A program made the position numbers and the translations under genes. A stretch of 64,000 bases of DNA from Thioalkalivibrio sp. ALJ24. Lineage in GTDB: Bacteria; Pseudomonadota; Gammaproteobacteria; Ectothiorhodospirales; Ectothiorhodospiraceae. The stretch covers positions 118,473 through 182,472 of the forward strand of contig NZ_KB898728.1 in the NCBI RefSeq assembly GCF_000377785.1, read 5' to 3'. This document shows positions 1-64,000 of this stretch, in pieces (position 1 is the first letter of the stretch; each line of letters starts with the position of its first letter). Under the pieces are notes generated by a model. That model was not told the DNA's origin. It searched no databases and worked only from the letters and a program-made list of their open reading frames with translations.

Positions 1-93
1 GGCCTTGGTCATCGCATCCGCCGCCTCAATCGCCGGAACCAGACCGCGGGTCTCGATCATGCCCAGGGCCACACCAAAGTTTTCACTCGCCAT
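1..93 (-). CDS. csoS1: Carboxysome shell protein CsoS1, N-terminal fragment at window edge
   Basis: Only the first 31 codons lie in the window and the frame runs off the left edge. The N-terminus reads MASENFGVALGMIETRG followed by LVPAIEAADAMTKA, the opening of the bacterial microcompartment (BMC) hexamer domain of CsoS1A/B/C, which tiles the alpha-carboxysome shell facets. A GGGAG ribosome binding site lies about 9 bases upstream of the ATG. It is the last visible gene of the cso operon, 45 bases after csoS4B. Which csoS1 paralogue it is cannot be told from the fragment. Confidence 0.93.
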   Translation of the reverse strand, partial: MASENFGVALGMIETRGLVPAIEAADAMTKA

Positions 94-138
94 TGCTTTT
101 TTCTCCCGGAGTTACGGTTACTTCGAAAAATTCGACGC

Positions 139-471
139 TCAAGCGGCCCTGCGTCCGCTTCCCGAGCGCCCGGACTCGGTCTGGTCCTGCCCAGCCTTGT
201 TCGATCCGGACGCGGCATCATCCGTGCCGTCGTCCCAGTAGTCGATGATTCCGCCAATGGTCAGGTCGGTCTGGATCGTATTGTCGTCCAGCGCCAGGCG
301 TGCCGCGGATCCACTGATGGTGAACACCCAGTTACCCGGGTGCGCCCCCACCGGGTCCACCGCCACCGCGCGACCGCCCTTGGCATCCACCAGCACGCGC
401 AAGGAAGCCGTCTTCAGGCCATCGACCCGACGGGTTACCGTCAGCTCGTCCTCCACGCGCATGATGTCCAT
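139..471 (-). CDS. csoS4B: Carboxysome vertex pentamer protein CsoS4B
   Basis: 110 residues of the EutN/CcmL pentamer family (formerly peptide B or OrfB). The family core is plain: TRRVDGLKTASLRV near the start, then VFTISGSAARLA and TDLTIGGIIDYWDD. CsoS4 pentamers are known to cap the vertices of the icosahedral carboxysome shell. About 25 residues after IIDYWDDG form a polar, disordered-looking tail that goes beyond the usual length of about 80-85 residues. The GAGGAG ribosome binding site sits inside the last codons of csoS4A and the genes are separated by only 3 bases, so translation is probably coupled. Confidence 0.93.
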   Translation of the reverse strand: MDIMRVEDELTVTRRVDGLKTASLRVLVDAKGGRAVAVDPVGAHPGNWVFTISGSAARLALDDNTIQTDLTIGGIIDYWDDGTDDAASGSNKAGQDQTESGRSGSGRRAA

Positions 472-474
472 GGC

Positions 475-726
475 TTACTGCTCCTCCCAGTGATCAATGA
501 TCCCTACGATCGTCGCGTCACTCGGATAGGACTTGTCGCCGGCCGCCTCGCGCGCCGCCGACGAACCAACCACGATCACCCAGTCGCCCGGCACGCAGCC
601 CACGGCATCCACCGCCACGGTCCGGGGCCCGCCGACCTTCTCCTGCACCACCAGCAACGGCCGGTGCCCGAGGTCGCGGATACGGTTGGTTGATACCAGT
701 GTCTTTTCTACCTTGCAGATTTTCAT
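475..726 (-). CDS. csoS4A: Carboxysome vertex pentamer protein CsoS4A
   Basis: 83 residues, the standard length for CsoS4A (peptide A/OrfA). Family features are the N-terminal MKICKVEKTLVSTNR, the central GDWVIVVGSSAAREA and the C-terminal DATIVGIIDHWEE. Pentamers of this EutN/CcmL-type protein close the vertices of the alpha-carboxysome shell. The gene begins 16 bases after csoSCA and is followed almost immediately by csoS4B, the arrangement known from Halothiobacillus-type cso operons. Start and function are secure. Confidence 0.94.
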   Translation of the reverse strand: MKICKVEKTLVSTNRIRDLGHRPLLVVQEKVGGPRTVAVDAVGCVPGDWVIVVGSSAAREAAGDKSYPSDATIVGIIDHWEEQ

Positions 727-742
727 TTCGTTCCCGTTGGCC

Positions 743-2317
743 TCAGGCCTCCAGCGGCTCCAGCTGCGAACCGCTGCGCTTGTCCCGAATCACCATGTGG
801 CAGCCGATCAGTCCCTTCTCGGCCAGATCGCGATACCGGCGCATGATCTCGTCCCGCACCCGACGGCAGCGCGCCTCGACGCGCTCGCGTGATCCGGGGA
901 CCTTGCGGTCGTAGCGGAAGTGGACCACCACCGGCACCGGAAGACCGCGCTCGACGTTCAGCTTGCGGAAGACCTTGTTGACCCCCACATCCATGCTCTC
1001 GGCACCTTCCTCCATCGTGTCCAGGTGGGCGATGTAGGCGAAGTTCCGGACCTGCATCTCCTCCACTTCCTGGCCCACGATGATCATCCGCTCGCGATGC
1101 CCGACATCGGCGTAATGCCCACCGTGATAACGGGCGACATAGTCCAGCTGCGACAGGTTGTTCATCAGCAGCCGCGAAATGAAGCGAAGCATGCCTTCGT
1201 GCGGTGCCCCGTTGCCCGTGCCCCAGCCCTGCTGGTGCACGGTGTCCTGGATCGCGCGATACAACGCCAGCGACGCATCCTGCTCGTTCATGTGCTGCGT
1301 TTCGCGATACAGCGCCGCGCTGTCGACGAACCGGTACAGGCTCATCCGCGTCTCGGCATCCGGCACGTGCACCTTGATGGCGTCCGTATCCGTATCCACC
1401 CCGATCAGCAAAGTGTCCACCGAGGCGCCGCAGCAGTAGGTGTTCTCCACCGCCTGCCGGAAGGCCCGCAGCTGGCGCAGCGCCGCATCCGCGGCCTCGC
1501 GTTCGCAGGAGGCATGCGCCGTGCAGCCCTGGTGATCGGGATCCGCACTGCTGTAGTGATACGCCGCGACCTTCAGATAGCGACTCGGCACATCCGCCGT
1601 CGTCGGCCGCCCTTCGCGGAAGCGCATCAATTCGCGCTTGGTCCAGTGGCGTACGTCCTCTTCAATGTCGAACAGGGCGCCGGCATAGCTCTTCACTCGC
1701 ACCGCCATATCCGGCAGACGCAGGATAAAGCGCCGCAGGCCCAGCAGCCGACCGTCGGAACACGGCGAGATATCCACCTCGTGGAAATCGCAATCCAGGA
1801 ACCACGCGATCGCGGCTTCCGCTTCGGCAACCAGGTCGTCGCGGCCCGCCCAGTACTCGTTCACCATCCGGTCGAACAGACGGAAACTGCCTTCCAGATA
1901 CAGCCGACGCGTGTCGAGGTGGTTGATCCAGGCATCCTCGAGCACCTGCTCGGGCAGCCGGATCCCCAGTCGACCCTCCGCGACCGACTGTGCCCGTTCC
2001 GCAAAATCCTTTTCGTGCTGCATCGCATGGATCTCGCGCAGCACGGGAACCAGTTCGGCAAAGCGGTCGCGGAAACCCTGTTCGAAAGCATGCAGTCGCT
2101 CATTCCCGCGCATGTCCGCCAACGGGTGCCCCGGCCGGACGCCGCCCCCGCTGTCCACCGGCGCGTAGCGCCCGACCTCACCGAGCTCGGGCCCCGCAAC
2201 CGGCTCCGCCCCGGCGGACGCAACCCGGTCGGCCCGGGGCGCTGCGGCAACGCCGCGCGCGCTCACGCTCCCGCGAGGGCGCAGAGACGTCGGTTTCCGG
2301 CGGCGGCGAACGACCAT
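743..2317 (-). CDS. csoSCA: Carboxysomal beta-type carbonic anhydrase CsoSCA
   Basis: 524 residues, matching the CsoSCA (CsoS3) family, which dehydrates bicarbonate inside the carboxysome to feed CO2 to Rubisco. The beta-carbonic anhydrase signature CSDGR gives Cys186, Asp188 and Arg190; with His254 and Cys265 these reproduce the Cys-His-Cys zinc set and Asp/Arg dyad known for this family, with almost identical spacing. The first 70 or so residues are basic and low in complexity, fitting the disordered N-terminus that in Halothiobacillus recruits the enzyme to Rubisco. A GGAG motif precedes the ATG, 19 bases after csoS2 ends. An N-terminal start a few codons further in is possible. Confidence 0.95.
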   Translation of the reverse strand: MVVRRRRKPTSLRPRGSVSARGVAAAPRADRVASAGAEPVAGPELGEVGRYAPVDSGGGVRPGHPLADMRGNERLHAFEQGFRDRFAELVPVLREIHAMQHEKDFAERAQSVAEGRLGIRLPEQVLEDAWINHLDTRRLYLEGSFRLFDRMVNEYWAGRDDLVAEAEAAIAWFLDCDFHEVDISPCSDGRLLGLRRFILRLPDMAVRVKSYAGALFDIEEDVRHWTKRELMRFREGRPTTADVPSRYLKVAAYHYSSADPDHQGCTAHASCEREAADAALRQLRAFRQAVENTYCCGASVDTLLIGVDTDTDAIKVHVPDAETRMSLYRFVDSAALYRETQHMNEQDASLALYRAIQDTVHQQGWGTGNGAPHEGMLRFISRLLMNNLSQLDYVARYHGGHYADVGHRERMIIVGQEVEEMQVRNFAYIAHLDTMEEGAESMDVGVNKVFRKLNVERGLPVPVVVHFRYDRKVPGSRERVEARCRRVRDEIMRRYRDLAEKGLIGCHMVIRDKRSGSQLEPLEA

Positions 2318-2336
2318 CAGCTCCGGACTCCCCGAA

Positions 2337-5300
2337 TCAGCCGCGGGCGCCGCCGGACAGGGTCACGAGCGACCCCGCATCGGTGCTGCCGGACGAACCG
2401 GTAATGCGGCTCGGCGGAACCTCCTTGCGTTCCAGCTCCCGATTACTCCAGGCACTGCTGCCCTCACCCCGCGGATTCCCCCGCATGGTGTTGTTGCGAC
2501 GCGTCGAGAAGCCCTCGGTCCCGGTCACGGAATCTCCGCGCTGCCAGTCATCACCGGTGATGGCCACACCACCACCCGCGCCATTGATGGTGACGCGCTC
2601 CGCGCCACGACGTTCTTCCTCGGCCGCACGGACTTCCGACATGGCCGCCTGCGCCATCGCCATCGGCGCACCGGCACGGGCACGCGCCTCGCCATAACGG
2701 AACTCCTCGGTGCCGGACACCAGGCCGACCGCCTTGTTGACCGAACCGGTGATGGACCCGCTGGAACCGTACGCGGTGCCCGTCACCCGACGTTCCCGCG
2801 CCTCGCGGGCCGGCGACGGCACGCTGAATCCGCCCGCGGGAACCCCGCTATCAAAGCCGGCCGGCGCGGTCTGGTAAGCGGCAGTTGTCTGCATGGCCGC
2901 GTTGCCATCCACACCCTCCGGACGCAGGCGAGGATGCAGGTCCCCGGCAACGTTGGCACAGGTGGAGGCAAACTCGTCCGCACCGACGTAGGGCGCACCG
3001 GATACATCCTGGCAGGCACCATGCTCGGTACCGGTCACACGCTCGTCATACCCCGGCTGGCTGCCGGAGACCGCGTGGCCAGGCGTGGAATGGCGATCCG
3101 CCACCCGCACCTCGGCCGAGCGGGCCTCCTGTGGCGCGCAGTACTGCTGATACTGATCGGGCCCGAAGTAGGCGGTGCCGCTGATCGGCTGGCAGGCGCC
3201 GTATTCGTCACCGGTCACCCGTGGGGAACGGCCCACTGCAGTGCCGGACACGCCCTGCTGCTTCCAGGTGCGACTCATGGTCACCTTTTCGGGCCCGGCC
3301 TCGGGGGTGGTGCCGCACAGCGTTTCGTAATGGTCCGATCCCACGTATTCCGTCCCCGTAATGGGCTTGCAGCCCCCGTATTCATCCCCGGTAATCCGGT
3401 TCGAAGATTCCACGCGGGTCCCCGACACTTCGCGTCCGTGCAGGGTGTGCATCACACCCACCTTGTGCACACCGCCCGCCGCCGGCTGCTCGCACATCTC
3501 CGCGAAATCCGCGCGGTTGTAGTACGGCGTTCCGGTCAGCGAAGCGCAGGAGCCGGTCTCGTCGCCGGTCACCCGCGGGCTTCGGTCGACCGATACCCCG
3601 GTGACCGTCTGCCCCTGCTGACTGTGCATCTCGCTGACACGTCCCGGCGCGGCTTCCATGCGCGTGCTGCAGCGCTGGAAGTCTTCGGTCCCCAGGTATT
3701 CGGTACCGGTCACCGGCTTGCAGTCCCCATGTTCGGTGCCGGTCACGGGAGAGGAGCGCCCGACCTCGGTTCCGGTCAGTTCACGACCCCGCAGGGTGTG
3801 CATGACCCCGACCCGGGTCGGCGCTCCGTCAGACTTTCCCGTGCAAGGCACCTCGCTGTCGCGCGTGTTCAGGTATTCGGTGCCGGTCACGCTACGGCAG
3901 GAACCGGGCTCGTCGCCGGTCACCTTCGGGCTGCGACCGACCGTGGTACCGGAGACATCACGACCATGCCCGGTGTGCATCACGCCGGTGCGCATGGTGC
4001 CCGGCGCGGGGCGGGTCCCGCAGAACCCCTCGTACTGCTCCGTGCTCAGGTACTCGGTGCCGGTGATGGCCTCGCAGGAACCGCGTTCGTCCCCGGTCAC
4101 GCGGCGCGAACGGCCGACCTCGGTACCACTGACCTCCTGGCCATGGCTCGTATGCGAGTGCCCGACCTTGGCCGGATTGGGCTGCGGCAGCGCGCCGCAG
4201 TATCGGTCGAAGTGCTCGGCGCCCAGGTACTCGGTACCGGTGATCGAGTGGCAGCTGCCGGCCTCGCCTCCGGTCACGCCCGGCGTGGTCTCGACCTGCG
4301 TACCACTGACGTGTCCGCCCGACAGCGTGGTGCTTTCCTCGACCTTGGGCGGCGCCTCGGAGGCAGCGTCGTTGCGCGGACGACCACAGGGACGCCCCGG
4401 CTCGGAGGAACCACGGCCGATGCTGCACAGCTCCTGGCGACGTTGCCGCGCGATCTCTCGGGTCGACAGACCCTTGCGCTGCAGCGCCTTCCAGGAACCT
4501 TCGCGCGGCAGATCGGACGGCCGCTTGGTACCGGCCTGATAGCGCCGCCGCAACGCCTTCTTGCCCTGGTTCGCCATCGCGTCCCGGCGCGCCATGCAGA
4601 TCGCCCGCACGTCGGAGATCATTGGTTTGATCTCGCGATCGTTCTCGTCCTGACGTTGTTCCACCTGCGTGCACAGCCGATCCAGCCCCTGGTCAAAGGC
4701 TTCTTCCGCGCGCTCCGCGGACACATCCTCGCCAACGGGTTCCGGTTGACGCGCGGCTTCCCGCGGCGGACGCGTCGGACGCGGCGGTTCCGGGTCGCGT
4801 TCCCGGCCACGCAGACGATCCTCGCGCCGCGGCTCGGCCGCCATCGCTTTCTTGCCGTTCTGCGCCAGCGCCTGACGGCGCAGGCGGCAGATCTCGCGGC
4901 CGCTCATGTTCTCGCAGTCCACGTCCTGGCTCTGCGCAAGGACTTCGAGCTGACGCGAGCGTTCCGAGCCGGCCCGGGCGAATCCGCCCGAGCCGCGCGT
5001 GTTGCCCCGCCCCAGGGCTTTCTTGCCCTGACGTGCCATCTTCTGCCGACGCTCGAGCGCGGCCTGACGCCCGTTGGAGGCACCCTGGTGGGCGCCCGTA
5101 GGCGGCGCGTCGGACCCATCGGTCTGCCGCTCCGCCCGCGGTTCGGCGAACCGGGGTTCGGGCTGCGCGGGCGCGTCGGACTCACGCGCCGATTCCGGGG
5201 CCGAGGGAGCCGGCTCGGGCTCAGGCGCCGCGGGCGCGGGGTTCTGACGAACCACCTCGGACCGCGAGACGCCCTGGTTCGAGCCCTTCACGGCGGCCTT

Positions 5301-5384
5301 GCCATTGCGGGACATGGCCTTGCGCCGTTCGCGGGCCAGCTCGCGACCGGAGAGGCCTGCAGACGCGGATGTCGGATTACTCAT
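2337..5384 (-). CDS. csoS2: Carboxysome assembly scaffold CsoS2
   Basis: 1015 residues, longer than the roughly 870 residues of the Halothiobacillus protein. CsoS2 is the disordered scaffold that links Rubisco to the shell. The N-terminal domain carries five basic repeats of the type R-x-x-x-x-x-RR-x-x-x-x-x-x-GKKA (about residues 12-32, 106-125, 161-181, 258-279, 307-325). The middle region (about 347-810) carries eight repeats with paired VTGDE...C...TGTEY motifs and conserved cysteines. The C-terminal domain ends in SLVTLSGGARG, the shell-anchoring peptide. AAGGA lies 8 bases before the ATG. I saw no conspicuous slippery heptamer of the sort that yields short and long forms in other species. 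Confidence 0.95.
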   Translation of the reverse strand: MSNPTSASAGLSGRELARERRKAMSRNGKAAVKGSNQGVSRSEVVRQNPAPAAPEPEPAPSAPESARESDAPAQPEPRFAEPRAERQTDGSDAPPTGAHQGASNGRQAALERRQKMARQGKKALGRGNTRGSGGFARAGSERSRQLEVLAQSQDVDCENMSGREICRLRRQALAQNGKKAMAAEPRREDRLRGRERDPEPPRPTRPPREAARQPEPVGEDVSAERAEEAFDQGLDRLCTQVEQRQDENDREIKPMISDVRAICMARRDAMANQGKKALRRRYQAGTKRPSDLPREGSWKALQRKGLSTREIARQRRQELCSIGRGSSEPGRPCGRPRNDAASEAPPKVEESTTLSGGHVSGTQVETTPGVTGGEAGSCHSITGTEYLGAEHFDRYCGALPQPNPAKVGHSHTSHGQEVSGTEVGRSRRVTGDERGSCEAITGTEYLSTEQYEGFCGTRPAPGTMRTGVMHTGHGRDVSGTTVGRSPKVTGDEPGSCRSVTGTEYLNTRDSEVPCTGKSDGAPTRVGVMHTLRGRELTGTEVGRSSPVTGTEHGDCKPVTGTEYLGTEDFQRCSTRMEAAPGRVSEMHSQQGQTVTGVSVDRSPRVTGDETGSCASLTGTPYYNRADFAEMCEQPAAGGVHKVGVMHTLHGREVSGTRVESSNRITGDEYGGCKPITGTEYVGSDHYETLCGTTPEAGPEKVTMSRTWKQQGVSGTAVGRSPRVTGDEYGACQPISGTAYFGPDQYQQYCAPQEARSAEVRVADRHSTPGHAVSGSQPGYDERVTGTEHGACQDVSGAPYVGADEFASTCANVAGDLHPRLRPEGVDGNAAMQTTAAYQTAPAGFDSGVPAGGFSVPSPAREARERRVTGTAYGSSGSITGSVNKAVGLVSGTEEFRYGEARARAGAPMAMAQAAMSEVRAAEEERRGAERVTINGAGGGVAITGDDWQRGDSVTGTEGFSTRRNNTMRGNPRGEGSSAWSNRELERKEVPPSRITGSSGSTDAGSLVTLSGGARG
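2955..4346 (-). repeat. CsoS2 middle-region repeats M1-M8
   Basis: Eight degenerate tandem repeats of about 55-60 codons in csoS2. Each has the pattern (V/I)SGT-x-V near its start, VTGDE-x-G-x-C in the middle and (V/I)TGTEY near its end, followed by a further cysteine. Examples begin at about residues 417, 474, 533 and 650. These M repeats are known to contact shell hexamers and govern carboxysome size. The cysteines recur at fixed positions. Confidence 0.85.
4410..5351 (-). repeat. CsoS2 N-terminal repeats N1-N5 (Rubisco-binding type)
   Basis: Five copies of a basic helix motif inside csoS2: GRELARERRKAMSRNGKAA, RQAALERRQKMARQGKKA, GREICRLRRQALAQNGKKA, VRAICMARRDAMANQGKKA and the divergent TREIARQRRQELCSIGRG. 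In Halothiobacillus four such N peptides are known to bind Rubisco at the interface of large and small subunits; the last one there is also the divergent form. Long proline- and acid-rich linkers separate the copies. Confidence 0.85.
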
Positions 5385-5433
5385 GGCACTTCCTTACAGT
5401 TGGCGACGGCAACAGTAAAACCCTGTATGGAAT

Positions 5434-5461
5434 GGCCGGGCCGGCAAACGCCGACCCGGCC
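5434..5461 (-). promoter_or_regulatory. Strong hairpin in the cbbS-csoS2 intergenic region
   Basis: Arms of 12 bases at 5434-5445 and 5450-5461 around a 4-base loop pair at 11 of 12 positions, nearly all G-C. The hairpin begins 10 bases after the cbbS stop codon and lies 49 bases before csoS2. No U-tract follows on the transcribed strand, so a simple intrinsic terminator is unlikely. An mRNA 3'-end stabiliser or partial attenuator that keeps cbbLS message above shell-gene message is an inference. Confidence 0.75.
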
Positions 5462-5470
5462 GCAGCCGGA

Positions 5471-5803
5471 TCAGCGGCCGCGATCGACCACGAAGGCCAT
5501 GCCCAGGCTCTGGGCGTAGTTGTCGTACGCGACGAAGCGCACCATCATGCCGGGGTTGCTGCGGCGGCACTCCTCGATCTCCTGGAGCACGGCTTCCACG
5601 GACTGCTCGCCGAAGAAGGGCAGCTTCCACATGTACCAGTAGGGAGACATGGCGTGCTCCTTTTCGGAGTACTCCACGGAGGGGTTCCACCCCTGCGCGA
5701 GGCAGTATTCGATCTGCTTGCGCACCTGGTCGGCGTTCATCTCCGGCAGGTAGGAGAAGGTCTCGTACTTCTGCACCGGCTTGAAGTTCTGAATATCGGA
5801 CAT
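5471..5803 (-). CDS. cbbS: Ribulose-bisphosphate carboxylase small subunit (form IA)
   Basis: 110 residues with the small-subunit signatures [21 protein letters not shown] and [15 protein letters not shown]. The protein lacks the longer beta-A/beta-B loop of plant and green-type enzymes, as in form IA proteins. It assembles as L8S8 with CbbL and is packed in carboxysomes by CsoS2. I chose the ATG at 5803 (MSDIQNF) because AGGA sits 8 bases before it; an in-frame ATG nine bases earlier (5812) has no comparable site. The gene follows cbbL after 70 bases that contain a hairpin. Confidence 0.96.
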
Positions 5804-5833
5804 GTCGGTCATCCTGTGTCTGGTTCGTTCAGG

Positions 5834-5865
5834 GTGCGGACGGCGCAGCGGGTGGCCGCCCGCAC
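5834..5865 (-). promoter_or_regulatory. Hairpin between cbbL and cbbS
   Basis: Arms GTGCGGACGG (5834-5843) and CCGCCCGCAC (5856-5865) pair at 9 of 10 positions around a 12-base loop, just after the cbbL stop. There is no U-tract. It may stabilise the cbbL message or slow its decay; no function is shown by sequence alone. Confidence 0.55.
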
Positions 5866-5873
5866 TCGGGCGA

Positions 5874-7295
5874 TCACTTGTGCTGGGTGTCCAGCTTGTC
5901 GACGGTATCGAACTCGAACTTGATCTCCTTCCAGGTCTCCATCGCAATCTTCAGCTCGGGGCTGTGCTGCGCGGCCTGGGTCAGGATCTCCTTGCCTTCG
6001 CGTTCGACGTCGCGACCTTCGTTACGGGCCTGGACGCAGGCTTCCAGCGCGACGCGGTTGGCGGTCGCGCCCGGGGCGTTGCCCCACGGATGGCCGAGGG
6101 TACCGCCGCCGAACTGCAGCACGGAGTCGTCGCCGAAGATGGTGACCAGCGACGGCATGTGCCAGACGTGGATACCACCGGAGGCCACCGCAAACACGCC
6201 CGGCATGGAGCCCCAGTCCTGATCGAAGAAGATGCCGCGCGAGCGATCTTCCGGGACAAAGGATTCACGCAGCATGTCGATCCAGCCGAGCGTCGCGGCG
6301 CGGTCGCCTTCCAGCTTGCCGACCACGGTGCCGGTGTGCAGATGGTCACCGCCGGACAGGCGCAGGATCTTGGCCAGCACGCGGAAGTGGATACCGTGCT
6401 TCGGATGACGGTCGAGCACGGCGTGCATCGCACGGTGGATGTGCAGCAGCATGCCGTTGTCTCGGCACCAGTTGGCCAGGCCGGTGTTGGCGCAGAACCC
6501 GCCGGTGATGTAGTCGTGCATGATGATCGGCGCACCGACTTCCTTTGCGAACTCGGCACGCTTGTACATCTCTTCCGGGGTCGGCGCGGTCACGTTCAGA
6601 TAGTGACCCTTGCGCTCGCCGGTTTCGGCTTCGGCCTTCTCGGTCGCTTCCTGCACGAACTCGAAACGCTCGCGCCAGCGCATGAACGGCTGCGAGTTGA
6701 TGTTTTCGTCGTCCTTGGTGAAGTCGAGGCCGCCACGCAGGCACTCGTAGACCGCACGCCCGTAGTTCTTGGCCGACAGACCCAGCTTCGGCTTGATGGT
6801 GCAGCCCAGCAGCGGCCGACCGTACTTGTTCATCTTGTCACGCTCGACCTGAATACCGGCAGGCGGACCGCCGCAGGTCTTGACGTAGGCGATCGGGAAA
6901 CGCACGTCTTCCAGGCGCAGGGCACGGATGGCCTTGAACCCGAACACGTTGCCCACCAGCGAGGTGAACACGTTCACCACCGAGCCTTCCTCGAACAGAT
7001 CGATCGGATAGGCGATGAACGCGTAGAAGGACTCGTCGTCACCCGGCACGTCCTCGACGGCGTAGGCACGGCCCTTGTAGTAGTCCATATCGGTAAGGAG
7101 GTCGGTCCACACCGTCGTCCAGGTCCCGGTGGAGGACTCGGCGGCCACGGCGGCTGCGGCTTCTTCGCGGTCGATGCCCGGCTGCGGGGTAATCTTGAAG
7201 CATGCCAGCAGGTCGGTATCCAGCGGCATGTATTCCGGCATCCAGTAGGTTTCGCGGTAATCCTTGACGCCCGCGGAGTACTTCTTGGCGGCCAT
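5874..7295 (-). CDS. cbbL: Ribulose-bisphosphate carboxylase/oxygenase large subunit (form IA)
   Basis: 473 residues, standard for form IA. It carboxylates ribulose 1,5-bisphosphate in the Calvin cycle. Catalytic landmarks are all present: TIKPKLG with Lys168 and Lys170, the carbamylated Lys194 with metal ligands Asp196 and Glu197 in [28 protein letters not shown] and the loop-6 segment [14 protein letters not shown] lies 7-8 bases before the ATG. It is the first gene of the cso operon, so it is the carboxysomal Rubisco; any cytosolic form IAq or form II copies would lie elsewhere. Confidence 0.98.
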
Positions 7296-7574
7296 GTGGC
7301 TTTCTCCTACGCGTTGGTTAATCGTGACGGTCGCCTAGGTTAGGAAGGTTAACCACTAATAACAAATAAATAATCTAGATACGACCGATTGACGTTCATC
7401 TATGGTTGACCGGGTTCCATCGCGGACGACAGCCCGGCCCGGCGGGTTCACGCGACCTTTCCCGCGCGCTCCCGGATGAGCCGGAAGCGATTCTAGACGA
7501 AAACCCCGGCGGGTGCATGCGATTGCTCGCCGGCCGATCCGTGAGCGGTATCGGCGGTGTCAGACAGGTGAGAC
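7296..7574 (-). promoter_or_regulatory. Upstream control region of the cso operon
   Basis: About 280 bases without a credible gene. The part at 7340-7400 is strikingly AT-rich for this genome. Read toward cbbL it contains two overlapping TNA-N7-TNA motifs at about 7351-7375 (TTA-N7-TTA twice), the half-site pattern of the LysR-type regulator CbbR, and a palindrome ATCTAGAT (7373-7380). No cbbR gene is next to it. I could not fix a -35/-10 pair with confidence. The CbbR reading is an inference and the AT-richness makes chance matches easier. Confidence 0.45.
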
Positions 7575-7620
7575 GGCGGGCGTGGCGAGCTCGGGGAGGA
7601 CAGCTCGCGGCACGCCCGCC
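7575..7620 (-). terminator. Large hairpin after the DJ-1/PfpI gene
   Basis: Arms of 17 and 19 bases (7575-7591 and 7602-7620) pair fully except for a 2-base bulge, around a 10-base loop. It starts 9 bases past the stop codon of the DJ-1-like gene and sits between that gene and the cso promoter. There is no following U-tract, so it may be a processing or insulating element instead of a classical intrinsic terminator. Confidence 0.6.
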
Positions 7621-7628
7621 AGCGGGAC

Positions 7629-8303
7629 TCAGGCGCCGCGCAGCAGGCGCACCATGGCGTCGGCGACGCCGCGCGAGGACTGCGGGTTCTGGCCGGTGAC
7701 CAGGCGGCCGTCGACCACGACGTGTTCGGCCCAGTCCTCGGCACTGTCGAGCTCACCACCCCGCGACTGCAGGCGATCCTGCAGCAGGAACGGCACGCTG
7801 GCGTCGAGGCCCACTCCCTTTTCCTCGCTGTTGGTGAACGCCGCAACCCGACGCCCGGACACCGCCGGCGTACCGTCGGCGAGCATCGCGCCCACCAGAC
7901 AGGCGGGTCCATGACAGACGGCGCCCAGGACCTTGTCATGGCTCAGAAAATCGGTGACCAGACGCTGGACATGGGGGTTGTCGGGGAGGTCATACATGGT
8001 GCCGTGACCGCCGGGAAAAAACAGCGCCACATAGGGTTCATGGTGCACCGATTCATCCAGCGCGATGGTGTGATCCAGCGCCTGCTGTGCGGCAACGGCC
8101 GCGGGGCCGACCAGCTCGACCGCGTCGAGGCTCTTCGGATCCAGCGGGACCGGACCGCCCCGCGGACTGGCCACCTTGATCTCGAAACCGGCCTCGCGGA
8201 AGCGCTGGTAAGGAATCGCGAATTCATCGAACCACAGCCCGGTCGCATGGCCGGGGGCCAGCTCGTCGTGACTGGTGGTGACGATCAGGATCGTCCGCAT
8301 CAT
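7629..8303 (-). CDS. DJ-1/PfpI family protein (Hsp31-like, class I glutamine amidotransferase fold)
   Basis: 224 residues. The nucleophile elbow is GAVCHGPACL with Cys130 followed by His131, and the acidic partner WFDEF (Glu27) sits near the N-terminus, as in the Hsp31/HchA-like branch of the DJ-1 superfamily. Members act as protein or methylglyoxal deglycases, glyoxalase III or holding chaperones; the sequence does not choose among these. It lies 66 bases after minE on the same strand and upstream of the cso promoter, from which it is separated by a strong hairpin. A link to carboxysome function is not shown. Confidence 0.85.
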   Translation of the reverse strand: MMRTILIVTTSHDELAPGHATGLWFDEFAIPYQRFREAGFEIKVASPRGGPVPLDPKSLDAVELVGPAAVAAQQALDHTIALDESVHHEPYVALFFPGGHGTMYDLPDNPHVQRLVTDFLSHDKVLGAVCHGPACLVGAMLADGTPAVSGRRVAAFTNSEEKGVGLDASVPFLLQDRLQSRGGELDSAEDWAEHVVVDGRLVTGQNPQSSRGVADAMVRLLRGA

Positions 8304-8369
8304 GTTGCCGTCTCCCTGTGTGGTCGTCCTCGGTGGACAGCCCGCAGGGGGAAGGCGTTCCCGCCACCT

Positions 8370-8636
8370 TCAGCCGCGACTCTCTTCGTGGTCCGGGAGG
8401 GTAATGTTGAGCTCCAGCACCTCGCAGTCGCCCTCACGGTCCACGTTCATCTGGACCGCGTCGTCATCGACCTCGACGTACTTGCGGATCACCTGCAGCA
8501 ATTCCTGCTGCATCGCCGGGAGGTAATCCGGCCCCGAGCGCGCCGCACGTTCGCGCGCCACGATGATCTGCAGCCGTTCCTTGGCCACGCCGGCGCTGCC
8601 TTTCTTCGGCTGACGGAAATAATCGAAGATCCCCAT
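8370..8636 (-). CDS. minE: Cell division topological specificity factor MinE
   Basis: 88 residues, the usual length. The N-terminus MGIFDYF is the membrane-targeting segment, followed by the MinD-binding helix with [15 protein letters not shown]; the C-terminal dimer domain includes [26 protein letters not shown]. MinE stimulates the MinD ATPase and drives pole-to-pole oscillation that places the division site at mid-cell. It lies 3 bases after minD, so it is co-translated or at least co-transcribed with minCD. Confidence 0.97.
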
Positions 8637-8639
8637 GGC

Positions 8640-9449
8640 CTAACCTCCGAAAAGACGCCCGAACAGGCCACGTTTCGGCGCATCGACGAAGCGCAGCGGC
8701 CGCGACTCTCCGAGGAACCGTGCCACGGCGTCGTCGTACGCCTGCCCGGCGTCGGATTCCATGTCCATGACCACCGGCTGCCCGGCATTGGACGCATTCA
8801 GAACCGCCTGCGACTCCGGGATCACCCCCAGGAGGTCGATCGCCAGGATCTCGCCGACGTCCTCGATGCTCAGCATCTCGCCGCGCTCCACGCGTTCCGG
8901 TGAATAACGGGTGAGCAGCAGCCGCCCTGGAATGGGGTCGCCACCCTGTTCCACCTGGCGGGTCTTGCTGGCAAGAATGCCCAGGATGCGGTCGGAGTCA
9001 CGCACGCTGGAGACCTCGGGATTGGTCACCACGATGGCCTCGTCCGCGTGATAGGCGGCCATCAGCGCACCCCGCTCGATCCCGGCCGGGCTGTCACACA
9101 CGATGTAGTCGAATTCCTCGGCCATCTCGCCGAGCACCCGTTCCACGCCATCCTCGGTCAGCGCGTCCTTGTCGCGCGTCTGCGAGGCCGGAAGGATGTG
9201 AAGGTTGTCCACCCGCTTGTCGCGGATCAGGGCCTGCTTGAGATTCGCGTCGCCGTTGATCACATTGACGAAGTCGTAGACCACGCGTCGCTCGCAGCCC
9301 ATGATCAGGTCGAGGTTGCGCAGGCCCACGTCGAAATCGATCACCGCAGTCCGGTGGCCCCGCAGGGCCAGCCCGGTCGCGATGGCGGCGGAGGTGGTGG
9401 TCTTGCCCACCCCTCCCTTGCCGGAGGTCACCACTACGATACGTGCCAT
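8640..9449 (-). CDS. minD: Septum site-determining ATPase MinD
   Basis: 269 residues. The deviant Walker A motif is GKGGVGKTT near the N-terminus, followed by DFDVGLRNLDLIMGCE and DSPAGIE. The C-terminus KRGLFGRLFGG is an amphipathic helix that binds membrane in an ATP-dependent way. This marks a true MinD and not the ParA-like McdA that positions carboxysomes, which lacks that helix. It recruits MinC and MinE and starts 43 bases after minC. Confidence 0.98.
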   Translation of the reverse strand: MARIVVVTSGKGGVGKTTTSAAIATGLALRGHRTAVIDFDVGLRNLDLIMGCERRVVYDFVNVINGDANLKQALIRDKRVDNLHILPASQTRDKDALTEDGVERVLGEMAEEFDYIVCDSPAGIERGALMAAYHADEAIVVTNPEVSSVRDSDRILGILASKTRQVEQGGDPIPGRLLLTRYSPERVERGEMLSIEDVGEILAIDLLGVIPESQAVLNASNAGQPVVMDMESDAGQAYDDAVARFLGESRPLRFVDAPKRGLFGRLFGG

Positions 9450-9492
9450 GTTGGCTGCGTCTCCTTGAAAGTCGAGGGGGAGCGGGGTCCGC

Positions 9493-10272
9493 TCAGGATT
9501 CCGTGATGTTGATGCTTTCGCCGGCCAGTGTCACCAGCCGATTGTCACCGCGCTCGGCTTCCGTGATGTCTTCGGCAATCCGGTAATGACCGCCAATCGA
9601 CAGCAGCTCGGCCTCCAGACGGCGGCAGAAGATGCGCGCGGTCACCAGCCCGCGCACGCCGGCCAGTGCCCGACCGCGCAGCGGTCCAAGGACCGTGATG
9701 TTGCCGTCGGCGAGCAGCTCCGCGCCCGCCGACACCGGCGCCGTGACCAGCAGGTCCCCGCCACGGGCATAGATCTGCTGCCCCGAGCGGACCGGCTGGT
9801 CCACCACGCGGGTCGCACTGTGGACCGCTACCGGACCCGACGCCGACTGCGTGGCTGCCGACGCCTCGCCCGAAGCCCCTTGATCCGCCGTCTCCCGCGG
9901 CGCGCGGCCCTCGCCCAGCGGCAGCTCACCACTGCCACCACGACCGCCCATCGACAACCGCGGCGGCAGTCCCGTGGCATCCGCCGACTCCAGGGCCCGC
10001 GCCGCCTCGCCGTCCTGCAGCCCGATCAGGCGAAAGCCCTCGGCGCGCACGCGTTCGACCACCTCCCGCAGGGCCGCCTCACCGGCCTCGGCGACCGGTT
10101 CCAGGTCCAGCACGATGGGCATGTCGCGCATCAGTTCCGGCGCCTCGTCGCGCCTTGCCGCCAGCATCATACTCAGGTTCTGCGGCTCGGTGTCGTACAC
10201 CCGTAGCACCGAAACCAGGAGCATGCGGCCCTTGAGTTCGACGGCCTGGACGGAGCTGGGGGAGGCGCTCAT
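9493..10272 (-). CDS. minC: Septum site-determining protein MinC
   Basis: 259 residues from the ATG at 10272 (MSASPSS). An N-terminal FtsZ-inhibiting domain ([16 protein letters not shown]) is joined by a variable linker (about 110-150, rich in Gly, Ala, Ser and Glu) to the C-terminal beta-helix ([28 protein letters not shown]...), which binds MinD. MinC blocks Z-ring assembly away from mid-cell. Earlier in-frame ATGs at 10284 and 10359 are less likely because the promoter described at 10330-10359 lies between or on them. First gene of minCDE. Confidence 0.95.
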
Positions 10273-10329
10273 GCACGATTCCATGGTCGGAGGGTGGGCA
10301 GTCCGTCCGGGGCCGGACGGAATCGCGCA

Positions 10330-10359
10330 TTTATAGCGTGCTGCCCCGGGGCCCGGCAA
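10330..10359 (-). promoter_or_regulatory. Sigma-70-type promoter of minCDE
   Basis: On the minus strand TTGCCG (10359-10354) and TATAAA (10335-10330) are separated by 18 bases, matching 4/6 and 5/6 of the consensus. The predicted start of transcription is near 10323, giving a leader of about 50 bases before minC. The position supports the chosen minC start. Confidence 0.6.
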
Positions 10360-10396
10360 GCCTCTTCCTTCGAAAGGCCCGGGCCCGCGGGGCGGA

Positions 10397-11176
10397 TCAG
10401 TCGCGCCGGCGCGGCCGTCCGGGGATCAGGGCGGGGGTCCGCGCGACGTATTCGGCGTAACCAGGGCGGGTCTCGTGCAGGCGCGCCTCCAGCAGGGTCA
10501 CCCCGGAGACGCGCAGGATCAGCACGATCATCAGCAACGCAGAGGGCACGGCCCACCAGCCGCCGGCGGCCAGCGCCAGCAGGGCGTAACCGATCCACAC
10601 CACGATCTCGCCGAAGTAATTCGGGTGCCGGCTGTAACGCCACAGCCCGCGGTCCATGACCCGGCCCCGCTGCTGCGGATCGGCCCGGAAGCGAGCCATC
10701 TGTGCATCCGCCACGCTCTCGAAAACGAAACCGGAGGCCCAGACCGCCAGCCCTGCCGCCAGCAGCAGAGGATGCAGCGACTGCGCGCTGACCCCCGCCA
10801 GTACCGGCAGACCGATCACCGCCACCAGCGCGCCCTGGAGGCCGAAGATCGTGACCAGGCTGCGCCGCGCGAAGGCCGCATCACTCAGGTCCCCGCGCAT
10901 CGCGGTGTAGCGGGCATCCTCGCCGTGCCCCCAGTTGCGCCAGGTGATGTAGGCCGACAGGCGCAGCCCCCACAACACCACCGGTACCAGCATCCACAGT
11001 CCCGCCGCCGGGAACCCCGCCAGCCCCCACCACAGCACGCCGACCACGATGAAGCCGATTCCCCAGAAACGGTCCACCAGGCTCGCGTCGCGCCGGCGCA
11101 CCGCCTCGACCCAGACCAGGCTCATCAGGCCCAGGGCCGCCAGCAGGCCCCACAGGAAAGCCAGCGGAAGACTCAT
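10397..11176 (-). CDS. DUF1295 integral membrane protein (steroid 5-alpha-reductase-like)
   Basis: 259 residues from the ATG at 11176, with about six to seven hydrophobic segments. The C-terminal block with [26 protein letters not shown] and [25 protein letters not shown] is typical of DUF1295, related to steroid 5-alpha reductases and isoprenylcysteine methyltransferases. The start codon overlaps the stop of the upstream methyltransferase in an ATGA, so the two are translationally coupled. The pairing suggests a role in modifying membrane fatty acids, perhaps a reduction step. That role is an inference; the substrate is unknown. Confidence 0.88.
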
Positions 11177-12222
11177 TGCGCGGCCTCCCGCAGCGGACGT
11201 TCCAGCAGGGTATGAGACACGAACCACTCCGATCCGCCGTTCCAGGCGAACAGTTCGGCACAGGCCATGTAGAACATCCGCCAGCGCTGGAACACGCGCG
11301 CCGCCTCCGCCGCATCCTGCGTGCGGGAGAACAGCGACAGCAGCCGCTCACGGGCGGCATCCTGGCGTTCCAGCCAGGCGTTCAGGCTGCGCGCATAATG
11401 TTCGCCGCCCACCCGCCACTGATGACACACGCGGAGGTCGTCCTGAAAGTCATGCACCAGATCCTCCGACGGCATCAGCCCGTCGCGGAAAAAATGCCGG
11501 GCCATCCAGTCGGCGTCGCCGTCGGTCTCGAAGAAGTATGGACGGTCACGATGCGCGAACACGTGCATGAAAAAGCGTCCGCCCGGCCGCAGCCAGTCGT
11601 GGATGCGACGGAACAGCTCCGGCCAGTTGCGCATGTGCTCCAACATCTCCACCGACACCACCCGGTCGAAGCCGGTCTGCGCGGGCCGGAAGTCGTTCAT
11701 GTCGGCGGTCACCACCTCCAGGTTGGTCAGGCCGAGGGCATCGCGCCGTTGCTCGATCGCCGCACGCTGGGTCGCCGAATTGGACACCGCCAGGATCGAG
11801 GCCCGCGGGAACTGTTCCGCCATCCACAGCGAGAGCGAACCCCACCCGCAGCCCAGTTCCAGAATCCGCTGGCCATCCGCCAGGCCGGCACGCTCGGTGG
11901 TCAGCTGCAGCATCGCGGCCTCGGCCCCGGCCAGATCCTCGACTCCCTCCGGCCACCATCCGGAGGAATATTTCATCCACGGCCCCAGGCACGCCTCGAA
12001 GTATTCCGTCGGCAGCTCGTAATGCTGTTCGTTGGCGGTGTCGGTGGACAGAGCCACCGGGGCCTCACGCATCGCCCGCACCAGCGCCTCGCGCCGCTGG
12101 CGCACCGCCTCCGGCGCCCCCCCACTCTCGCGCAGCCGCCGGCGCAGCAGGTGACGGACCCCGGCCCGGATGGCTGCATCCGGCACCCGACCGCGTTCTG
12201 CCCAGTCAATCAATCGTTCCAC
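11173..12222 (-). CDS. Cyclopropane-fatty-acyl-phospholipid synthase family methyltransferase
   Basis: 349 residues from the GTG at 12222. AGGAGA lies 7 bases before that GTG, which decides the start over the longer reading to 12327. The SAM-binding motif is ILELGCGWGSLSLWMAEQFP, preceded by the family block TANEQHYELPTEYFEACLG-PWMKYSSGWW. Enzymes of this family transfer a methyl or methylene group from S-adenosylmethionine to the double bond of phospholipid acyl chains. Product type (cyclopropane, methyl-branched, methylene) cannot be read from sequence. It forms a two-gene operon with the DUF1295 protein. Confidence 0.88.
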   Translation of the reverse strand: MERLIDWAERGRVPDAAIRAGVRHLLRRRLRESGGAPEAVRQRREALVRAMREAPVALSTDTANEQHYELPTEYFEACLGPWMKYSSGWWPEGVEDLAGAEAAMLQLTTERAGLADGQRILELGCGWGSLSLWMAEQFPRASILAVSNSATQRAAIEQRRDALGLTNLEVVTADMNDFRPAQTGFDRVVSVEMLEHMRNWPELFRRIHDWLRPGGRFFMHVFAHRDRPYFFETDGDADWMARHFFRDGLMPSEDLVHDFQDDLRVCHQWRVGGEHYARSLNAWLERQDAARERLLSLFSRTQDAAEAARVFQRWRMFYMACAELFAWNGGSEWFVSHTLLERPLREAAQ

Positions 12223-12279
12223 GCCCGTCTCTCCTGTTTGCCCCCGTGCAGGGTTGACCCGAACGCGCAGGCTCGGTTC

Positions 12280-12291
12280 CGGTGTACACCG
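12280..12291. promoter_or_regulatory. Perfect 12-bp palindrome between the methyltransferase and DUF1631 genes
   Basis: CGGTGTACACCG lies 58 bases before the methyltransferase GTG in a 166-base divergent region. It has the form of an operator half-site pair. It shares a TGTACA core with the palindromes at 25282-25303. No known regulator can be assigned. Confidence 0.4.
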
Positions 12292-12388
12292 ACCCCCCGA
12301 AAAAAACGGGTACGGACGTGAGCGCAATCACCCCTCAAGTCCGAAGCCGGTGATAGAGTGAGACCCAATACCCAGTCTGCGCGTGACC

Positions 12389-14788
12389 ATGGCCCAGCCC
12401 TACCGCATCCCGCCCCGTCTGCTGCAACGCGTCTGGACCCCGTTCATGGACGCCTTGCAGGAAAAGAACCGGGCATTCCTCAACGAACTGGATGACCGCC
12501 TGATGGATGCGGCGGAAAAGGCCATCGACAGCCAGCGTGCCCAGCAGAACATGATGCTGTCGCGGCAGATCCGCATGGCCGCCCATCCCGTGCTCGAACA
12601 GTTCCGCAACGGACTGGCGCAGAGACTGGTGCCCGCACCGGTCGATTTTGACGAAGGTAGCGATGCGGAAGACGACTCGCTCGAACTGAGCGTGATGGAT
12701 CAGGAAGCGACCGAGCGGGAAGTCGCGCTGCGCAAGGTGGTCGCCGGGGCGCGCTCGGTCATGTCACACGAGATCGACGCCCTGGAACAGCTCACGCGGG
12801 ATTACCATCTGGCCTCCTCCCCGGAAGCGGCACCATGGCATCCGCATGCCCTGGGCGAGGCCTTCCTGAAAGCCGTCGAAGCAGTGCCACTGCCGCCCGA
12901 AGACTGTCTGATGCTGCTTCACTGGTTCGACCGCGACGTAATTCGCGACCTGCAGCCGGAGATGCAGGCCCTGCTGCGTGCGTTCGGGGAGGCCGGTCTG
13001 GCCGTCCCAGAGCTGGGTCCGGTCGCCCGCTCGCGGACCACCGGAGGCAGTGGACCGTCCCGCGGAGGACCGGGACCGCAGGAGCCCGCTCCGGACAATG
13101 CTCCGGAAGCCGGGGCGACACCCGGCCAGCCCCCGGGTGCCGTGGCACCTGCCGGCCACTGGGGCCAGTTCGGCTATGTCGTCCCTTCGGGAGATCGGGG
13201 CTTGGTGCCCGCCGGGGGCGGGGCAACGCCGCAGGGCATGACGGGCCCACTGGCAGTGGCCACCATGGTCCAGAACGCCCCCAGCCGCGAATCGCTGGAG
13301 CCGTTCATCATGGACCTGCTCCAGGGCCTGTTCGACCTGATCCTCAAGCGCGACGACCTCAACCCGGCCCTGCGTGAACCGCTGGCCGATCTCCAGCTCC
13401 CGCTGGTGCGCATCGCCATGCAGGACGCCAGTTTCTTCCGCGACAAGCAGCACCCGGCGCGCCAGCTCACCGGGCTGCTGTTGAATATCGCCCTGCGGGT
13501 GGATCCCGACCTGAATCTTGGCGACGCCCGCGAGCTGCCGCTGGCGCGGCTGGTGGCCGAACACGTCGAACGCCTGCGCAGCGCCGGCCTGGACAGCGCC
13601 GACGCCTATCAGAGCGCACTGCAGGCCCTGCGCGAAGACCTCGAGCAGGTCGAGTCGGAGATCGAAACCGAGGCGGCCGAGGAACGCCGGGAGGCGGAAC
13701 AGGAGGAGACCCGGATCGAGGTCTCCTGGAAGATGGAGACCACCGTCCACCAGACCGTGGAAAGCGCCGGACGCGGCCTGCCCGACCAGGCCCGTCAGCA
13801 GCTGATGGACGCCTGGGTCCCGCTGCTCACCGCGGAGGAGACCGCCCGCGTGGCGACGGCCCCCGAATCGCGGGGCAGTACGGACGCCGCCACCGCGCCG
13901 GCCCCTGTGCAGGACGGCGGTCCGGGATCCTCTCGGGCGTCCGACGTCCCGGCCGGCGCCGCGGAGACGGGCACCACGGACGGGCCCGACGACGAGACCC
14001 CGGCCGCCACCCCCGGCGAACAGCCTGCGGACACCGCCGCATCCGCCGCCGTTGACAGCCAGGAAACCGACGACGGCCGGGAATCCCCCGCCGGGCTCGC
14101 GCTGCTCGAGGAACTGCTGCAGCTGATGCGCGAGGCCCCGGATTTCAAGTCCTCCGCACCACTGCTGGCCCGCATCCGCGCCTATCTGGACCGGGCTCCG
14201 CTGTCGCCGGAGGAGCGCGCCCGCATCAAGTCCGATCTGGTCAGTGCCCACCTGATGGCCGCGGGACGCAAGCCCGCCCGCCCCGAGCCGGCAGAGCCGG
14301 GCGCCGGAGAGTCCGCTCACGAAACGGGCGGCACCGGATCCTCGGAGGCCGCGAGCACCCGCGATCAGGATTTCGGGAAAACCAGCTCGGAGCGCACTCG
14401 CGAACGCGGCCGACGCAGCGAGGGCCGCTCGACGGCCAGTCCGTTCGCCACCGCAGCGCGCCTCCCGGACGACGACCCGTCACTGATGCGCGATCACGAC
14501 GACGAGCACGTGGACACCGCCGACAGCCTGGCGTCCGGCACCTGGATCCAGTTCACCTCGCCCGCCGGCACCCGGGTCACGCGCATGAAGCTGGTCTGGC
14601 GCGGCACCAACTCCGGGCGCTTCCTGTTCACCGATGCCGCCGGCCGCAGCAAGCGCCAGCACAGCCTCCAGGGACTGGCCCAGGAGTTCCGCACCGGACG
14701 CGCACAAATCATCCCGGAAGAGTCCCTGTTCGATCATCTGATGGAGCAGAAGCTGGGCACGGGGGAATCGGCCGGCGCCACCGGCTGA
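12389..14788 (+). CDS. DUF1631 family protein
   Basis: 799 residues from the ATG at 12389; a GTG two codons earlier (12383) is equally open and neither has a clear ribosome binding site. The N-terminus (LLQRVWTPFMDALQEKNRAFLNELDDRLMDAAEKA, split here as a long helix) and the C-terminus (GTWIQFTSPAGTRVTRMKLVW...GRFLFTDAAG) match DUF1631, a large proteobacterial family sometimes misnamed thymidine phosphorylase. The centre (about 550-720) is low-complexity and rich in Ala, Glu, Thr and Pro. The C-terminal fold resembles PilZ-like beta barrels, so a cyclic-di-GMP link is conceivable but unproven. Convergent with the hydantoinase gene. Confidence 0.8.
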   Translation: MAQPYRIPPRLLQRVWTPFMDALQEKNRAFLNELDDRLMDAAEKAIDSQRAQQNMMLSRQIRMAAHPVLEQFRNGLAQRLVPAPVDFDEGSDAEDDSLELSVMDQEATEREVALRKVVAGARSVMSHEIDALEQLTRDYHLASSPEAAPWHPHALGEAFLKAVEAVPLPPEDCLMLLHWFDRDVIRDLQPEMQALLRAFGEAGLAVPELGPVARSRTTGGSGPSRGGPGPQEPAPDNAPEAGATPGQPPGAVAPAGHWGQFGYVVPSGDRGLVPAGGGATPQGMTGPLAVATMVQNAPSRESLEPFIMDLLQGLFDLILKRDDLNPALREPLADLQLPLVRIAMQDASFFRDKQHPARQLTGLLLNIALRVDPDLNLGDARELPLARLVAEHVERLRSAGLDSADAYQSALQALREDLEQVESEIETEAAEERREAEQEETRIEVSWKMETTVHQTVESAGRGLPDQARQQLMDAWVPLLTAEETARVATAPESRGSTDAATAPAPVQDGGPGSSRASDVPAGAAETGTTDGPDDETPAATPGEQPADTAASAAVDSQETDDGRESPAGLALLEELLQLMREAPDFKSSAPLLARIRAYLDRAPLSPEERARIKSDLVSAHLMAAGRKPARPEPAEPGAGESAHETGGTGSSEAASTRDQDFGKTSSERTRERGRRSEGRSTASPFATAARLPDDDPSLMRDHDDEHVDTADSLASGTWIQFTSPAGTRVTRMKLVWRGTNSGRFLFTDAAGRSKRQHSLQGLAQEFRTGRAQIIPEESLFDHLMEQKLGTGESAGATG

Positions 14789-14823
14789 CGCCTCGCGCGG
14801 GCCGCCCCGCCGAACGACCGGCT

Positions 14824-18546
<3,723 letters not shown>

Positions 18547-18621
18547 TGCGCCCCGAACTCGCCGCGCCGCGGCCGGTCGCAGGACCACCCGCCCACGCAT
18601 CGCAGGGAAACGCAGACCCCC

Positions 18622-19749
18622 ATGGATCCCGTCACCCACGCCAGCCTCGGCGCCGCCGTCGGCGGCCTCGTCCTCGGTTCACGGCTGGGGCGCAAGGCCC
18701 TGGTACTCGGCGCGCTGGTCGCCCTGATTCCGGATCTCGACATCTTCATAGCTTACGGGGATGCGGTTTCGGATTTCACCCTGCACCGGGGATTCAGTCA
18801 TTCGATCCCGGTGCTGTTGCTGTTCTCGCTGGCTGCCGCCGGGCTGGCCTCGCGGATCCCGGCGACGCGCGACATCGGCTTTGCCCGCTGGTGGTGGTTC
18901 TTTGCGCTGGTGCTGGTCACCCACGTGCTCAACGATGCCCTGACCACCTACGGCACCCAGGTCCTCTGGCCACTACCGGTGGGCCCGGTGGGGACCGCGT
19001 CGATCTTCGTGATCGACCCGCTGTACACCCTGCCGCTGCTGATCGGGGTGATCGTCGCGGCCTTCTGGCGCTTTGCCCCTCGGGCGCTGGTGGCCGGTCT
19101 GGTGCTCTCCACCGCCTATGCCGGCGGCGGCCTGGCCCTGCAGGCGTGGCTGGACCGCAACATCCAGCCCGCGCTGGCCCAGGCCGGGCTGGAAGACCAG
19201 CCACGGCTGGTCCAGCCAACCCCGTTCAACATGCTCGTGTGGCGGGTCACGGTGCTCGACGGCAACCACTTCCACGAGGCCTGGGTCGGGATCTTCGATG
19301 AGCCGATCCGGCCCGATTTCGAGACCTTCCGCCGCGACCCGCACGGGCTCGAAGAAGCCGCCATGGAACTGGAAGACGGCCGGCGTCTGCGCGAATTCAG
19401 CGGCCCGTTCCTGCGCTTTCACGCGCAGTACGACGAGGACCGTCCGCCGCGCCTGGTCGCCACCGACATCCGCCTGGGCGGCCCCGGCTACTTCCCCTTC
19501 GGCTTCGCCATCGCCGAACGCGAAAACGGTGAATGGCAGCCGATCAGCAGCGAACGGGTGCGCGAGGAAGGGCCGCTGGACGATGCCCTGCACGCGCTGG
19601 CGCGGCGCGCCTTCCAGCCCGATCGCATCGGCTGCATGGGCGATCTGGCCGCGCCGGAGTACTTCGTGACCAATCCGCCGCCGCGCTGTCGCATGCGCAT
19701 GGGCCTGCCCGGTGCCCACCCCGGCGATCCGATCCGGCCGCGCCTGTAG
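18622..19749 (+). CDS. Membrane-bound metal-dependent hydrolase, DUF457/YdjM family
   Basis: 375 residues. The N-terminus [19 protein letters not shown] and the motifs [21 protein letters not shown] and [14 protein letters not shown] carry the conserved His and Asp residues of the family; four or five hydrophobic segments lie between residues 8 and 175. The last 200 residues are soluble and appear to be an exported or cytosolic extra domain. Members are predicted inner-membrane hydrolases; in E. coli the relative YdjM is LexA-controlled. Substrate unknown. It starts 75 bases from the divergent oxoprolinase gene. Confidence 0.85.
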
Positions 19750-19763
19750 ATAAACGCCGATCC

Positions 19764-20129
19764 ATGTGCCCGCCCGGGAACCGCCATCGCGGATCACCGT
19801 CGAAATCGTCGCCGGGAACACCCCCGGAAGCCCCCGCCAGCGGGCCATGCGAGCTGTGCGGGCGCCACGAGCGCCTGACCCGGCACCACCTGATTCCACG
19901 CAAGCAGCACCGGCGCCGGCGCATCCGCCGCCGGTTCACGCGCGCCGAACGCGAGGGCCGCCTGCTGCAGGTCTGCCGCCCGTGCCACGACCACATCCAC
20001 CGCCAGTTCGACGAACAGACCCTCGCCGAACGTCTGAACACTCGCGAGGCCCTGCTGGCCGAGCCTGCCATCCGGCGCTTCGTGGACTGGATCGCCGAGC
20101 GTCCGCCGGGTTTCCAGCCCCGCCGCTGA
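19764..20129 (+). CDS. Small HNH-type zinc-finger protein
   Basis: 121 residues. The pattern is Cys29-x-x-Cys32, then HHLIP (His41-His42), then C71-R-P-C74-H75-D-H-I-H79, the treble-clef zinc knuckle and HNH active-site layout. The segment between is highly basic (KQHRRRRIRRRF). Small stand-alone HNH proteins of this type are common in proteobacteria and usually called HNH endonucleases, but no activity has been shown for them here. The C-terminal block TLAERLNTREALLAEPAIRRFVDWI is conserved in the group. It follows the DUF457 gene by 14 bases and may be in the same operon. No methylase or toxin partner is adjacent. Confidence 0.75.
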   Translation: MCPPGNRHRGSPSKSSPGTPPEAPASGPCELCGRHERLTRHHLIPRKQHRRRRIRRRFTRAEREGRLLQVCRPCHDHIHRQFDEQTLAERLNTREALLAEPAIRRFVDWIAERPPGFQPRR

Positions 20130-20187
20130 CCCCTCCCGCCGACACCGGCTCTTGAGCCCGGCGCCGCCGCGGGGTAGCGTCTGCGTC

Positions 20188-20583
20188 ATGCAGTTTTCCG
20201 AACTCACCTCCGACGGCGTCACCTATCGCATCACCGGGCATGCCCCGGGTGCGATCGGGATCAACGAAATCGGCTACCATGCCAGCCTGATCGTGCGGCC
20301 GCGCTCGCTGCATCAGGACTGGCCGGTGCGCGCGGCCGGCGAGCTGGACCTCGCGGCGCTGGAACCGGTCCTCGAAGACCCCCCGGAGGTACTGCTGATC
20401 GGAACCGGCGAAGTCAGCCGCTTTCCCCCACGCGAACTGCGGCGCGAACTGCAGCGGCGCGAACTGGGGGTGGAGATCATGGATACCGCAGCGGCCTGCC
20501 GGACCTACAACCTGATCATGGCCGAGGGGCGCGATGTGGCCGCGGCCCTGATCGTGGAACCGGCAGAAGCCGCCGACGACTGA
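20188..20583 (+). CDS. Mth938-like domain protein (DUF498)
   Basis: 131 residues from the ATG at 20188. The motifs IGINEIGYHASLIVRP, PEVLLIGTGE and LGVEIMDTAAACRTYNLIMAEGRDVAAALI define the Mth938/NDUFAF3-like fold. In mitochondria the relative NDUFAF3 helps assemble respiratory complex I; in bacteria the role is unknown. The gene is convergent with rpoS, separated by 34 bases that include a short G-C hairpin (20595-20611). An in-frame start 36 bases upstream is possible but not supported by similarity. Confidence 0.85.
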   Translation: MQFSELTSDGVTYRITGHAPGAIGINEIGYHASLIVRPRSLHQDWPVRAAGELDLAALEPVLEDPPEVLLIGTGEVSRFPPRELRRELQRRELGVEIMDTAAACRTYNLIMAEGRDVAAALIVEPAEAADD

Positions 20584-20594
20584 GTCGCTGAAAA

Positions 20595-20611
20595 CCGGGC
20601 TCCGGACCCGG
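20595..20611. terminator. Short hairpin between convergent Mth938 gene and rpoS
   Basis: CCGGG and CCCGG arms with a 7-base loop. It is preceded by AAAA on the plus strand, so on the minus strand (rpoS side) the stem is followed by UUUU-like bases (TTTTC). It could terminate rpoS transcription. The stem is short, so confidence is modest. Confidence 0.4.
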
Positions 20612-20617
20612 CAGCAC

Positions 20618-21658
20618 TCAGGACCCGGGCAGCACCTCGTCGCCCTTCATCCCGCGCGATTCCAGCAGCCGCCGCAGGCGCTTGAGCGCATCCATCTGGA
20701 TCTGGCGCACGCGTTCACGCGTGACCCCGATCTCCGCGCCCACCTTCTCCAGGGTGGAACGCTCGAAGCCGTGCAGACCGAAGCGGCGCACCAGCACCTC
20801 GCGCTGCTTGTCATCCAGCAGGCCCAGCCATTCCTCCACCAGATCCTGGATATCCTGATCCTCGAGGATGGACGAGGGCTCCACCGCGTTCACGTCGGCG
20901 AGGATGTCGGTCAGGGACCGATCGCCTTCCGGGCCCGGTGGCAGGTCCATGGAGGTCGAGGGTTCGGACATCGCCCGCAGTTTCTGGATCTCCGCCACTG
21001 GCTTGTCGAGACGTGCGGCCAGCTCTTCCTCGGTGGGGTCGCGCCCCAGCTCCTGGGTCAGTTCGCGCGCCACCCGTGCATGCGTACGCAGCTCCTTGGA
21101 TACGTGCACCGGGATGCGAATGGTGCGCCCCTGATTCATCAGCGCGCGCTCGATGGTCTGGCGGATCCACCAGGTCGCGTAGGTGGAGAAACGAAAGCCG
21201 CGCTCCGGATCGAATTTCTCCACCGCATGCATCAGGCCGAGATTGCCCTCCTCGATCAGGTCGAGCAGCGGCAGCCCGCGGTTGAGGTAGCGCCGCGCGA
21301 TCTTCACCACCAGGCGCAGGTTGCATTCGATCATCCGCTGGCGCCCGGCCTCGTCGCCCTGACGCGCCAGGCGGGCGTAATGGCGCTCCTCCTCCGGGGT
21401 CAGCAACGGGCGGAACTCGATGTCGCGCAGATACAGCTGGATCGCATCCAGCTCGGCGGGCCTGGCGTCGCGCAGGGTACGCGGACGCACCGGGACCTCG
21501 TCCTCCGGGGTCAGCGACGCCTCCGGGTCGACCGCCCCGGCCTCCTCCTGCGGCTCGTCTTCCATCTCCGGGGAATGCAGATCCGAGGTCTCCAGCGGAG
21601 ATTCGGGCTCCGGGCCTTCGGGGCCGTGGACATCGGCCCGGTGGCGGGAATCAGTCAT
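20618..21658 (-). CDS. rpoS: RNA polymerase sigma factor RpoS
   Basis: 346 residues from the ATG at 21658. Region 1.2-2 includes [21 protein letters not shown] and the -10 recognition block [24 protein letters not shown]; region 4 contains [31 protein letters not shown]. The conserved [27 protein letters not shown] is typical of RpoS and not of RpoD or RpoH. It directs the stationary-phase and general stress response. The N-terminal 50 residues are acidic and variable. nlpD lies just upstream; in E. coli the main rpoS promoter is within nlpD, and the same is plausible here. Confidence 0.96.
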
Positions 21659-21687
21659 GCGTGAACCTGCCTCTCGACTGCTTCTGT

Positions 21688-22431
21688 TCAACGATCCGGG
21701 AGATAGGTCTGCGGGTCAACCGGAGAGCCATCCAGACGGATCTCGAAATGCAGCATCGGCCGATCCGTGCCCGATGCCCCCAGACGCGCAATGTCGTCGC
21801 CGCCTTCCACCGTATCGCCTTCTTCCACCAACAGCTCGTCATTGTGCCCGTAGGCGGACAGAAACCGCTCGTCGTGGCGCACGATGATCATGCGACCATA
21901 CCCCACCAGGCCACTGCCTGCATACACGACCTCGCCACCCCGCGCGGCACGTACCGGATCGCCGCGCTCGCCGCCGATACCCAGACCGCGCCGGGCGCTG
22001 CCACTGTCGGAAAACTCGCTCACCACCTCGCCATCGGCCGGCCAGACCCAGTCACCCGCGGATTCCGGCGGCGGCTCGGGCGCCGGGTCCGAGGGCTCCG
22101 GCGACGCCTCGCCCGACGAGGGCGTCTCCGATTCCGGCCGCTGCGCGGTTCCGCCGCCCGCCGGCGGCGACGACCGCGCCGGCCCGGTCAGGCGCAGGTT
22201 CTGCCCGGGCCGGATCACGTAGGGCGCGCCGATCGCGTTGCGCTCGGCCAGTTCGCGCCATTCGAGTCCGTACTCGCGCGCAATGCTGTAGAGGGTCTCG
22301 CCGCTGGACACTGTGTGCGTTTCGGGGACGCGCGGTTCGCCCGGGGGGCGCATCGCGCAGCCGGCCAGTGTCGCGGCCAGCAGGGCCGCCAGCAGCAGGA
22401 GAATCAGGCCTTGCCGCACCCCGCCGCCCAT
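21688..22431 (-). CDS. nlpD: NlpD-type lipoprotein, LysM plus degenerate LytM (M23) domain
   Basis: 247 residues. An N-terminal signal ends in the lipobox LAGC. LysM follows ([29 protein letters not shown]), then a Pro/Ser/Glu-rich linker, then an M23 domain ([23 protein letters not shown]...[18 protein letters not shown]...LHFEIRLDG). The metal-binding HxGxD motif is replaced by RRGLGIGG and the HLH motif by MLH, so it is not expected to be a peptidase but an activator of cell-wall amidases, as in E. coli NlpD. The start is decided by GGAG in the end of yqaA, 2 bases from the ATG-stop junction. Lies upstream of rpoS. Confidence 0.93.
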
Positions 22432-22433
22432 GC

Positions 22434-23021
22434 TTACTCCAGCGCCAGATAGACCACGATGGCGACCACCAGAACGGCCACCGTGACCCAGCCGATGCGC
22501 TCCATGTAGGGTCGCAGATGGCGTTCGGCCCGCGGGCCGGCCCAGGCCATGATCAGCGCCACCAGGAAGAATCGGGCGCCCCGCCCGAGCAGAGAAGCGA
22601 GAACGAAGGGCAGCCAGGCCATGGCCAGGGCCCCGGCGGTGATGGTGAACAGCTTGTACGGCAGCGGCGAAAAACCCGCCACCAGTACCACCCACACCCC
22701 CCAGGTCCCGAACCAGTCCTCGGCCTGCTCCAGTTCCTGCGCATAACCGATCTCGCGCAACCACGGACCCAGCCATTCGAACGCCAGCCAGCCTGCAAGA
22801 TAGCCCAGGATCCCGCCGATCACCGACGCGACCGTGGTGAGCGCCGCCAGATAGAGCGCACGCGTGGGCGCCGCGGCCGACATCGGGGCGAGCATCACGT
22901 CCGGTGGCGGGAACGGAAGCACAAAGGATTCGATCAGCGACAGCCCGGCCAGATAACGCGGCGCGTAACGGTGGCGGGACCACAGCATCACGCGGTCATA
23001 GACCGGCTCGAAGAGCTTCAT
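22434..23021 (-). CDS. yqaA: YqaA family inner-membrane protein (DedA/SNARE-associated type)
   Basis: 195 residues with about five hydrophobic segments. The family motif FVLPFPPPDVMLAPM and the later GFSPLPYKLFTITAGALAM and LLGRGARFFLVA correspond to the VTT/DedA-like domain of YqaA. Relatives are thought to act in membrane homeostasis or lipid-carrier movement. It sits between pcm and nlpD, 24 bases after pcm ends, in what is otherwise the standard surE-pcm-nlpD-rpoS order. It ends in TAA two bases before the nlpD ATG. Confidence 0.92.
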   Translation of the reverse strand: MKLFEPVYDRVMLWSRHRYAPRYLAGLSLIESFVLPFPPPDVMLAPMSAAAPTRALYLAALTTVASVIGGILGYLAGWLAFEWLGPWLREIGYAQELEQAEDWFGTWGVWVVLVAGFSPLPYKLFTITAGALAMAWLPFVLASLLGRGARFFLVALIMAWAGPRAERHLRPYMERIGWVTVAVLVVAIVVYLALE

Positions 23022-23045
23022 CGCACCAGGACTCCGGGCACGGGA

Positions 23046-23711
23046 TTACTGTTCTGCGCCGGACAGCATCGGCACGAACATCACCGCATCGAGGATGTCG
23101 CGCACGTAGGCATCGTCGGTACGGGTATAGCGCACCAGCTGCTGCCGCCCGTCCGGGCCTTCCACCGGCGCCACCAGGCGCCCGCCGGGGGCGAGCTGGG
23201 TCAGCAGGGTCTCGGGCACGTCGCGCGGGGCGGCCGTCAGGATGATGCCGTCGTACGGCGCGCGTTCGGGCCAGCCCTCGGCCCCGTCGCCATGACGCAG
23301 GTTTACGTTGTTGATGCCCAGCCGGCTCAGCAGTTCACGCGCGCTGCGGCTAAGCGCCTGGATGCGTTCGATCGAGAACACCCGGTCGACCAGCTGCGCC
23401 AGCACCGCCGCCTGATAGCCGGACCCCGTACCGATCTCCAGCACGGTGCTCATCGGACCGGCCTCCAGCAGGGCCTCGGTCATGCGGGCGACGATGAACG
23501 GCTGCGAGATCGTCTGGCGATGCCCGATCGGCAGCGCGATGTTCTCGTAGGCGCGGTGACTGAGGGCCTCCTCCACGAACAGGTGCCGCGGGACACTGCG
23601 GATCGCCTCCAGCACGCGGCGATCGCGGATCCCCTGCTGCTCGAGGATACGGACCAAGCGGTCTCGGGCACGCCGGGACGTGAGCCCGGCGCCCGAAGGG
23701 TCGTTCACCAT
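23046..23711 (-). CDS. pcm: Protein-L-isoaspartate O-methyltransferase
   Basis: 221 residues. SAM-binding motif [16 protein letters not shown] and the family segments [42 protein letters not shown] and [25 protein letters not shown] are all present. The enzyme methylates isoaspartate in aged proteins so that they can be repaired. Its ATG overlaps the end of surE by 7 bases, indicating translational coupling in a surE-pcm-yqaA-nlpD-rpoS operon. Confidence 0.97.
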
Positions 23712-24487
23712 GGTGTCCCCCCCGAATGGTGATCGCCCGGGGCTGCGCCCTCGAGCCAGCGTCCGACGGTGTCGATGGCGTCGTAACGCGTGAGATCGAC
23801 CTGGATCGGGGTGATCGACACGTAGCCCTCGCGCACCGCATGGAAGTCGGTCCCCGGCCCCGCATCCTGTTCCGGTCCCGCCGGACCCACCCAGTAGATC
23901 GGGCGTCCGCGCGGATCGCTGTCGGCGACCATCGGTTCGGCGCGGTGACGGTTGCCCAGGCGCGTGGTCTGCACACCCTGGATCGACTCGAACGGGATGT
24001 CGGGCACGTTCACGTTGAGGATGGTCGCCGCCGGCAGCGGCATGCGACGCAGCCGGTCCAGGAGATCCAGCACCACCCGCGCCGCGGTGTCGTAATGGCG
24101 CAGGTCAGTCCCCACCAGCGAAACCGCGATCGACGGCAGGCCGAGGAAGCGCCCCTCCATCGCGGCGGCCACCGTGCCGGAATAGAGTACGTCATCGCCC
24201 ATGTTCGCTCCGGCATTGATCCCGGAGATCACCAGGTCCGGTTCGCTGTCCAGCAGGCCGGTGATCGCCAGATGCACGCAGTCGGTGGGCGTGCCGTCCA
24301 CCTGCACCCCGGCGTCTTCCACCGGGCGGGCATGCAGCGGACGCACCAGGGTCAGGCTGTTGCTGGCGCCGCTGCGGTCACGGTCCGGCGCCACCACCTC
24401 GACCTCGGCCACCGTGCGCAGGTGACCGGCCAGGCACTGGATGCCGGGGGCATGGATTCCATCGTCGTTACTGACCAGAATGCGCAT
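23705..24487 (-). CDS. surE: 5'/3'-nucleotidase SurE
   Basis: 260 residues from the ATG at 24487 ([16 protein letters not shown]). Metal ligands Asp8 and Asp9 in SNDDG and the later [25 protein letters not shown] are conserved. SurE is a stationary-phase phosphatase acting on nucleoside monophosphates and short polyphosphate. A longer frame open to 24658 does not resemble SurE. The ribosome binding site is weak. The gene is divergent from the Smr-domain gene, with 103 bases between the starts, and leads the operon that ends in rpoS. Confidence 0.97.
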
Positions 24488-24590
24488 TCGGGAGCCGGAG
24501 GCTTTGAAAGGGTCTTCAATATACTGGAAACGGCCTCGGGACATGCAGTTTCCTGCCTGCACCGGGGCCTCGGAAAGCGAGTATCGTGCC

Positions 24591-25139
24591 ATGAATTCCG
24601 GGGATGGTCCCAGCGATTTCGACGAGTTCCGGCGCGCGGTGGGCCCGGTACGCCGCATCCACAGCGACCGCGCAGAGCACGAAGCCCCGCGTCCGCCGGC
24701 GCGTGCGGCCCAGCGCGACCGCGACGAGGAACAGGCCCGGCGCGACTGGATGAGCGACCCGCTGGAATTCGGCGACCTTCAGCCCGGGGACGAACTGAAC
24801 TTCCGCGGCCCCGGCATCAGCCAGCGGGTGTTTCGCAAGCTGCGCGGCGGACACTACCGCATCCAGGATGAGCTCGACCTGCACGGCCTGTTCGCCGACG
24901 AGGCGCGCCAGGCGGTGGCCGGCTTCATCGACGAGGCGCGAGCCGGAGACCGGCTGTGTGTGCGCATCGTGCATGGCAAGGGCCAGCGCTCCAGCCCCCG
25001 GGGCCCGGTGCTCAAGGGGCTGACCGATCACTGGCTGCGCCAGCGCAACGACGTTCTGGCCTTCTGCTCCGCGCGCCCGACCGACGGCGGGACCGGCGCG
25101 GTGTACGTCCTGCTGAAACGTCGCCGCGAAACGCTGTGA
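24591..25139 (+). CDS. Smr domain protein (SmrA-like)
   Basis: 182 residues plus stop. The N-terminal half is charged and disordered-looking; the Smr domain spans roughly residues 85-182 with the signatures [17 protein letters not shown] and [11 protein letters not shown] followed by [11 protein letters not shown]. Smr domains are nicking or RNA-cleaving endonuclease modules; small proteobacterial members (SmrA/SmrB) include SmrB, which cleaves mRNA at collided ribosomes. The sequence does not settle whether this is SmrA or SmrB. Divergent from surE. Confidence 0.88.
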
Positions 25140-25168
25140 GGGCGTCAGCATTAGCACTCGACAACATG

Positions 25169-25182
25169 TTGATTTAGATCAT
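25169..25182 (+). promoter_or_regulatory. FNR/Anr-like binding site upstream of the heme lipoprotein gene
   Basis: TTGAT-TTAG-ATCAT matches the FNR/Anr consensus TTGAT-N4-ATCAA at 9 of 10 positions and is extended by flanking ACATG/CATGT arms. Its centre is about 182 bases upstream of the heme-protein ATG. A class II promoter would place transcription start near 25217; I see no clean -10 there. Anaerobic or micro-oxic control is an inference. Confidence 0.5.
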
Positions 25183-25281
25183 GTCCAGGGTTACCTTGTA
25201 GCGAACGGATGGTTTCAACCGCGTTCCGCAAGGGCCTAATGCGTCCTTTGACTTGCAATCCCGCAGCGGTTAAGAGACCAT

Positions 25282-25303
25282 CCTGTACAGGTTTTGTACA
25301 AAA
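25282..25303. promoter_or_regulatory. Two adjacent perfect palindromes with TGTACA cores
   Basis: CCTGTACAGG (25282-25291) is followed directly by TTTTGTACAAAA (25292-25303), 55-75 bases before the heme-protein start codon. Two abutting perfect palindromes with the same hexamer core suggest a tandem operator. They do not have the spacing of a LexA box. The regulator is unknown. Confidence 0.45.
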
Positions 25304-25357
25304 TCTGTCCGGGGCGCTCCGGGCAGGCAACGGATACTGCGACGAGAGGTGCTGCAG

Positions 25358-25978
25358 ATGAACCACTGGAAACTTGCCCCGATCGCCCTCGGCATTGCGG
25401 CCCTCGCCGCGGGTTGCGCCAATCATGACGAAGCGGCAACCTCCGACGAGGCCGCCACCGAAGTCAGCGAGGAAGAGATCGAACAGCGCGCCGCGGACAG
25501 CCGCGAGGCGATCCAGCAGTTCGCCAGCACCCTGCAGGGCGAACTCATGGCCGCGATGGAAGAAGGCGGTCCCACCGAGGCCATCCAGGTCTGCAACGAG
25601 GTGGCCCCCGAGATCGCCGCGGATATCTCCGCCGACACGGGCTGGGATGTCGGGCGCACCAGCCTGAAGCTGCGCAACCCGGACAACGCCCCGGACGAAT
25701 GGGAGCGCGCGGTGCTGGAAGGCTTTGACGCCGAGGTCGCCGCCGGCACCCCGGCCGACGAGATCGCCCCGTCCCACGAAGTGGTGCAGACGGACGAGGG
25801 CGCGCGGTTCCGCTTCATGGCCGCGATCCCCACCGGCGGTGAATGTCTGGCCTGCCACGGCGCTGAGGTCGATTCCGACATCAAGCACGCGCTGGAACGC
25901 CTGTATCCCGAAGACGAGGCCACCGGCTACGAGGCCGGCCAGGTACGTGGCGCGTTCACCATCACTCAGGAGATGTAA
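25358..25978 (+). CDS. DUF3365 family c-type heme lipoprotein
   Basis: 206 residues. A short signal ends in the lipobox LAAGC (Cys20), so the mature protein is probably anchored to a membrane on the periplasmic side. DUF3365 follows, with the pattern EAIQVCNEVAPEIA and RFRFMAAIPTGGECLACHG; Cys163-x-x-Cys166-His167 is a covalent heme c site. Related modules serve as heme-based redox or gas sensors or small electron carriers. GAGAGG 8 bases before the ATG fixes the start; a GTG 9 bases earlier is less likely. Upstream lie an FNR-like box and paired palindromes, and a strong terminator follows, so it is a single-gene unit. Confidence 0.85.
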   Translation: MNHWKLAPIALGIAALAAGCANHDEAATSDEAATEVSEEEIEQRAADSREAIQQFASTLQGELMAAMEEGGPTEAIQVCNEVAPEIAADISADTGWDVGRTSLKLRNPDNAPDEWERAVLEGFDAEVAAGTPADEIAPSHEVVQTDEGARFRFMAAIPTGGECLACHGAEVDSDIKHALERLYPEDEATGYEAGQVRGAFTITQEM

Positions 25979-26004
25979 TCCCCTCCGGTAACAAGCTGCA
26001 AGCG

Positions 26005-26035
26005 AAAGGGCCGCACCTGATGCGGCCTTTTCTTT
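26005..26035 (+). terminator. Intrinsic terminator after the heme lipoprotein gene
   Basis: AAAGGGCCGCA and TGCGGCCTTT arms around CCTGA, followed by TTCTTT. This is a G-C stem with an A-tract before and a T-tract after it, 26 bases past the stop codon. Confidence 0.88.
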
Positions 26036-26136
26036 GCGCAGGTGAACAAACCGAATCCCGGCAGGGACAAAGGGACACAGATCCGGGATTATGACAATCT
26101 GGACAGTTGTTGGACGGAACCTTTCGAATCGAAGAC

Positions 26137-26580
26137 ATGACGCGAACCATTGATGCCGAACTGCTCGCCCTCGCGATCGACGCCTCCAATGACGGGGTGG
26201 TCATCGCCGAGCGTGAAGGCGATGACAACATCCTGATCTACGTGAATCGCGCCTTCGAGGAGCTGACCGGCTATCGTTCGGAAGAGATCCTCTACCGCGA
26301 CTGCCGTTTCCTGCAAGGAGGCGACAACGACCAGGACGCGGTGCGCGAGATCCGCGCCGCGCTGGAAGAGGATCGCCCCTGCCGGGTGACCCTGCGCAAC
26401 TACCGCAAGGACGGTTCGCTGTTCTGGAACGAGCTGTCGCTCACGCCGGTGTTCAACGATGAAGACCGACTGACCTACTACATCGGCATCCAGAAGGACA
26501 TCACCGCCCGCGTTGAGGCCGAGGAACGTGCCGAACGCGCCGAGCGCCAGCTCGCCGGCAAGGAATCCCGCTCCGCCTGA
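26137..26580 (+). CDS. Short LOV-domain (PAS) photoreceptor candidate
   Basis: 147 residues from the ATG at 26137; TTG codons at 26107/26110 are open upstream. One LOV-type PAS domain fills the protein: ASNDGVVIAE, YVNRAFEELTGY, then YRDCRFLQGGDND in place of the usual GRNCRFLQG, with the photoactive cysteine at residue 56, and the closing NDEDRLTYYIGIQKDIT. A short amphipathic coiled tail (VEAEERAERAERQL) follows. In known short LOV proteins blue light forms a flavin-cysteine adduct and changes dimer structure. No output domain or partner gene is adjacent. The Asn-to-Asp change before the cysteine is unusual. It could bind flavin as a redox sensor instead. Confidence 0.85.
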   Translation: MTRTIDAELLALAIDASNDGVVIAEREGDDNILIYVNRAFEELTGYRSEEILYRDCRFLQGGDNDQDAVREIRAALEEDRPCRVTLRNYRKDGSLFWNELSLTPVFNDEDRLTYYIGIQKDITARVEAEERAERAERQLAGKESRSA

Positions 26581-26585
26581 ACCGG

Positions 26586-27629
26586 TCAGTCCTCGCCGGA
26601 CATCTGCATCAGCGCGCCGGCCACGCTGGTCGCGTACTCGCCGGGCCCGAGCTCCAGGTCCAGGCGCAGCACCCCTGCTTCTTCCCATTCCCAGTCCAGC
26701 GCTCGCGGCACCAGACGCAGCGAACGGCGCGCGGCCTTCACCCCCTCTGCCTCGAGACCACGCGCCAGGACCTCGTGTTGCGTGGCGACCGCGTCTTCGA
26801 GGACACGCACCTCGCCCCCGGTGCCGGGGTCCCCGCGCCCCCACAGCGGCCCGGTCGGATGCACGTCGAGCCGCGCGGCACGCGCCTCGAGCTCCGCATC
26901 CACCGTCTTCGCGGTGAACACGCTCGCGCTGCCAGCCAGATTGACCCGCTCGCCGGGCAGGATGCGGTCCCAGTCACCCCGCCGCACCCGCTCGGCCAGC
27001 ACCGCATTGAACAGCTCCGAACGCGCCGCGGACAGCAGCAGGCTGCGCTGGTTGCGCCCACGCGGACGCCGCCCGCCCCCCAGCCAGGTCTCGGCACGGC
27101 GCAGGTTGTCGTGGCCGAAGCGCTGTTCGCCGAAGTACGCCGGCACCCCGCCAGCACGGATCCGCACGAGGAGGCGTTCGGCCTCCTCAGGCTCGCCCTC
27201 CAGCTCGCGCAGGCGCAGGCAGAAGCGGTTGCCCTGCAGGTGCCCGGTGCGCAGCTTGCGTGCGTGGCGCGCATGGCGGCGTACCCGCAGCCAGGCATCG
27301 GCGGCGATCGCGTCGCCAGGCTCCGGCACCGCCCACGACGCCGGATCGACCTCCGGCGCGCAGGCCACGCTGAACCACTGCCGGGTCACGGCATGGCGAT
27401 CCTTGCGCCCGGCGTAGCTGACCGCGCCACGTCCCACGCCCGCGGACCGCGCGATCCACAGGGCCACGTCCTCGGTGTTCAGCCCGCGTTTCTCGATCTC
27501 CAGCCACAGGTGTTCGCCCGCGCCTTCCGGCAGGGTGGCCGGAAGCTCCTCCACCCGGAAATCCTCGGGACTGACCTTCAGCCGCCCCTGCAGCGGCACC
27601 ACCCAGGGCCAGACCGCTGCGGCCGTCAT
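26586..27629 (-). CDS. truD: tRNA pseudouridine(13) synthase TruD
   Basis: 347 residues. The catalytic aspartate is Asp77 in AGRKDRHAVTRQWF; other family blocks are FRVEELPATLPEGAGEHLWLEIEKRGLNT, LQGNRFCLRLREL, VPAYFGEQRFGHDN and SLRLVPRALDWEWEE. TruD modifies uridine 13 of tRNA-Glu. In E. coli truD lies next to surE; here it has moved to follow tsaB, with which it overlaps by an ATGA. It is convergent with the LOV gene, 5 bases apart. Confidence 0.96.
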   Translation of the reverse strand: MTAAAVWPWVVPLQGRLKVSPEDFRVEELPATLPEGAGEHLWLEIEKRGLNTEDVALWIARSAGVGRGAVSYAGRKDRHAVTRQWFSVACAPEVDPASWAVPEPGDAIAADAWLRVRRHARHARKLRTGHLQGNRFCLRLRELEGEPEEAERLLVRIRAGGVPAYFGEQRFGHDNLRRAETWLGGGRRPRGRNQRSLLLSAARSELFNAVLAERVRRGDWDRILPGERVNLAGSASVFTAKTVDAELEARAARLDVHPTGPLWGRGDPGTGGEVRVLEDAVATQHEVLARGLEAEGVKAARRSLRLVPRALDWEWEEAGVLRLDLELGPGEYATSVAGALMQMSGED

Positions 27630-28315
27630 GACAACGCCGGCGGCTGCGCCACGTCATCACGCAGATACACCGGCCGTGCATCCGCCGGATCCACCGCTTC
27701 GCCACGTTCCCGGGCCTCCACCGCCAGCAGTGCCAGATCGAAGGCATCCGGCAGCGCATCGGGGTCCACCCGCTCCGCGGCCAGACCGCAGCGTTCGATC
27801 AGCTCGGGGTAAGCGCGAAAGCCGGTGCCCAGAGCGAGGCGCTCGCCCGGCGGCCACTGCGGCGCCACGGCCTCCGGCGGCGCCACGGCCTCGGTGGCCG
27901 GCAGCACCCGGTTGCCGGCCACCGGGCACAGGCTCCAGTACACCTCGCCCATGCGCGCGTCCAGCGCCGCCAGCACCGCCGCCGGGGCGGGCTCGGGCGC
28001 CAGCCGCAGGCCCTGCTGGGCCAGCACCTGCAGCGACGACACCGGGACCACCGGGCAGTCGAGGGCAAAGGCCAGCCCCTGGGCGACGCCCAGGCCCAGA
28101 CGCACGCCGGTGAAGGCCCCGGGGCCGCGCCCCACCGCCACCGCATCCAGTGAATGCCGATCGATCCCGGCCTCGGCCAGGAGTTGCTCGATCTGGCCGA
28201 GGATCAGTTCCCCGTGGCGGCGCGGCGCGCGCTCCGACAGGGAATAGAGCTCGCCATCCACCCACAGGGCGGCGGAACAGCGTTCGGTGGCGGTGTCGAT
28301 GGCGATCAGGCGCAT
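27626..28315 (-). CDS. tsaB: tRNA threonylcarbamoyladenosine biosynthesis protein TsaB
   Basis: 229 residues from the ATG at 28315 (MRLIAIDTATERCSAALW). Family motifs are HGELILGQIEQLLAEAG, AVAVGRGPGAFTGVRLGLGVAQGLA and ALDARMGEVYW. TsaB is the inactive TsaD paralogue that, with TsaD and TsaE, makes t6A37 on tRNAs that read ANN codons. The gene overlaps the helicase gene upstream by 10 bases and truD downstream by 4, so the three are tightly coupled. The yoaA-tsaB neighbourhood is also found in E. coli. Confidence 0.95.
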   Translation of the reverse strand: MRLIAIDTATERCSAALWVDGELYSLSERAPRRHGELILGQIEQLLAEAGIDRHSLDAVAVGRGPGAFTGVRLGLGVAQGLAFALDCPVVPVSSLQVLAQQGLRLAPEPAPAAVLAALDARMGEVYWSLCPVAGNRVLPATEAVAPPEAVAPQWPPGERLALGTGFRAYPELIERCGLAAERVDPDALPDAFDLALLAVEARERGEAVDPADARPVYLRDDVAQPPALS

Positions 28316-30279
28316 GCGTGGCGCTCCCGGGCCTGTTGCAGAAACTCCAGCGCCGCCCGCGGGCTGTGCGCCTGGTGGAACGGCGGCAGGCTGTTGAGAA
28401 AGCGCTTGCCGTAGGGCTTGCCGTCGATGCGCGGATCGCACAACGCGAGGATGCCGGTGTCCGATCCGTCGCGGATCAGGCGCCCGGCGCCCTGCTTCAG
28501 CGCCAGCACCGCCTGCGGCAGGCTGAACTCCATGAACGGGTGCCGGCCCTCGGCCTCCAGCGCCGCGGCGCGGGCCTGCAGCACGGGGTCGTTGGGCGCG
28601 GCGAACGGCAGGCGGTCGATCACCACCACCGACAGCCCGGTCCCGCGGATATCGACCCCTTCCCAGAAGCTGTGCGCACCCAGCAGCCATGGCCGTTCGG
28701 CCGCGCGAAAGCGTTCCAGCAGTTCGCCACGCGACTGCTCCCCCTGCACCAGCAGTTCGCGGTCCTCCGGCAGATGCTCGCGCAGCAGGGTCGCGGCCTC
28801 CTGCAAAGCACGATGGCTGGTGAACAGGAAAAATCCGCCGCCCGGTCCGTCCTTCAGCAGCGGCCAGGCCCAGCGCAGGCAGGCACGGGTGTAATCCGGT
28901 GCATTGGGATCCGGCAGCGGCGGATCCGGGCGCAGCAGACAGGCCTGACGCGCGAAGTCGAACGGGCTGTCCAGACGCGCGGTGGCGACGTCTCCGGGCA
29001 GCCCCAGGCGACGCGCCGCGTGGGTGAAATCCTCGCCCACCGCCAGGGTCGCCGAGGTGAAGACCCAGGCGGCCGGGCGCGCCGCGCGGCGCTGCGCCAG
29101 CGGGCGTGCGGCATCCAGCGGGGTGCGGTGCAGGGTCAGGCTCTGGCGGAAGCGCTCCAGCCAGGCGACCGTGTCATCGGTATCTTCACGCCACGCGGAC
29201 AGCCGCTCGCGCAGCAGCTCGCAGCGCGCACGCAGCTGCTCCAGTCCGGGCGCCCGCGGCGCCGCGACCTGGAGGGCGTCGTGCAGCCAGCGCAGCGCGT
29301 CGTCCAGGGCGTCCAGCTTCGGGCCCAGCGCGCCTTCGGGGTCGGCATCCTCCAGACTGGCGCGCCCTTCGTGCCCCTCGGTCACCTCGAGCAGCCCGCC
29401 GGCCGCGGCCTCCACCTCGGCCACGCGCTGGCGCATGTCGGTCATCTCCGGGGCATGCTGCTCCTGCTCGCGGCGCGTGTCGCGCGCCAGTTCACGCAGG
29501 GCCCGGGTGCTCAGGGCCACGCCGAAGAACGCCCCGGCGATCTCTGGCAGCTGATGCGCCTCGTCGACAATGACCGCATCGACCTCGGGCAGCAGCTCGG
29601 CGAAGCCCTCTTCCTTCAGCGCCATGTCCGCGAGCAGCAGGTGGTGGTTGACCACGATGACATCCGCCTCCTGCGCCCGGCGCCGCGCGCGCACCACGAA
29701 GCAGTCATCAAGATGCGGGCATTCGTTGCCCAGACAGTTGTCCACCGTCGAGGTCACCTGCGGCCACAGCGGCGAGTCCTCGGCCAGCAGGCCGGACTGG
29801 CTGAGATCCCCGCTGTCGTCAGTGCGCGCCATCGCCTGGAGTTCCTGCAGGGTATGCAGGCGCTCGGCACGGACCCCCGAACCGGTAGCCCCGGCCGCAT
29901 CGGCCTCCGCGACCTCCAGGCGATAGTGGCACAGGTAGTTCGAGCGCCCCTTGAGCAACGCGATCTTCGGCTGGTAGCCGAGCGCGCCGCAGACCACCGG
30001 GAGATCGCGATGGTAGAGCTGGTCCTGCAGGGTCTTGGTGCCGGTGGAGATCAGCGCCCGCTTGCGCCGCTGAAGCACCGGCACCAGATAGGCGAAGGTC
30101 TTGCCGACCCCGGTGGCAGCCTCGACCAGCAACGCCGAGGGCGCGGTGCTGATGCTGTCCTCCACCGCCTCGGCCATCGCCTGCTGCGGCTCGCGCGGGC
30201 GGAATCCGGGGACCGCCTCGGCGATGTCACCCCCCGGACTGAGCGCCCGGACCGCCGGTGAGCCCGAGGTCTCAGGCAC
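28306..30279 (-). CDS. yoaA: DinG/XPD-family iron-sulfur helicase YoaA
   Basis: 657 residues from the GTG at 30279, chosen because GGAGG stands 5 bases before it. Walker A is EAATGVGKTFAYLVP, the DEAH box is IVDEAHQLP. Between them four cysteines (NYLCHYR, NCLGNECPHLDDCF) make the XPD-type 4Fe-4S site. The C-terminal helicase core has FTSATLAVG, GAHSFWEGVDIRG and LKQGAGRLIRDGSDTG. In E. coli YoaA works with HolC in replication repair. It overlaps the lipoprotein gene upstream by 8 bases. Confidence 0.93.
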   Translation of the reverse strand: MPETSGSPAVRALSPGGDIAEAVPGFRPREPQQAMAEAVEDSISTAPSALLVEAATGVGKTFAYLVPVLQRRKRALISTGTKTLQDQLYHRDLPVVCGALGYQPKIALLKGRSNYLCHYRLEVAEADAAGATGSGVRAERLHTLQELQAMARTDDSGDLSQSGLLAEDSPLWPQVTSTVDNCLGNECPHLDDCFVVRARRRAQEADVIVVNHHLLLADMALKEEGFAELLPEVDAVIVDEAHQLPEIAGAFFGVALSTRALRELARDTRREQEQHAPEMTDMRQRVAEVEAAAGGLLEVTEGHEGRASLEDADPEGALGPKLDALDDALRWLHDALQVAAPRAPGLEQLRARCELLRERLSAWREDTDDTVAWLERFRQSLTLHRTPLDAARPLAQRRAARPAAWVFTSATLAVGEDFTHAARRLGLPGDVATARLDSPFDFARQACLLRPDPPLPDPNAPDYTRACLRWAWPLLKDGPGGGFFLFTSHRALQEAATLLREHLPEDRELLVQGEQSRGELLERFRAAERPWLLGAHSFWEGVDIRGTGLSVVVIDRLPFAAPNDPVLQARAAALEAEGRHPFMEFSLPQAVLALKQGAGRLIRDGSDTGILALCDPRIDGKPYGKRFLNSLPPFHQAHSPRAALEFLQQARERHACA

Positions 30280-30820
30280 GTTCCCCTCCCAGGGCACGCA
30301 GCGCCTCACGGGCCTCGCGGGCCCCTTCGTCATCCCCGCGGCCCTCGCGGGCCTGCAGGATCACGGTCCAGTTCTCCCGCTGCAGATCCCGGTCGTTCCC
30401 GGCCATGCCCAGCGAACGCTGCGCCAGCCGTTCGGCCTGTTCGAAGTTGCGCTGCTCCAGCCGCACCTCGGCCAGGCGCTGCCACAGCCGCGCATCCCCC
30501 GGGGCGATGCGCAGGGCCCGCTCCAGCAGCTGACCGGCGCGGCCGAGATCGGCCTCCGCCCGCGCCTGTTGCGCGCGCTGCGCCAGCCCGGCCGCCGCGC
30601 TGTCCACCCCGGCCGCCAGCTCGGGATCCGCGGCAGCGTCGGGCTCGACCTCCAGCACCTCGGGTTCCGGCACGTCGGTCGCCGCCTCTTCCGGGCCGGG
30701 TCGCGGCTCGGGAGTGGCACAGCCGGCCAGCAAGGCCAGGGCCGCACACACGGCGATCCAGCGCGCCGCTCGCGCGGAACGCACCGCCACCCTTTCGCCC
30801 TGTCGCCGTCGCGTCATCAT
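30272..30820 (-). CDS. TPR-type lipoprotein
   Basis: 182 residues from the first of two adjacent ATGs; a basic N-terminus and hydrophobic segment (WIAVCAALALLAGC) end in a lipobox. An acidic Pro/Glu-rich spacer leads to about two tetratricopeptide-like repeats (GQLLERALRIAPGDARLWQRLAEVRLEQRNFEQAERLAQRSL). It is probably outer-membrane attached and may be a scaffold for an envelope enzyme. It lies 19 bases after mrcB (PBP1B) on the same strand and overlaps yoaA. Given that lipoproteins LpoA/LpoB with related design activate PBPs in enterics, activation of this PBP1B is a reasonable but unproven idea. Confidence 0.75.
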   Translation of the reverse strand: MMTRRRQGERVAVRSARAARWIAVCAALALLAGCATPEPRPGPEEAATDVPEPEVLEVEPDAAADPELAAGVDSAAAGLAQRAQQARAEADLGRAGQLLERALRIAPGDARLWQRLAEVRLEQRNFEQAERLAQRSLGMAGNDRDLQRENWTVILQAREGRGDDEGAREAREALRALGGERA

Positions 30821-30839
30821 GGAGCCCTGCCGGGGTCGT

Positions 30840-33197
30840 TCAATCGCGGCCGCGGAACATGCGGCCGAACCAGCCGGCATCGTCGCCTTCCGCCTCGCCC
30901 TCGCATTCCGCGACCGCCTCGGGAGCCGAATTCTGCCAGAACGGCAGCCGTCTGGCGCGTTCGCAGGCGTGATCCTCGTCCACGATCCGCGCCCCGGTCT
31001 CCAGATCGATCTCGTGAAACTCGATCGTCGGGTGGTTCAGCGGCGCGATGGAGCCGCCGGGCAGCTCGCCCATGATCCCGGCCCACACCGGCGCCGCGCC
31101 GGATCCGCCGGTCAGTCCCGTCGCACGGTTGTCGTCCAGGCCCAGCCAGACCACGCCCACGTGGCGGTCGTCGTAGCCGGCAAACCAGGCATCACGGAAA
31201 TCGTTGGTGGTCCCGGTCTTGCCCGCCAGGCGCCGGCCGGGCAGGCGCTCGCCGATCACCCGGCCGGTGCCGTCCACGGTCACGTCGTGCAGCGCCTCGG
31301 TCAGCAGATGCGCGGCCCCGTCGGGCACCGCGCCGCGCAGTTCCAGGCCGTAATGCGAAAGTACCTCGTCATGCGTGTCGAGGACGTCGCGGATCGCCCG
31401 CGTGCCGGTGGCATATCCGCCGCTGGCCAGCCCCTGGTAGAGCTCCGCGACCTGCAGCGGCGACAGGTCCAGGGACCCCAGCGCCAGCGAGGGGTTGGGT
31501 TCCGGGGTCCGCTGCAGGCCGAAGGTCTGCAGTACATCCACCAGCTGCGAGATCCCGATCCGATCGGCCAGCAGCACCGCGGGCACGTTGTAGGAATGCA
31601 CCAGGGCCTCCCAGGCGGTGACCTCGCCGCGATGTTCCCGATCGAAGTTGCGCGGGGTCCAGGGCTCGCCATGCGCGAGCTGCAGCGTGACCGGGCTGTC
31701 CTCCAGCGGACTGGCGAGGGTATAGCGCTGCGGATTGGTCAGGGCCGCCAGGAACACGAACGGCTTGATCAGCGAACCGACCGGCCGCTGCGCCTGCACC
31801 GCCCGGTTGAACCCCGGGAACCCCGGATCGCGCCCGCCCACCAGCGCGAGCACCTCGCCGGAACGCGCATCCGTCACCACCGCGGCCGCCTGCAGGTCGT
31901 CGGCATGTTCGCCCGCCTGCGGGGCCACCGCATCCACCTCCTCGCGCACACGGTCCTCCACCGCCAGCTGGATGCCCGGATCCAGCGAGGTGAAGATGCG
32001 CAGGCCCTCGGAACGCAGGTCTTCCTCGGCGTATTCGGTACGCAGCTCGCGCCGCACCAGATCCAGAAACGCCGGGAAGCGACTGCCGCCGGCCATCGCC
32101 GGCGAGACATCCAGCGGCATGTCGCGGGCGGTCTCCACGGTCGCGGCATCGATCAGCCCGGTCGCATGCATCGCATCCAGGACGCGGTCGCGGCGCGCAA
32201 GGGCCCGTTCGGGGTGCCGGCGCGGGTCGTAGTAGCTCGCACCGCGCGCCAGCCCCGCCAGCAGGGCGAGCTGATCCAGGCGCAGCTCGTCCAGCGGACG
32301 CTGGTAATAGAAGCGCGCGGCCTGCCCGAAGCCATGGATGGAGCGCTCCCCCGCCTGGCCGAGAAAGACCTCGTTGAGGTAGGCCTCGAGGATCGCCTCC
32401 TTGGAATAGCGATGCTCCAGGATCAGGGCCATCACGGCCTCGTTGAGCTTGCGCGACAGGGTCTGGTCCTGGGTCAGATAGAAGTTCTTGACCAGCTGCT
32501 GGGTCAGGGTGCTGCCCCCCTGCACCGTCCGCCCGGCACGCAGGTTCGCCCAGGCGGCGCGTGCGATGCCGATCGGGTCCACACCCCGGTGCGACAGGAA
32601 CCGGCGATCCTCGATCGCCATCACCGCCCCGATCAGCTCGTGCGGGACATCATCCAGATCCACCACCACCCGGTCCTCGCCATGGGTGGGATAGATGCTC
32701 CCGATCAGCAGCGGCTCCACCCGCATCAGGTCGACCGCCGCCCCGGAATCGCGGTCGACCACCGAACGCACATAACCCCCGGAAAGCTCCACCCGCACCG
32801 AGTGCGCCGGTTCGGGGCCGTCGCCGAAGGTGAACGGACGCGTGGTCAGCTCCACCGTATTGCCGTTGACCGCGTATTCCCCGGCGCGACCGGCCTGCTG
32901 GCCACGCCGGTAGTTGAGGGCCTCCAGTTCGGTCACCAGCCGCTCGCGATCCAGCTGCTGTCCGGGATAGAGCTCCAGCGGCCGGGCATACACCCGCGCC
33001 GGCAGGGCCCAGCGCTGACCCTCGAAGCGCTCGCGGATCTCGCGGTCGAGGTCGTGCACGTACAGCGCACCCACCCCGGCGCCCGCCAGCAGCAGGCCCA
33101 GCAGGGTCCAGCCACTGGCGCGCAGCGTGCGGCGCAGCCAGCCACCACCGGACGGGCGGCGCCTGCGCGGGGTACGGGATCGGGGGGAACGCGGCAT
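30840..33197 (-). CDS. mrcB: Penicillin-binding protein 1B (bifunctional class A PBP)
   Basis: 785 residues from the ATG at 33197, which has GAGAG 5 bases upstream. One N-terminal transmembrane helix (LLGLLLAGAGVGALYV), a UB2H-like region (about 60-150), then the glycosyltransferase domain (IEDRRFLSHRGVDPIGIARA, GGSTLTQQLVKN, RKLNEAVMAL, KEAILEAYLNEVFLG) and the transpeptidase (SxxK in GSLIK, HSYN, KTGTTNDFRDAWFAGY). It polymerises and cross-links peptidoglycan during growth. The catalytic set is complete. The TPR lipoprotein gene follows and may be a cofactor. Divergent from the phosphotransferase/kinase fusion. Confidence 0.96.
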   Translation of the reverse strand: MPRSPRSRTPRRRRPSGGGWLRRTLRASGWTLLGLLLAGAGVGALYVHDLDREIRERFEGQRWALPARVYARPLELYPGQQLDRERLVTELEALNYRRGQQAGRAGEYAVNGNTVELTTRPFTFGDGPEPAHSVRVELSGGYVRSVVDRDSGAAVDLMRVEPLLIGSIYPTHGEDRVVVDLDDVPHELIGAVMAIEDRRFLSHRGVDPIGIARAAWANLRAGRTVQGGSTLTQQLVKNFYLTQDQTLSRKLNEAVMALILEHRYSKEAILEAYLNEVFLGQAGERSIHGFGQAARFYYQRPLDELRLDQLALLAGLARGASYYDPRRHPERALARRDRVLDAMHATGLIDAATVETARDMPLDVSPAMAGGSRFPAFLDLVRRELRTEYAEEDLRSEGLRIFTSLDPGIQLAVEDRVREEVDAVAPQAGEHADDLQAAAVVTDARSGEVLALVGGRDPGFPGFNRAVQAQRPVGSLIKPFVFLAALTNPQRYTLASPLEDSPVTLQLAHGEPWTPRNFDREHRGEVTAWEALVHSYNVPAVLLADRIGISQLVDVLQTFGLQRTPEPNPSLALGSLDLSPLQVAELYQGLASGGYATGTRAIRDVLDTHDEVLSHYGLELRGAVPDGAAHLLTEALHDVTVDGTGRVIGERLPGRRLAGKTGTTNDFRDAWFAGYDDRHVGVVWLGLDDNRATGLTGGSGAAPVWAGIMGELPGGSIAPLNHPTIEFHEIDLETGARIVDEDHACERARRLPFWQNSAPEAVAECEGEAEGDDAGWFGRMFRGRD

Positions 33198-33295
33198 GGC
33201 TCTCGCGGTCTGGAACGTGAACGGGCGCACGCGGACATCCCGCCCGCGGCAGCCGCAATGATAACCTGAGTCAGGATGCGATGGACGGAGGCCGC

Positions 33296-34861
33296 ATGAG
33301 CGCGCTGGACCAGCAGCACGAGATTCTCAGCCGACTGATCGAGACCGGGGCGTTCCCGGACGGGGGGGCGAGCGAGCGCATCCGGCGCATCGAGACCCAC
33401 ATCTCCACCGTGATCCTGGCGGGCGACTGGGCGTGGAAGTTCAAGAAGCCGCTGGATCTGGGGTTCCTGGATTTCTCCACGCTCCAGGCGCGCCGGCATT
33501 ACTGCGAAGAGGAGCTGACGATCAACCGGCGTCTCGCCCCGGAGATCTATCACGAGGTCGCCAGCGTCAATGGCGACCCGGAGCACCCGGTGATCAACGG
33601 GCCGGGCGAGGTGCTGGAATACGCGGTGCGCATGCGGCGCTTCGACCGCGAGCGCCAGCTGGACCGCCTACTGGAACGCGGCGCCCTGCCGCCGGAGGCG
33701 ATGGATGCGCTGGGACGCTACATCGCCCGCTTCCACGAGGCAGTCGAACGCAGCACCCCGGATTCGCCCCACGGGACCCCGGAGGCCGCGGCGGCGCCGA
33801 TGCGGGACAATTTCCCGAGCCTGTTCGAGTCGGCGCGTCAGTCCGGGGAACGCGCCCGGCTGCAGCGCCTGCAGGCCTGGAGCGAGGAGCAGCTCGACCG
33901 CCTGCGACCCCTGATGCAGGCGCGCCACGACAACGGGCAGGTACGCCACTGCCACGGTGACCTGCATCTGGGCAATATGGTCTACGTCGCCGCTGACGGG
34001 GCCGATCACGGGGAAGAGCGCCCGGTCGCATTCGACGCGATCGAATTCGACCCGGAACTGCGCTGGATCGACGTGATCTCCGAGATCGCCTTCACCACCA
34101 TGGACCTGCTGGCTCGCGGGGCACCGGCGCACGCCTGGCGGCTGCTGAACGTGTGGCTGGAAGAGCGCGAGGACTTTGAAGGGCTGGCCCTGCTGCCGCT
34201 GTACCAGGTCTATCGGGCCCTGGTGCGGGCCAAGGTCCAGGGCATCCACGCGGCCGAGCCCAGCCTGCCGTCCGACGAGAAGGCCGCCCACCAGGCCGAG
34301 ATGGGCCGTTACCTGGCCCTGGCCGAACGCCTGACCGAGGCCCGGCAGCCGCGCCTGGTGCTGATGCACGGGGTCTCCGGTTCCGGCAAGACCGTGATCA
34401 GCACCCGCGTGCTGCAGGCCCTGGGTGCGATCCGTTTGCGCTCCGATGTCGAACGCAAGCGCATGAATGATCAGGTGTCCTACAGTGAGGATGCCCGCGC
34501 GCGGATCTACGACCACCTGCTGCAGCGGGCCGGCGAACTGCTGGAACTGGGCCACACGGTGATCGTCGACGCCACCTTCCTCGAGCGCCGCCAGCGCGAC
34601 CCGTTCCGCGAGCTGGCGGCGCGCAGGGGCATCGGGTTCGCCGTGGTCGCGTGCCACGCCGACGAGGATCTGCTGCGCGAGCGGCTGGAGGCGCGTGCCG
34701 CACAGGGGCGCGATGCCTCGGACGCCGATGTGTCGGTGATGCAACAGCAGCGCCCGCAGCAAGAATGGCCGGGGGCCGACGAGCACGCGGTGGAGGTCGG
34801 CCCCGGGCGACCGCTGGACGCCGAACGCCTGGCCCGGCACCTTGAATACCCGGCACCCTGA
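33296..34861 (+). CDS. Fused aminoglycoside phosphotransferase-like and P-loop kinase protein
   Basis: 521 residues from the ATG at 33296, with GGAGG 5 bases upstream. The N-terminal half is an APH-type kinase fold (VILAGDWAWKFKKPLDLGFLDFS; HCHGDLHLGNMVY catalytic loop near residue 218; FDAIEFDPELRWID). The C-terminal part from about residue 352 is a P-loop kinase (LMHGVSGSGKTVIS, SDVERKRMN). The fusion is widespread in proteobacteria as a bifunctional protein of unknown substrate and is unlikely to be a resistance determinant here. It starts divergently from mrcB. Confidence 0.85.
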   Translation: MSALDQQHEILSRLIETGAFPDGGASERIRRIETHISTVILAGDWAWKFKKPLDLGFLDFSTLQARRHYCEEELTINRRLAPEIYHEVASVNGDPEHPVINGPGEVLEYAVRMRRFDRERQLDRLLERGALPPEAMDALGRYIARFHEAVERSTPDSPHGTPEAAAAPMRDNFPSLFESARQSGERARLQRLQAWSEEQLDRLRPLMQARHDNGQVRHCHGDLHLGNMVYVAADGADHGEERPVAFDAIEFDPELRWIDVISEIAFTTMDLLARGAPAHAWRLLNVWLEEREDFEGLALLPLYQVYRALVRAKVQGIHAAEPSLPSDEKAAHQAEMGRYLALAERLTEARQPRLVLMHGVSGSGKTVISTRVLQALGAIRLRSDVERKRMNDQVSYSEDARARIYDHLLQRAGELLELGHTVIVDATFLERRQRDPFRELAARRGIGFAVVACHADEDLLRERLEARAAQGRDASDADVSVMQQQRPQQEWPGADEHAVEVGPGRPLDAERLARHLEYPAP

Positions 34862-34892
34862 CCCACTCCCGCAACCCGATAACGGAGCCCCC

Positions 34893-35738
34893 ATGATCCC
34901 CGGACCCCGTGCCCCTCTCGCGGCCCCTCTCACAACCCTCGCCCGCGCCGGCATCGGCGGCGGGGCACTGCTGCTTCTGGCCGCGGCCCCGCTGAATGCG
35001 CAGGCCGATGCCCATCTGGGTTACGTCGACGACCAGGGCAACGAGAGCCCCATCCTGGTCCGCGGCGACACGGTGCGCATGGACCTGACCGAGGCCAACA
35101 GCGGCACGCGCGGCTTCATGCTGTTCGATGCGACCTCGGGGACCCTGACCGTGGTGGACGATGACCGCGAACACTACGTGGAGCTCACGCCCGAGGCCAT
35201 GGACCAGCAGATCCGGGCCATGACCGACACCGTCAGCGACCTGCGCCAGCAGATGCAGCAGCTCCCGCCGGAGATGCGCGAACAGCTCGAGCGCGACCTC
35301 GGCCTGACGCCCGAAGGCTTCGAGGCCGAGATCTCCACCCGCCCCACCGGCGAGACCGAGGAGATCGCCGGATACGCCTGCGAGGCGAACGAGGTCTACG
35401 TGGGCGAACAGCCGCGCAGCAGTGTCTGCGTGGCCCCGCCCGAGGAGCTGGGCCTGGCCGCGGACGACTTCGCCACCCTGAGCGCCCTGATGGACCGGCT
35501 GCACGAACTCTCGCTGCGCGCGCTGGAGGCTGGCGGGCCGCTGACCGAACAGCTGGGTGGCTCCATGCTGCCGCGGGTGGACGGCGTACCACTGGAGGTC
35601 CGCGAACATAACGGCATCACCACGCAGCTGACCGAAGTGGATACGGCTACACTGGAAGCGAGCCTGTTCCGCATCCCGGAGGGCTACGCCCGCCAGGCTC
35701 TGCCGGAGAACCCCCCGGGCCCGGAAAACGTCAATTGA
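34893..35738 (+). CDS. Exported DUF4412-like protein
   Basis: 281 residues; GGAG 6 bases before the ATG at 34893 decides the start. A signal peptide with a twin-run of Ala/Leu ends near NAQADA. The mature part has HLGYVDDQGNESPILVRGDTVRMD and later GYACEANEVYVGEQPRSSVCVA, with two cysteines that could form a disulfide, and a helical segment rich in Gln/Glu (DLRQQMQQLPPEMREQLERDLG). It resembles DUF4412-type exported proteins of unknown function. It follows the kinase fusion by 31 bases and precedes a second exported protein by 30 bases. Confidence 0.65.
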   Translation: MIPGPRAPLAAPLTTLARAGIGGGALLLLAAAPLNAQADAHLGYVDDQGNESPILVRGDTVRMDLTEANSGTRGFMLFDATSGTLTVVDDDREHYVELTPEAMDQQIRAMTDTVSDLRQQMQQLPPEMREQLERDLGLTPEGFEAEISTRPTGETEEIAGYACEANEVYVGEQPRSSVCVAPPEELGLAADDFATLSALMDRLHELSLRALEAGGPLTEQLGGSMLPRVDGVPLEVREHNGITTQLTEVDTATLEASLFRIPEGYARQALPENPPGPENVN

Positions 35739-35768
35739 CCGGGCCCCCAAGCGAGAGAGGAAAAACCC

Positions 35769-36287
35769 ATGAACGCGATCCGGATCGCCCGCAAACTGAT
35801 GGCCCCCGCGCTGTTCGCCCCCGCACTGTTAGCCCTCGTGTTCGCCCTGCCACTGACGGCGGCGGCCTACGAGGTGGTCGAGGAGAACGACGCGCGGGTG
35901 ATCTACAGCACCGAGGCGGAATTCGACGAGATCTTCGAGATGATCGAATTCGCGATCGAATCCGAAGGCCTGGTGATCAACAACGTCGGCTATATCTCGC
36001 GGATGCTGGACCGCACTGCGGGCCAGGAGGCCGGGGAAGGCATCTACCTGGACGGACGGTCGTTGGATTTCTGCTCGGCCACCTATTCGCGCAACACCAT
36101 GGAGGCCGACCCGCACAACATCACCTTCTGCCCGTACGTCATCACGGTCTACGAGCTCTCCGATGAGCCCGGCACCATCTACGTGAGTTATCAGCGGGTC
36201 CCGACGATCGGCGACGATGACTCGCGCGCCGCGCTGGAGGACGTGAACGAGCTGGTGGACCGCATCGTGATCGAGGCCATGATGTAA
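35769..36287 (+). CDS. Exported DUF302-like protein
   Basis: 172 residues. GAGAGAGGAAAA before the ATG is a good binding site. A signal peptide ends near TAAAYEV. The mature region (EFDEIFEMIEFAIESEGLVINNVGYISRMLDRTA...FCSATYSRNTMEADPHNITFCPYVITVYEL) fits the DUF302 fold, with two cysteines spaced by about 20 residues. DUF302 proteins are small periplasmic proteins of unclear role, often near redox genes. It probably forms an operon with the DUF4412-like gene. A second, cytosolic DUF302 protein lies at 63231-63614. Confidence 0.75.
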   Translation: MNAIRIARKLMAPALFAPALLALVFALPLTAAAYEVVEENDARVIYSTEAEFDEIFEMIEFAIESEGLVINNVGYISRMLDRTAGQEAGEGIYLDGRSLDFCSATYSRNTMEADPHNITFCPYVITVYELSDEPGTIYVSYQRVPTIGDDDSRAALEDVNELVDRIVIEAMM

Positions 36288-36317
36288 ACCGCAAGCGGTC
36301 AACGCGCCGGCCGCACC

Positions 36318-36341
36318 GGCCGCCGCCAGCCGGCGGTGGCC
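36318..36341. terminator. Hairpin between convergent genes
   Basis: Arms GGCCGCCGCC and GGCGGTGGCC pair at 9 of 10 positions around a 4-base loop, in the 70-base gap between the convergent DUF302 gene and the GGDEF/EAL gene. Without a T-tract on either side, efficient termination is uncertain. Confidence 0.45.
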
Positions 36342-36357
36342 CGGACGGCCGGCCGAT

Positions 36358-39300
36358 TCAACCGGCGGCCGCGCGGTGCTCGTGCCTGCGCAGCCAGACC
36401 AGCACCTCGTCAGCCGGCAGGGCCGGACTGTAGAGGAAGCCCTGCCCCTCGTCGCAGCCCTGGGAACGCAGCCAGTTGGCCTGGGCCCGCGTCTCGATGC
36501 CTTCGGCGATCACCTCCAGATGCAGGTTGCGCGCCATGGCAATGATGGTCGCCGCGATCCAGCGCCCCTGCCCCTCGTGATCCACCTGCTCGACGAAACT
36601 GCGGTCGATCTTCAGCACGTCCAGCGGAAAGTTCTGCAGCGCTGCCAGTGACGAATAGCCGGTACCGAAATCGTCGATCGCCAGGCGCACGCCGAGGGTC
36701 TTGAGCGCCTGCAGCCGGGACACGGCCTGATCGCCCTGGATCATGATCGCGCTCTCGGTCACCTCCAGCTCCAGACGCTCCGCCGGGAAGCCGGTTTCCT
36801 CCAGAATCTCGCCCACTCGGCGCACCAGCTGCGGGTCGCGCAGTTGTACCGGCGACAGGTTGACCGCCACCACCAGGTCCCCGCGCACCTGTTCCAGCAT
36901 CTGCACGCCGCGCTCGCAGGCCTCGCGCAGGATCCGCTCGCCCAGCGGGACGATCAACCCGGTCGCCTCCGCTACCGGGATGAAACGGTCGGGCGTGATG
37001 CCCTCGCCGTCCGGGGTGGCCCAGCGCGAGAGACACTCCACCCCGGTGGGCTGCCCGTCGCTCAGGCGCATCTGCGGCTGGAACTCCACATGCAGCTCGC
37101 CGGTTCCGGCGGCCAGTGCCTCGCGCAGCCGCCCCTCCAGCTCCAGTCGTTCGCTGGCCGCTCGGGTCAGCTCCGCACGGTAGAAGCTCCACATCTCGCG
37201 TTCGTCCTGCTTGGAGTGGAACATCGCCGCGTCGGCATGCTGAATCAGCGTGGTGGCGGTGTCTCCGTCATCCGGGAACCGCGCAATTCCGATGGAGGCA
37301 TTCAGGTGTACGCTGCGCCCGCTGTCCAGCAGCATCGGGGCCTCCAGCGCGGAACGCAGCGTGCGCGCCATCTCGCCCAGGGTGTCGTCGTCGCGGGTGT
37401 GCTGACTGATCACCATGAACTCGTCGCCTCCCAGACGACCGAGGATATCCGGTGATGCGACCACCTCGCCCAGCCGCCGCGCGACCTCCACCAGGGCCTC
37501 GTCACCGGCCGGATGGCCGAGCGAATCGTTGACGTCCTTGAAACGATCCAGATCCAGACTCAGAACACCGAGGCTGCGACGCTCGGCGCGTGCTTCCTCG
37601 ATGGCCCGCGACAGCAGCGTATGCAGCCGCGTGCGGTTGGGCAGATCGGTCAGGGGATCGTGTTCGGCGAGGTAGTTCAGCTCGCTCTCCGAGCGCTTGA
37701 GCTCGGACATGTCGGTGATGGTACCGGCGTAATAAATCGGCCGCCCGCGCTCGTCCGTCACGACGGACAGGCTCAGCCACTCGGGGTATATGGTGCCATC
37801 GCGGCGGCGGTTCCAGAGCTCCCCCGACCAGTAGCCGTTGCGTTCCAGCTCTTCCCACATCGCGTGATAGAAATCGCGGTCGTGATAGCCCGACTGCAGG
37901 ATGCGCGGGTTCTGCCCCAGCACCTCCTCCTCCGGATACCCGGTGATCTCGGTGAAGGCCGGATTGACCGCCAGGATGCGCGAGGAAAGATCCGTGATCA
38001 GCACCCCGTCGCGGGTACTGCGGAATACCGCCTCCAGCCGGCGCAGCCCGGCCACCGTCTCGCGCCGCGACAGCGCCGCCCCCAGGCTGCTGGCAAAGAT
38101 CCGCGCGACGCTGATGTCAGTGGCACTCCAGGCGCGCGCCCGCAGCTGGGTATCCACACCGACGAAGCCGCGGTACTCCCCCTCGACGAACACCGGCACC
38201 AGCAACAGCGACTGCAGCCCATGGATATTCAGGAGCTCCTGCTCCTGCGCGGGGAACTCCGCCCGCGTACCGGCCACCGCCTCACCCTCGCGCAGCCGGG
38301 CCGTCCAGCGTTCCGGCAGGGACTCCATTGACAGATTGCGCAGCGGGGGCGGGCGTACCGGGGTCGCCGGGTCGCTGCGCAGCCAGTAGTGCCGATGCGT
38401 CCCGGGCGTATCCGCCGCCCCATTCTCCTCCGAGGCCACCACCATGATCCAGGCCCGGTCACCGACCAGGGTCTCTCCCAGCCGCCCGAGCAGCGCGTTG
38501 AGCACGTCGCCCGGGCTCTCGGTCTGCAACAGAGTCAGCGTCATGCGCGCGGAGTCCTGCAGGGCCCGTTCGCGATGATCCAGCGCCCGCGCCGCATGCA
38601 GTTTCTGCACCGCCAGTCCGCTCAGCTGGGTGAACTCGTCGATCAGGCCGCGTTCCTCGTCACTGGGCTCGCGCGCCTCGGCCAGGTAGGTGGCCAGCGT
38701 GCCGAGCACCTCGCCGTCGTCATCGAAGAACGGGAACGACCAGCAGGCCTGCAGGCCCGCCGCGTCCATGGGCGCGTGCAGCCCTTCCCAGTACGGGTGG
38801 CTGGCGACCTCGGGCACCACCACCGACTCCCCGCGAAAGGCCGCCGTTCCACAGGACCCCACGCCCTCGCTGGCCGGGACCGGGCTGTGCAGCCACGGCA
38901 GCGATCGCGGCAGGGAGGGCGCCGACACGCATTCGAGCATGCCCGTCTCGCGATCGCGCAGCATGATCGACGCGGCTACCTCGGGCAGCAGCGACTCTAC
39001 TTCCTGGATCACGTCCGAAAGGAACGCGGGGTCACGGGTTCCGGTCGCCAGCCGGTCCAGGATCCGCGCCCGCACCGTCGCCAGCCGCTGCTCGCGTACG
39101 CGGCGCGTGACGTCCACCAGGTTGCCGGAGAACCCGCTGGGGCGCGCGCCGGAGCCGTATTCGCAAACCCCCTGCAACTGCATCCAGTGGCGTCCGCCAC
39201 CGCGGGTCAGGACGCCGATCGCGGCCTCTTCCGGCGCGCTTCCCGGTGAGATCTCGCCGCTCAGAACCGCCTCGACCCAAGGGTGGTCCCCGGCATCCAC

Positions 39301-40266
39301 AAAGTCCGTCAGCGGCTGGCCCAGGACCTGTTCCACCGGCCGTCCGGTAACCCGGGTCCACGCCGGATTGAGGAAGGTCAGTCTCCCTCCGGCATCGGTC
39401 TGGAAGATGATGTCGCCGGCGCCTTCGATCACCTGGCGGTAGCGGCGTTCGCTCTCGGCCAGGGCCGCCTGCTCGCGGCGCAGCCGTCCGCGCGCGACCA
39501 CCTGATCCACCAATACCGGCAGTCCCTTGAGATAGCCGCCGCTCTTGAGCACGTAATCGTCGACCCCCAGCCGCAGGGCCTGGGTGGCCAGCTCCTCGGT
39601 CCCCTGACCGGTCACCAGGATCACCGGGATGTCCATCCCGCGCTCCGCGCGGATGCGGCGCGCCAGCTCAAGCCCGTCCATGCCCGGGAGGCGGTAATCC
39701 AGCAGCAGGATGTCGGGGGCGATCTCCTCCCCCGCGGCGGCACCGTCCAGACGCCGCAGGACCTCGTCGGCCGAGCCCACGACCTCCATGCGCAGATGCG
39801 GCGCCGAGCGCGCGAATTCGCGTCGTGTCAGGGAGACATCGAAGCTGTTGTGCTCGGCGTACAGCACCCGGACCGGCTCGAGTTCCGCGTGCCGCTGCAC
39901 GCGGCGATGCAGTGCGTCGCGCACCCGTGCCGGCAGTCGTTCCAGGTAGGAATCATTCTTGGGCAGGTAGTCATCGGCACCGATGCGAAAGGCCGTGACC
40001 ACGGTTTCCTGTTCGCCGTGGCCGGTCATCACGATGATCGCCTCTTCGCGGCCGGCCTCGCGCAGCCGCGGGATCAGGTCCATGCCGTTGCCGTCCGGCA
40101 GCCGCAGATCCAGCAGCAGGCAGTCGAAACGGGTTTCCTCCAGCGCGGCCCAGGCCTCGGCGATCGAGCCCGCGGTGCGGATGTCCACACTTTCCTGTCC
40201 GCGGCTCAGCGCCCGGCGCTGAAGATCGGCGTCCACAGGGCTGTCTTCCACCAGCAGGATCTTCAT
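36358..40266 (-). CDS. Large c-di-GMP signalling protein: REC-REC-PAS-GAF-GAF-PAS-GGDEF-EAL
   Basis: 1302 residues, no membrane segment. REC1 (1-120) has the intact acidic site and phospho-acceptor Asp53 with K in LPKND; REC2 (about 132-255) has Asp190 but a weaker acidic pair (YAEHN). Then PAS (about 272-395), two GAF domains (about 400-730), PAS (740-860), GGDEF with the full RLGGDEF motif (cyclase-competent) and EAL with ECL in place of EAL plus the other catalytic residues (ELEVTES, DDFGTGYSS, LKIDRS, EGIET, DEGQGF). It can be predicted to make or break c-di-GMP depending on input. It lies 140 bases after the kinase/receiver pair on the same strand and may receive its phosphoryl groups. 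Confidence 0.95.
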   Translation of the reverse strand: MKILLVEDSPVDADLQRRALSRGQESVDIRTAGSIAEAWAALEETRFDCLLLDLRLPDGNGMDLIPRLREAGREEAIIVMTGHGEQETVVTAFRIGADDYLPKNDSYLERLPARVRDALHRRVQRHAELEPVRVLYAEHNSFDVSLTRREFARSAPHLRMEVVGSADEVLRRLDGAAAGEEIAPDILLLDYRLPGMDGLELARRIRAERGMDIPVILVTGQGTEELATQALRLGVDDYVLKSGGYLKGLPVLVDQVVARGRLRREQAALAESERRYRQVIEGAGDIIFQTDAGGRLTFLNPAWTRVTGRPVEQVLGQPLTDFVDAGDHPWVEAVLSGEISPGSAPEEAAIGVLTRGGGRHWMQLQGVCEYGSGARPSGFSGNLVDVTRRVREQRLATVRARILDRLATGTRDPAFLSDVIQEVESLLPEVAASIMLRDRETGMLECVSAPSLPRSLPWLHSPVPASEGVGSCGTAAFRGESVVVPEVASHPYWEGLHAPMDAAGLQACWSFPFFDDDGEVLGTLATYLAEAREPSDEERGLIDEFTQLSGLAVQKLHAARALDHRERALQDSARMTLTLLQTESPGDVLNALLGRLGETLVGDRAWIMVVASEENGAADTPGTHRHYWLRSDPATPVRPPPLRNLSMESLPERWTARLREGEAVAGTRAEFPAQEQELLNIHGLQSLLLVPVFVEGEYRGFVGVDTQLRARAWSATDISVARIFASSLGAALSRRETVAGLRRLEAVFRSTRDGVLITDLSSRILAVNPAFTEITGYPEEEVLGQNPRILQSGYHDRDFYHAMWEELERNGYWSGELWNRRRDGTIYPEWLSLSVVTDERGRPIYYAGTITDMSELKRSESELNYLAEHDPLTDLPNRTRLHTLLSRAIEEARAERRSLGVLSLDLDRFKDVNDSLGHPAGDEALVEVARRLGEVVASPDILGRLGGDEFMVISQHTRDDDTLGEMARTLRSALEAPMLLDSGRSVHLNASIGIARFPDDGDTATTLIQHADAAMFHSKQDEREMWSFYRAELTRAASERLELEGRLREALAAGTGELHVEFQPQMRLSDGQPTGVECLSRWATPDGEGITPDRFIPVAEATGLIVPLGERILREACERGVQMLEQVRGDLVVAVNLSPVQLRDPQLVRRVGEILEETGFPAERLELEVTESAIMIQGDQAVSRLQALKTLGVRLAIDDFGTGYSSLAALQNFPLDVLKIDRSFVEQVDHEGQGRWIAATIIAMARNLHLEVIAEGIETRAQANWLRSQGCDEGQGFLYSPALPADEVLVWLRRHEHRAAAG

Positions 40267-40405
40267 GCGCGCGCCTCTTGCCGTCCCGGCGACATCAAAT
40301 CCCTCGAGCCCCGCCGCCTCGTGACTTCAGTGTGGCATCTTCCCCGCGTGGAAACACTATCCATCGGCTCCGCAGGCCCATTTGCATCCGTCTTTGTCGG
40401 GTCCG

Positions 40406-40843
40406 TCACGTGGGGGGCTGATTGAGCACACACCAGTAAAGTTCGATCTGTTCGGCCACCTCCATGAACTTGTCGAAATCCACCGGTTTCACAATGTAGG
40501 AGTTGGCACCGTACTCATAGGCGCGGCGTACGTCGCCGTCATCCGCCGACGAGGTCAGCATCACCACCGGGATGCGCGCGCAGTCGGGATGGGCCCGGAT
40601 GGCCTTCAGCACTTCGAGGCCATCCACCCGCGGCAGGCGGATATCCAGCAGGACCACGGCCGGTTCGGCCTCCTCGCCCTGACCCCAGCGATGCAGATGG
40701 CCGAGGGCTTCCTCGCCGTCGCGCGCAACCGTCAGCGGGTTGCTCAGCCGGCGCCGGCGGAAGGCATGCCGCATCAGGTCGAGGTCGACCGGGTTGTCCT
40801 CGACCACGAAAATCGGGGGCGGACCGCCGGCCGCCGGGGTCAT
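40406..40843 (-). CDS. Stand-alone response regulator receiver (Rcp1-like)
   Basis: 145 residues, one receiver domain with the acidic pair VEDNP, phospho-acceptor aspartate in VVLLDIRLPRVDG, Thr/Ser in MLTSSA and Lys in IVKPVDFDKF. The length and KPVDFDKFMEVAEQIELYW tail match Rcp1-type receivers that act with phytochrome-like kinases. Its ATG overlaps the kinase stop in an ATGA, so it is translationally coupled with the kinase. With no output domain, it probably relays phosphate to another protein, perhaps one receiver of the following GGDEF/EAL protein. Confidence 0.93.
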   Translation of the reverse strand: MTPAAGGPPPIFVVEDNPVDLDLMRHAFRRRRLSNPLTVARDGEEALGHLHRWGQGEEAEPAVVLLDIRLPRVDGLEVLKAIRAHPDCARIPVVMLTSSADDGDVRRAYEYGANSYIVKPVDFDKFMEVAEQIELYWCVLNQPPT

Positions 40844-42612
40844 TGCGGCAGCTCCACGCGGAAGGTCGCACCCTCGTCAGGGCGACTTTGCGTCTCGATC
40901 CGGGCATCCAGGCGGCGGGCGGCTCGGCGCACCAGGGCCAGGCCGACGCCGGTGCCGCCGTAGTCCTCGGCACGGTTCAGGCGCTGGAAGATCTCGAAGA
41001 TGCGCTCCTGAAAAGCCTCGCTGAAGCCGATCCCGTTGTCTTCCACCTCCAGACGCACGTTCCCGGTCCGCCGCTGCCCGCGGATGCGGACCTGCGGCCG
41101 TTCACGGCCGGCACTGAACTTGAAGGCGTTCTCCAGCAGGTTGCGCAGGATCAGTCCCAGACCGTCGGGATCGGTCTCGATCTCCAGTTCCTCCGGCACG
41201 TCGATCGTGGCCGTGGCCGCCGCCGGGTATTCCGTCTCCAGGTTGCGCAGGATCTCTTCCACCAGCTCGCGCACGCGGATCCGGCGCTGCTCCAGCGGCC
41301 GCCGCTCCATATGCGAATAGGCGAGCAGGTCCCCGATGAGCTCGTTCATCTGTGTCACGCCCTCACGGATGCGGGTCAGGAACTCCCGGCCCTCGTCGTT
41401 CAGCCGTTCGCCGTGGTCGGCCTCCAGCAGACGGCTGTACCCTTCGATACCGCGCAGCGGGGCCTTGAGGTCATGCGACACCGCGTAGGAGAACGATTCC
41501 AGTTCCTGATTGGCGGCCTGCAGCTCGGCCGTACGCTGCTGCACCCGGCGCTCCAGATCGGCATTCAGGGCCCGCAGTTCCAGTTCGGCCTGACGCAACT
41601 CGGTGACATCCAGAGCGGTCCCGCGCACGCTCCAGCCGTCCGCGCCCCCCCGAAGCGGCCGCTGGATGCTGAATCGCAGCCAGGTCTCGGGGCCGCGTGA
41701 CGGGTGACGCCGCACCTGCAGGCATTGCCTTTCCGGCGGCGTGCCAGCCGCCATGTCGCGCAGGGCGGTGGCCAGCCGCGGACCGTCCGCGGTGGCCGTA
41801 TCGAGGTCGCGCTGCAAAAGCGTCGGGACGTCCGGCTCGGGACTGTCCGGCGCATGCCCCAGCAGCCGGAACAGCTGCTCCGACCACCAGAACCCGTTGT
41901 CCGGATCGTACTCCCAGATCCCCAGCCCGGCGTCCCGCTCCGCGCGTTCCAGCCGCTCCATCTGCCGCTCGCGCTCCTCCTCCAGATGCCGGCGTTCGGT
42001 GATGTCCAGCAGCACTCCGTGGATGCGGGTCACCTGCCCGTGCACATCGCGACTGAGCCAGGTCCGGTCCTCCACCCAGACCACGCCGCGCCGCGGCAGC
42101 ACCAGACGGTAGATCTGGGTATATTCGTCCGGGCCCTGTTCGATGTGGTGCTGCACGTCTTCCACAATGACCGGCAGATCCTCATGGTGGATCAGGCTCG
42201 CGTAATCCGACGTGCCCGCCAGCAGAGCCTCGCGCTCCAGACCCCAGCGCTCGGCATTCGAAGACACGTAGGTCACAGGCCAGCCGGGGGATGCCTGCCA
42301 CTCGATCGCCAGCACCGGAGAATGCTCGAGGATACGCTCGACCCGGCGCGCCTCGCGCGCCTGACGGTCCCGCGCAGCCAGCGAGGGATGGATCAGCAGG
42401 AACAGCAGCCCGGCCGTCACCAGCACGTAGGCCCAGCCCTTCCAGGTCTGCAGCCGGGACAGCAGCTCCAGATCGTCCACCAGCGCCAGCAACGCCTGAT
42501 CGGAAAACGCGATCCAGGTCAGACCGACCGCCAGGTAGGTCAGGGTGATGCCCAGCGCCGTCATTGCGGCTCCGTGCCGCATACGCATGGCCGGATGCTT
42601 CGCGCCTGTCAT
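40840..42612 (-). CDS. Membrane-bound PAS sensor histidine kinase
   Basis: 590 residues from the ATG at 42612, which has GGAGG 6 bases upstream. Two hydrophobic helices (about 17-36 and 58-76) with only about 20 residues between them are followed by two PAS domains (about 90-215 and 225-345), a short coiled coil, HisKA with phospho-acceptor His380 in YAVSHDLKAPLRGIEGYSRLL, and HATPase_c (LLENAFKF, VEDNGIGF, GGTGVGLAL). The sensed ligand is unknown. It is coupled by ATGA to the receiver gene and followed by the large c-di-GMP protein. Divergent from hisI. Confidence 0.94.
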   Translation of the reverse strand: MTGAKHPAMRMRHGAAMTALGITLTYLAVGLTWIAFSDQALLALVDDLELLSRLQTWKGWAYVLVTAGLLFLLIHPSLAARDRQAREARRVERILEHSPVLAIEWQASPGWPVTYVSSNAERWGLEREALLAGTSDYASLIHHEDLPVIVEDVQHHIEQGPDEYTQIYRLVLPRRGVVWVEDRTWLSRDVHGQVTRIHGVLLDITERRHLEEERERQMERLERAERDAGLGIWEYDPDNGFWWSEQLFRLLGHAPDSPEPDVPTLLQRDLDTATADGPRLATALRDMAAGTPPERQCLQVRRHPSRGPETWLRFSIQRPLRGGADGWSVRGTALDVTELRQAELELRALNADLERRVQQRTAELQAANQELESFSYAVSHDLKAPLRGIEGYSRLLEADHGERLNDEGREFLTRIREGVTQMNELIGDLLAYSHMERRPLEQRRIRVRELVEEILRNLETEYPAAATATIDVPEELEIETDPDGLGLILRNLLENAFKFSAGRERPQVRIRGQRRTGNVRLEVEDNGIGFSEAFQERIFEIFQRLNRAEDYGGTGVGLALVRRAARRLDARIETQSRPDEGATFRVELPQ

Positions 42613-42742
42613 GCCGTCCTCCCGGGGTCCACCGCCTGTCTTCCCCGAGGATCGCCCGACCGTTGCCGGGGCGCAACATTTCGCCGCATGCCGGGCGCGC
42701 GATGTTATCCTCCGCGTTCTCCCAACACCCGCTGATCGCCCC

Positions 42743-43174
42743 ATGTTCAAGACCCTGGAAAAGGCCCCCGCCGGGCAGCGCCAACCCCTCGCCGAGGTCC
42801 TGGAGCGCGTGCGCTTCAACGCCGACGGCCTGATCCCGGCCATTGCCCAGCAGGAAGACAGCGGCGAGGTCCTGATGATGGCCTGGATGAACCGCGAGGC
42901 CCTGGAGGAGACCCTGCGCACCGGACGGGTCTGCTACTGGTCGCGTTCGCGCGGGGCGCTGTGGCGCAAGGGCGAGTCCTCCGGGCAGGTCCAGCAGCTG
43001 CGGTCGCTGCATCTGGACTGCGACGGCGACACCGTGCTGGCGAAGGTCGATCAGACCGGCCCCGCCTGCCACACCGGCCGGCGCAGCTGCTTCTATCTGC
43101 AGGTCGACGGCGATCAGGTCGCCGTGACCAGCGACCCGCAGATCGACCCCGAGACCCTCTACGGCGCCTCCTGA
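42743..43174 (+). CDS. hisI: Phosphoribosyl-AMP cyclohydrolase HisI
   Basis: 143 residues. The family block is [37 protein letters not shown], and metal-site residues occur in [10 protein letters not shown] and [13 protein letters not shown]. It opens the adenine ring in step 3 of histidine biosynthesis. HisE, the usual partner, is absent here, so the enzyme is the stand-alone HisI form, encoded away from other his genes. cysS follows after 23 bases. No strong ribosome binding site is visible; an extended -10 (TGTTATCCT near 42702-42710) may serve as promoter. Confidence 0.95.
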
Positions 43175-43197
43175 AACCGCGACAAGGAACACCGAAC

Positions 43198-44613
43198 ATG
43201 GCCGACGCCAGCGCACCGCAGCTCGTCATCCACAACACCCTCGGGGGGCAGCGCGAGCCCTTCGTCCCCGCCAACCCGCGGCGGGTGACGATGTATGTCT
43301 GCGGGCCGACCGTGTACAACCGCGTGCATGTGGGCAACGGCCGGCCGGTGGTGGTGTTCGACGTGCTGTTCCGCGTGCTGCGCGCACTCTACGGACCGGA
43401 GCACGTGGTCTACGCCCGCAACATCACCGACGTGGACGACAAGATCAATCAGGCCGCGCGCGACAACGGCGAACCCATCGCCGCGCTGACCGAACGCTTC
43501 ACCCGGGCCTTCCACGAGGACATCGCCCGGCTCGGCACCCTGGAGCCGACCCTCGAGCCCCGGGCCACCGATCACATCGCCGAGATGATCGCCCTGATCG
43601 AGGATCTGCTCGCGCGCGGCCACGCCTACGCGGCGGACGGCCACGTGCTGTTCGACGTAACCTCTTACCCTGCCTACGGCGCCCTGTCCGGGCGCACCCT
43701 GGAGGCGATGCAGGCCGGGGCCCGGGTGGAAGTCGCCGACTACAAGCGCCATCCCGGCGACTTCGTGCTGTGGAAGCCGGCCGGCGCGGACGAACCCGGC
43801 TGGGACAGCCCCTGGGGCAACGGCCGCCCGGGCTGGCACCTGGAATGCACCGCGATGATCCGCACCCACCTCGGGCACGCGATCGACCTGCACGGCGGCG
43901 GCCACGACCTGGTGTTTCCGCACCACGAGAACGAGATCGCCCAGGGCTGCGCGGCCGCGGGCTGCGAGGAACACGGCGGCCATTACGCCCGCTACTGGAT
44001 GCACAACGGGCACGTGACCATCGAAGGCGAGAAGATGTCCAAGTCGCTGGGCAACTTCCGCCTGCTGCACGATCTGCTGCAGGTCTGGCCCGGGGAGGTG
44101 CTGCGCCTGGCGCTGCTGTCGCGCCACTACCGCGCGCCACTCAACTTCTCCGAGGACACCCTGGAACAGAGTCGCAACGCACTGGACGGTCTCTACCGGG
44201 TGCTGCGCGAGCATGCGGACATCGAGGCGCTCCCCGCCGAGGCCGGTGACACCCCGGTCTTCGCCGCCCTGCTGGACGACCTCGACACCGCCGGGGCGAT
44301 CACCGCCCTGCACCGCATGGCGGATGCCCTGCAGGCCGCGGGTGACGCGGACGAACGGGCCCGCCGCAAGGGCGAACTGCTGGCCGGCGCCGGACTGCTG
44401 GGCCTGCTGCAGCAGGAACCCGAGGCCTGGTTCCGCGGCGACGCGGCGCAGGACGAAGACCTCGCCGCCTGGGTGGAGGAGCGCATCGCCGCGCGCGCCG
44501 AGGCGCGGCGCGCGCGCGATTTCGCCACCGCCGACGCGATCCGCGACGAGCTGACCGCCAGCGGCATCGAACTGGAGGACACCCCGGATGGCACCCGCTG
44601 GCAGCGCGCCTGA
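43198..44613 (+). CDS. cysS: Cysteinyl-tRNA synthetase
   Basis: 471 residues from the ATG at 43198; AAGGA lies about 10 bases upstream. The first cysteine of the zinc site is in YVCGPTVYN; the class I signature appears as HVGN, the KMSKS loop is intact ([11 protein letters not shown]), and further zinc ligands lie in WHLECTAM and [10 protein letters not shown]. It charges tRNA-Cys. The DUF1007 gene starts inside its last 26 bases, in another frame. Confidence 0.97.
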
Positions 44614-45280
44614 ACGGGGTCTCCGCAGCGACGTCCGGGCACGCGCCCGGCTGGCGCCGGCATTTCTGCTGGCAGTGGCGGCCGGTCTGCCCGCGATGGC
44701 CGCGGCCCACCCGCATGCCTGGATCGACCTGCGCGTGACCCTCGACTTCGACGCCGACGGCCGGCTGGCCTCGATGCACCAGCTGTGGGTGATCGACCCG
44801 ACCTACAGCCACATGCTGCTGGAGGACATGACCCGCGACATGGACGGCGACGCCGGCATCGACTCGGTGCTAGAAAAGGTCGGCCCGCGCATGCTCGACA
44901 ACCTCGCCGAATACGACCACTTCACCGAGCTGGAGGTCGCGGGCGAGACCCGCGAAACCCCGCCGGCGCAGGCCCCCGATCTGCAGCTGCGGGACCGTCG
45001 CCTGCATCTGGGCTTCGAGCTCCCGCTGGACGAACTCGACGTCGATACGGACACCGAATTCAGCTATCGGGTGTACGACCCGACCTACTGGATCGAGGTG
45101 CGTCACGACCCCGATGACGTGATCCAGGTCAATAACGGCGGCTGCCGGGTCGACCTGCGCGAGGCCCGCCCGGATCCGCAGCTGGTGCGCTACGCCGCCA
45201 CCCTGGAACGCGACTCGCGCAGCCCGGTCGAAGACCTCGGGCGCCATTTCGCCGAGATCGCGAGCCTGGAATGTGACTGA
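44588..45280 (+). CDS. DUF1007 exported protein, partner of NicO-type permease
   Basis: 230 residues. A signal peptide ([20 protein letters not shown]) is followed immediately by [11 protein letters not shown], the conserved His-rich N-terminus of DUF1007 (COG3683), which could bind metal. The remainder has beta-rich segments such as [23 protein letters not shown]1007 genes are regularly next to NicO/RcnA-like permeases; the protein is thought to be a periplasmic metal-binding or delivery factor. It overlaps cysS by 26 bases and precedes the NicO gene by 45 bases, which contain a Zur-like box. Confidence 0.87.
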
Positions 45281-45305
45281 CGCCGGTTCCCGAACGAATC
45301 ATCGC

Positions 45306-45320
45306 TGTTATACCATAACG
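45306..45320 (+). promoter_or_regulatory. Zur-like operator overlapping a possible -10 of the NicO gene
   Basis: TGTTATA-C-CATAACG matches the gammaproteobacterial Zur core TGTTATA-N-TATAACA at 12 of 14 positions, with inverted GTTAT/ATAAC arms. It ends 5 bases before the ATG at 45326, and no Shine-Dalgarno sequence stands between. If TTATAC within it is the -10, the transcript would be almost leaderless. Assignment to Zur (zinc) and not Nur (nickel) is an inference from the consensus. Confidence 0.6.
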
Positions 45321-45325
45321 CAATC

Positions 45326-46453
45326 ATGAGACCCGTGACCCGGCCATCCTCCTCTCGCACGGGGGCCCTGCTCCTGTTCCTGCTGCTGCTCGGGCTGCTG
45401 CCCGCGCTGGCCACGGCCGGCCACCCGCTGGGCGGCGGCGCGGAAGAAGAGAGCGCACCGGAACCCGATCCCGACGCCCCGGGCCTCGCCGATCCGCCGG
45501 CGGAGCTCGCCGACCCCGACGCCGGGGAAGAATGGCCGGTGGACGACGAGGCGGGCCCGCTGGAACGCCTGGTGGGCTGGGTGCTGCAGACCCAGCGCCA
45601 GCTGCATCGCGACCTGACTCAGGGACTGCACGGCCTGCGCGACGCCCCCTCGGCGCAGGCCGGGGGCCTGCTGATCCTGGTCAGCTTCCTCTACGGCGTG
45701 TTCCATGCCGCCGGCCCCGGGCATGGCAAGGCGGTGATCACGACCTACCTGCTGACCCAGCCACAGAACCTGCGCCGGGGCATCGCGCTGTCCACCCTGT
45801 CGGCGCTGGCCCAGGGGCTGACCGCGATCCTGCTGGTGGGTGTGCTGGTCGGCATCCTCGGCTGGCTGACGCGCGAGACCCTGGGCCAGGTGCGCCACCT
45901 GGAGGTCGCCAGCTTCGCGCTGGTGGGACTGCTGGGCGTATGGCTGATGTGGCGCGGCCTGCGCCAGGCCTGGCGGCGCCGGCGCGCGGCCGCGAACGCG
46001 CACCATGACCCCGGGCACCACCACGAACATGCCCATGATCATGACCACGGGCACGATCATGACCACGACTGCGGTTGCGGCACACCCCACCACGTCGACC
46101 CCGACCACCGGGGCACCTGGTGGGGCACGGTGCTGGCAGTGGGGATCCGGCCCTGCTCGGGGGCGGTGCTGATCCTCGCGGTCTCGGTCGCGGTGGGTCT
46201 GGTCTGGGCCGGGGTCGCGGCAGTGCTCGCGATGTCGCTGGGGACCGCGATCACGGTCTCGGTGCTCGCCGCCCTGGCGGTGTATGCCCGCGACTGGACA
46301 CGGCGACGCTTCGCCGGCACCCGCGCGGCCGGCCTGACCTGGATCGGCCCCGCCTTCGGTCTCGCCGGCGGCGCCGTCATCGCGGTACTGGGCTTCAGCC
46401 TGGTGCTGGGTGCGGTGGCCGCCGGCCCGGCGATGCACCCGCTGGGGATGTAG
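45326..46453 (+). CDS. NicO-family divalent metal permease (RcnA/NiCoT-like)
   Basis: 375 residues. A signal-like helix (LLLFLLLLGLLPALATA) precedes a Pro/Glu-rich periplasmic stretch and six or more transmembrane helices. Family motifs are FHAAGPGHGKAVITTYLL (about 126-143) and GIRPCSGAVLILA (about 273-285). A His/Asp-rich loop at about 226-261 (HHHEHAHDHDH) is typical of Ni, Co or Zn transporters. Whether it imports or exports metal is not evident, though the Zur-like box just upstream would favour zinc uptake or allocation. It goes with the DUF1007 gene. Confidence 0.88.
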   Translation: MRPVTRPSSSRTGALLLFLLLLGLLPALATAGHPLGGGAEEESAPEPDPDAPGLADPPAELADPDAGEEWPVDDEAGPLERLVGWVLQTQRQLHRDLTQGLHGLRDAPSAQAGGLLILVSFLYGVFHAAGPGHGKAVITTYLLTQPQNLRRGIALSTLSALAQGLTAILLVGVLVGILGWLTRETLGQVRHLEVASFALVGLLGVWLMWRGLRQAWRRRRAAANAHHDPGHHHEHAHDHDHGHDHDHDCGCGTPHHVDPDHRGTWWGTVLAVGIRPCSGAVLILAVSVAVGLVWAGVAAVLAMSLGTAITVSVLAALAVYARDWTRRRFAGTRAAGLTWIGPAFGLAGGAVIAVLGFSLVLGAVAAGPAMHPLGM

Positions 46454-46535
46454 CCAGGAGGTTTCGCGTTGCCCTTGCCCCGGGGCCGGTCGGTCCTCTA
46501 ACTTGCGAGGCGAGACCAGTCCTGCGAGACGCCGC

Positions 46536-48356
46536 ATGTCCTACGCCCAGGTCCACCCGGGGACCATCCGTCCGGAAGACGCCCCCTCCCTGCCCGCGCT
46601 GTTCCGCGCCCGTGTGGCCGCGACCCCGGACGCCCCGGCCTATCGCCAGTTCGATCCCGAGCGCGAGGACTGGACCTCCACTACCTGGGACGAGATGGGC
46701 CGCATGGTCGACCGCTGGCAGGCGGCGCTGGCCACCGAAGGGCTGCGCCCGGGCGATCGGGTGGCCATCATGGTCGGCAATTCCCGCGAGTGGATCGCGG
46801 CCGACCTCTCGGCCATGGAGATGGGCCTGGTCACGGTACCGCTTTATACCGACGACCGCCCGGAAAACGTCACCTACATCGTCGGTCAGACCCAGGCCCG
46901 CGCCCTGCTGATCGGCGACACCGTGCACGGGCGCCGCCTGATGGAGCATCTGGAGAAGATGCCGTCGCTCAAGCGGGTGGTACGCCTGACCGAAGGCAAC
47001 GACGTCCCCGCCAGTTCCCGGGTCACAGGCCTGGAGTCGTGGCTGGAGACCGGTGAGCCGGATGCGATTCACTATCCGGAACTGGAGCCGGATGCGCTGG
47101 CCACCATCGTCTACACCTCGGGCACCACCGGGCGTCCGAAGGGCGTGATGCTGTCGCACCGCAACATCCTGGAGAACGCCTGGGCCTCGTCGCTGACCGG
47201 CCCGCTGGGACCGTCCGACCGGTTCCTGTCGTTCCTGCCGTTGTCGCACATGCTGGAGCGCACGGCCGGCTGCTACATGCCCATGATGGTCGGGGCCGAG
47301 GTCGCCTTCGCCCGCTCGATCCAGCGGCTCGGCGAGGATCTGCAGACCATCCGGCCGACCGTGCTGATCTCGGTGCCACGGATCTACGAGCGCGTGCACG
47401 GCCGCATCCGCGCCGGGCTGCGGCAGAAGTCGGCCGTGGGGCGCTGGCTGTTCGAAAAGACCGTCTCCGTTGGCTGGCGACGTTTCGAACACCAGCAAGG
47501 GCGCGCTGGCTGGTCCCCCGGCTTCCTGCTGTGGCCGCTGCTCGACCGCCTGGTCGCGCGCAAGGTGCTCGACCGCCTGGGCGGCCAGGTGCGTTTCGCG
47601 GTCTGCGGCGGGGCCCCGCTGCCCCCGCCGGTCGCGCAGCTGTTCATCGGCCTCGGGCTGCCGGTGCTGCACGGCTACGGCATGACCGAGGCCGGGCCGG
47701 TGGTCACCGTGAACACCCCGGACGACAACCTGCCGGCCTCCATCGGCAAGCCGCTGAAGGACGTCGAGGTACGCATCGGCGACAACCAGGAACTGCAGAC
47801 GCGCTCGAACTGCGTGATGCTGGGCTACTGGAAGAACGAGGAGGCCACGCGCGAGACCATCGACGCCGAGGGCTGGCTGCGCAGCGGCGACCAGGCGCGC
47901 ATCGACGACTCGGGCCACGTGTTCATCACCGGCCGGATCAAGGACATCCTGGTGCTGACCAACGGCGAGAAGGTGCCCCCGGCGGACATGGAGATGGCCA
48001 TCGGCCTCGACGGCCTGTTCGACCAGATCATGGTGGTCGGCGACGGCCACCCGTTCCTGACTGCGCTGATGGTGCCGGAACCGGACGCCTGGCAGACCTT
48101 CGCCTCCGACCAGGGGATCGATCCGGCGACCGCCGGCGAACCGCCGCGCAAGGTGGAACGCGCGATCCTTGACCGCATTCACCACCAGCTGGCGGATTTC
48201 CCCGGGTATGCCCGTATCCGCCACGTCTACGTGATTCACGAACCCTGGACGGTAGAGAACGGGATGATGACCCCGACCATGAAGCTCAAGCGCCCGGTCG
48301 TCCAGGAGCACTACCGCGAGGCGATCGAGAGCATGTACGAGGGGCGCGACCGCTGA
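46536..48356 (+). CDS. AMP-forming long-chain acyl-CoA synthetase family protein
   Basis: 606 residues. The adenylation motifs are TIVYTSGTTGRPKGVMLSH, LPLSHMLER, HGYGMTEAGPVV, SGDQARID and TGRIKDILVLTNGEKV. They fit the FadD/long-chain fatty acid CoA ligase (FAA1-like) branch; the lysine at the C-terminus (MKLKRPVV) is present. It would activate fatty acids with ATP and CoA. No beta-oxidation gene lies beside it. An open frame extends upstream to 46410 but similarity starts at MSYAQVHPGTI. Convergent with scpB. Confidence 0.9.
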   Translation: MSYAQVHPGTIRPEDAPSLPALFRARVAATPDAPAYRQFDPEREDWTSTTWDEMGRMVDRWQAALATEGLRPGDRVAIMVGNSREWIAADLSAMEMGLVTVPLYTDDRPENVTYIVGQTQARALLIGDTVHGRRLMEHLEKMPSLKRVVRLTEGNDVPASSRVTGLESWLETGEPDAIHYPELEPDALATIVYTSGTTGRPKGVMLSHRNILENAWASSLTGPLGPSDRFLSFLPLSHMLERTAGCYMPMMVGAEVAFARSIQRLGEDLQTIRPTVLISVPRIYERVHGRIRAGLRQKSAVGRWLFEKTVSVGWRRFEHQQGRAGWSPGFLLWPLLDRLVARKVLDRLGGQVRFAVCGGAPLPPPVAQLFIGLGLPVLHGYGMTEAGPVVTVNTPDDNLPASIGKPLKDVEVRIGDNQELQTRSNCVMLGYWKNEEATRETIDAEGWLRSGDQARIDDSGHVFITGRIKDILVLTNGEKVPPADMEMAIGLDGLFDQIMVVGDGHPFLTALMVPEPDAWQTFASDQGIDPATAGEPPRKVERAILDRIHHQLADFPGYARIRHVYVIHEPWTVENGMMTPTMKLKRPVVQEHYREAIESMYEGRDR

Positions 48357-48394
48357 ACGGCCGGCCCCGCTGCCCCCTGCGGGACGGGTGTGAC

Positions 48395-49063
48395 TCAGCG
48401 TTCGCCGACCGGGTCGCCGCCGGACTCGTCATCTTCCGTCCCGTCCCCGCTCCCATCCGGCACGGCAGCCGGTTCATCGGAGCCCTCCGGAGCCAGCGTC
48501 AGGCCGGCATCCGACGCCACATCGGCCAGATCACGGATCGCATCCAGCGGCGGCAGCTGGTCCAGCGTCTGCAGCCCGAGGTCATCGAGGAAGGTGCGGG
48601 TCGTGCCGTACAGCGCGGGGCGCCCCGGCAGTTCCTTGTGCCCGACGACGTAGATCCATTCGCGTTCCTGCAGTCCGCGCATGATGCCGGAGCTGACCGC
48701 GACCCCGCGCACCGATTCGATCTCCGCGCGGGTGACGGGCTGGCGATAGGCGATGATCGCCAGGGTCTCGAGCAGCGCGCGCGACAGCCGCTGCGGGCGT
48801 TCCGGCCGCGCCGCGCGCACGCTGCCCGAGTACTGCGGCCGTACGCGAAAACGGTAACCGCCGGCCGAGCGCACCAGTTCGATCGCGCGGTCGGAATAGC
48901 GTGCGTCCAGACGTGCCAGCGCCGCCTCCACCGCCGCGCGGTCGGTTTGTCCCAGTTCCGCACAGGCAGCACGCAAATCGCGCAGGGGTACGGGTTCGTC
49001 GGCGGCGAACAGAACCGCCTCCAGCGTCAGCTCCAGCGCGTCGGGCGCATCGTGTCGGGACAT
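48395..49063 (-). CDS. scpB: Segregation and condensation protein ScpB
   Basis: 222 residues. Two winged-helix parts: LELTLEAVLFAADEPVPLRDL at the start and SRALLETLAIIAYRQPVTRAEIESVRGVAVSSGIMRGLQEREWIYVVGHKELPGRPALYGTT (split by residues) in the middle. The C-terminal 40 residues are acidic and disordered-looking. ScpB works with ScpA and SMC in chromosome organisation. ScpA is normally adjacent but is not here, and the upstream neighbour is a DUF2256 gene 34 bases away. Confidence 0.93.
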   Translation of the reverse strand: MSRHDAPDALELTLEAVLFAADEPVPLRDLRAACAELGQTDRAAVEAALARLDARYSDRAIELVRSAGGYRFRVRPQYSGSVRAARPERPQRLSRALLETLAIIAYRQPVTRAEIESVRGVAVSSGIMRGLQEREWIYVVGHKELPGRPALYGTTRTFLDDLGLQTLDQLPPLDAIRDLADVASDAGLTLAPEGSDEPAAVPDGSGDGTEDDESGGDPVGER

Positions 49064-49097
49064 CGGCCCTCCCGGGCATGCCTGGACCAGGCCGCGA

Positions 49098-49259
49098 TTA
49101 TACCGGGCCGCGCCGGCCCCGCATCCGCCGGCAGCGCTGCGAGCAGTATTTCACCTCGTCCCAGCAGCGCGCCCATTTCCGCCGCCAGGTGAACGGACGG
49201 CCGCATACCGCACAGGTCTTCTGCGGCCTTTGCGGCCCGTGCCGCGCCGCACGGCTCAC
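49098..49259 (-). CDS. DUF2256 zinc-ribbon mini-protein
   Basis: 53 codons with a GTG start (49259) and TAA stop, too short to show as a long reading frame. The sequence is a clear DUF2256: [18 protein letters not shown] then [16 protein letters not shown], with Cys16-x-x-Cys19, Cys32 and Cys39-x3-Cys43 for zinc. GTGAGG stands about 6 bases before the start and overlaps the TGA of the DUF393 gene, so translation is probably coupled. The function of the family is unknown; it is often beside photolyase-like or redox genes. Confidence 0.85.
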
Positions 49260-49266
49260 CGGGGCC

Positions 49267-49653
49267 TCACCGTGGCGGGCAGACGCCGTCGCGGCAGCGC
49301 GAACGCCAGCGTGCGCGGGCGAACAGGCCGTACACCCGGTCCATCAGCCAGACCACCGGCGGCAGGCGATGCAACACCGCTCCGGCCAGACGGTAGTACG
49401 GCAGGTGGCGCCAGGTGACGACGAAGGCAGGGGCCCCGCTGACCACCCTTCCCCGCTCGTCCACCGCATGCATCCGCCGCATCGCATCCTCCGGATCGAT
49501 GCCGTAGCCGGCCAGCGGCGCGGGGTCGGCATGGATGTCCTGCCATTCGATGCGGCCGGCACTGTCCAGCCGCCGGTAGTGGCCGATCTCGCGGCGACAC
49601 AGGGGACAGCCGCCATCGAAGAACACCACCGGTCGCGTATCGGCCTCAGGCAT
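49267..49653 (-). CDS. DUF393 (DCC family) thiol-disulfide oxidoreductase-like protein
   Basis: 128 residues. The DCC signature is [15 protein letters not shown] near the N-terminus, with a CxxC redox pair in a thioredoxin-like context, then [12 protein letters not shown], and [18 protein letters not shown] and W[10 protein letters not shown]. The C-terminus adds a further cysteine pair ([10 protein letters not shown]). DCC proteins are predicted thiol oxidoreductases; substrate unknown. It overlaps the upstream small gene by 8 bases and precedes DUF2256 by 7 bases, so three genes form one operon. Confidence 0.88.
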
Positions 49654-49975
49654 GTCCCACCGGTCCCATCAGATGATGGTGAGCCTCGGGCAGAGCCCCC
49701 AGAGCCCGTTCGACAACGTCGCGCGCCAGCCCGCGGGTCATCTCGCCGTCAGCCGGAATCATCTCGGTGCGCACCGCCAGGGCCATCGCGAGGGCCTGCA
49801 GCACGTCGCCGTTGCAGGTGTCCCCCAGCACCGCGATCTCGTGGTCCATCGCTGTCAGGACGCGGTCCAGCAGCTGCTGCACGCGCACGGCCGAATCGGT
49901 CTCCGGATGCAGCGGGAAATCGAAGCTCAGCTGCTCCCCGCTCCCGCTGGTGTAGCGATACGGCAGATATTCCAT
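49646..49975 (-). CDS. Hypothetical 109-residue protein
   Basis: 109 residues from the ATG at 49975, which has an excellent AAGGAGG 7 bases upstream. The N-terminus (MEYLPYRYTSGSGEQLSFDFP) is beta-like; the rest is mostly helical (RVQQLLDRVLTAMDHEIAVLGDTCNGDVLQALAMALAVRTEMI). I do not recognise a family. There is no signal peptide or membrane segment. It heads the small operon with DUF393 and DUF2256 and overlaps DUF393 by 8 bases. Its good ribosome binding site and codon use argue for a real gene. Confidence 0.75.
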   Translation of the reverse strand: MEYLPYRYTSGSGEQLSFDFPLHPETDSAVRVQQLLDRVLTAMDHEIAVLGDTCNGDVLQALAMALAVRTEMIPADGEMTRGLARDVVERALGALPEAHHHLMGPVGHA

Positions 49976-50190
49976 GGCTCGCCTCCTTGTCGTCATTATC
50001 GGGCCGGGCCCGTTCCCGCACAGGTCATGATGCATAACGCAGCCGGTGCCGCTGGCAGGTTGGGCCACACAAGGACGCGCAAGTTCGCCCGGCCACCCAA
50101 CACTTCGCATGGTGCGCTATTCTTGCCGGCCATGAGAACCCGTTTCGGCCATCACCGCCACGAGAATCCGATAACGGAGGGGTTCGCGCG

Positions 50191-50925
50191 ATGATCCTGC
50201 TCGGTCGCCGCCGCCGTGCCCGGCCACCGGGCCCGCTGCGCTACCTGTTCGGGTTCCTGCTGGCGCTGCTCGCGCTGGCGCTGACCGCCGTGGTGGCGGT
50301 CCTGCTCTACTTTGCCCGTGTCGATCCGCCCTACGGCATGGCGATGGTCACGGCGACCGACCGTGCGACCGCCTCGCACTACCGCCCGTACTGGCGCTCG
50401 CTGGACGAGCTGCCGGACGCCGTATTGCTGGCGGTGATCGCGGCCGAGGACCAGCGCTTCCCGCGGCATCGCGGCTTCGACTGGTCTTCGGTACGCCAGG
50501 CGCTGACCGACCATGCGCGCGGCGGACGCCTGCGCGGGGCCTCCACCATCACCCAGCAGACAGCGAAGAACCTGTTCCTGTGGCACGACCGTTCGTGGCT
50601 GCGCAAGGCGCTGGAGGCCGGCCTGACCGTGGGCATGGAACTGCTGTGGAGCAAGGAACGCATCCTCGAGGTTTACCTCAACCTCGCCCAGTGGGGCCCG
50701 GGCCTCTACGGCATCGAGGCCGCCGCGCAGCATTATTTCGGCATCCCCGCCACCGACCTGACCCCGGAGCAGGCCGCCCGCCTGGCCGCCATCCTGCCGT
50801 CGCCGGGCCGCCTGGATCCGGTCTCCCCGAACGACGGTCTGGAACGCCGCATCGCCTGGATCGAAGGCCAGATGGAAGTGCTCGGGACCGGCTGGCTGCG
50901 ACCCGTGCGGTCGCGCGACCGCTGA
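50191..50925 (+). CDS. mtgA: Monofunctional peptidoglycan glycosyltransferase MtgA
   Basis: 244 residues; GGAGGGG about 9 bases before the ATG. One N-terminal transmembrane helix (LFGFLLALLALALTAVVAVLLYF) precedes the GT51 domain: IAAEDQRFPRHRGFDW with the catalytic Glu, RGASTITQQTAKNLFLW, RKALEAGL and KERILEVYLNLAQWGPGLYGI. It polymerises lipid II without cross-linking. The enzyme complements PBP1B encoded at 30840-33197. The 215 bases upstream separate it from the divergent 109-residue gene. Confidence 0.96.
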   Translation: MILLGRRRRARPPGPLRYLFGFLLALLALALTAVVAVLLYFARVDPPYGMAMVTATDRATASHYRPYWRSLDELPDAVLLAVIAAEDQRFPRHRGFDWSSVRQALTDHARGGRLRGASTITQQTAKNLFLWHDRSWLRKALEAGLTVGMELLWSKERILEVYLNLAQWGPGLYGIEAAAQHYFGIPATDLTPEQAARLAAILPSPGRLDPVSPNDGLERRIAWIEGQMEVLGTGWLRPVRSRDR

Positions 50926-51011
50926 GGGGCCCCGTCGTGCGTTCCCGTGCGTACGGCTCGGGGTTTCCTTTACACTCCGGGACTTCCATCACACCCTTTC
51001 CGAGGTTCCGC

Positions 51012-53318
51012 GTGTCCTCACGACTCTCCCCCCGCGCGTCCGGGCTGTTTGCCGCCCTCGCCGCACTGCTGCTGGCGCTGGCCATGACCGCCGGTCCGGC
51101 CACGGCCGACGAGGCGCCGTCTTCCGCCGAGACCCATGCAGCGCTGATCGAGTTGCTGGAAGACCCCGAGGCCCGCGAACGCCTGCTGGAGACCCTGCGC
51201 GCCGAGGGCGTCCCACGCGACGCGGAGGCGGCCGAGGAAGCCGCGCCCGGGGAGGAGGCGGTCACCCTGCCTCGACGCATCGCCCAGCTGACCCAGGGAC
51301 TGGCGGAAGGCACGGTGGCCGAGATCCGCACGCTCGGCACGGTCGCCGAGGATACGGTCGCGCAGCTGCGCGCGATCGAGCCGGTTGCCTTCGGGCTCGC
51401 GGTGGGCGATCTGGCGATCGTCATCCTGTTCACCCTGATCGTCTACTGGGTCCTGCGCCGCGTCGTCTCGCCGCTGTTCGCGGGACTGGACCGCTGGGTC
51501 CTCGGTGCCGGCGAACAGTACCGCCTGCTGCGAACGCTGCCCGGCGTGGGGCTCGCTGCGCTCATCGATTTGTTCGCCGTGGTCCTGGCCTGGGTCGCGG
51601 GCTATGGCCTGGCGCTGTTCCTGCTTGGCGAATCCGGCGCGATGGAGACGCGGCATTCGCTGTTCCTCAATGCCTTCCTGCTGATCGAGCTGGCGCGCGC
51701 GGCGCTGCGGCTGATTTTCGCGACCCGCTACCAGGGCCTGCGGCTGCTGCCGATGGAGGGCGAGGAGGCGGCCTACTGGAACGCCTGGCTGGCACGCATC
51801 GTGTCCTACATCGGCTACGGCCTGCTGCTGCTGGTGCCGCTGACCAACATGCACGTGTCGTTCGAGGCAGGCCGCTCGCTGAGCCTTCTGGTGATGCTCA
51901 CGGCCTTCCTCTACGCGGCGACCATCATCCTGCAGAACCGGCGCCGGGTGCATGACCGGCTGATGGCGCTGGCGAATCGCTCGTATTTCTCGTTCACCCG
52001 CATCGCGACCGGCCTGCTCGCGCGCTTCTGGCACGTGATCGCGCTGGTCTACTTCCTCTCGCTGACCGTCGTCAGCATCGTGCGCCCGGACGACGCACTG
52101 CCGTTCATGGCCGCCGCCACCCTGCAGACGGTCATCGCCGCGTTCGCCGGGTTCTTCATCGCGAGCCTGCTGACCCAGATCATCGGACGCGAGATCGCGA
52201 TCCCCGCGGACACCCGCGAGAAGTTCCCGCTGCTGGAGACACGTCTGAACGCCTACGTGCCCAAGGCGCTGAAGACCATGCGCCTGGTCATCCTGCTGAT
52301 CGTACTGGCGGTGATCGCCGACGCCTGGGGCAGCTTCAGCCTGCTCGACTGGATCCGTTCCGATGCCGGCGCGCTGATCCTCGGCACCGCCATCTCGGTG
52401 GCCCTGATCCTGCTCGCCGCAGCGCTGGCCTGGCTGGTGTTCGCCAGCTGGGTGGAACACCGCCTCAACCCCAACACCGGCGAGGGGGAGCCCAACGCCC
52501 GCGAGAAGACCCTGCTGACCATCTTCCGCAACGCGGTGGCGATCGCGTTGCTGGTGTTCACCCTGATGATCGTGCTGGCCGAGATCGGCATCAACATCGG
52601 CCCGCTGCTGGCCGGCGCCGGCGTGCTCGGCCTGGCCATCGGGTTCGGCGCGCAGAAGCTGGTGCAGGACATCATCACCGGGGTGTTCATCCAGCTGGAG
52701 AACGCCATCAACGTGGGCGACGTGATCACCGTGACCGGCACCACCGGCACGGTGGAGAAACTCACCATCCGCTCGCTCGGCCTGCGTGACCTCGCCGGGA
52801 CCTACCACCTGATCCCGTTCTCTTCGGTGGACGCGGTGTCCAACTACATGCGCGAATACGGCTACCACGTGGGCGAATACGGGGTGGCCTATCGCGAGGA
52901 CATCGACGAGGTGATCGTGCGCCTGCGCGAAGCCTTCGAGGAGCTCAAGCAGGACCCCGAACAGGGCCCCAACGTGCTCGACGAAATGGAGGTGCACGGG
53001 GTCACCGCGCTGGACGACTCCTCGGTCAACATCCGCATCCGCATCATGACCGCGCCGGGGACCCAGTTCGGCCTGGGCCGGGCGTTCAACCGCCTGGTCA
53101 AGCGTCATTTCGACGCCGCCGGCATCGAGATCCCGTTCCCGCACACCACGCTGTACTTCGGCGAGGACAAGGACGGCTCCGCGCCGGCGGCCAACCTGCG
53201 GGTGCTGGAATCACGGCGCATGCCCGAGGGCGACACCGACGAAACCGACTACTCGCGGGATCGTCGCTCGCGCCCCAATCCAAAACACAAGGGCGATTAC
53301 GACGACGTCGACGAGTGA
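51012..53318 (+). CDS. MscS-family mechanosensitive channel (YbiO-like)
   Basis: 768 residues from the GTG at 51012 with GAGG 7 bases upstream. A signal peptide ends near PATADEA. After a periplasmic coiled region (about 25-120) come about ten transmembrane segments and the MscS pore block (LLAGAGVLGLAIGFGAQKLVQDIITGVFIQLENAINVGDVI), then a cytosolic domain with GTVEKLTIRSLGLRDLAGTYHLIPFSS. The C-terminus is charged. Size and layout match E. coli YbiO more than MscK. It releases solutes after hypo-osmotic shock, useful for a haloalkaliphile that relies on compatible solutes. Confidence 0.9.
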   Translation: MSSRLSPRASGLFAALAALLLALAMTAGPATADEAPSSAETHAALIELLEDPEARERLLETLRAEGVPRDAEAAEEAAPGEEAVTLPRRIAQLTQGLAEGTVAEIRTLGTVAEDTVAQLRAIEPVAFGLAVGDLAIVILFTLIVYWVLRRVVSPLFAGLDRWVLGAGEQYRLLRTLPGVGLAALIDLFAVVLAWVAGYGLALFLLGESGAMETRHSLFLNAFLLIELARAALRLIFATRYQGLRLLPMEGEEAAYWNAWLARIVSYIGYGLLLLVPLTNMHVSFEAGRSLSLLVMLTAFLYAATIILQNRRRVHDRLMALANRSYFSFTRIATGLLARFWHVIALVYFLSLTVVSIVRPDDALPFMAAATLQTVIAAFAGFFIASLLTQIIGREIAIPADTREKFPLLETRLNAYVPKALKTMRLVILLIVLAVIADAWGSFSLLDWIRSDAGALILGTAISVALILLAAALAWLVFASWVEHRLNPNTGEGEPNAREKTLLTIFRNAVAIALLVFTLMIVLAEIGINIGPLLAGAGVLGLAIGFGAQKLVQDIITGVFIQLENAINVGDVITVTGTTGTVEKLTIRSLGLRDLAGTYHLIPFSSVDAVSNYMREYGYHVGEYGVAYREDIDEVIVRLREAFEELKQDPEQGPNVLDEMEVHGVTALDDSSVNIRIRIMTAPGTQFGLGRAFNRLVKRHFDAAGIEIPFPHTTLYFGEDKDGSAPAANLRVLESRRMPEGDTDETDYSRDRRSRPNPKHKGDYDDVDE

Positions 53319-53393
53319 CCGCGCGGACCAGCCGCGACCCGCACCCGACCGGGGGATCTTTCCCGCGCCGGGTGCCCCGGCGATGATCATCCC

Positions 53394-54080
53394 ATGCGTC
53401 TGCTGATCCTGGTCATACCGCTGCTTCTGCTGATCGCCTGGCTGCCGGGCTGGTGGGTCCGGCGTACCATGCAGAAGTATCACCGTCCGGAAGACCGCTA
53501 CCGCCACAGCGGGGCGGCCATGGCTCGCGAACTGCTGCATCGCCATGGCCTGACGCAGGTCGCGGTGGAGGTCACGAAGGACGGCGACCACTACGACCCG
53601 GCCGACCGCACGGTGCGGCTGTCGCAGGAGAACTATCACGGCCATTCGCTGACCGCGGTCACCGTGGCGGCCCACGAGGTCGGCCACGCGGTACAGCATG
53701 CCCGGGGCTATCGGCCACTGCAGCTGCGCGGGACCCTGGTGGCCGCCACCCGTCACGCCCAGCGCCTCGGCGCGATCCTGATGATCGGCATCCCGATCAT
53801 CACCCTGATCACCCGCCACCCGGCCCCGGGCATCCTGTTCTTCCTGGCCGGCGTGCTGTCGATGGGGCTGGCAGCGCTGGTGCACTTCGTGACCCTGCCC
53901 ACCGAGCTGGACGCCAGTTTCCGGCGGGCCATGCCGATGCTGCGCGACGGCGATTACCTGCATCCGCCGGACTATCGCCACGCCGAACGCATCCTGCGCG
54001 CCGCCGCGTACACCTATCTCGCGCAGTCGCTGGCCAGCCTGCTCAACATCGCGTCCTGGTTCCGTTTCCTGCGCCGCTGA
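53394..54080 (+). CDS. YugP-type zinc-dependent membrane metallopeptidase
   Basis: 228 residues. N-terminal transmembrane helix (LLILVIPLLLLIAWLPG), then the zinc-binding motif AHEVGHAVQHARGY (HExxH) and two or three more hydrophobic segments; the downstream TLPTELDASFRRAMPMLRDG is a family hallmark. The substrate is unknown. It follows the MscS channel after 75 bases, possibly as an independent transcript, and precedes the glutamine-rich exported protein. Confidence 0.9.
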   Translation: MRLLILVIPLLLLIAWLPGWWVRRTMQKYHRPEDRYRHSGAAMARELLHRHGLTQVAVEVTKDGDHYDPADRTVRLSQENYHGHSLTAVTVAAHEVGHAVQHARGYRPLQLRGTLVAATRHAQRLGAILMIGIPIITLITRHPAPGILFFLAGVLSMGLAALVHFVTLPTELDASFRRAMPMLRDGDYLHPPDYRHAERILRAAAYTYLAQSLASLLNIASWFRFLRR

Positions 54081-54242
54081 CCCGGTCCCGCGGAACGAAA
54101 GGCCGTGGCGAACGTCTCAGACCCGTACGGTCCAGGCCTGCGTCCCTTCCCCGGGCGGACATCCGGGCCCCGGGACTGTTAAGCTTGGGTTCATGACTCG
54201 ATAGTAGCGTCGCAAAGACATCCCTTCAGGAGAGCAGTAACG

Positions 54243-54845
54243 ATGCACAATCATTCCCGGTCGATCATCGGCCTTGCCGCCGCGGCGGCTCTCGCGATGG
54301 CCAGCGGCCTGGCCCACGCCCAGATGGGCGAAGGTCAGGGCATGGGTGGCCAGCAGCAACAGCAGCAACAGCAGCAGGGTGGCCCGCAGATGGAGATGCA
54401 GGAGCTCCAGCAGACCCTGATCCAGACCCAGCAGCAGGCCATCGAGAACAACCCCGAACTGGAACAGAAGGGTGAGGAACTCGAAGAGCTGGTGATCAGC
54501 AAGATGGAAGAAGCCGGATTCCAGCCGCGTTCCGATCTGGACACCCTGGAGTCCGCCGAAGAAGGCCTGCAGGATCCGGAACTGAGCGCGGAAGAACGTC
54601 AGCAGCTGATCCAGTCCGAAGACGTGCAGCAGGCGCAGCAGAATCTGCAGGAAGCCCAGCAGGCCGTGGCCGAAGATCGCGAGATCCTCGAGGCCCAGGA
54701 AGCCCTGCAGGATGACCTGATGGAGGCGATGCGCGCCGAGAACGCCGACATCGACGACGTCATCGAGCGCATGGAAGCCCTGCAGCAGGAGATGATGCAA
54801 CAGCAGGGTGGCGGTGGCGCTCCGGGCATGGCGCCCCAGCAGTAA
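54243..54845 (+). CDS. Exported glutamine/glutamate-rich coiled-coil protein
   Basis: 200 residues. CAGGAGAG before the ATG is a good ribosome binding site, and a signal peptide ends near GLAHAQM. A run of nine glutamines (about residues 37-45) and Gly-Gln-Met-rich ends flank a long helical, acidic, Gln/Glu-rich body (ELEQKGEELEELVISKMEEAG; QQAQQNLQEAQQAVAEDREILEAQEALQDD) with heptad character. No enzymatic domain and no cysteine. It may be a periplasmic structural or chaperone-like protein. I do not recognise a named family. A strong terminator follows. Confidence 0.8.
   Translation: MHNHSRSIIGLAAAAALAMASGLAHAQMGEGQGMGGQQQQQQQQQGGPQMEMQELQQTLIQTQQQAIENNPELEQKGEELEELVISKMEEAGFQPRSDLDTLESAEEGLQDPELSAEERQQLIQSEDVQQAQQNLQEAQQAVAEDREILEAQEALQDDLMEAMRAENADIDDVIERMEALQQEMMQQQGGGGAPGMAPQQ
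54351..54377 (+). repeat. CAG/CAA microsatellite coding for nine glutamines
   Basis: Three near-perfect copies of a 9-base unit (CAGCAGCAA, the last ending CAG) within the exported Gln-rich gene. It is a short tandem repeat that could vary in length without shifting the frame. Confidence 0.85.
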
Positions 54846-54872
54846 TCACTGCGGACAACCGTTCGAGCCAGC

Positions 54873-54906
54873 AAGGCCCGGTCCTCTCAGGACCGGGCCT
54901 TTTTTG
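54873..54906 (+). terminator. Intrinsic terminator after the Gln-rich exported protein gene
   Basis: A 13-base arm at 54873-54885 (AAGGCCCGGTCCT) and its complement at 54889-54901 pair around a 3-base loop, followed by TTTTTT. It is a textbook rho-independent terminator and lies between this gene and the convergent malQ. Confidence 0.93.
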
Positions 54907-54941
54907 TTGCGACCCGAGCGTTCGCCGCGTGGGCAACGAGG

Positions 54942-56423
54942 TCAGGAATCGGCCGGAAGGCGACCGTGGGCCTCGGACAGCGCCCGCAGTTCTTCCGCCA
55001 GGCCGGCCGGCACCTGGTCCCATTCAAAGCGCCAGGACCAGTTGCCCTCGACCGTTCCCGGACGGTTCATGCGATGTTCGCCGTCCAGCTCCAGCACATC
55101 CTGCATCGGCACGATCGCGATGCACGCGGGCGAGGCCCAGGCGGCGCGGATCAGCGGCCAGGGCATCGCCGCCGCGGCATCCGGTTCTCCGAGGACGTTC
55201 AGCACGTGTTGCTGCTGGTCGGGGTCCAGCGAAGCGAACCAGCCCACGGTGGTGTCATTGTCGTGGGTGCCGGTGTAGACCGCGCTCACCTCGTCATGAT
55301 TCGCCGGCAGATAGGGGTTGTCGTCCCCGCCCTCGAACGCGAACTGCAGGATCCGCATGCCCGGGAAATCGAAGCGTTCGCGCAGAGCCGTCACCTCCGG
55401 GGTGATCACCCCGAGGTCCTCGGCCAGCACCGGGAGGCTGCCAAGCTCCCCGGCCAGGGCCTCGAAGAACTCCGCTCCGGGTCCCTCGAACCAGTAGCCC
55501 CGGGTCGCATCGGGCTCCTGCGCCGGGATCGCCCAGCTCGCCTCGAAACCACGGAAGTGGTCGATGCGCAGGGCATCCACCGTCTCCAGCGCGCGGCGCA
55601 CGCGGCGGATCCACCAGGCGTAGCCGGTTTCCGCAAGCCGATCCCAGCGATACTGCGGATTGCCCCAGCGCTGGCCGGTCTCGGAGAAATAGTCCGGGGG
55701 CACACCGGCCACGGTCCGCGGCTGGCCCTGCTCGTCGAGATCGAACAGGTCCGGGTGGGCCCACACGTCCGCGGAATCATGGGCCACGAAGATCGGCATG
55801 TCCCCCAGCAGCATGATGCCGCAGTCGTTGGCGTGTCGGCGAACCGCGCGCCACTGGTGGGCGAACACGAACTGCTCGAAGTGCACCCGCTCCAGCGCAT
55901 CCGCGTGATCGCGGGTCACCCGCTCCAGCGCCTGCGGCTGGCGATCGCGCAGCTCCGGCGCCCATTCCCACCACGGGCGGCCGTCCTCCAGGGAACGGAT
56001 CACGCAGAACAGGGCGAAATCATCCAGCCACACCGGGCCCTGCTCCTCGAGGAACGCCCGATAGGCCGCATGCAGGGCATGCCCCTCGCCCGCCACGGTC
56101 TCGCCGGCCAGTGCCAGCAGGTCCGCCGGCGGCCGGCCGTCGTCCACGATACCGGCCGCTTCCGCCAGGCGGGCCGGGTCGATCAGCCGCGGATCGCCGG
56201 CGAATGCCGAAATGCTGGCGTACGGCGAGCCGTCGCCCTGCACCGGATGCAGCGGCAGGATCTGCCACAGCGAGAAGCCGGCAGAGGCCGCCCAGTTGAC
56301 GAAGCGAAAGGCCTCTTCGCCCAGCGTGCCCACCGCGTGCGGCCCCGGCAGCGAGGTCGGATGCAGCAGCACGCCGGCACGCCGGCGCTGCAGCAGGGGG
56401 TTGCAGTGTTGCGTTTCTTCCAT
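54942..56423 (-). CDS. malQ: 4-alpha-glucanotransferase (amylomaltase)
   Basis: 493 residues of GH77. Family motifs are RRAGVLLHPTSLPG, GFSLWQILPLHPVQGDGSPYAS, LRIDHFRGFEASWAIP (catalytic Asp), LAEDLGVITPEVTALRE (catalytic Glu), and TGTHDNDTTVGW. It transfers maltooligosaccharide units and so disproportionates short glucans in glycogen turnover. It lies 3 bases after the GH57 gene and belongs to the glgC-GH57-malQ operon. Confidence 0.96.
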   Translation of the reverse strand: MEETQHCNPLLQRRRAGVLLHPTSLPGPHAVGTLGEEAFRFVNWAASAGFSLWQILPLHPVQGDGSPYASISAFAGDPRLIDPARLAEAAGIVDDGRPPADLLALAGETVAGEGHALHAAYRAFLEEQGPVWLDDFALFCVIRSLEDGRPWWEWAPELRDRQPQALERVTRDHADALERVHFEQFVFAHQWRAVRRHANDCGIMLLGDMPIFVAHDSADVWAHPDLFDLDEQGQPRTVAGVPPDYFSETGQRWGNPQYRWDRLAETGYAWWIRRVRRALETVDALRIDHFRGFEASWAIPAQEPDATRGYWFEGPGAEFFEALAGELGSLPVLAEDLGVITPEVTALRERFDFPGMRILQFAFEGGDDNPYLPANHDEVSAVYTGTHDNDTTVGWFASLDPDQQQHVLNVLGEPDAAAAMPWPLIRAAWASPACIAIVPMQDVLELDGEHRMNRPGTVEGNWSWRFEWDQVPAGLAEELRALSEAHGRLPADS

Positions 56424-56426
56424 GAA

Positions 56427-58196
56427 TCAGTCCTGTCCCTTGCGCATGGTCCCACCGGCGGCCGGATCGCCGCCGCCCACCGACAGCACCTCGTCCAGGG
56501 CCTCCGGCACCGCCAGTCCGGCCAGCTGGTACAGCCGCGCCAGATGGCGGCGATAGAGCTGTTCGAAATCGCTGACGGAGCCCGCCGGGTTGTATGCACC
56601 GAACCACCAGCACCAGTCGGAGCCTTCGCAGACCGCGAGCTGCTCGCGCAGCGCCGGGGTATCCAGGGACGGATCCGCGGCGACCGCGGCATCCACCGCC
56701 TCGCGCGCCTCGATGAGGCGGTCCCAGCCGCGGTTCTTGTCCGGATCCCCGATCCAGGTAGAGAAGGTGCCGTAAACCCAGCTGCCGGCCACCAGGGTCG
56801 GCAGGATTGCCGGGGCACGGGCCGCATTCTTCGCGCTGCGCCGGCTGGCATCCTCGAAGGTGCACAGGTTCAGGGACTCGTTGGAGGCCAGGGCCGCGTA
56901 CAGGCCGCTGAGGAAGTGGAAGCCGTTCTCCGGGTAATACTCCCAGGCGTTCTCGCCATCCAGGATGACCGAGACCGCGCTGCCGGCCGGTGCCTCCGCG
57001 GCGATGGTCTCCAGGTGATGCACGAAGTCAGCCACCGCGTCGTCGGCATGCCAGTCGGCGTAGCGAAAGCCGATGGCATCGCTGAGCCCGTCGTCACGGA
57101 AATACAGGGCGATATCGGTATCCGTCAGCCGGTAGGGCCGATGCAGCCAGCCATCGCCGTCGCGCTCACCGTCCGCTGCCTCTTCGGCCGCCTCCGGGGC
57201 ATCGCCGGAGGCCGCCAGGCTGTTGCCCAGTACGCCCTGCCCGCTGGCGGTCCACTGCAGGCCGTATTCGTCCAGCAGACGGATGGTCGCCTCGCTGAGG
57301 CTGCCCTCCGACGGCCAGCAGCCGGTCGGGCGCATGCCGAAGTGCTTCTCGAACACCTCCAGCCCGCGTTCGATGTGCCAGCGCACCCGGGCTTCGCCAT
57401 CGGGATACGCCGGGGCCTCCGGCAGCTCCGCCTCCGGCATGGCCTCGCGGGTGGAACCCAGATCCTGCAGCAGCGGCATGATCGGGTGGGCATAAGGGGT
57501 GAACGAGAGCTCCACCCGCCCCTGTTCCGCCAGCTTGCGATAGCGCGGAATCACATTCTGCAGCTCGTCGCGCAGGATCTCCAGCAGGCGCCGCCGCACC
57601 CCGGACTCGAAGCCCGTCTCGGCCTTCAGCCAGCCCTGCAGCTCCGGACGCGCGCGGCGCACGGTCTCACCGGTCCAGGCGAGGTGATAGCAGGTCGCCA
57701 GCTCCTGGAAAAAGCGCCCGTCCAGGTGCGCCAGCAGGAGATCGTCCTCCAGTGCCTGACGGCCGATGGCCGCAAGGCGGGCGAACAGCGGAAACGGATC
57801 GATCATGCGCGGGGCATGGGCGCGCAGGCAGGCACGGATGATCTCGCGGCGCTGGTCCGGCTCCACCGGGACGATCTCCATGTGCAGCATGTCCAGCACC
57901 GGATCTCCGACGGGAACACAGTTCTTCAGCGCCCGATCCACGCGCCGCGCATAGTCGGCGATCTGCTCCAGCAGAATGGGGGCGAAGTTGACCACCGCGC
58001 GCGCCCGCGGGCAGGCCTCCAGGTGGGCCGCCATGTCGGTGTAGTCCTTCAGCGCGTGGAGGTAGGTCCACGGCAGGGCATATTCCCGACGGCCGCCGTC
58101 AAAGTACTGCGGCTGGTGCATGTGCCAGCAAAGGACCACGTCCAGGCGGTCCGGAACGCGGGTCAGGGCCTTCTTCGATGCGGAACTAGCGGACAT
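56427..58196 (-). CDS. Glycoside hydrolase family 57 protein
   Basis: 589 residues from the ATG at 58196. The family start is [17 protein letters not shown], with [18 protein letters not shown], then [47 protein letters not shown], and late [19 protein letters not shown]57 includes alpha-amylases, 4-alpha-glucanotransferases, pullulanases and branching enzymes; its place between glgC and malQ points to alpha-glucan trimming. I cannot assign catalytic residues with certainty. It overlaps the end of glgC by 11 bases. Confidence 0.92.
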
Positions 58197-59451
58197 GATG
58201 GCGCGCCTGGCCAAGCATTTCCGGGGTCACCACGCGCACCCCCTGCGGGGATACGTAGTAGTCGCGGGCGTCGGCCTCATCATCCACACCGATCTCGGTA
58301 CCGGCCGGGATCTCGCAGCCCTTGTCGATGACCGCGTTGCGGACCGTGCATTCCTCCCCGACCTTGACGCCCGGGAGGACGACGGAGTTCTCCACCTCGC
58401 TGCAGGCATTCACCTCCACGCTCGAGAACAGCAGCGAGTGGCGCACCCGGCTGCCGGAGATGATGCAGCCCCCGGAAACCATGGAGTCGATTGCCATGCC
58501 GCGGCGGTCGTCGTCATCGAACACGAACTTGGCCGGTGGCAGCTGCTCCTGGTAGGTCCAGATCGGCCATTCACTGTCGTACAGGTTGAGTTCGGGGGTC
58601 ACGCCGATCAGCTCCAGGTTGGACTTCCAGTAGGAATCGATGGTGCCGACGTCGCGCCAGTAGCCCTGGCGCTGGCCGGCCTCGTCGCGGAACGGGTAGG
58701 CCATCACACGGTTTTTCTCGATGATGCGCGGGATGATGTCCTTGCCGAAGTCGTGACTGGAAAAGGTGTCGTCGGCATCCTTGATCAGCTGTTCGAAGAG
58801 GAAAGCGCGGTTGAATACGTAGATCCCCATGGAGGCCAGCGAATGCGTGCTGCTGCCGGGGATGGTGGCCGGATCGTCGGGCTTTTCCTCGAACGAGGTC
58901 ACGCGGCCGTCGGCATCCACGCCCATCACCCCGAAGCCCGAGGCATCCGCCTTCGGCACCTCCAGGCAGCCCACGGTCATGTCGGCCCCGCTCTCCACGT
59001 GCTGGGCAATCATCTGCCCGTAGTCCATCTTGTAGATGTGATCGCCGGCGAGGATCAGCACATAGCTGGGGTTGTGCTGGCGCAGGATGTCGAGGTTCTG
59101 GTAGACCGCATCAGCGGTGCCGGCGTACCAGGAGGTCTCGATGCGCTGCTGTGCCGGCAGCAGCTCGATGAACTCGCCGAACTCGCCACGCAGGAAGCTC
59201 CAGCCGCGCTGAACGTGCTGGATCAGCGAATGCGCCTTGTACTGGGTCAGGATCGCCACCCGGCGGATCCCGGAGTTGATGCAGTTGGACAGCGGAAAAT
59301 CGATGATTCGGAACTTGCCGCCGAAGGGTACGGCCGGCTTGGCGCGCCACAGAGTCAGCTGTTTGAGGCGGGAGCCCCGGCCTCCGGCGAGGACCAGAGC
59401 CAGGGTTTCGCGAGTCAGACGACTGACAAACCGTTGCGGCTGAGGGTTCAT
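58186..59451 (-). CDS. glgC: Glucose-1-phosphate adenylyltransferase (ADP-glucose pyrophosphorylase)
   Basis: 421 residues from the ATG at 59451 with AAGGA 9 bases upstream; a longer frame exists but is not similar to GlgC. Signatures are [69 protein letters not shown] and EEKP, plus a C-terminal left-handed beta-helix. It makes ADP-glucose, the committed step for glycogen. It is divergent from glgB with 89 bases between the start codons. No glgA (glycogen synthase) is in the window. Confidence 0.97.
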
Positions 59452-59540
59452 GGGCCCATCCTTGCAATATTGCTGCTGGTTGCGGGTTCCCCCGCGGGAT
59501 TCGACAACCGCCCCACATACACGAAGCGGATACTCCAAGT

Positions 59541-61757
59541 ATGACAACTGCCCCGAACAATTGCATTACAACGGTCGAGGATGAAATCCGGCGTCTGGCC
59601 CAGGCCCGGCTGCATGACCCGCACGCGGTCCTGGGCGCGCACTCGCTGAACCGGCAGACCTCCTGTTACCGCGCCTGGTTCCCGCAGGCCGACGAGGTCT
59701 GGCTGGTGCCCGAGGCCGATGCCCCGCCGGAGCCGATGGAGACCACCGGCACCCCGGGGCTGTTCGTGTGGAAGGGACCGACGCGCCGGCTGACCACGGC
59801 GCATCCGGAACTGCGCTGGCGCCCGTCCGGGCACAAGGAGATCGTCAGCGTCATCGACCCGTGGAGCTTCGCCCCGGCGATCCCCGACTTCGACCGCTAC
59901 CTGTTCGGCGAGGGCCGCCACTGGCATGCCCATCGCATGCTCGGCTCTCACTGCGAGTCCCGCGACGGGATCGACGGCGTGCGCTTCGCGGTGTGGGCCC
60001 CGGCAGCCGAACGCGTCAGCGTGGTGGGCGACTTCAACCACTGGGACGGGCGCTGCCACCCGATGACCGTGCACGGCTCCAGCGGCATCTGGGAGCTGTT
60101 CATCCCGGGGCTGGGTCCGGAGACCCTGTACAAGTTCGAGATCCGCAACCGCGACACCGGCGAGCTGCGCCTGAAGTCCGACCCCTACGCGGCCGCCTAC
60201 CAGGTACGCCCGGAGACCGCCTCGCGGGTGATCCCGGAGAGCGGCTACGAGTGGAACGACCGCGAGTGGATGGACAACCGCGACCCCGAGGCCTGGAAAC
60301 ACCGGCCGATGAGCATCTACGAGGTGCATCTGGGCTCCTGGCAGCGCAGCCCGGACGGCGACTGGCCCAACTACGCCGAACTGGCCGAACGCCTGGTACC
60401 GTATGCCCGCGACATGGGCTTCACCCATCTCGAGCTGCTGCCAGTCACCGAGCACCCGTTCGACGGCTCCTGGGGTTATCAGTCCACCGGCTTCTTCGCG
60501 CCCACCTCGCGTTTCGGCGACCCGGACGACTTCCGCCGCTTCGTCGATACCGCCCATCAGGCCGGTCTGGGGGTGATCCTCGACTGGGTGCCGGGGCACT
60601 TCCCGCGCGACGACTTCGCCCTCGCCCGCTTCGACGGCACCGCGCTGTACGAGCATGAGGACCCGCGCCTCGGCGAGCACCGCGAATGGGGCACGCTGAT
60701 CTTCAACTACGGCCGCCCCGAGGTTCGCAACTTCCTGCTGTCATCGGCGCTGTGCTGGATCGAGGACTTCCACCTCGACGGCCTGCGCGTGGACGCGGTC
60801 GCCTCCATGCTTTATCTCGACTACAACCGCGAGGATCACGAGTGGATCCCCAACATCCACGGCGGCAACGAGAACCTGGAGGCGATCGAGTTCCTGCGCG
60901 ACGTCAACGAGACCGTGCAGACCGGCCACCCCGGCGTGGTGATGATCGCCGAGGAGTCCACCGCGTGGCCCGGGGTGAGTCGGCCGCCGTCGATGGGCGG
61001 GCTGGGCTTCACCATGAAGTGGAACATGGGCTGGATGCACGACACCCTGACGTATTTCGGCATGGACCCGATTTATCGGCGTTACCACCACAATCAGCTC
61101 ACTTTCGCGCAGATCTACGCCTATTCGGAGAACTTCGTGCTGCCCTTCTCGCACGACGAGGTCGTCCACGGCAAGCGCAGCCTGCGCGGGCGCATGCCCG
61201 GCAACGAGTGGGAGCAGCATGCCAACATGCGCCTGCTGTACGCCTGGCAGTGGCTGTACCCGGGCAAGAAGCTGCTGTTCATGGGCCAGGAGTTCGGCCA
61301 GGGAACCGAGTGGTCGGAGGCCGGGGAGCTGGACTGGTACGTGCTGCAGTATCCGCTGCATCAGGGCCTGCAGCAGCTGGTGAAGGACCTCAACCGGGTG
61401 TATCGCGAACAGCCGGCGCTGTACGGCCGCGAGTTCGAGCCGGATGGCTTCGCCTGGCTGAATGCCGACGACGCCGACAACTCGGTGCTCAGCTTCCTGC
61501 GCCGCGACGTGGACGGCCACGAACGCATCGTGATCCTCAACCTGACGCCGGTGGAGCGCAGCGCCTACCCGATCCCGAGCCCGCGGGCCGGGACCTGGCG
61601 GGTGATGCTGAACACCGATTCGGAGTTCTACGGCGGTGCCTCGCGCGGCCCGCTGCAGTGCGAGGCCACCGCCGAGGCGTATCACGGCCAGCCGGCCACG
61701 CTGCATGCGGACCTGCCGCCACTGACCGCGCTACTGCTGGAGCCGACCGGGGGCTGA
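59541..61757 (+). CDS. glgB: 1,4-alpha-glucan branching enzyme
   Basis: 738 residues. N-terminal carbohydrate-binding segments ([37 protein letters not shown]), then the GH13 barrel: [16 protein letters not shown] with nucleophile Asp, [13 protein letters not shown] with acid/base Glu and [17 protein letters not shown], with [14 protein letters not shown] near the end of the barrel. It makes alpha-1,6 branches in glycogen. Read away from glgC-GH57-malQ, with which it forms the local glycogen locus. No good Shine-Dalgarno sequence is visible before the ATG. Confidence 0.98.
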
Positions 61758-61759
61758 CC

Positions 61760-61780
61760 CCGGCGGCTGATGCCGCCCGG
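61760..61780. terminator. Hairpin between convergent glgB and rubredoxin-reductase genes
   Basis: GGCGGC and GCCGCC arms with a TGAT loop lie in the 37-base gap between two converging genes. There is no T-tract on either side, so it is a candidate bidirectional terminator of moderate strength. Confidence 0.45.
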
Positions 61781-61794
61781 GCGGGCCGCCTGTG

Positions 61795-63231
61795 TCAGGA
61801 GGCCAGGCGCGCCCGGGTATCGGCGGTCGCCACCGGCTCGCCCAGACGGGCCTCCATCGCCGCCGTCTCGCGGGTCAGTGCGCCGGACAGCGCGAACCCG
61901 GCCAGACGGCCGTGCGCGTGGAACTCCAGCCGCCGGCCGGCACCATCGCCCTGCACGCTCACCCACTCGCCGGTCGCGGCATCCCCGGCCGACGGCGGGC
62001 AGACCTGCATTGGCAGGCTGGTGGTCTTGACCTGCACCGTGCCGGCGTCCGGGACGTAATACTCCTCTTCCCCGACCAGGCGCTGCGCAATCACCCGCGC
62101 CTGGGCCCGCAGCGCACCCACATACGGCCGCAGGGTGCCGTCGAACTCGGCGCAGTCCCCCAGCGCGCGGATCGCCGGATCCGAGGTCGCCAGCGTCGCA
62201 TCCACCCGGATACCGCGATCGCAGGCCAGACCGGCCCCCACCGCCAGATCGATGTTCGGCTGCAGCCCGAGCGCGGTGATCACCACATCGGCCTCCAGGG
62301 TCTCGCCGGTCGTCAGGGTCAGGCGCGAAGCGGGCCGTGCCGGCTCCCCCGCATCCAGCCGGGTGACCGAGGTGCCGGTGTACAGCGCCACCCCGCGCCC
62401 GGCCAGTGCGGCCGCCAGGTCCTCGCCCAGCTGCGGCGGCGCCAGCCCGGCCAGCGGCTGGCCGGCGAGCTCGATCAGATCCACGCGGCAGCCGCCGGCG
62501 GTCAGGTCATCGGCCAGCTCGCAGCCGACCAGGCCGCCCCCCACGATGGCCACCCGGGCCCCCACGCCCAGCTCGTCGCGCAGGCCACGGTAGTCATCGA
62601 GGGTGTTCACTACCCGCGGCGCGGGGCCGTTGCCGGGGATGTCCAGACGCCGCGGACTCGCGCCGCTGGCCAGGACCAGATCGCCATACGGGATGCCGCC
62701 ACGCGGGGTGATCAGGCGCCGGCGCCCGCGGTCGATGTCGAGCAGGCGCACGTGCGGCAACAGTTCGATGCCCAGCCGCTCGGCACGCGCGGGTCCGGAC
62801 TCCTCGACCAGCGCGTCCGGTTCTGCGCCGCGCGCACAGGCGGTGGAGATCCGCGGCTTGGTGTAATAGTCACCGCGATCCGCGGTCACCAGGCGGATAC
62901 CGCGCTCGGGGTCGCGGGCACGCAGTTCCTCGGCCACCGCCCAGCCGGCCATGCCACCGCCGACGATCACCACCGCCTCGGGGTCATCCGCCAGCGGACT
63001 GCGCCAGGCCTGCGCCGCGGCGTCCTGCACCGGATCCTCGGCCCGCGGCTGCAGGCGGTCGAAGTCAGCCTTGGTGACGTTGCAGTCGGGGCAGTACCAG
63101 TCGTCCGGGATGTCCTCGAACCGGGTGCCCGGCGGCAGACCCGAGTCCGGGTCACCCTTCGCCTCGTCGTAGATGTAGCCGCACACGCGGCAGATGTAGC
63201 GTCGATATTCGGTTTCGGCTTCAGCAGACAT
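61795..63231 (-). CDS. Rubredoxin fused to NAD(P)H:rubredoxin-type FAD reductase
   Basis: 478 residues from the ATG at 63231; GGAGG lies 7 bases upstream. The N-terminal rubredoxin (about 10-57) has both iron-binding pairs ([12 protein letters not shown] and [15 protein letters not shown]). The rest is a pyridine nucleotide-disulfide oxidoreductase-like flavoprotein: FAD motif [20 protein letters not shown](P) motif [17 protein letters not shown] and ALGDCAEF. Fusion of electron donor and reductase would make a self-contained electron-transfer chain, for example for oxygen or peroxide reduction or a monooxygenase. The start overlaps the DUF302 stop by one base. Confidence 0.93.
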
Positions 63232-63614
63232 CACGCAACCTCCGGCAGACCGGCGACAATGGCCTCGAACAGCGGATCCAGCTCCGCACCCAGCGCATCC
63301 AGGTCGGCGCTGCCCCACGGCGCGAAGACCTCCGACGGGCGCCGCGCCACGACGTGCAGCTGTTCCCCGTCACCCCACACGTGGATGCGCAGCGGGATAT
63401 CGATACCCGCGGGCTTGCAGGCCTCCCACACCCGCAGGGCATAACGCGGGTGGAAGACCTCGAGGATGCGGTCGACCGGGACCTCGGCCCCGATCATCGC
63501 CGCGTTGGCCTGGCCGTTGATCTCGGCGGCCACGCGCAGGCCCTGCGCCTCCACGGCCTCTTTCAGGGCCGCCACGGCCGCTTCGGCGTCGAGTTTGGTG
63601 GTGGTTTCCAGCAT
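63231..63614 (-). CDS. DUF302 family protein
   Basis: 127 residues, no signal peptide, so probably cytosolic. The DUF302 pattern is [23 protein letters not shown] and [44 protein letters not shown]. It lacks the paired cysteines of the exported copy at 35769-36287. It sits between the probable acyl-CoA dehydrogenase-like gene and the rubredoxin-reductase fusion and is coupled to the latter by a one-base overlap. The role is unknown; the neighbours suggest a redox or cofactor task. Confidence 0.83.
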
Positions 63615-63635
63615 GATGTCTCCTCCGGGCGCCGG

Positions 63636-64000
63636 TCAGTGGGCGTGGATACGCGCCAGCTCCTTGCGCAGATGCTTGATGGCGGGCGTAACGATGGCCA
63701 CGAAATAGGATTCGCGCAGCTTGCGCTGGGCGGCCGCGCTGGACAGGTAACCGCGCGCCCCGCTGTGCAGCAGCGCGGACTGCGACGCCCGCAGCGCCAG
63801 TTCCGAACCGGTCAGGCGCATCTGCAGCACGTCGGAAAAGAACGCGTCACTGGTGTCGAAGGGGTCGCGTGCCAGGGCATAGGTCGCCTGGCGTGCGTCT
63901 TCCAGAACCTCTTCCAGCTCACCCGCTTGGTCGTCGAGATAGCCGTTCACGTGCGACAGGGTCTCGTTGGCCTCGTGCATGGTGTTGATGCAGCCCTCGA
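63636..64000 (-). CDS. C-terminal part of a probable acyl-CoA dehydrogenase-like protein, cut by window edge
   Basis: The frame is open through the right edge (codons for EGCINT precede the first in-window ATG at 63980), so the real start probably lies outside. About 121 helical residues are visible, ending LHSGARGYLSSAAAQRKLRESYFVAIVTP-AIKHLRKELARIHAH. The block near GARGYL and the closing helix resemble the C-terminal domain of acyl-CoA dehydrogenases, but the similarity is from memory and weak. It is followed after 21 bases by the DUF302 gene in the same direction. A 114-residue stand-alone protein from 63980 is the alternative. Confidence 0.45.
   Translation of the reverse strand, partial: EGCINTMHEANETLSHVNGYLDDQAGELEEVLEDARQATYALARDPFDTSDAFFSDVLQMRLTGSELALRASQSALLHSGARGYLSSAAAQRKLRESYFVAIVTPAIKHLRKELARIHAH

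Follow-up and report, generated by a model that had tools for sequence, protein, structure and literature searches.

A candidate Zur operator abutting the nicO start codon in Thioalkalivibrio, and the near-leaderless zinc-starvation message that it may govern

Thioalkalivibrio sp. ALJ24 is a salt-loving sulfur bacterium in which a NicO-family permease gene begins almost directly behind a short near-palindrome. This arrangement raises the question of whether a permease from a family named for nickel is controlled here by the zinc repressor Zur and, if so, from what kind of promoter. The gene occupies 45326..46453 on the + strand of the window (the whole 64,000-nucleotide stretch of DNA that was analysed) and encodes a 375 aa protein with a His-rich loop (PF03824, E 2.9e-33); by NicO, the closest named relative of the host is Thioalkalivibrio halophilus. 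It stands in a same-strand row ordered cysS-DUF1007-nicO, with cysteinyl-tRNA synthetase upstream at 43198..44613 (+; TIGR00435, E 2e-141, above cut-off) and a 230 aa DUF1007 protein at 44588..45280 (+; PF06226, E 1.1e-40), whose ATG falls within the 3' end of cysS. The near-palindrome, TGTTATACCATAACG, is located at 45306..45320, in the 45-nt gap between the DUF1007 gene and nicO. The probable explanation of this site, argued below from sequence comparison, a near-leaderless mRNA during zinc starvation.

The position and letters of the box were verified in the window. The first-pass annotation had described a match to the 7-1-7 Zur core, TGTTATA-N-TATAACA, at 12 of 14 positions, ending five bases before the NicO ATG at 45326; both the sequence and the coordinates are correct, and the match is not a product of chance. 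The spacer between box and ATG is CAATC (45321..45325, +, 5 nt). Since the box is palindromic, it was assigned no strand and was reported on both. It is the sole window site within three mismatches of TGTTATANNATAACA, a loose limit at which 10 of 100 shuffled windows give an equal number of matches. Across the 2.81-Mb genome, sites with at most one mismatch to TGTTATANNATAACA occur in only two places, the nicO box and C1:252415, which lies in the znuA/znuC intergenic region. A site with two mismatches is found between dksA2 and folE2 of the host genome, and no zinc gene was identified at two further places with two mismatches, C4:164694 and C7:17830. Genome-wide counts at up to three mismatches (17+21 sites) were close to those of a reversed-pattern control (16+13), and therefore only strong sites were used. 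A position weight matrix was built from the znuC and dksA2 boxes of the genus only, with no nicO box included. The nicO box scored 24.2 bits with this matrix and the runner-up site in the window 7.6 bits, while none of 150 simulated 64-kb windows reached 24.2 bits. A chance palindrome was ruled out by the genome-wide rarity of sites with at most one mismatch together with the specificity of the matrix.

The earlier reading of the box as a Zur operator also gains from its company, as the same kind of box precedes nicO in a clade of 16 genomes, recurs at znuA/znuC and dksA2/folE2, and is accompanied in the host by a Zur-like gene. Elsewhere among bacteria, Zur regulation is recorded for folE2, dksA and znuABC (PMC6103462). 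In the host genome the zinc importer gene znuC is divergent from znuA, and the best NCBIfam match of its product is PRK09544 (302 bits against a cut-off of 306). Three matches to the Fur family were obtained in the host, and one of these proteins, encoded at C11:32552, has E. coli Zur as its best PDB match (4mtd, E 4.4e-33) and Zur as its best NCBIfam match (PRK11639), at 137 bits and thus below the 167-bit cut-off. Taken as a prediction from sequence, a Zur operator and Zur control at nicO are well supported.

About 1 kb from the zur-like gene lies a group of genes (L009:7988-11645, in G000:C11) encoding a His-rich outer-membrane-type protein and AztC-like, AztA-like and ABC-3-like proteins, with two Zur-like boxes upstream. 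The AztC-like and AztA-like genes resemble parts of zinc ABC importers, with scores below cut-off, and searches of Pfam and NCBIfam returned no match for the His-rich protein. The group is probably a second zinc import operon.

NicO was searched for in 30 genomes of the genus and is present in 27, the remaining three being only 58-79% complete; loci L019-L023 lie on contigs equal in length to contigs of G001, G011, G010, G028 and G021 and were taken as repeats of them, and only the G set was counted. A box matching 10-13 of 14 positions precedes the nicO ATG in 16 of the 27 genomes, the host (G000) included. The gap between box and ATG is 2 nt in 15 of the 16 and 5 nt in the host alone, and in each boxed gene the close ATG opens the complete NicO frame, as judged by alignment to NicO. 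The box is retained in all 16, although NicO is about 59-70% identical in 14 of them and the intergenic DNA outside the box differs among the boxed loci.

In the other 11 genomes, the search reached up to 1500 bases ahead of the NicO match and gave no site above 8/14. The motif is conserved throughout one clade and absent from its sister (0 of 11), even though eight of those 11 loci share the gene order, with both cysS and DUF1007 upstream of nicO. Loss of the motif from relatives with this gene order is what the first-pass annotation had named as grounds for refuting its reading, and the sister clade shows it. Of the rest, L116 and L122, which are cut by contig ends, have DUF1007 only, and in L121 cysS precedes nicO and DUF1007 gave no match. 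The boxed and unboxed genes fall on opposite sides of one branch in a NicO tree; the branch has intermediate support (86/86 on the boxed side), and one gain or one loss thus explains the distribution of the box. Because the box is missing from a clade that has the same row, Zur control of nicO is to be regarded as a lineage trait. Two sister clades carrying the same row with and without the box provide a clean natural comparison. Zinc control of a NicO/DUF1007 pair, as first proposed, could apply directly to NicO but not to DUF1007, which begins inside the end of cysS upstream of the box. No Zur box was found before DUF1007 in a box search of the window, and the box lies between the two genes, so direct control is possible for NicO only.

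The zinc reading of NicO rests on the box, from which we infer zinc as the substrate. Rosadini (2011) is said to have described ZevAB of Haemophilus influenzae as a zinc system; ZevA and ZevB we take to be a DUF1007-type protein and a NicO-type permease, and under this definition the adjacent DUF1007 and NicO genes of the window have a ZevAB-like layout. ZevAB is reported to be needed by H. influenzae in zinc-limited growth (PMC3872050, PMC8000910, PMC10563805). The suggestion that zinc control would change the assignment of NicO/DUF1007 genes was consequently too strong, as the field already has a published zinc system in ZevAB. If the present reading is true, a family labelled as nickel transport gains another zinc-linked case.

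It is possible, though on the whole unlikely, that the Zur site is real and NicO nevertheless carries nickel or cobalt, with control arising through metal cross-talk; this alternative concerns the cargo, and its probability overlaps with that of the preferred explanation. The Pfam family name is nickel transport, and the host has a urease alpha gene and hence a nickel enzyme to feed. Urease alpha is otherwise present among the boxed genomes only in G010, and a full hydrogenase only in G014, leaving 13 of the 16 (one of which, G021, is 66% complete) without urease alpha and also without a full-length NiFe hydrogenase. Partial hydrogenase matches of about 30-50 bits, presumably complex I, were left out of these counts. 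The match of NicO to the nickel/cobalt efflux family PRK10019 is far below cut-off (54.1 bits against 195), which sets it apart from the RcnA type and likewise speaks against a nickel or cobalt cargo.

The two clades differ in other respects as well. A full hydrogenase occurs in one of the 16 boxed genomes, in comparison with full or near-full hydrogenases in 10 of the 11 unboxed genomes and a fragment in G022. Within the genus, the NicO loop contains 7-26 His in all 16 boxed proteins and 1-4 His in the 10 of 11 unboxed proteins that were measurable. Box, His loop and hydrogenase association all follow one clade split and therefore do not constitute independent evidence, a limit that applies equally to the Fisher value computed on them. 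Outside the genus, His was counted in 71 of 72 loci over a wider segment, between two core motifs, and gave 11-20 His in eight boxed loci and 2-20 in 63 loci without a box near nicO; loci L036, L042, L071 and L078, in which a box lies further upstream, have 4-8 His. The His-rich loop was accordingly rejected as a general zinc mark, being found outside the genus with and without a box.

Returning to the proposed start-abutting Zur promoter, the geometry seen at nicO is shared by other boxed genes of the genus. Of 28 znuC genes found, 26 were usable, as L153 and L158 start too near a contig end. The ATG, which opens the ZnuC frame, lies 2 nt from the box in 22 of the 26 and 3 nt in three; L146 is cut by the locus end in the in-frame check of znuC and nicO. 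A box-NN-ATG pattern with at most one mismatch gave 49 matches in the 30 genomes and none with the reversed control, distributed as 16 at nicO, 23 at znuC, two at dksA2 and eight elsewhere. A true ATG ends 41 of the 49, and in the other eight, including the window nicO and the znuC of G007, the mismatch falls within the ATG. Those viewed among the eight matches elsewhere stand before a gene for a His-rich outer-membrane-type protein (G000, G005, G006, G014) or before a znuA-like gene (G028). The box-2 nt-ATG arrangement of dksA2 is present in the host and G014, and in eight of 10 dksA2 loci of the genus 25 nt separate the box and the ATG. By eye, folE2 and znuA, the divergent partners in the host, have short leaders with Shine-Dalgarno-like sequences.

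Three individual loci may be added here. At L009:5661-7080, a single Zur box stands between the divergent genes dksA2 and folE2, and dksA2 has a near-leaderless arrangement in the host. In the znuC of G007 (L138), the ATG two bases past the box is lost (ATTTGTAG), and the first in-frame ATG after that lies 26 nt past the box. At L265:1129-2245 (G028:C34), about 9 kb from znuC, there is a znuA-like gene that carries a Zur box; the adjacent ATG is absent there, and this copy of the box resembles a duplicate of half the znu promoter region.

The register of the box with the start codon suggests where the promoter may lie. A -10 within the box had been proposed at TTATAC; its placement inside the box is retained as putative, and comparison with the other sites makes TATACC (45309..45314, +), preceded by an extended -10-like TGT, the more apt hexamer. 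TATANN occupies box positions 4-9 at all boxed nicO and znuC genes of the genus, which places it 8 nt from the ATG when the gap between box and ATG is 2 and 11 nt from the ATG at the window nicO. The one window ATG that opens a frame of at least 120 aa and is preceded at 6-11 nt by a TATA-type hexamer is that of nicO. No clear -35 hexamer was seen by eye, and this weighs against the proposed model, as do the departure of the host from the common 2-nt gap, the absence of the box in the sister clade, a weak right half-site in two boxed relatives (L107, L114), the loss of the close ATG at one znuC (G007) and the sub-cut-off score of the Zur-like protein. The usual promoter spacing would put the start of transcription at the ATG, or within a base or two of it, when the gap is 2; with the 11 nt of the window nicO, the leader would measure about 2-5 nt.

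No Shine-Dalgarno-like sequence was seen before the window nicO ATG. Mean anti-Shine-Dalgarno pairing is -1.57 at boxed nicO (n=16) and -0.41 at znuC (n=26), compared with -3.33 at random window positions, so the boxed ATGs are preceded by weaker pairing than random sites show. Unboxed nicO of the sister clade has a mean of -6.8 (n=11), a value flattered by taking the best of several possible starts. The fixed spacing in relatives and the weak pairing bear out the initial view that the box takes the place of the ribosome binding site in a near-leaderless geometry. The nicO mRNA is predicted to be leaderless or nearly so, with a 5' UTR of 0-5 nt in the window. Among gammaproteobacteria, leaderless mRNAs are generally regarded as uncommon; in this genus they appear to be used repeatedly by one regulator, with operator, -10 and start codon in fixed register.

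Under the proposed mechanism, zinc-loaded Zur would occupy the box and block RNA polymerase when zinc is ample. When zinc is short, Zur would leave, transcription would start at the ATG or within about five bases of it, and de-repression would produce a leaderless or nearly leaderless nicO mRNA. NicO would then aid zinc acquisition along with DUF1007, the latter supplied from the cysS transcript, and the znuC promoter of the genus would be built likewise. Translation of nicO from cysS-DUF1007 read-through would be poor, and the start geometry would thereby insulate NicO from the upstream row. If this is true, zinc starvation in the genus is answered in part by messages that need no Shine-Dalgarno sequence.

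An alternative is that the Zur operator acts as a roadblock and nicO is expressed mainly by read-through from cysS-DUF1007, the leaderless mRNA being of no matter. This would suit the same-strand row, with its short distance from DUF1007 to nicO, and the sister clade, which retains the row without any box. It is nonetheless improbable, for the long mRNA would probably initiate poorly given the weak Shine-Dalgarno pairing at boxed nicO ATGs, and a roadblock requires no fixed spacing to the ATG, whereas the 2-nt spacing is common to znuC, which is divergent from znuA in the host. The palindrome is very unlikely to be a promoter alone, an A/T-rich -10 with chance symmetry and no repressor site: the left half by itself would serve as an extended -10-like TGTTATA, but the right half past the -10 is still kept (TAACG in 14 of the 16 nicO boxes), a like palindrome stands at znuA/znuC and dksA2/folE2, and the matrix scores of the nicO box and the window runner-up lie far apart.

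The start-abutting Zur promoter also permits a broader and rather doubtful scenario, in which the zinc response of one Thioalkalivibrio clade captured a formerly nickel-transporting NicO by means of this promoter, with His gained in the loop and NiFe hydrogenase lost. Read-through from a constitutive cysS-DUF1007 transcript would be silent for NicO, whose ATG has no ribosome site, and only the leaderless mRNA of zinc starvation would be translated, possibly favoured by altered zinc-starved ribosomes.

The closest described parallel is the Zur regulon of Corynebacterium glutamicum (cg0042, cg0043, cg2911). Three transcripts under Zur control there are reported to have the A of the ATG as their first base; the Zur motif overlies the core promoter, as in the geometry proposed here, and a single motif serves a divergent pair (PMC2823685). 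Those starts were mapped by RACE, except that the cg0043 start is given in a figure legend as deduced by prediction (PMC2823685), whereas the starts proposed here are deduced from spacing. The genes and the phylum also differ, the present case being a gammaproteobacterium with a TGTTATA-type box and NicO in a co-directional row. No leaderless Zur promoter in gammaproteobacteria was found among the titles and abstracts listed by searches of open-licence papers. Leaderless Zur-controlled transcripts and ZevAB are therefore already known, and the gammaproteobacterial nicO/znuC case adds a variant.

The abutting geometry of znuC appears confined in the samples taken. In other genera of the family, none of 16 znuC genes combines a box of at least 11/14 with an in-frame ATG 5 nt or less from it; most have a box with the nearest in-frame ATG at least 26 nt away. 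L278 has an in-frame TTG at 1 nt, L268 an out-of-frame ATG at 3 nt, and L274 no box. Across the class, none of 34 sampled znuC genes (one genome being common to the family set) has a box-abutting ATG, and L243 and L250 have a weak 9/14 site 1-2 nt before an in-frame start. The distant ATGs at znuC of the family and dksA2 of the genus indicate that Zur control needs no start-abutting geometry.

Boxes are nonetheless associated with NicO elsewhere. Outside the genus, boxes of at least 12/14 number five among the 51,406 positions that immediately precede DUF1007/NicO versus seven in 805,208 positions elsewhere, an enrichment that involves few loci only. In the Halomonas group, nicO is preceded by a box of 11-12 of 14 at eight loci, with DUF1007 directly upstream in seven. 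The box is just upstream as in Thioalkalivibrio, but the first in-frame ATG is 16-56 nt past it, and several of these loci show a GGAG-like sequence. Boxes of 12-14 of 14 lie further upstream in L036, L042, L071, L076 and L078 (alphaproteobacterial or unclassified), and in L189 and L190, from another genus of the family, a box of 11/14 lies shortly before DUF1007. Zur control of DUF1007/NicO pairs thus seems to recur with differing promoter geometry.

In E. coli K-12 (L198), one box likewise lies between divergent znuA and znuC, but the znuC ATG is 30 nt beyond it, unlike the 2-3 nt seen in 25 of 26 znuC genes of the genus. At L198:1237-1266, an ATG four bases past this box begins an ORF of nine codons, the TGA of which overlaps the ATG of znuC; it is possibly a near-leaderless leader peptide coupled to znuC. 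The znuC region of G045 (L268) is somewhat similar, with an ATG 3 nt past the box and out of frame with znuC.
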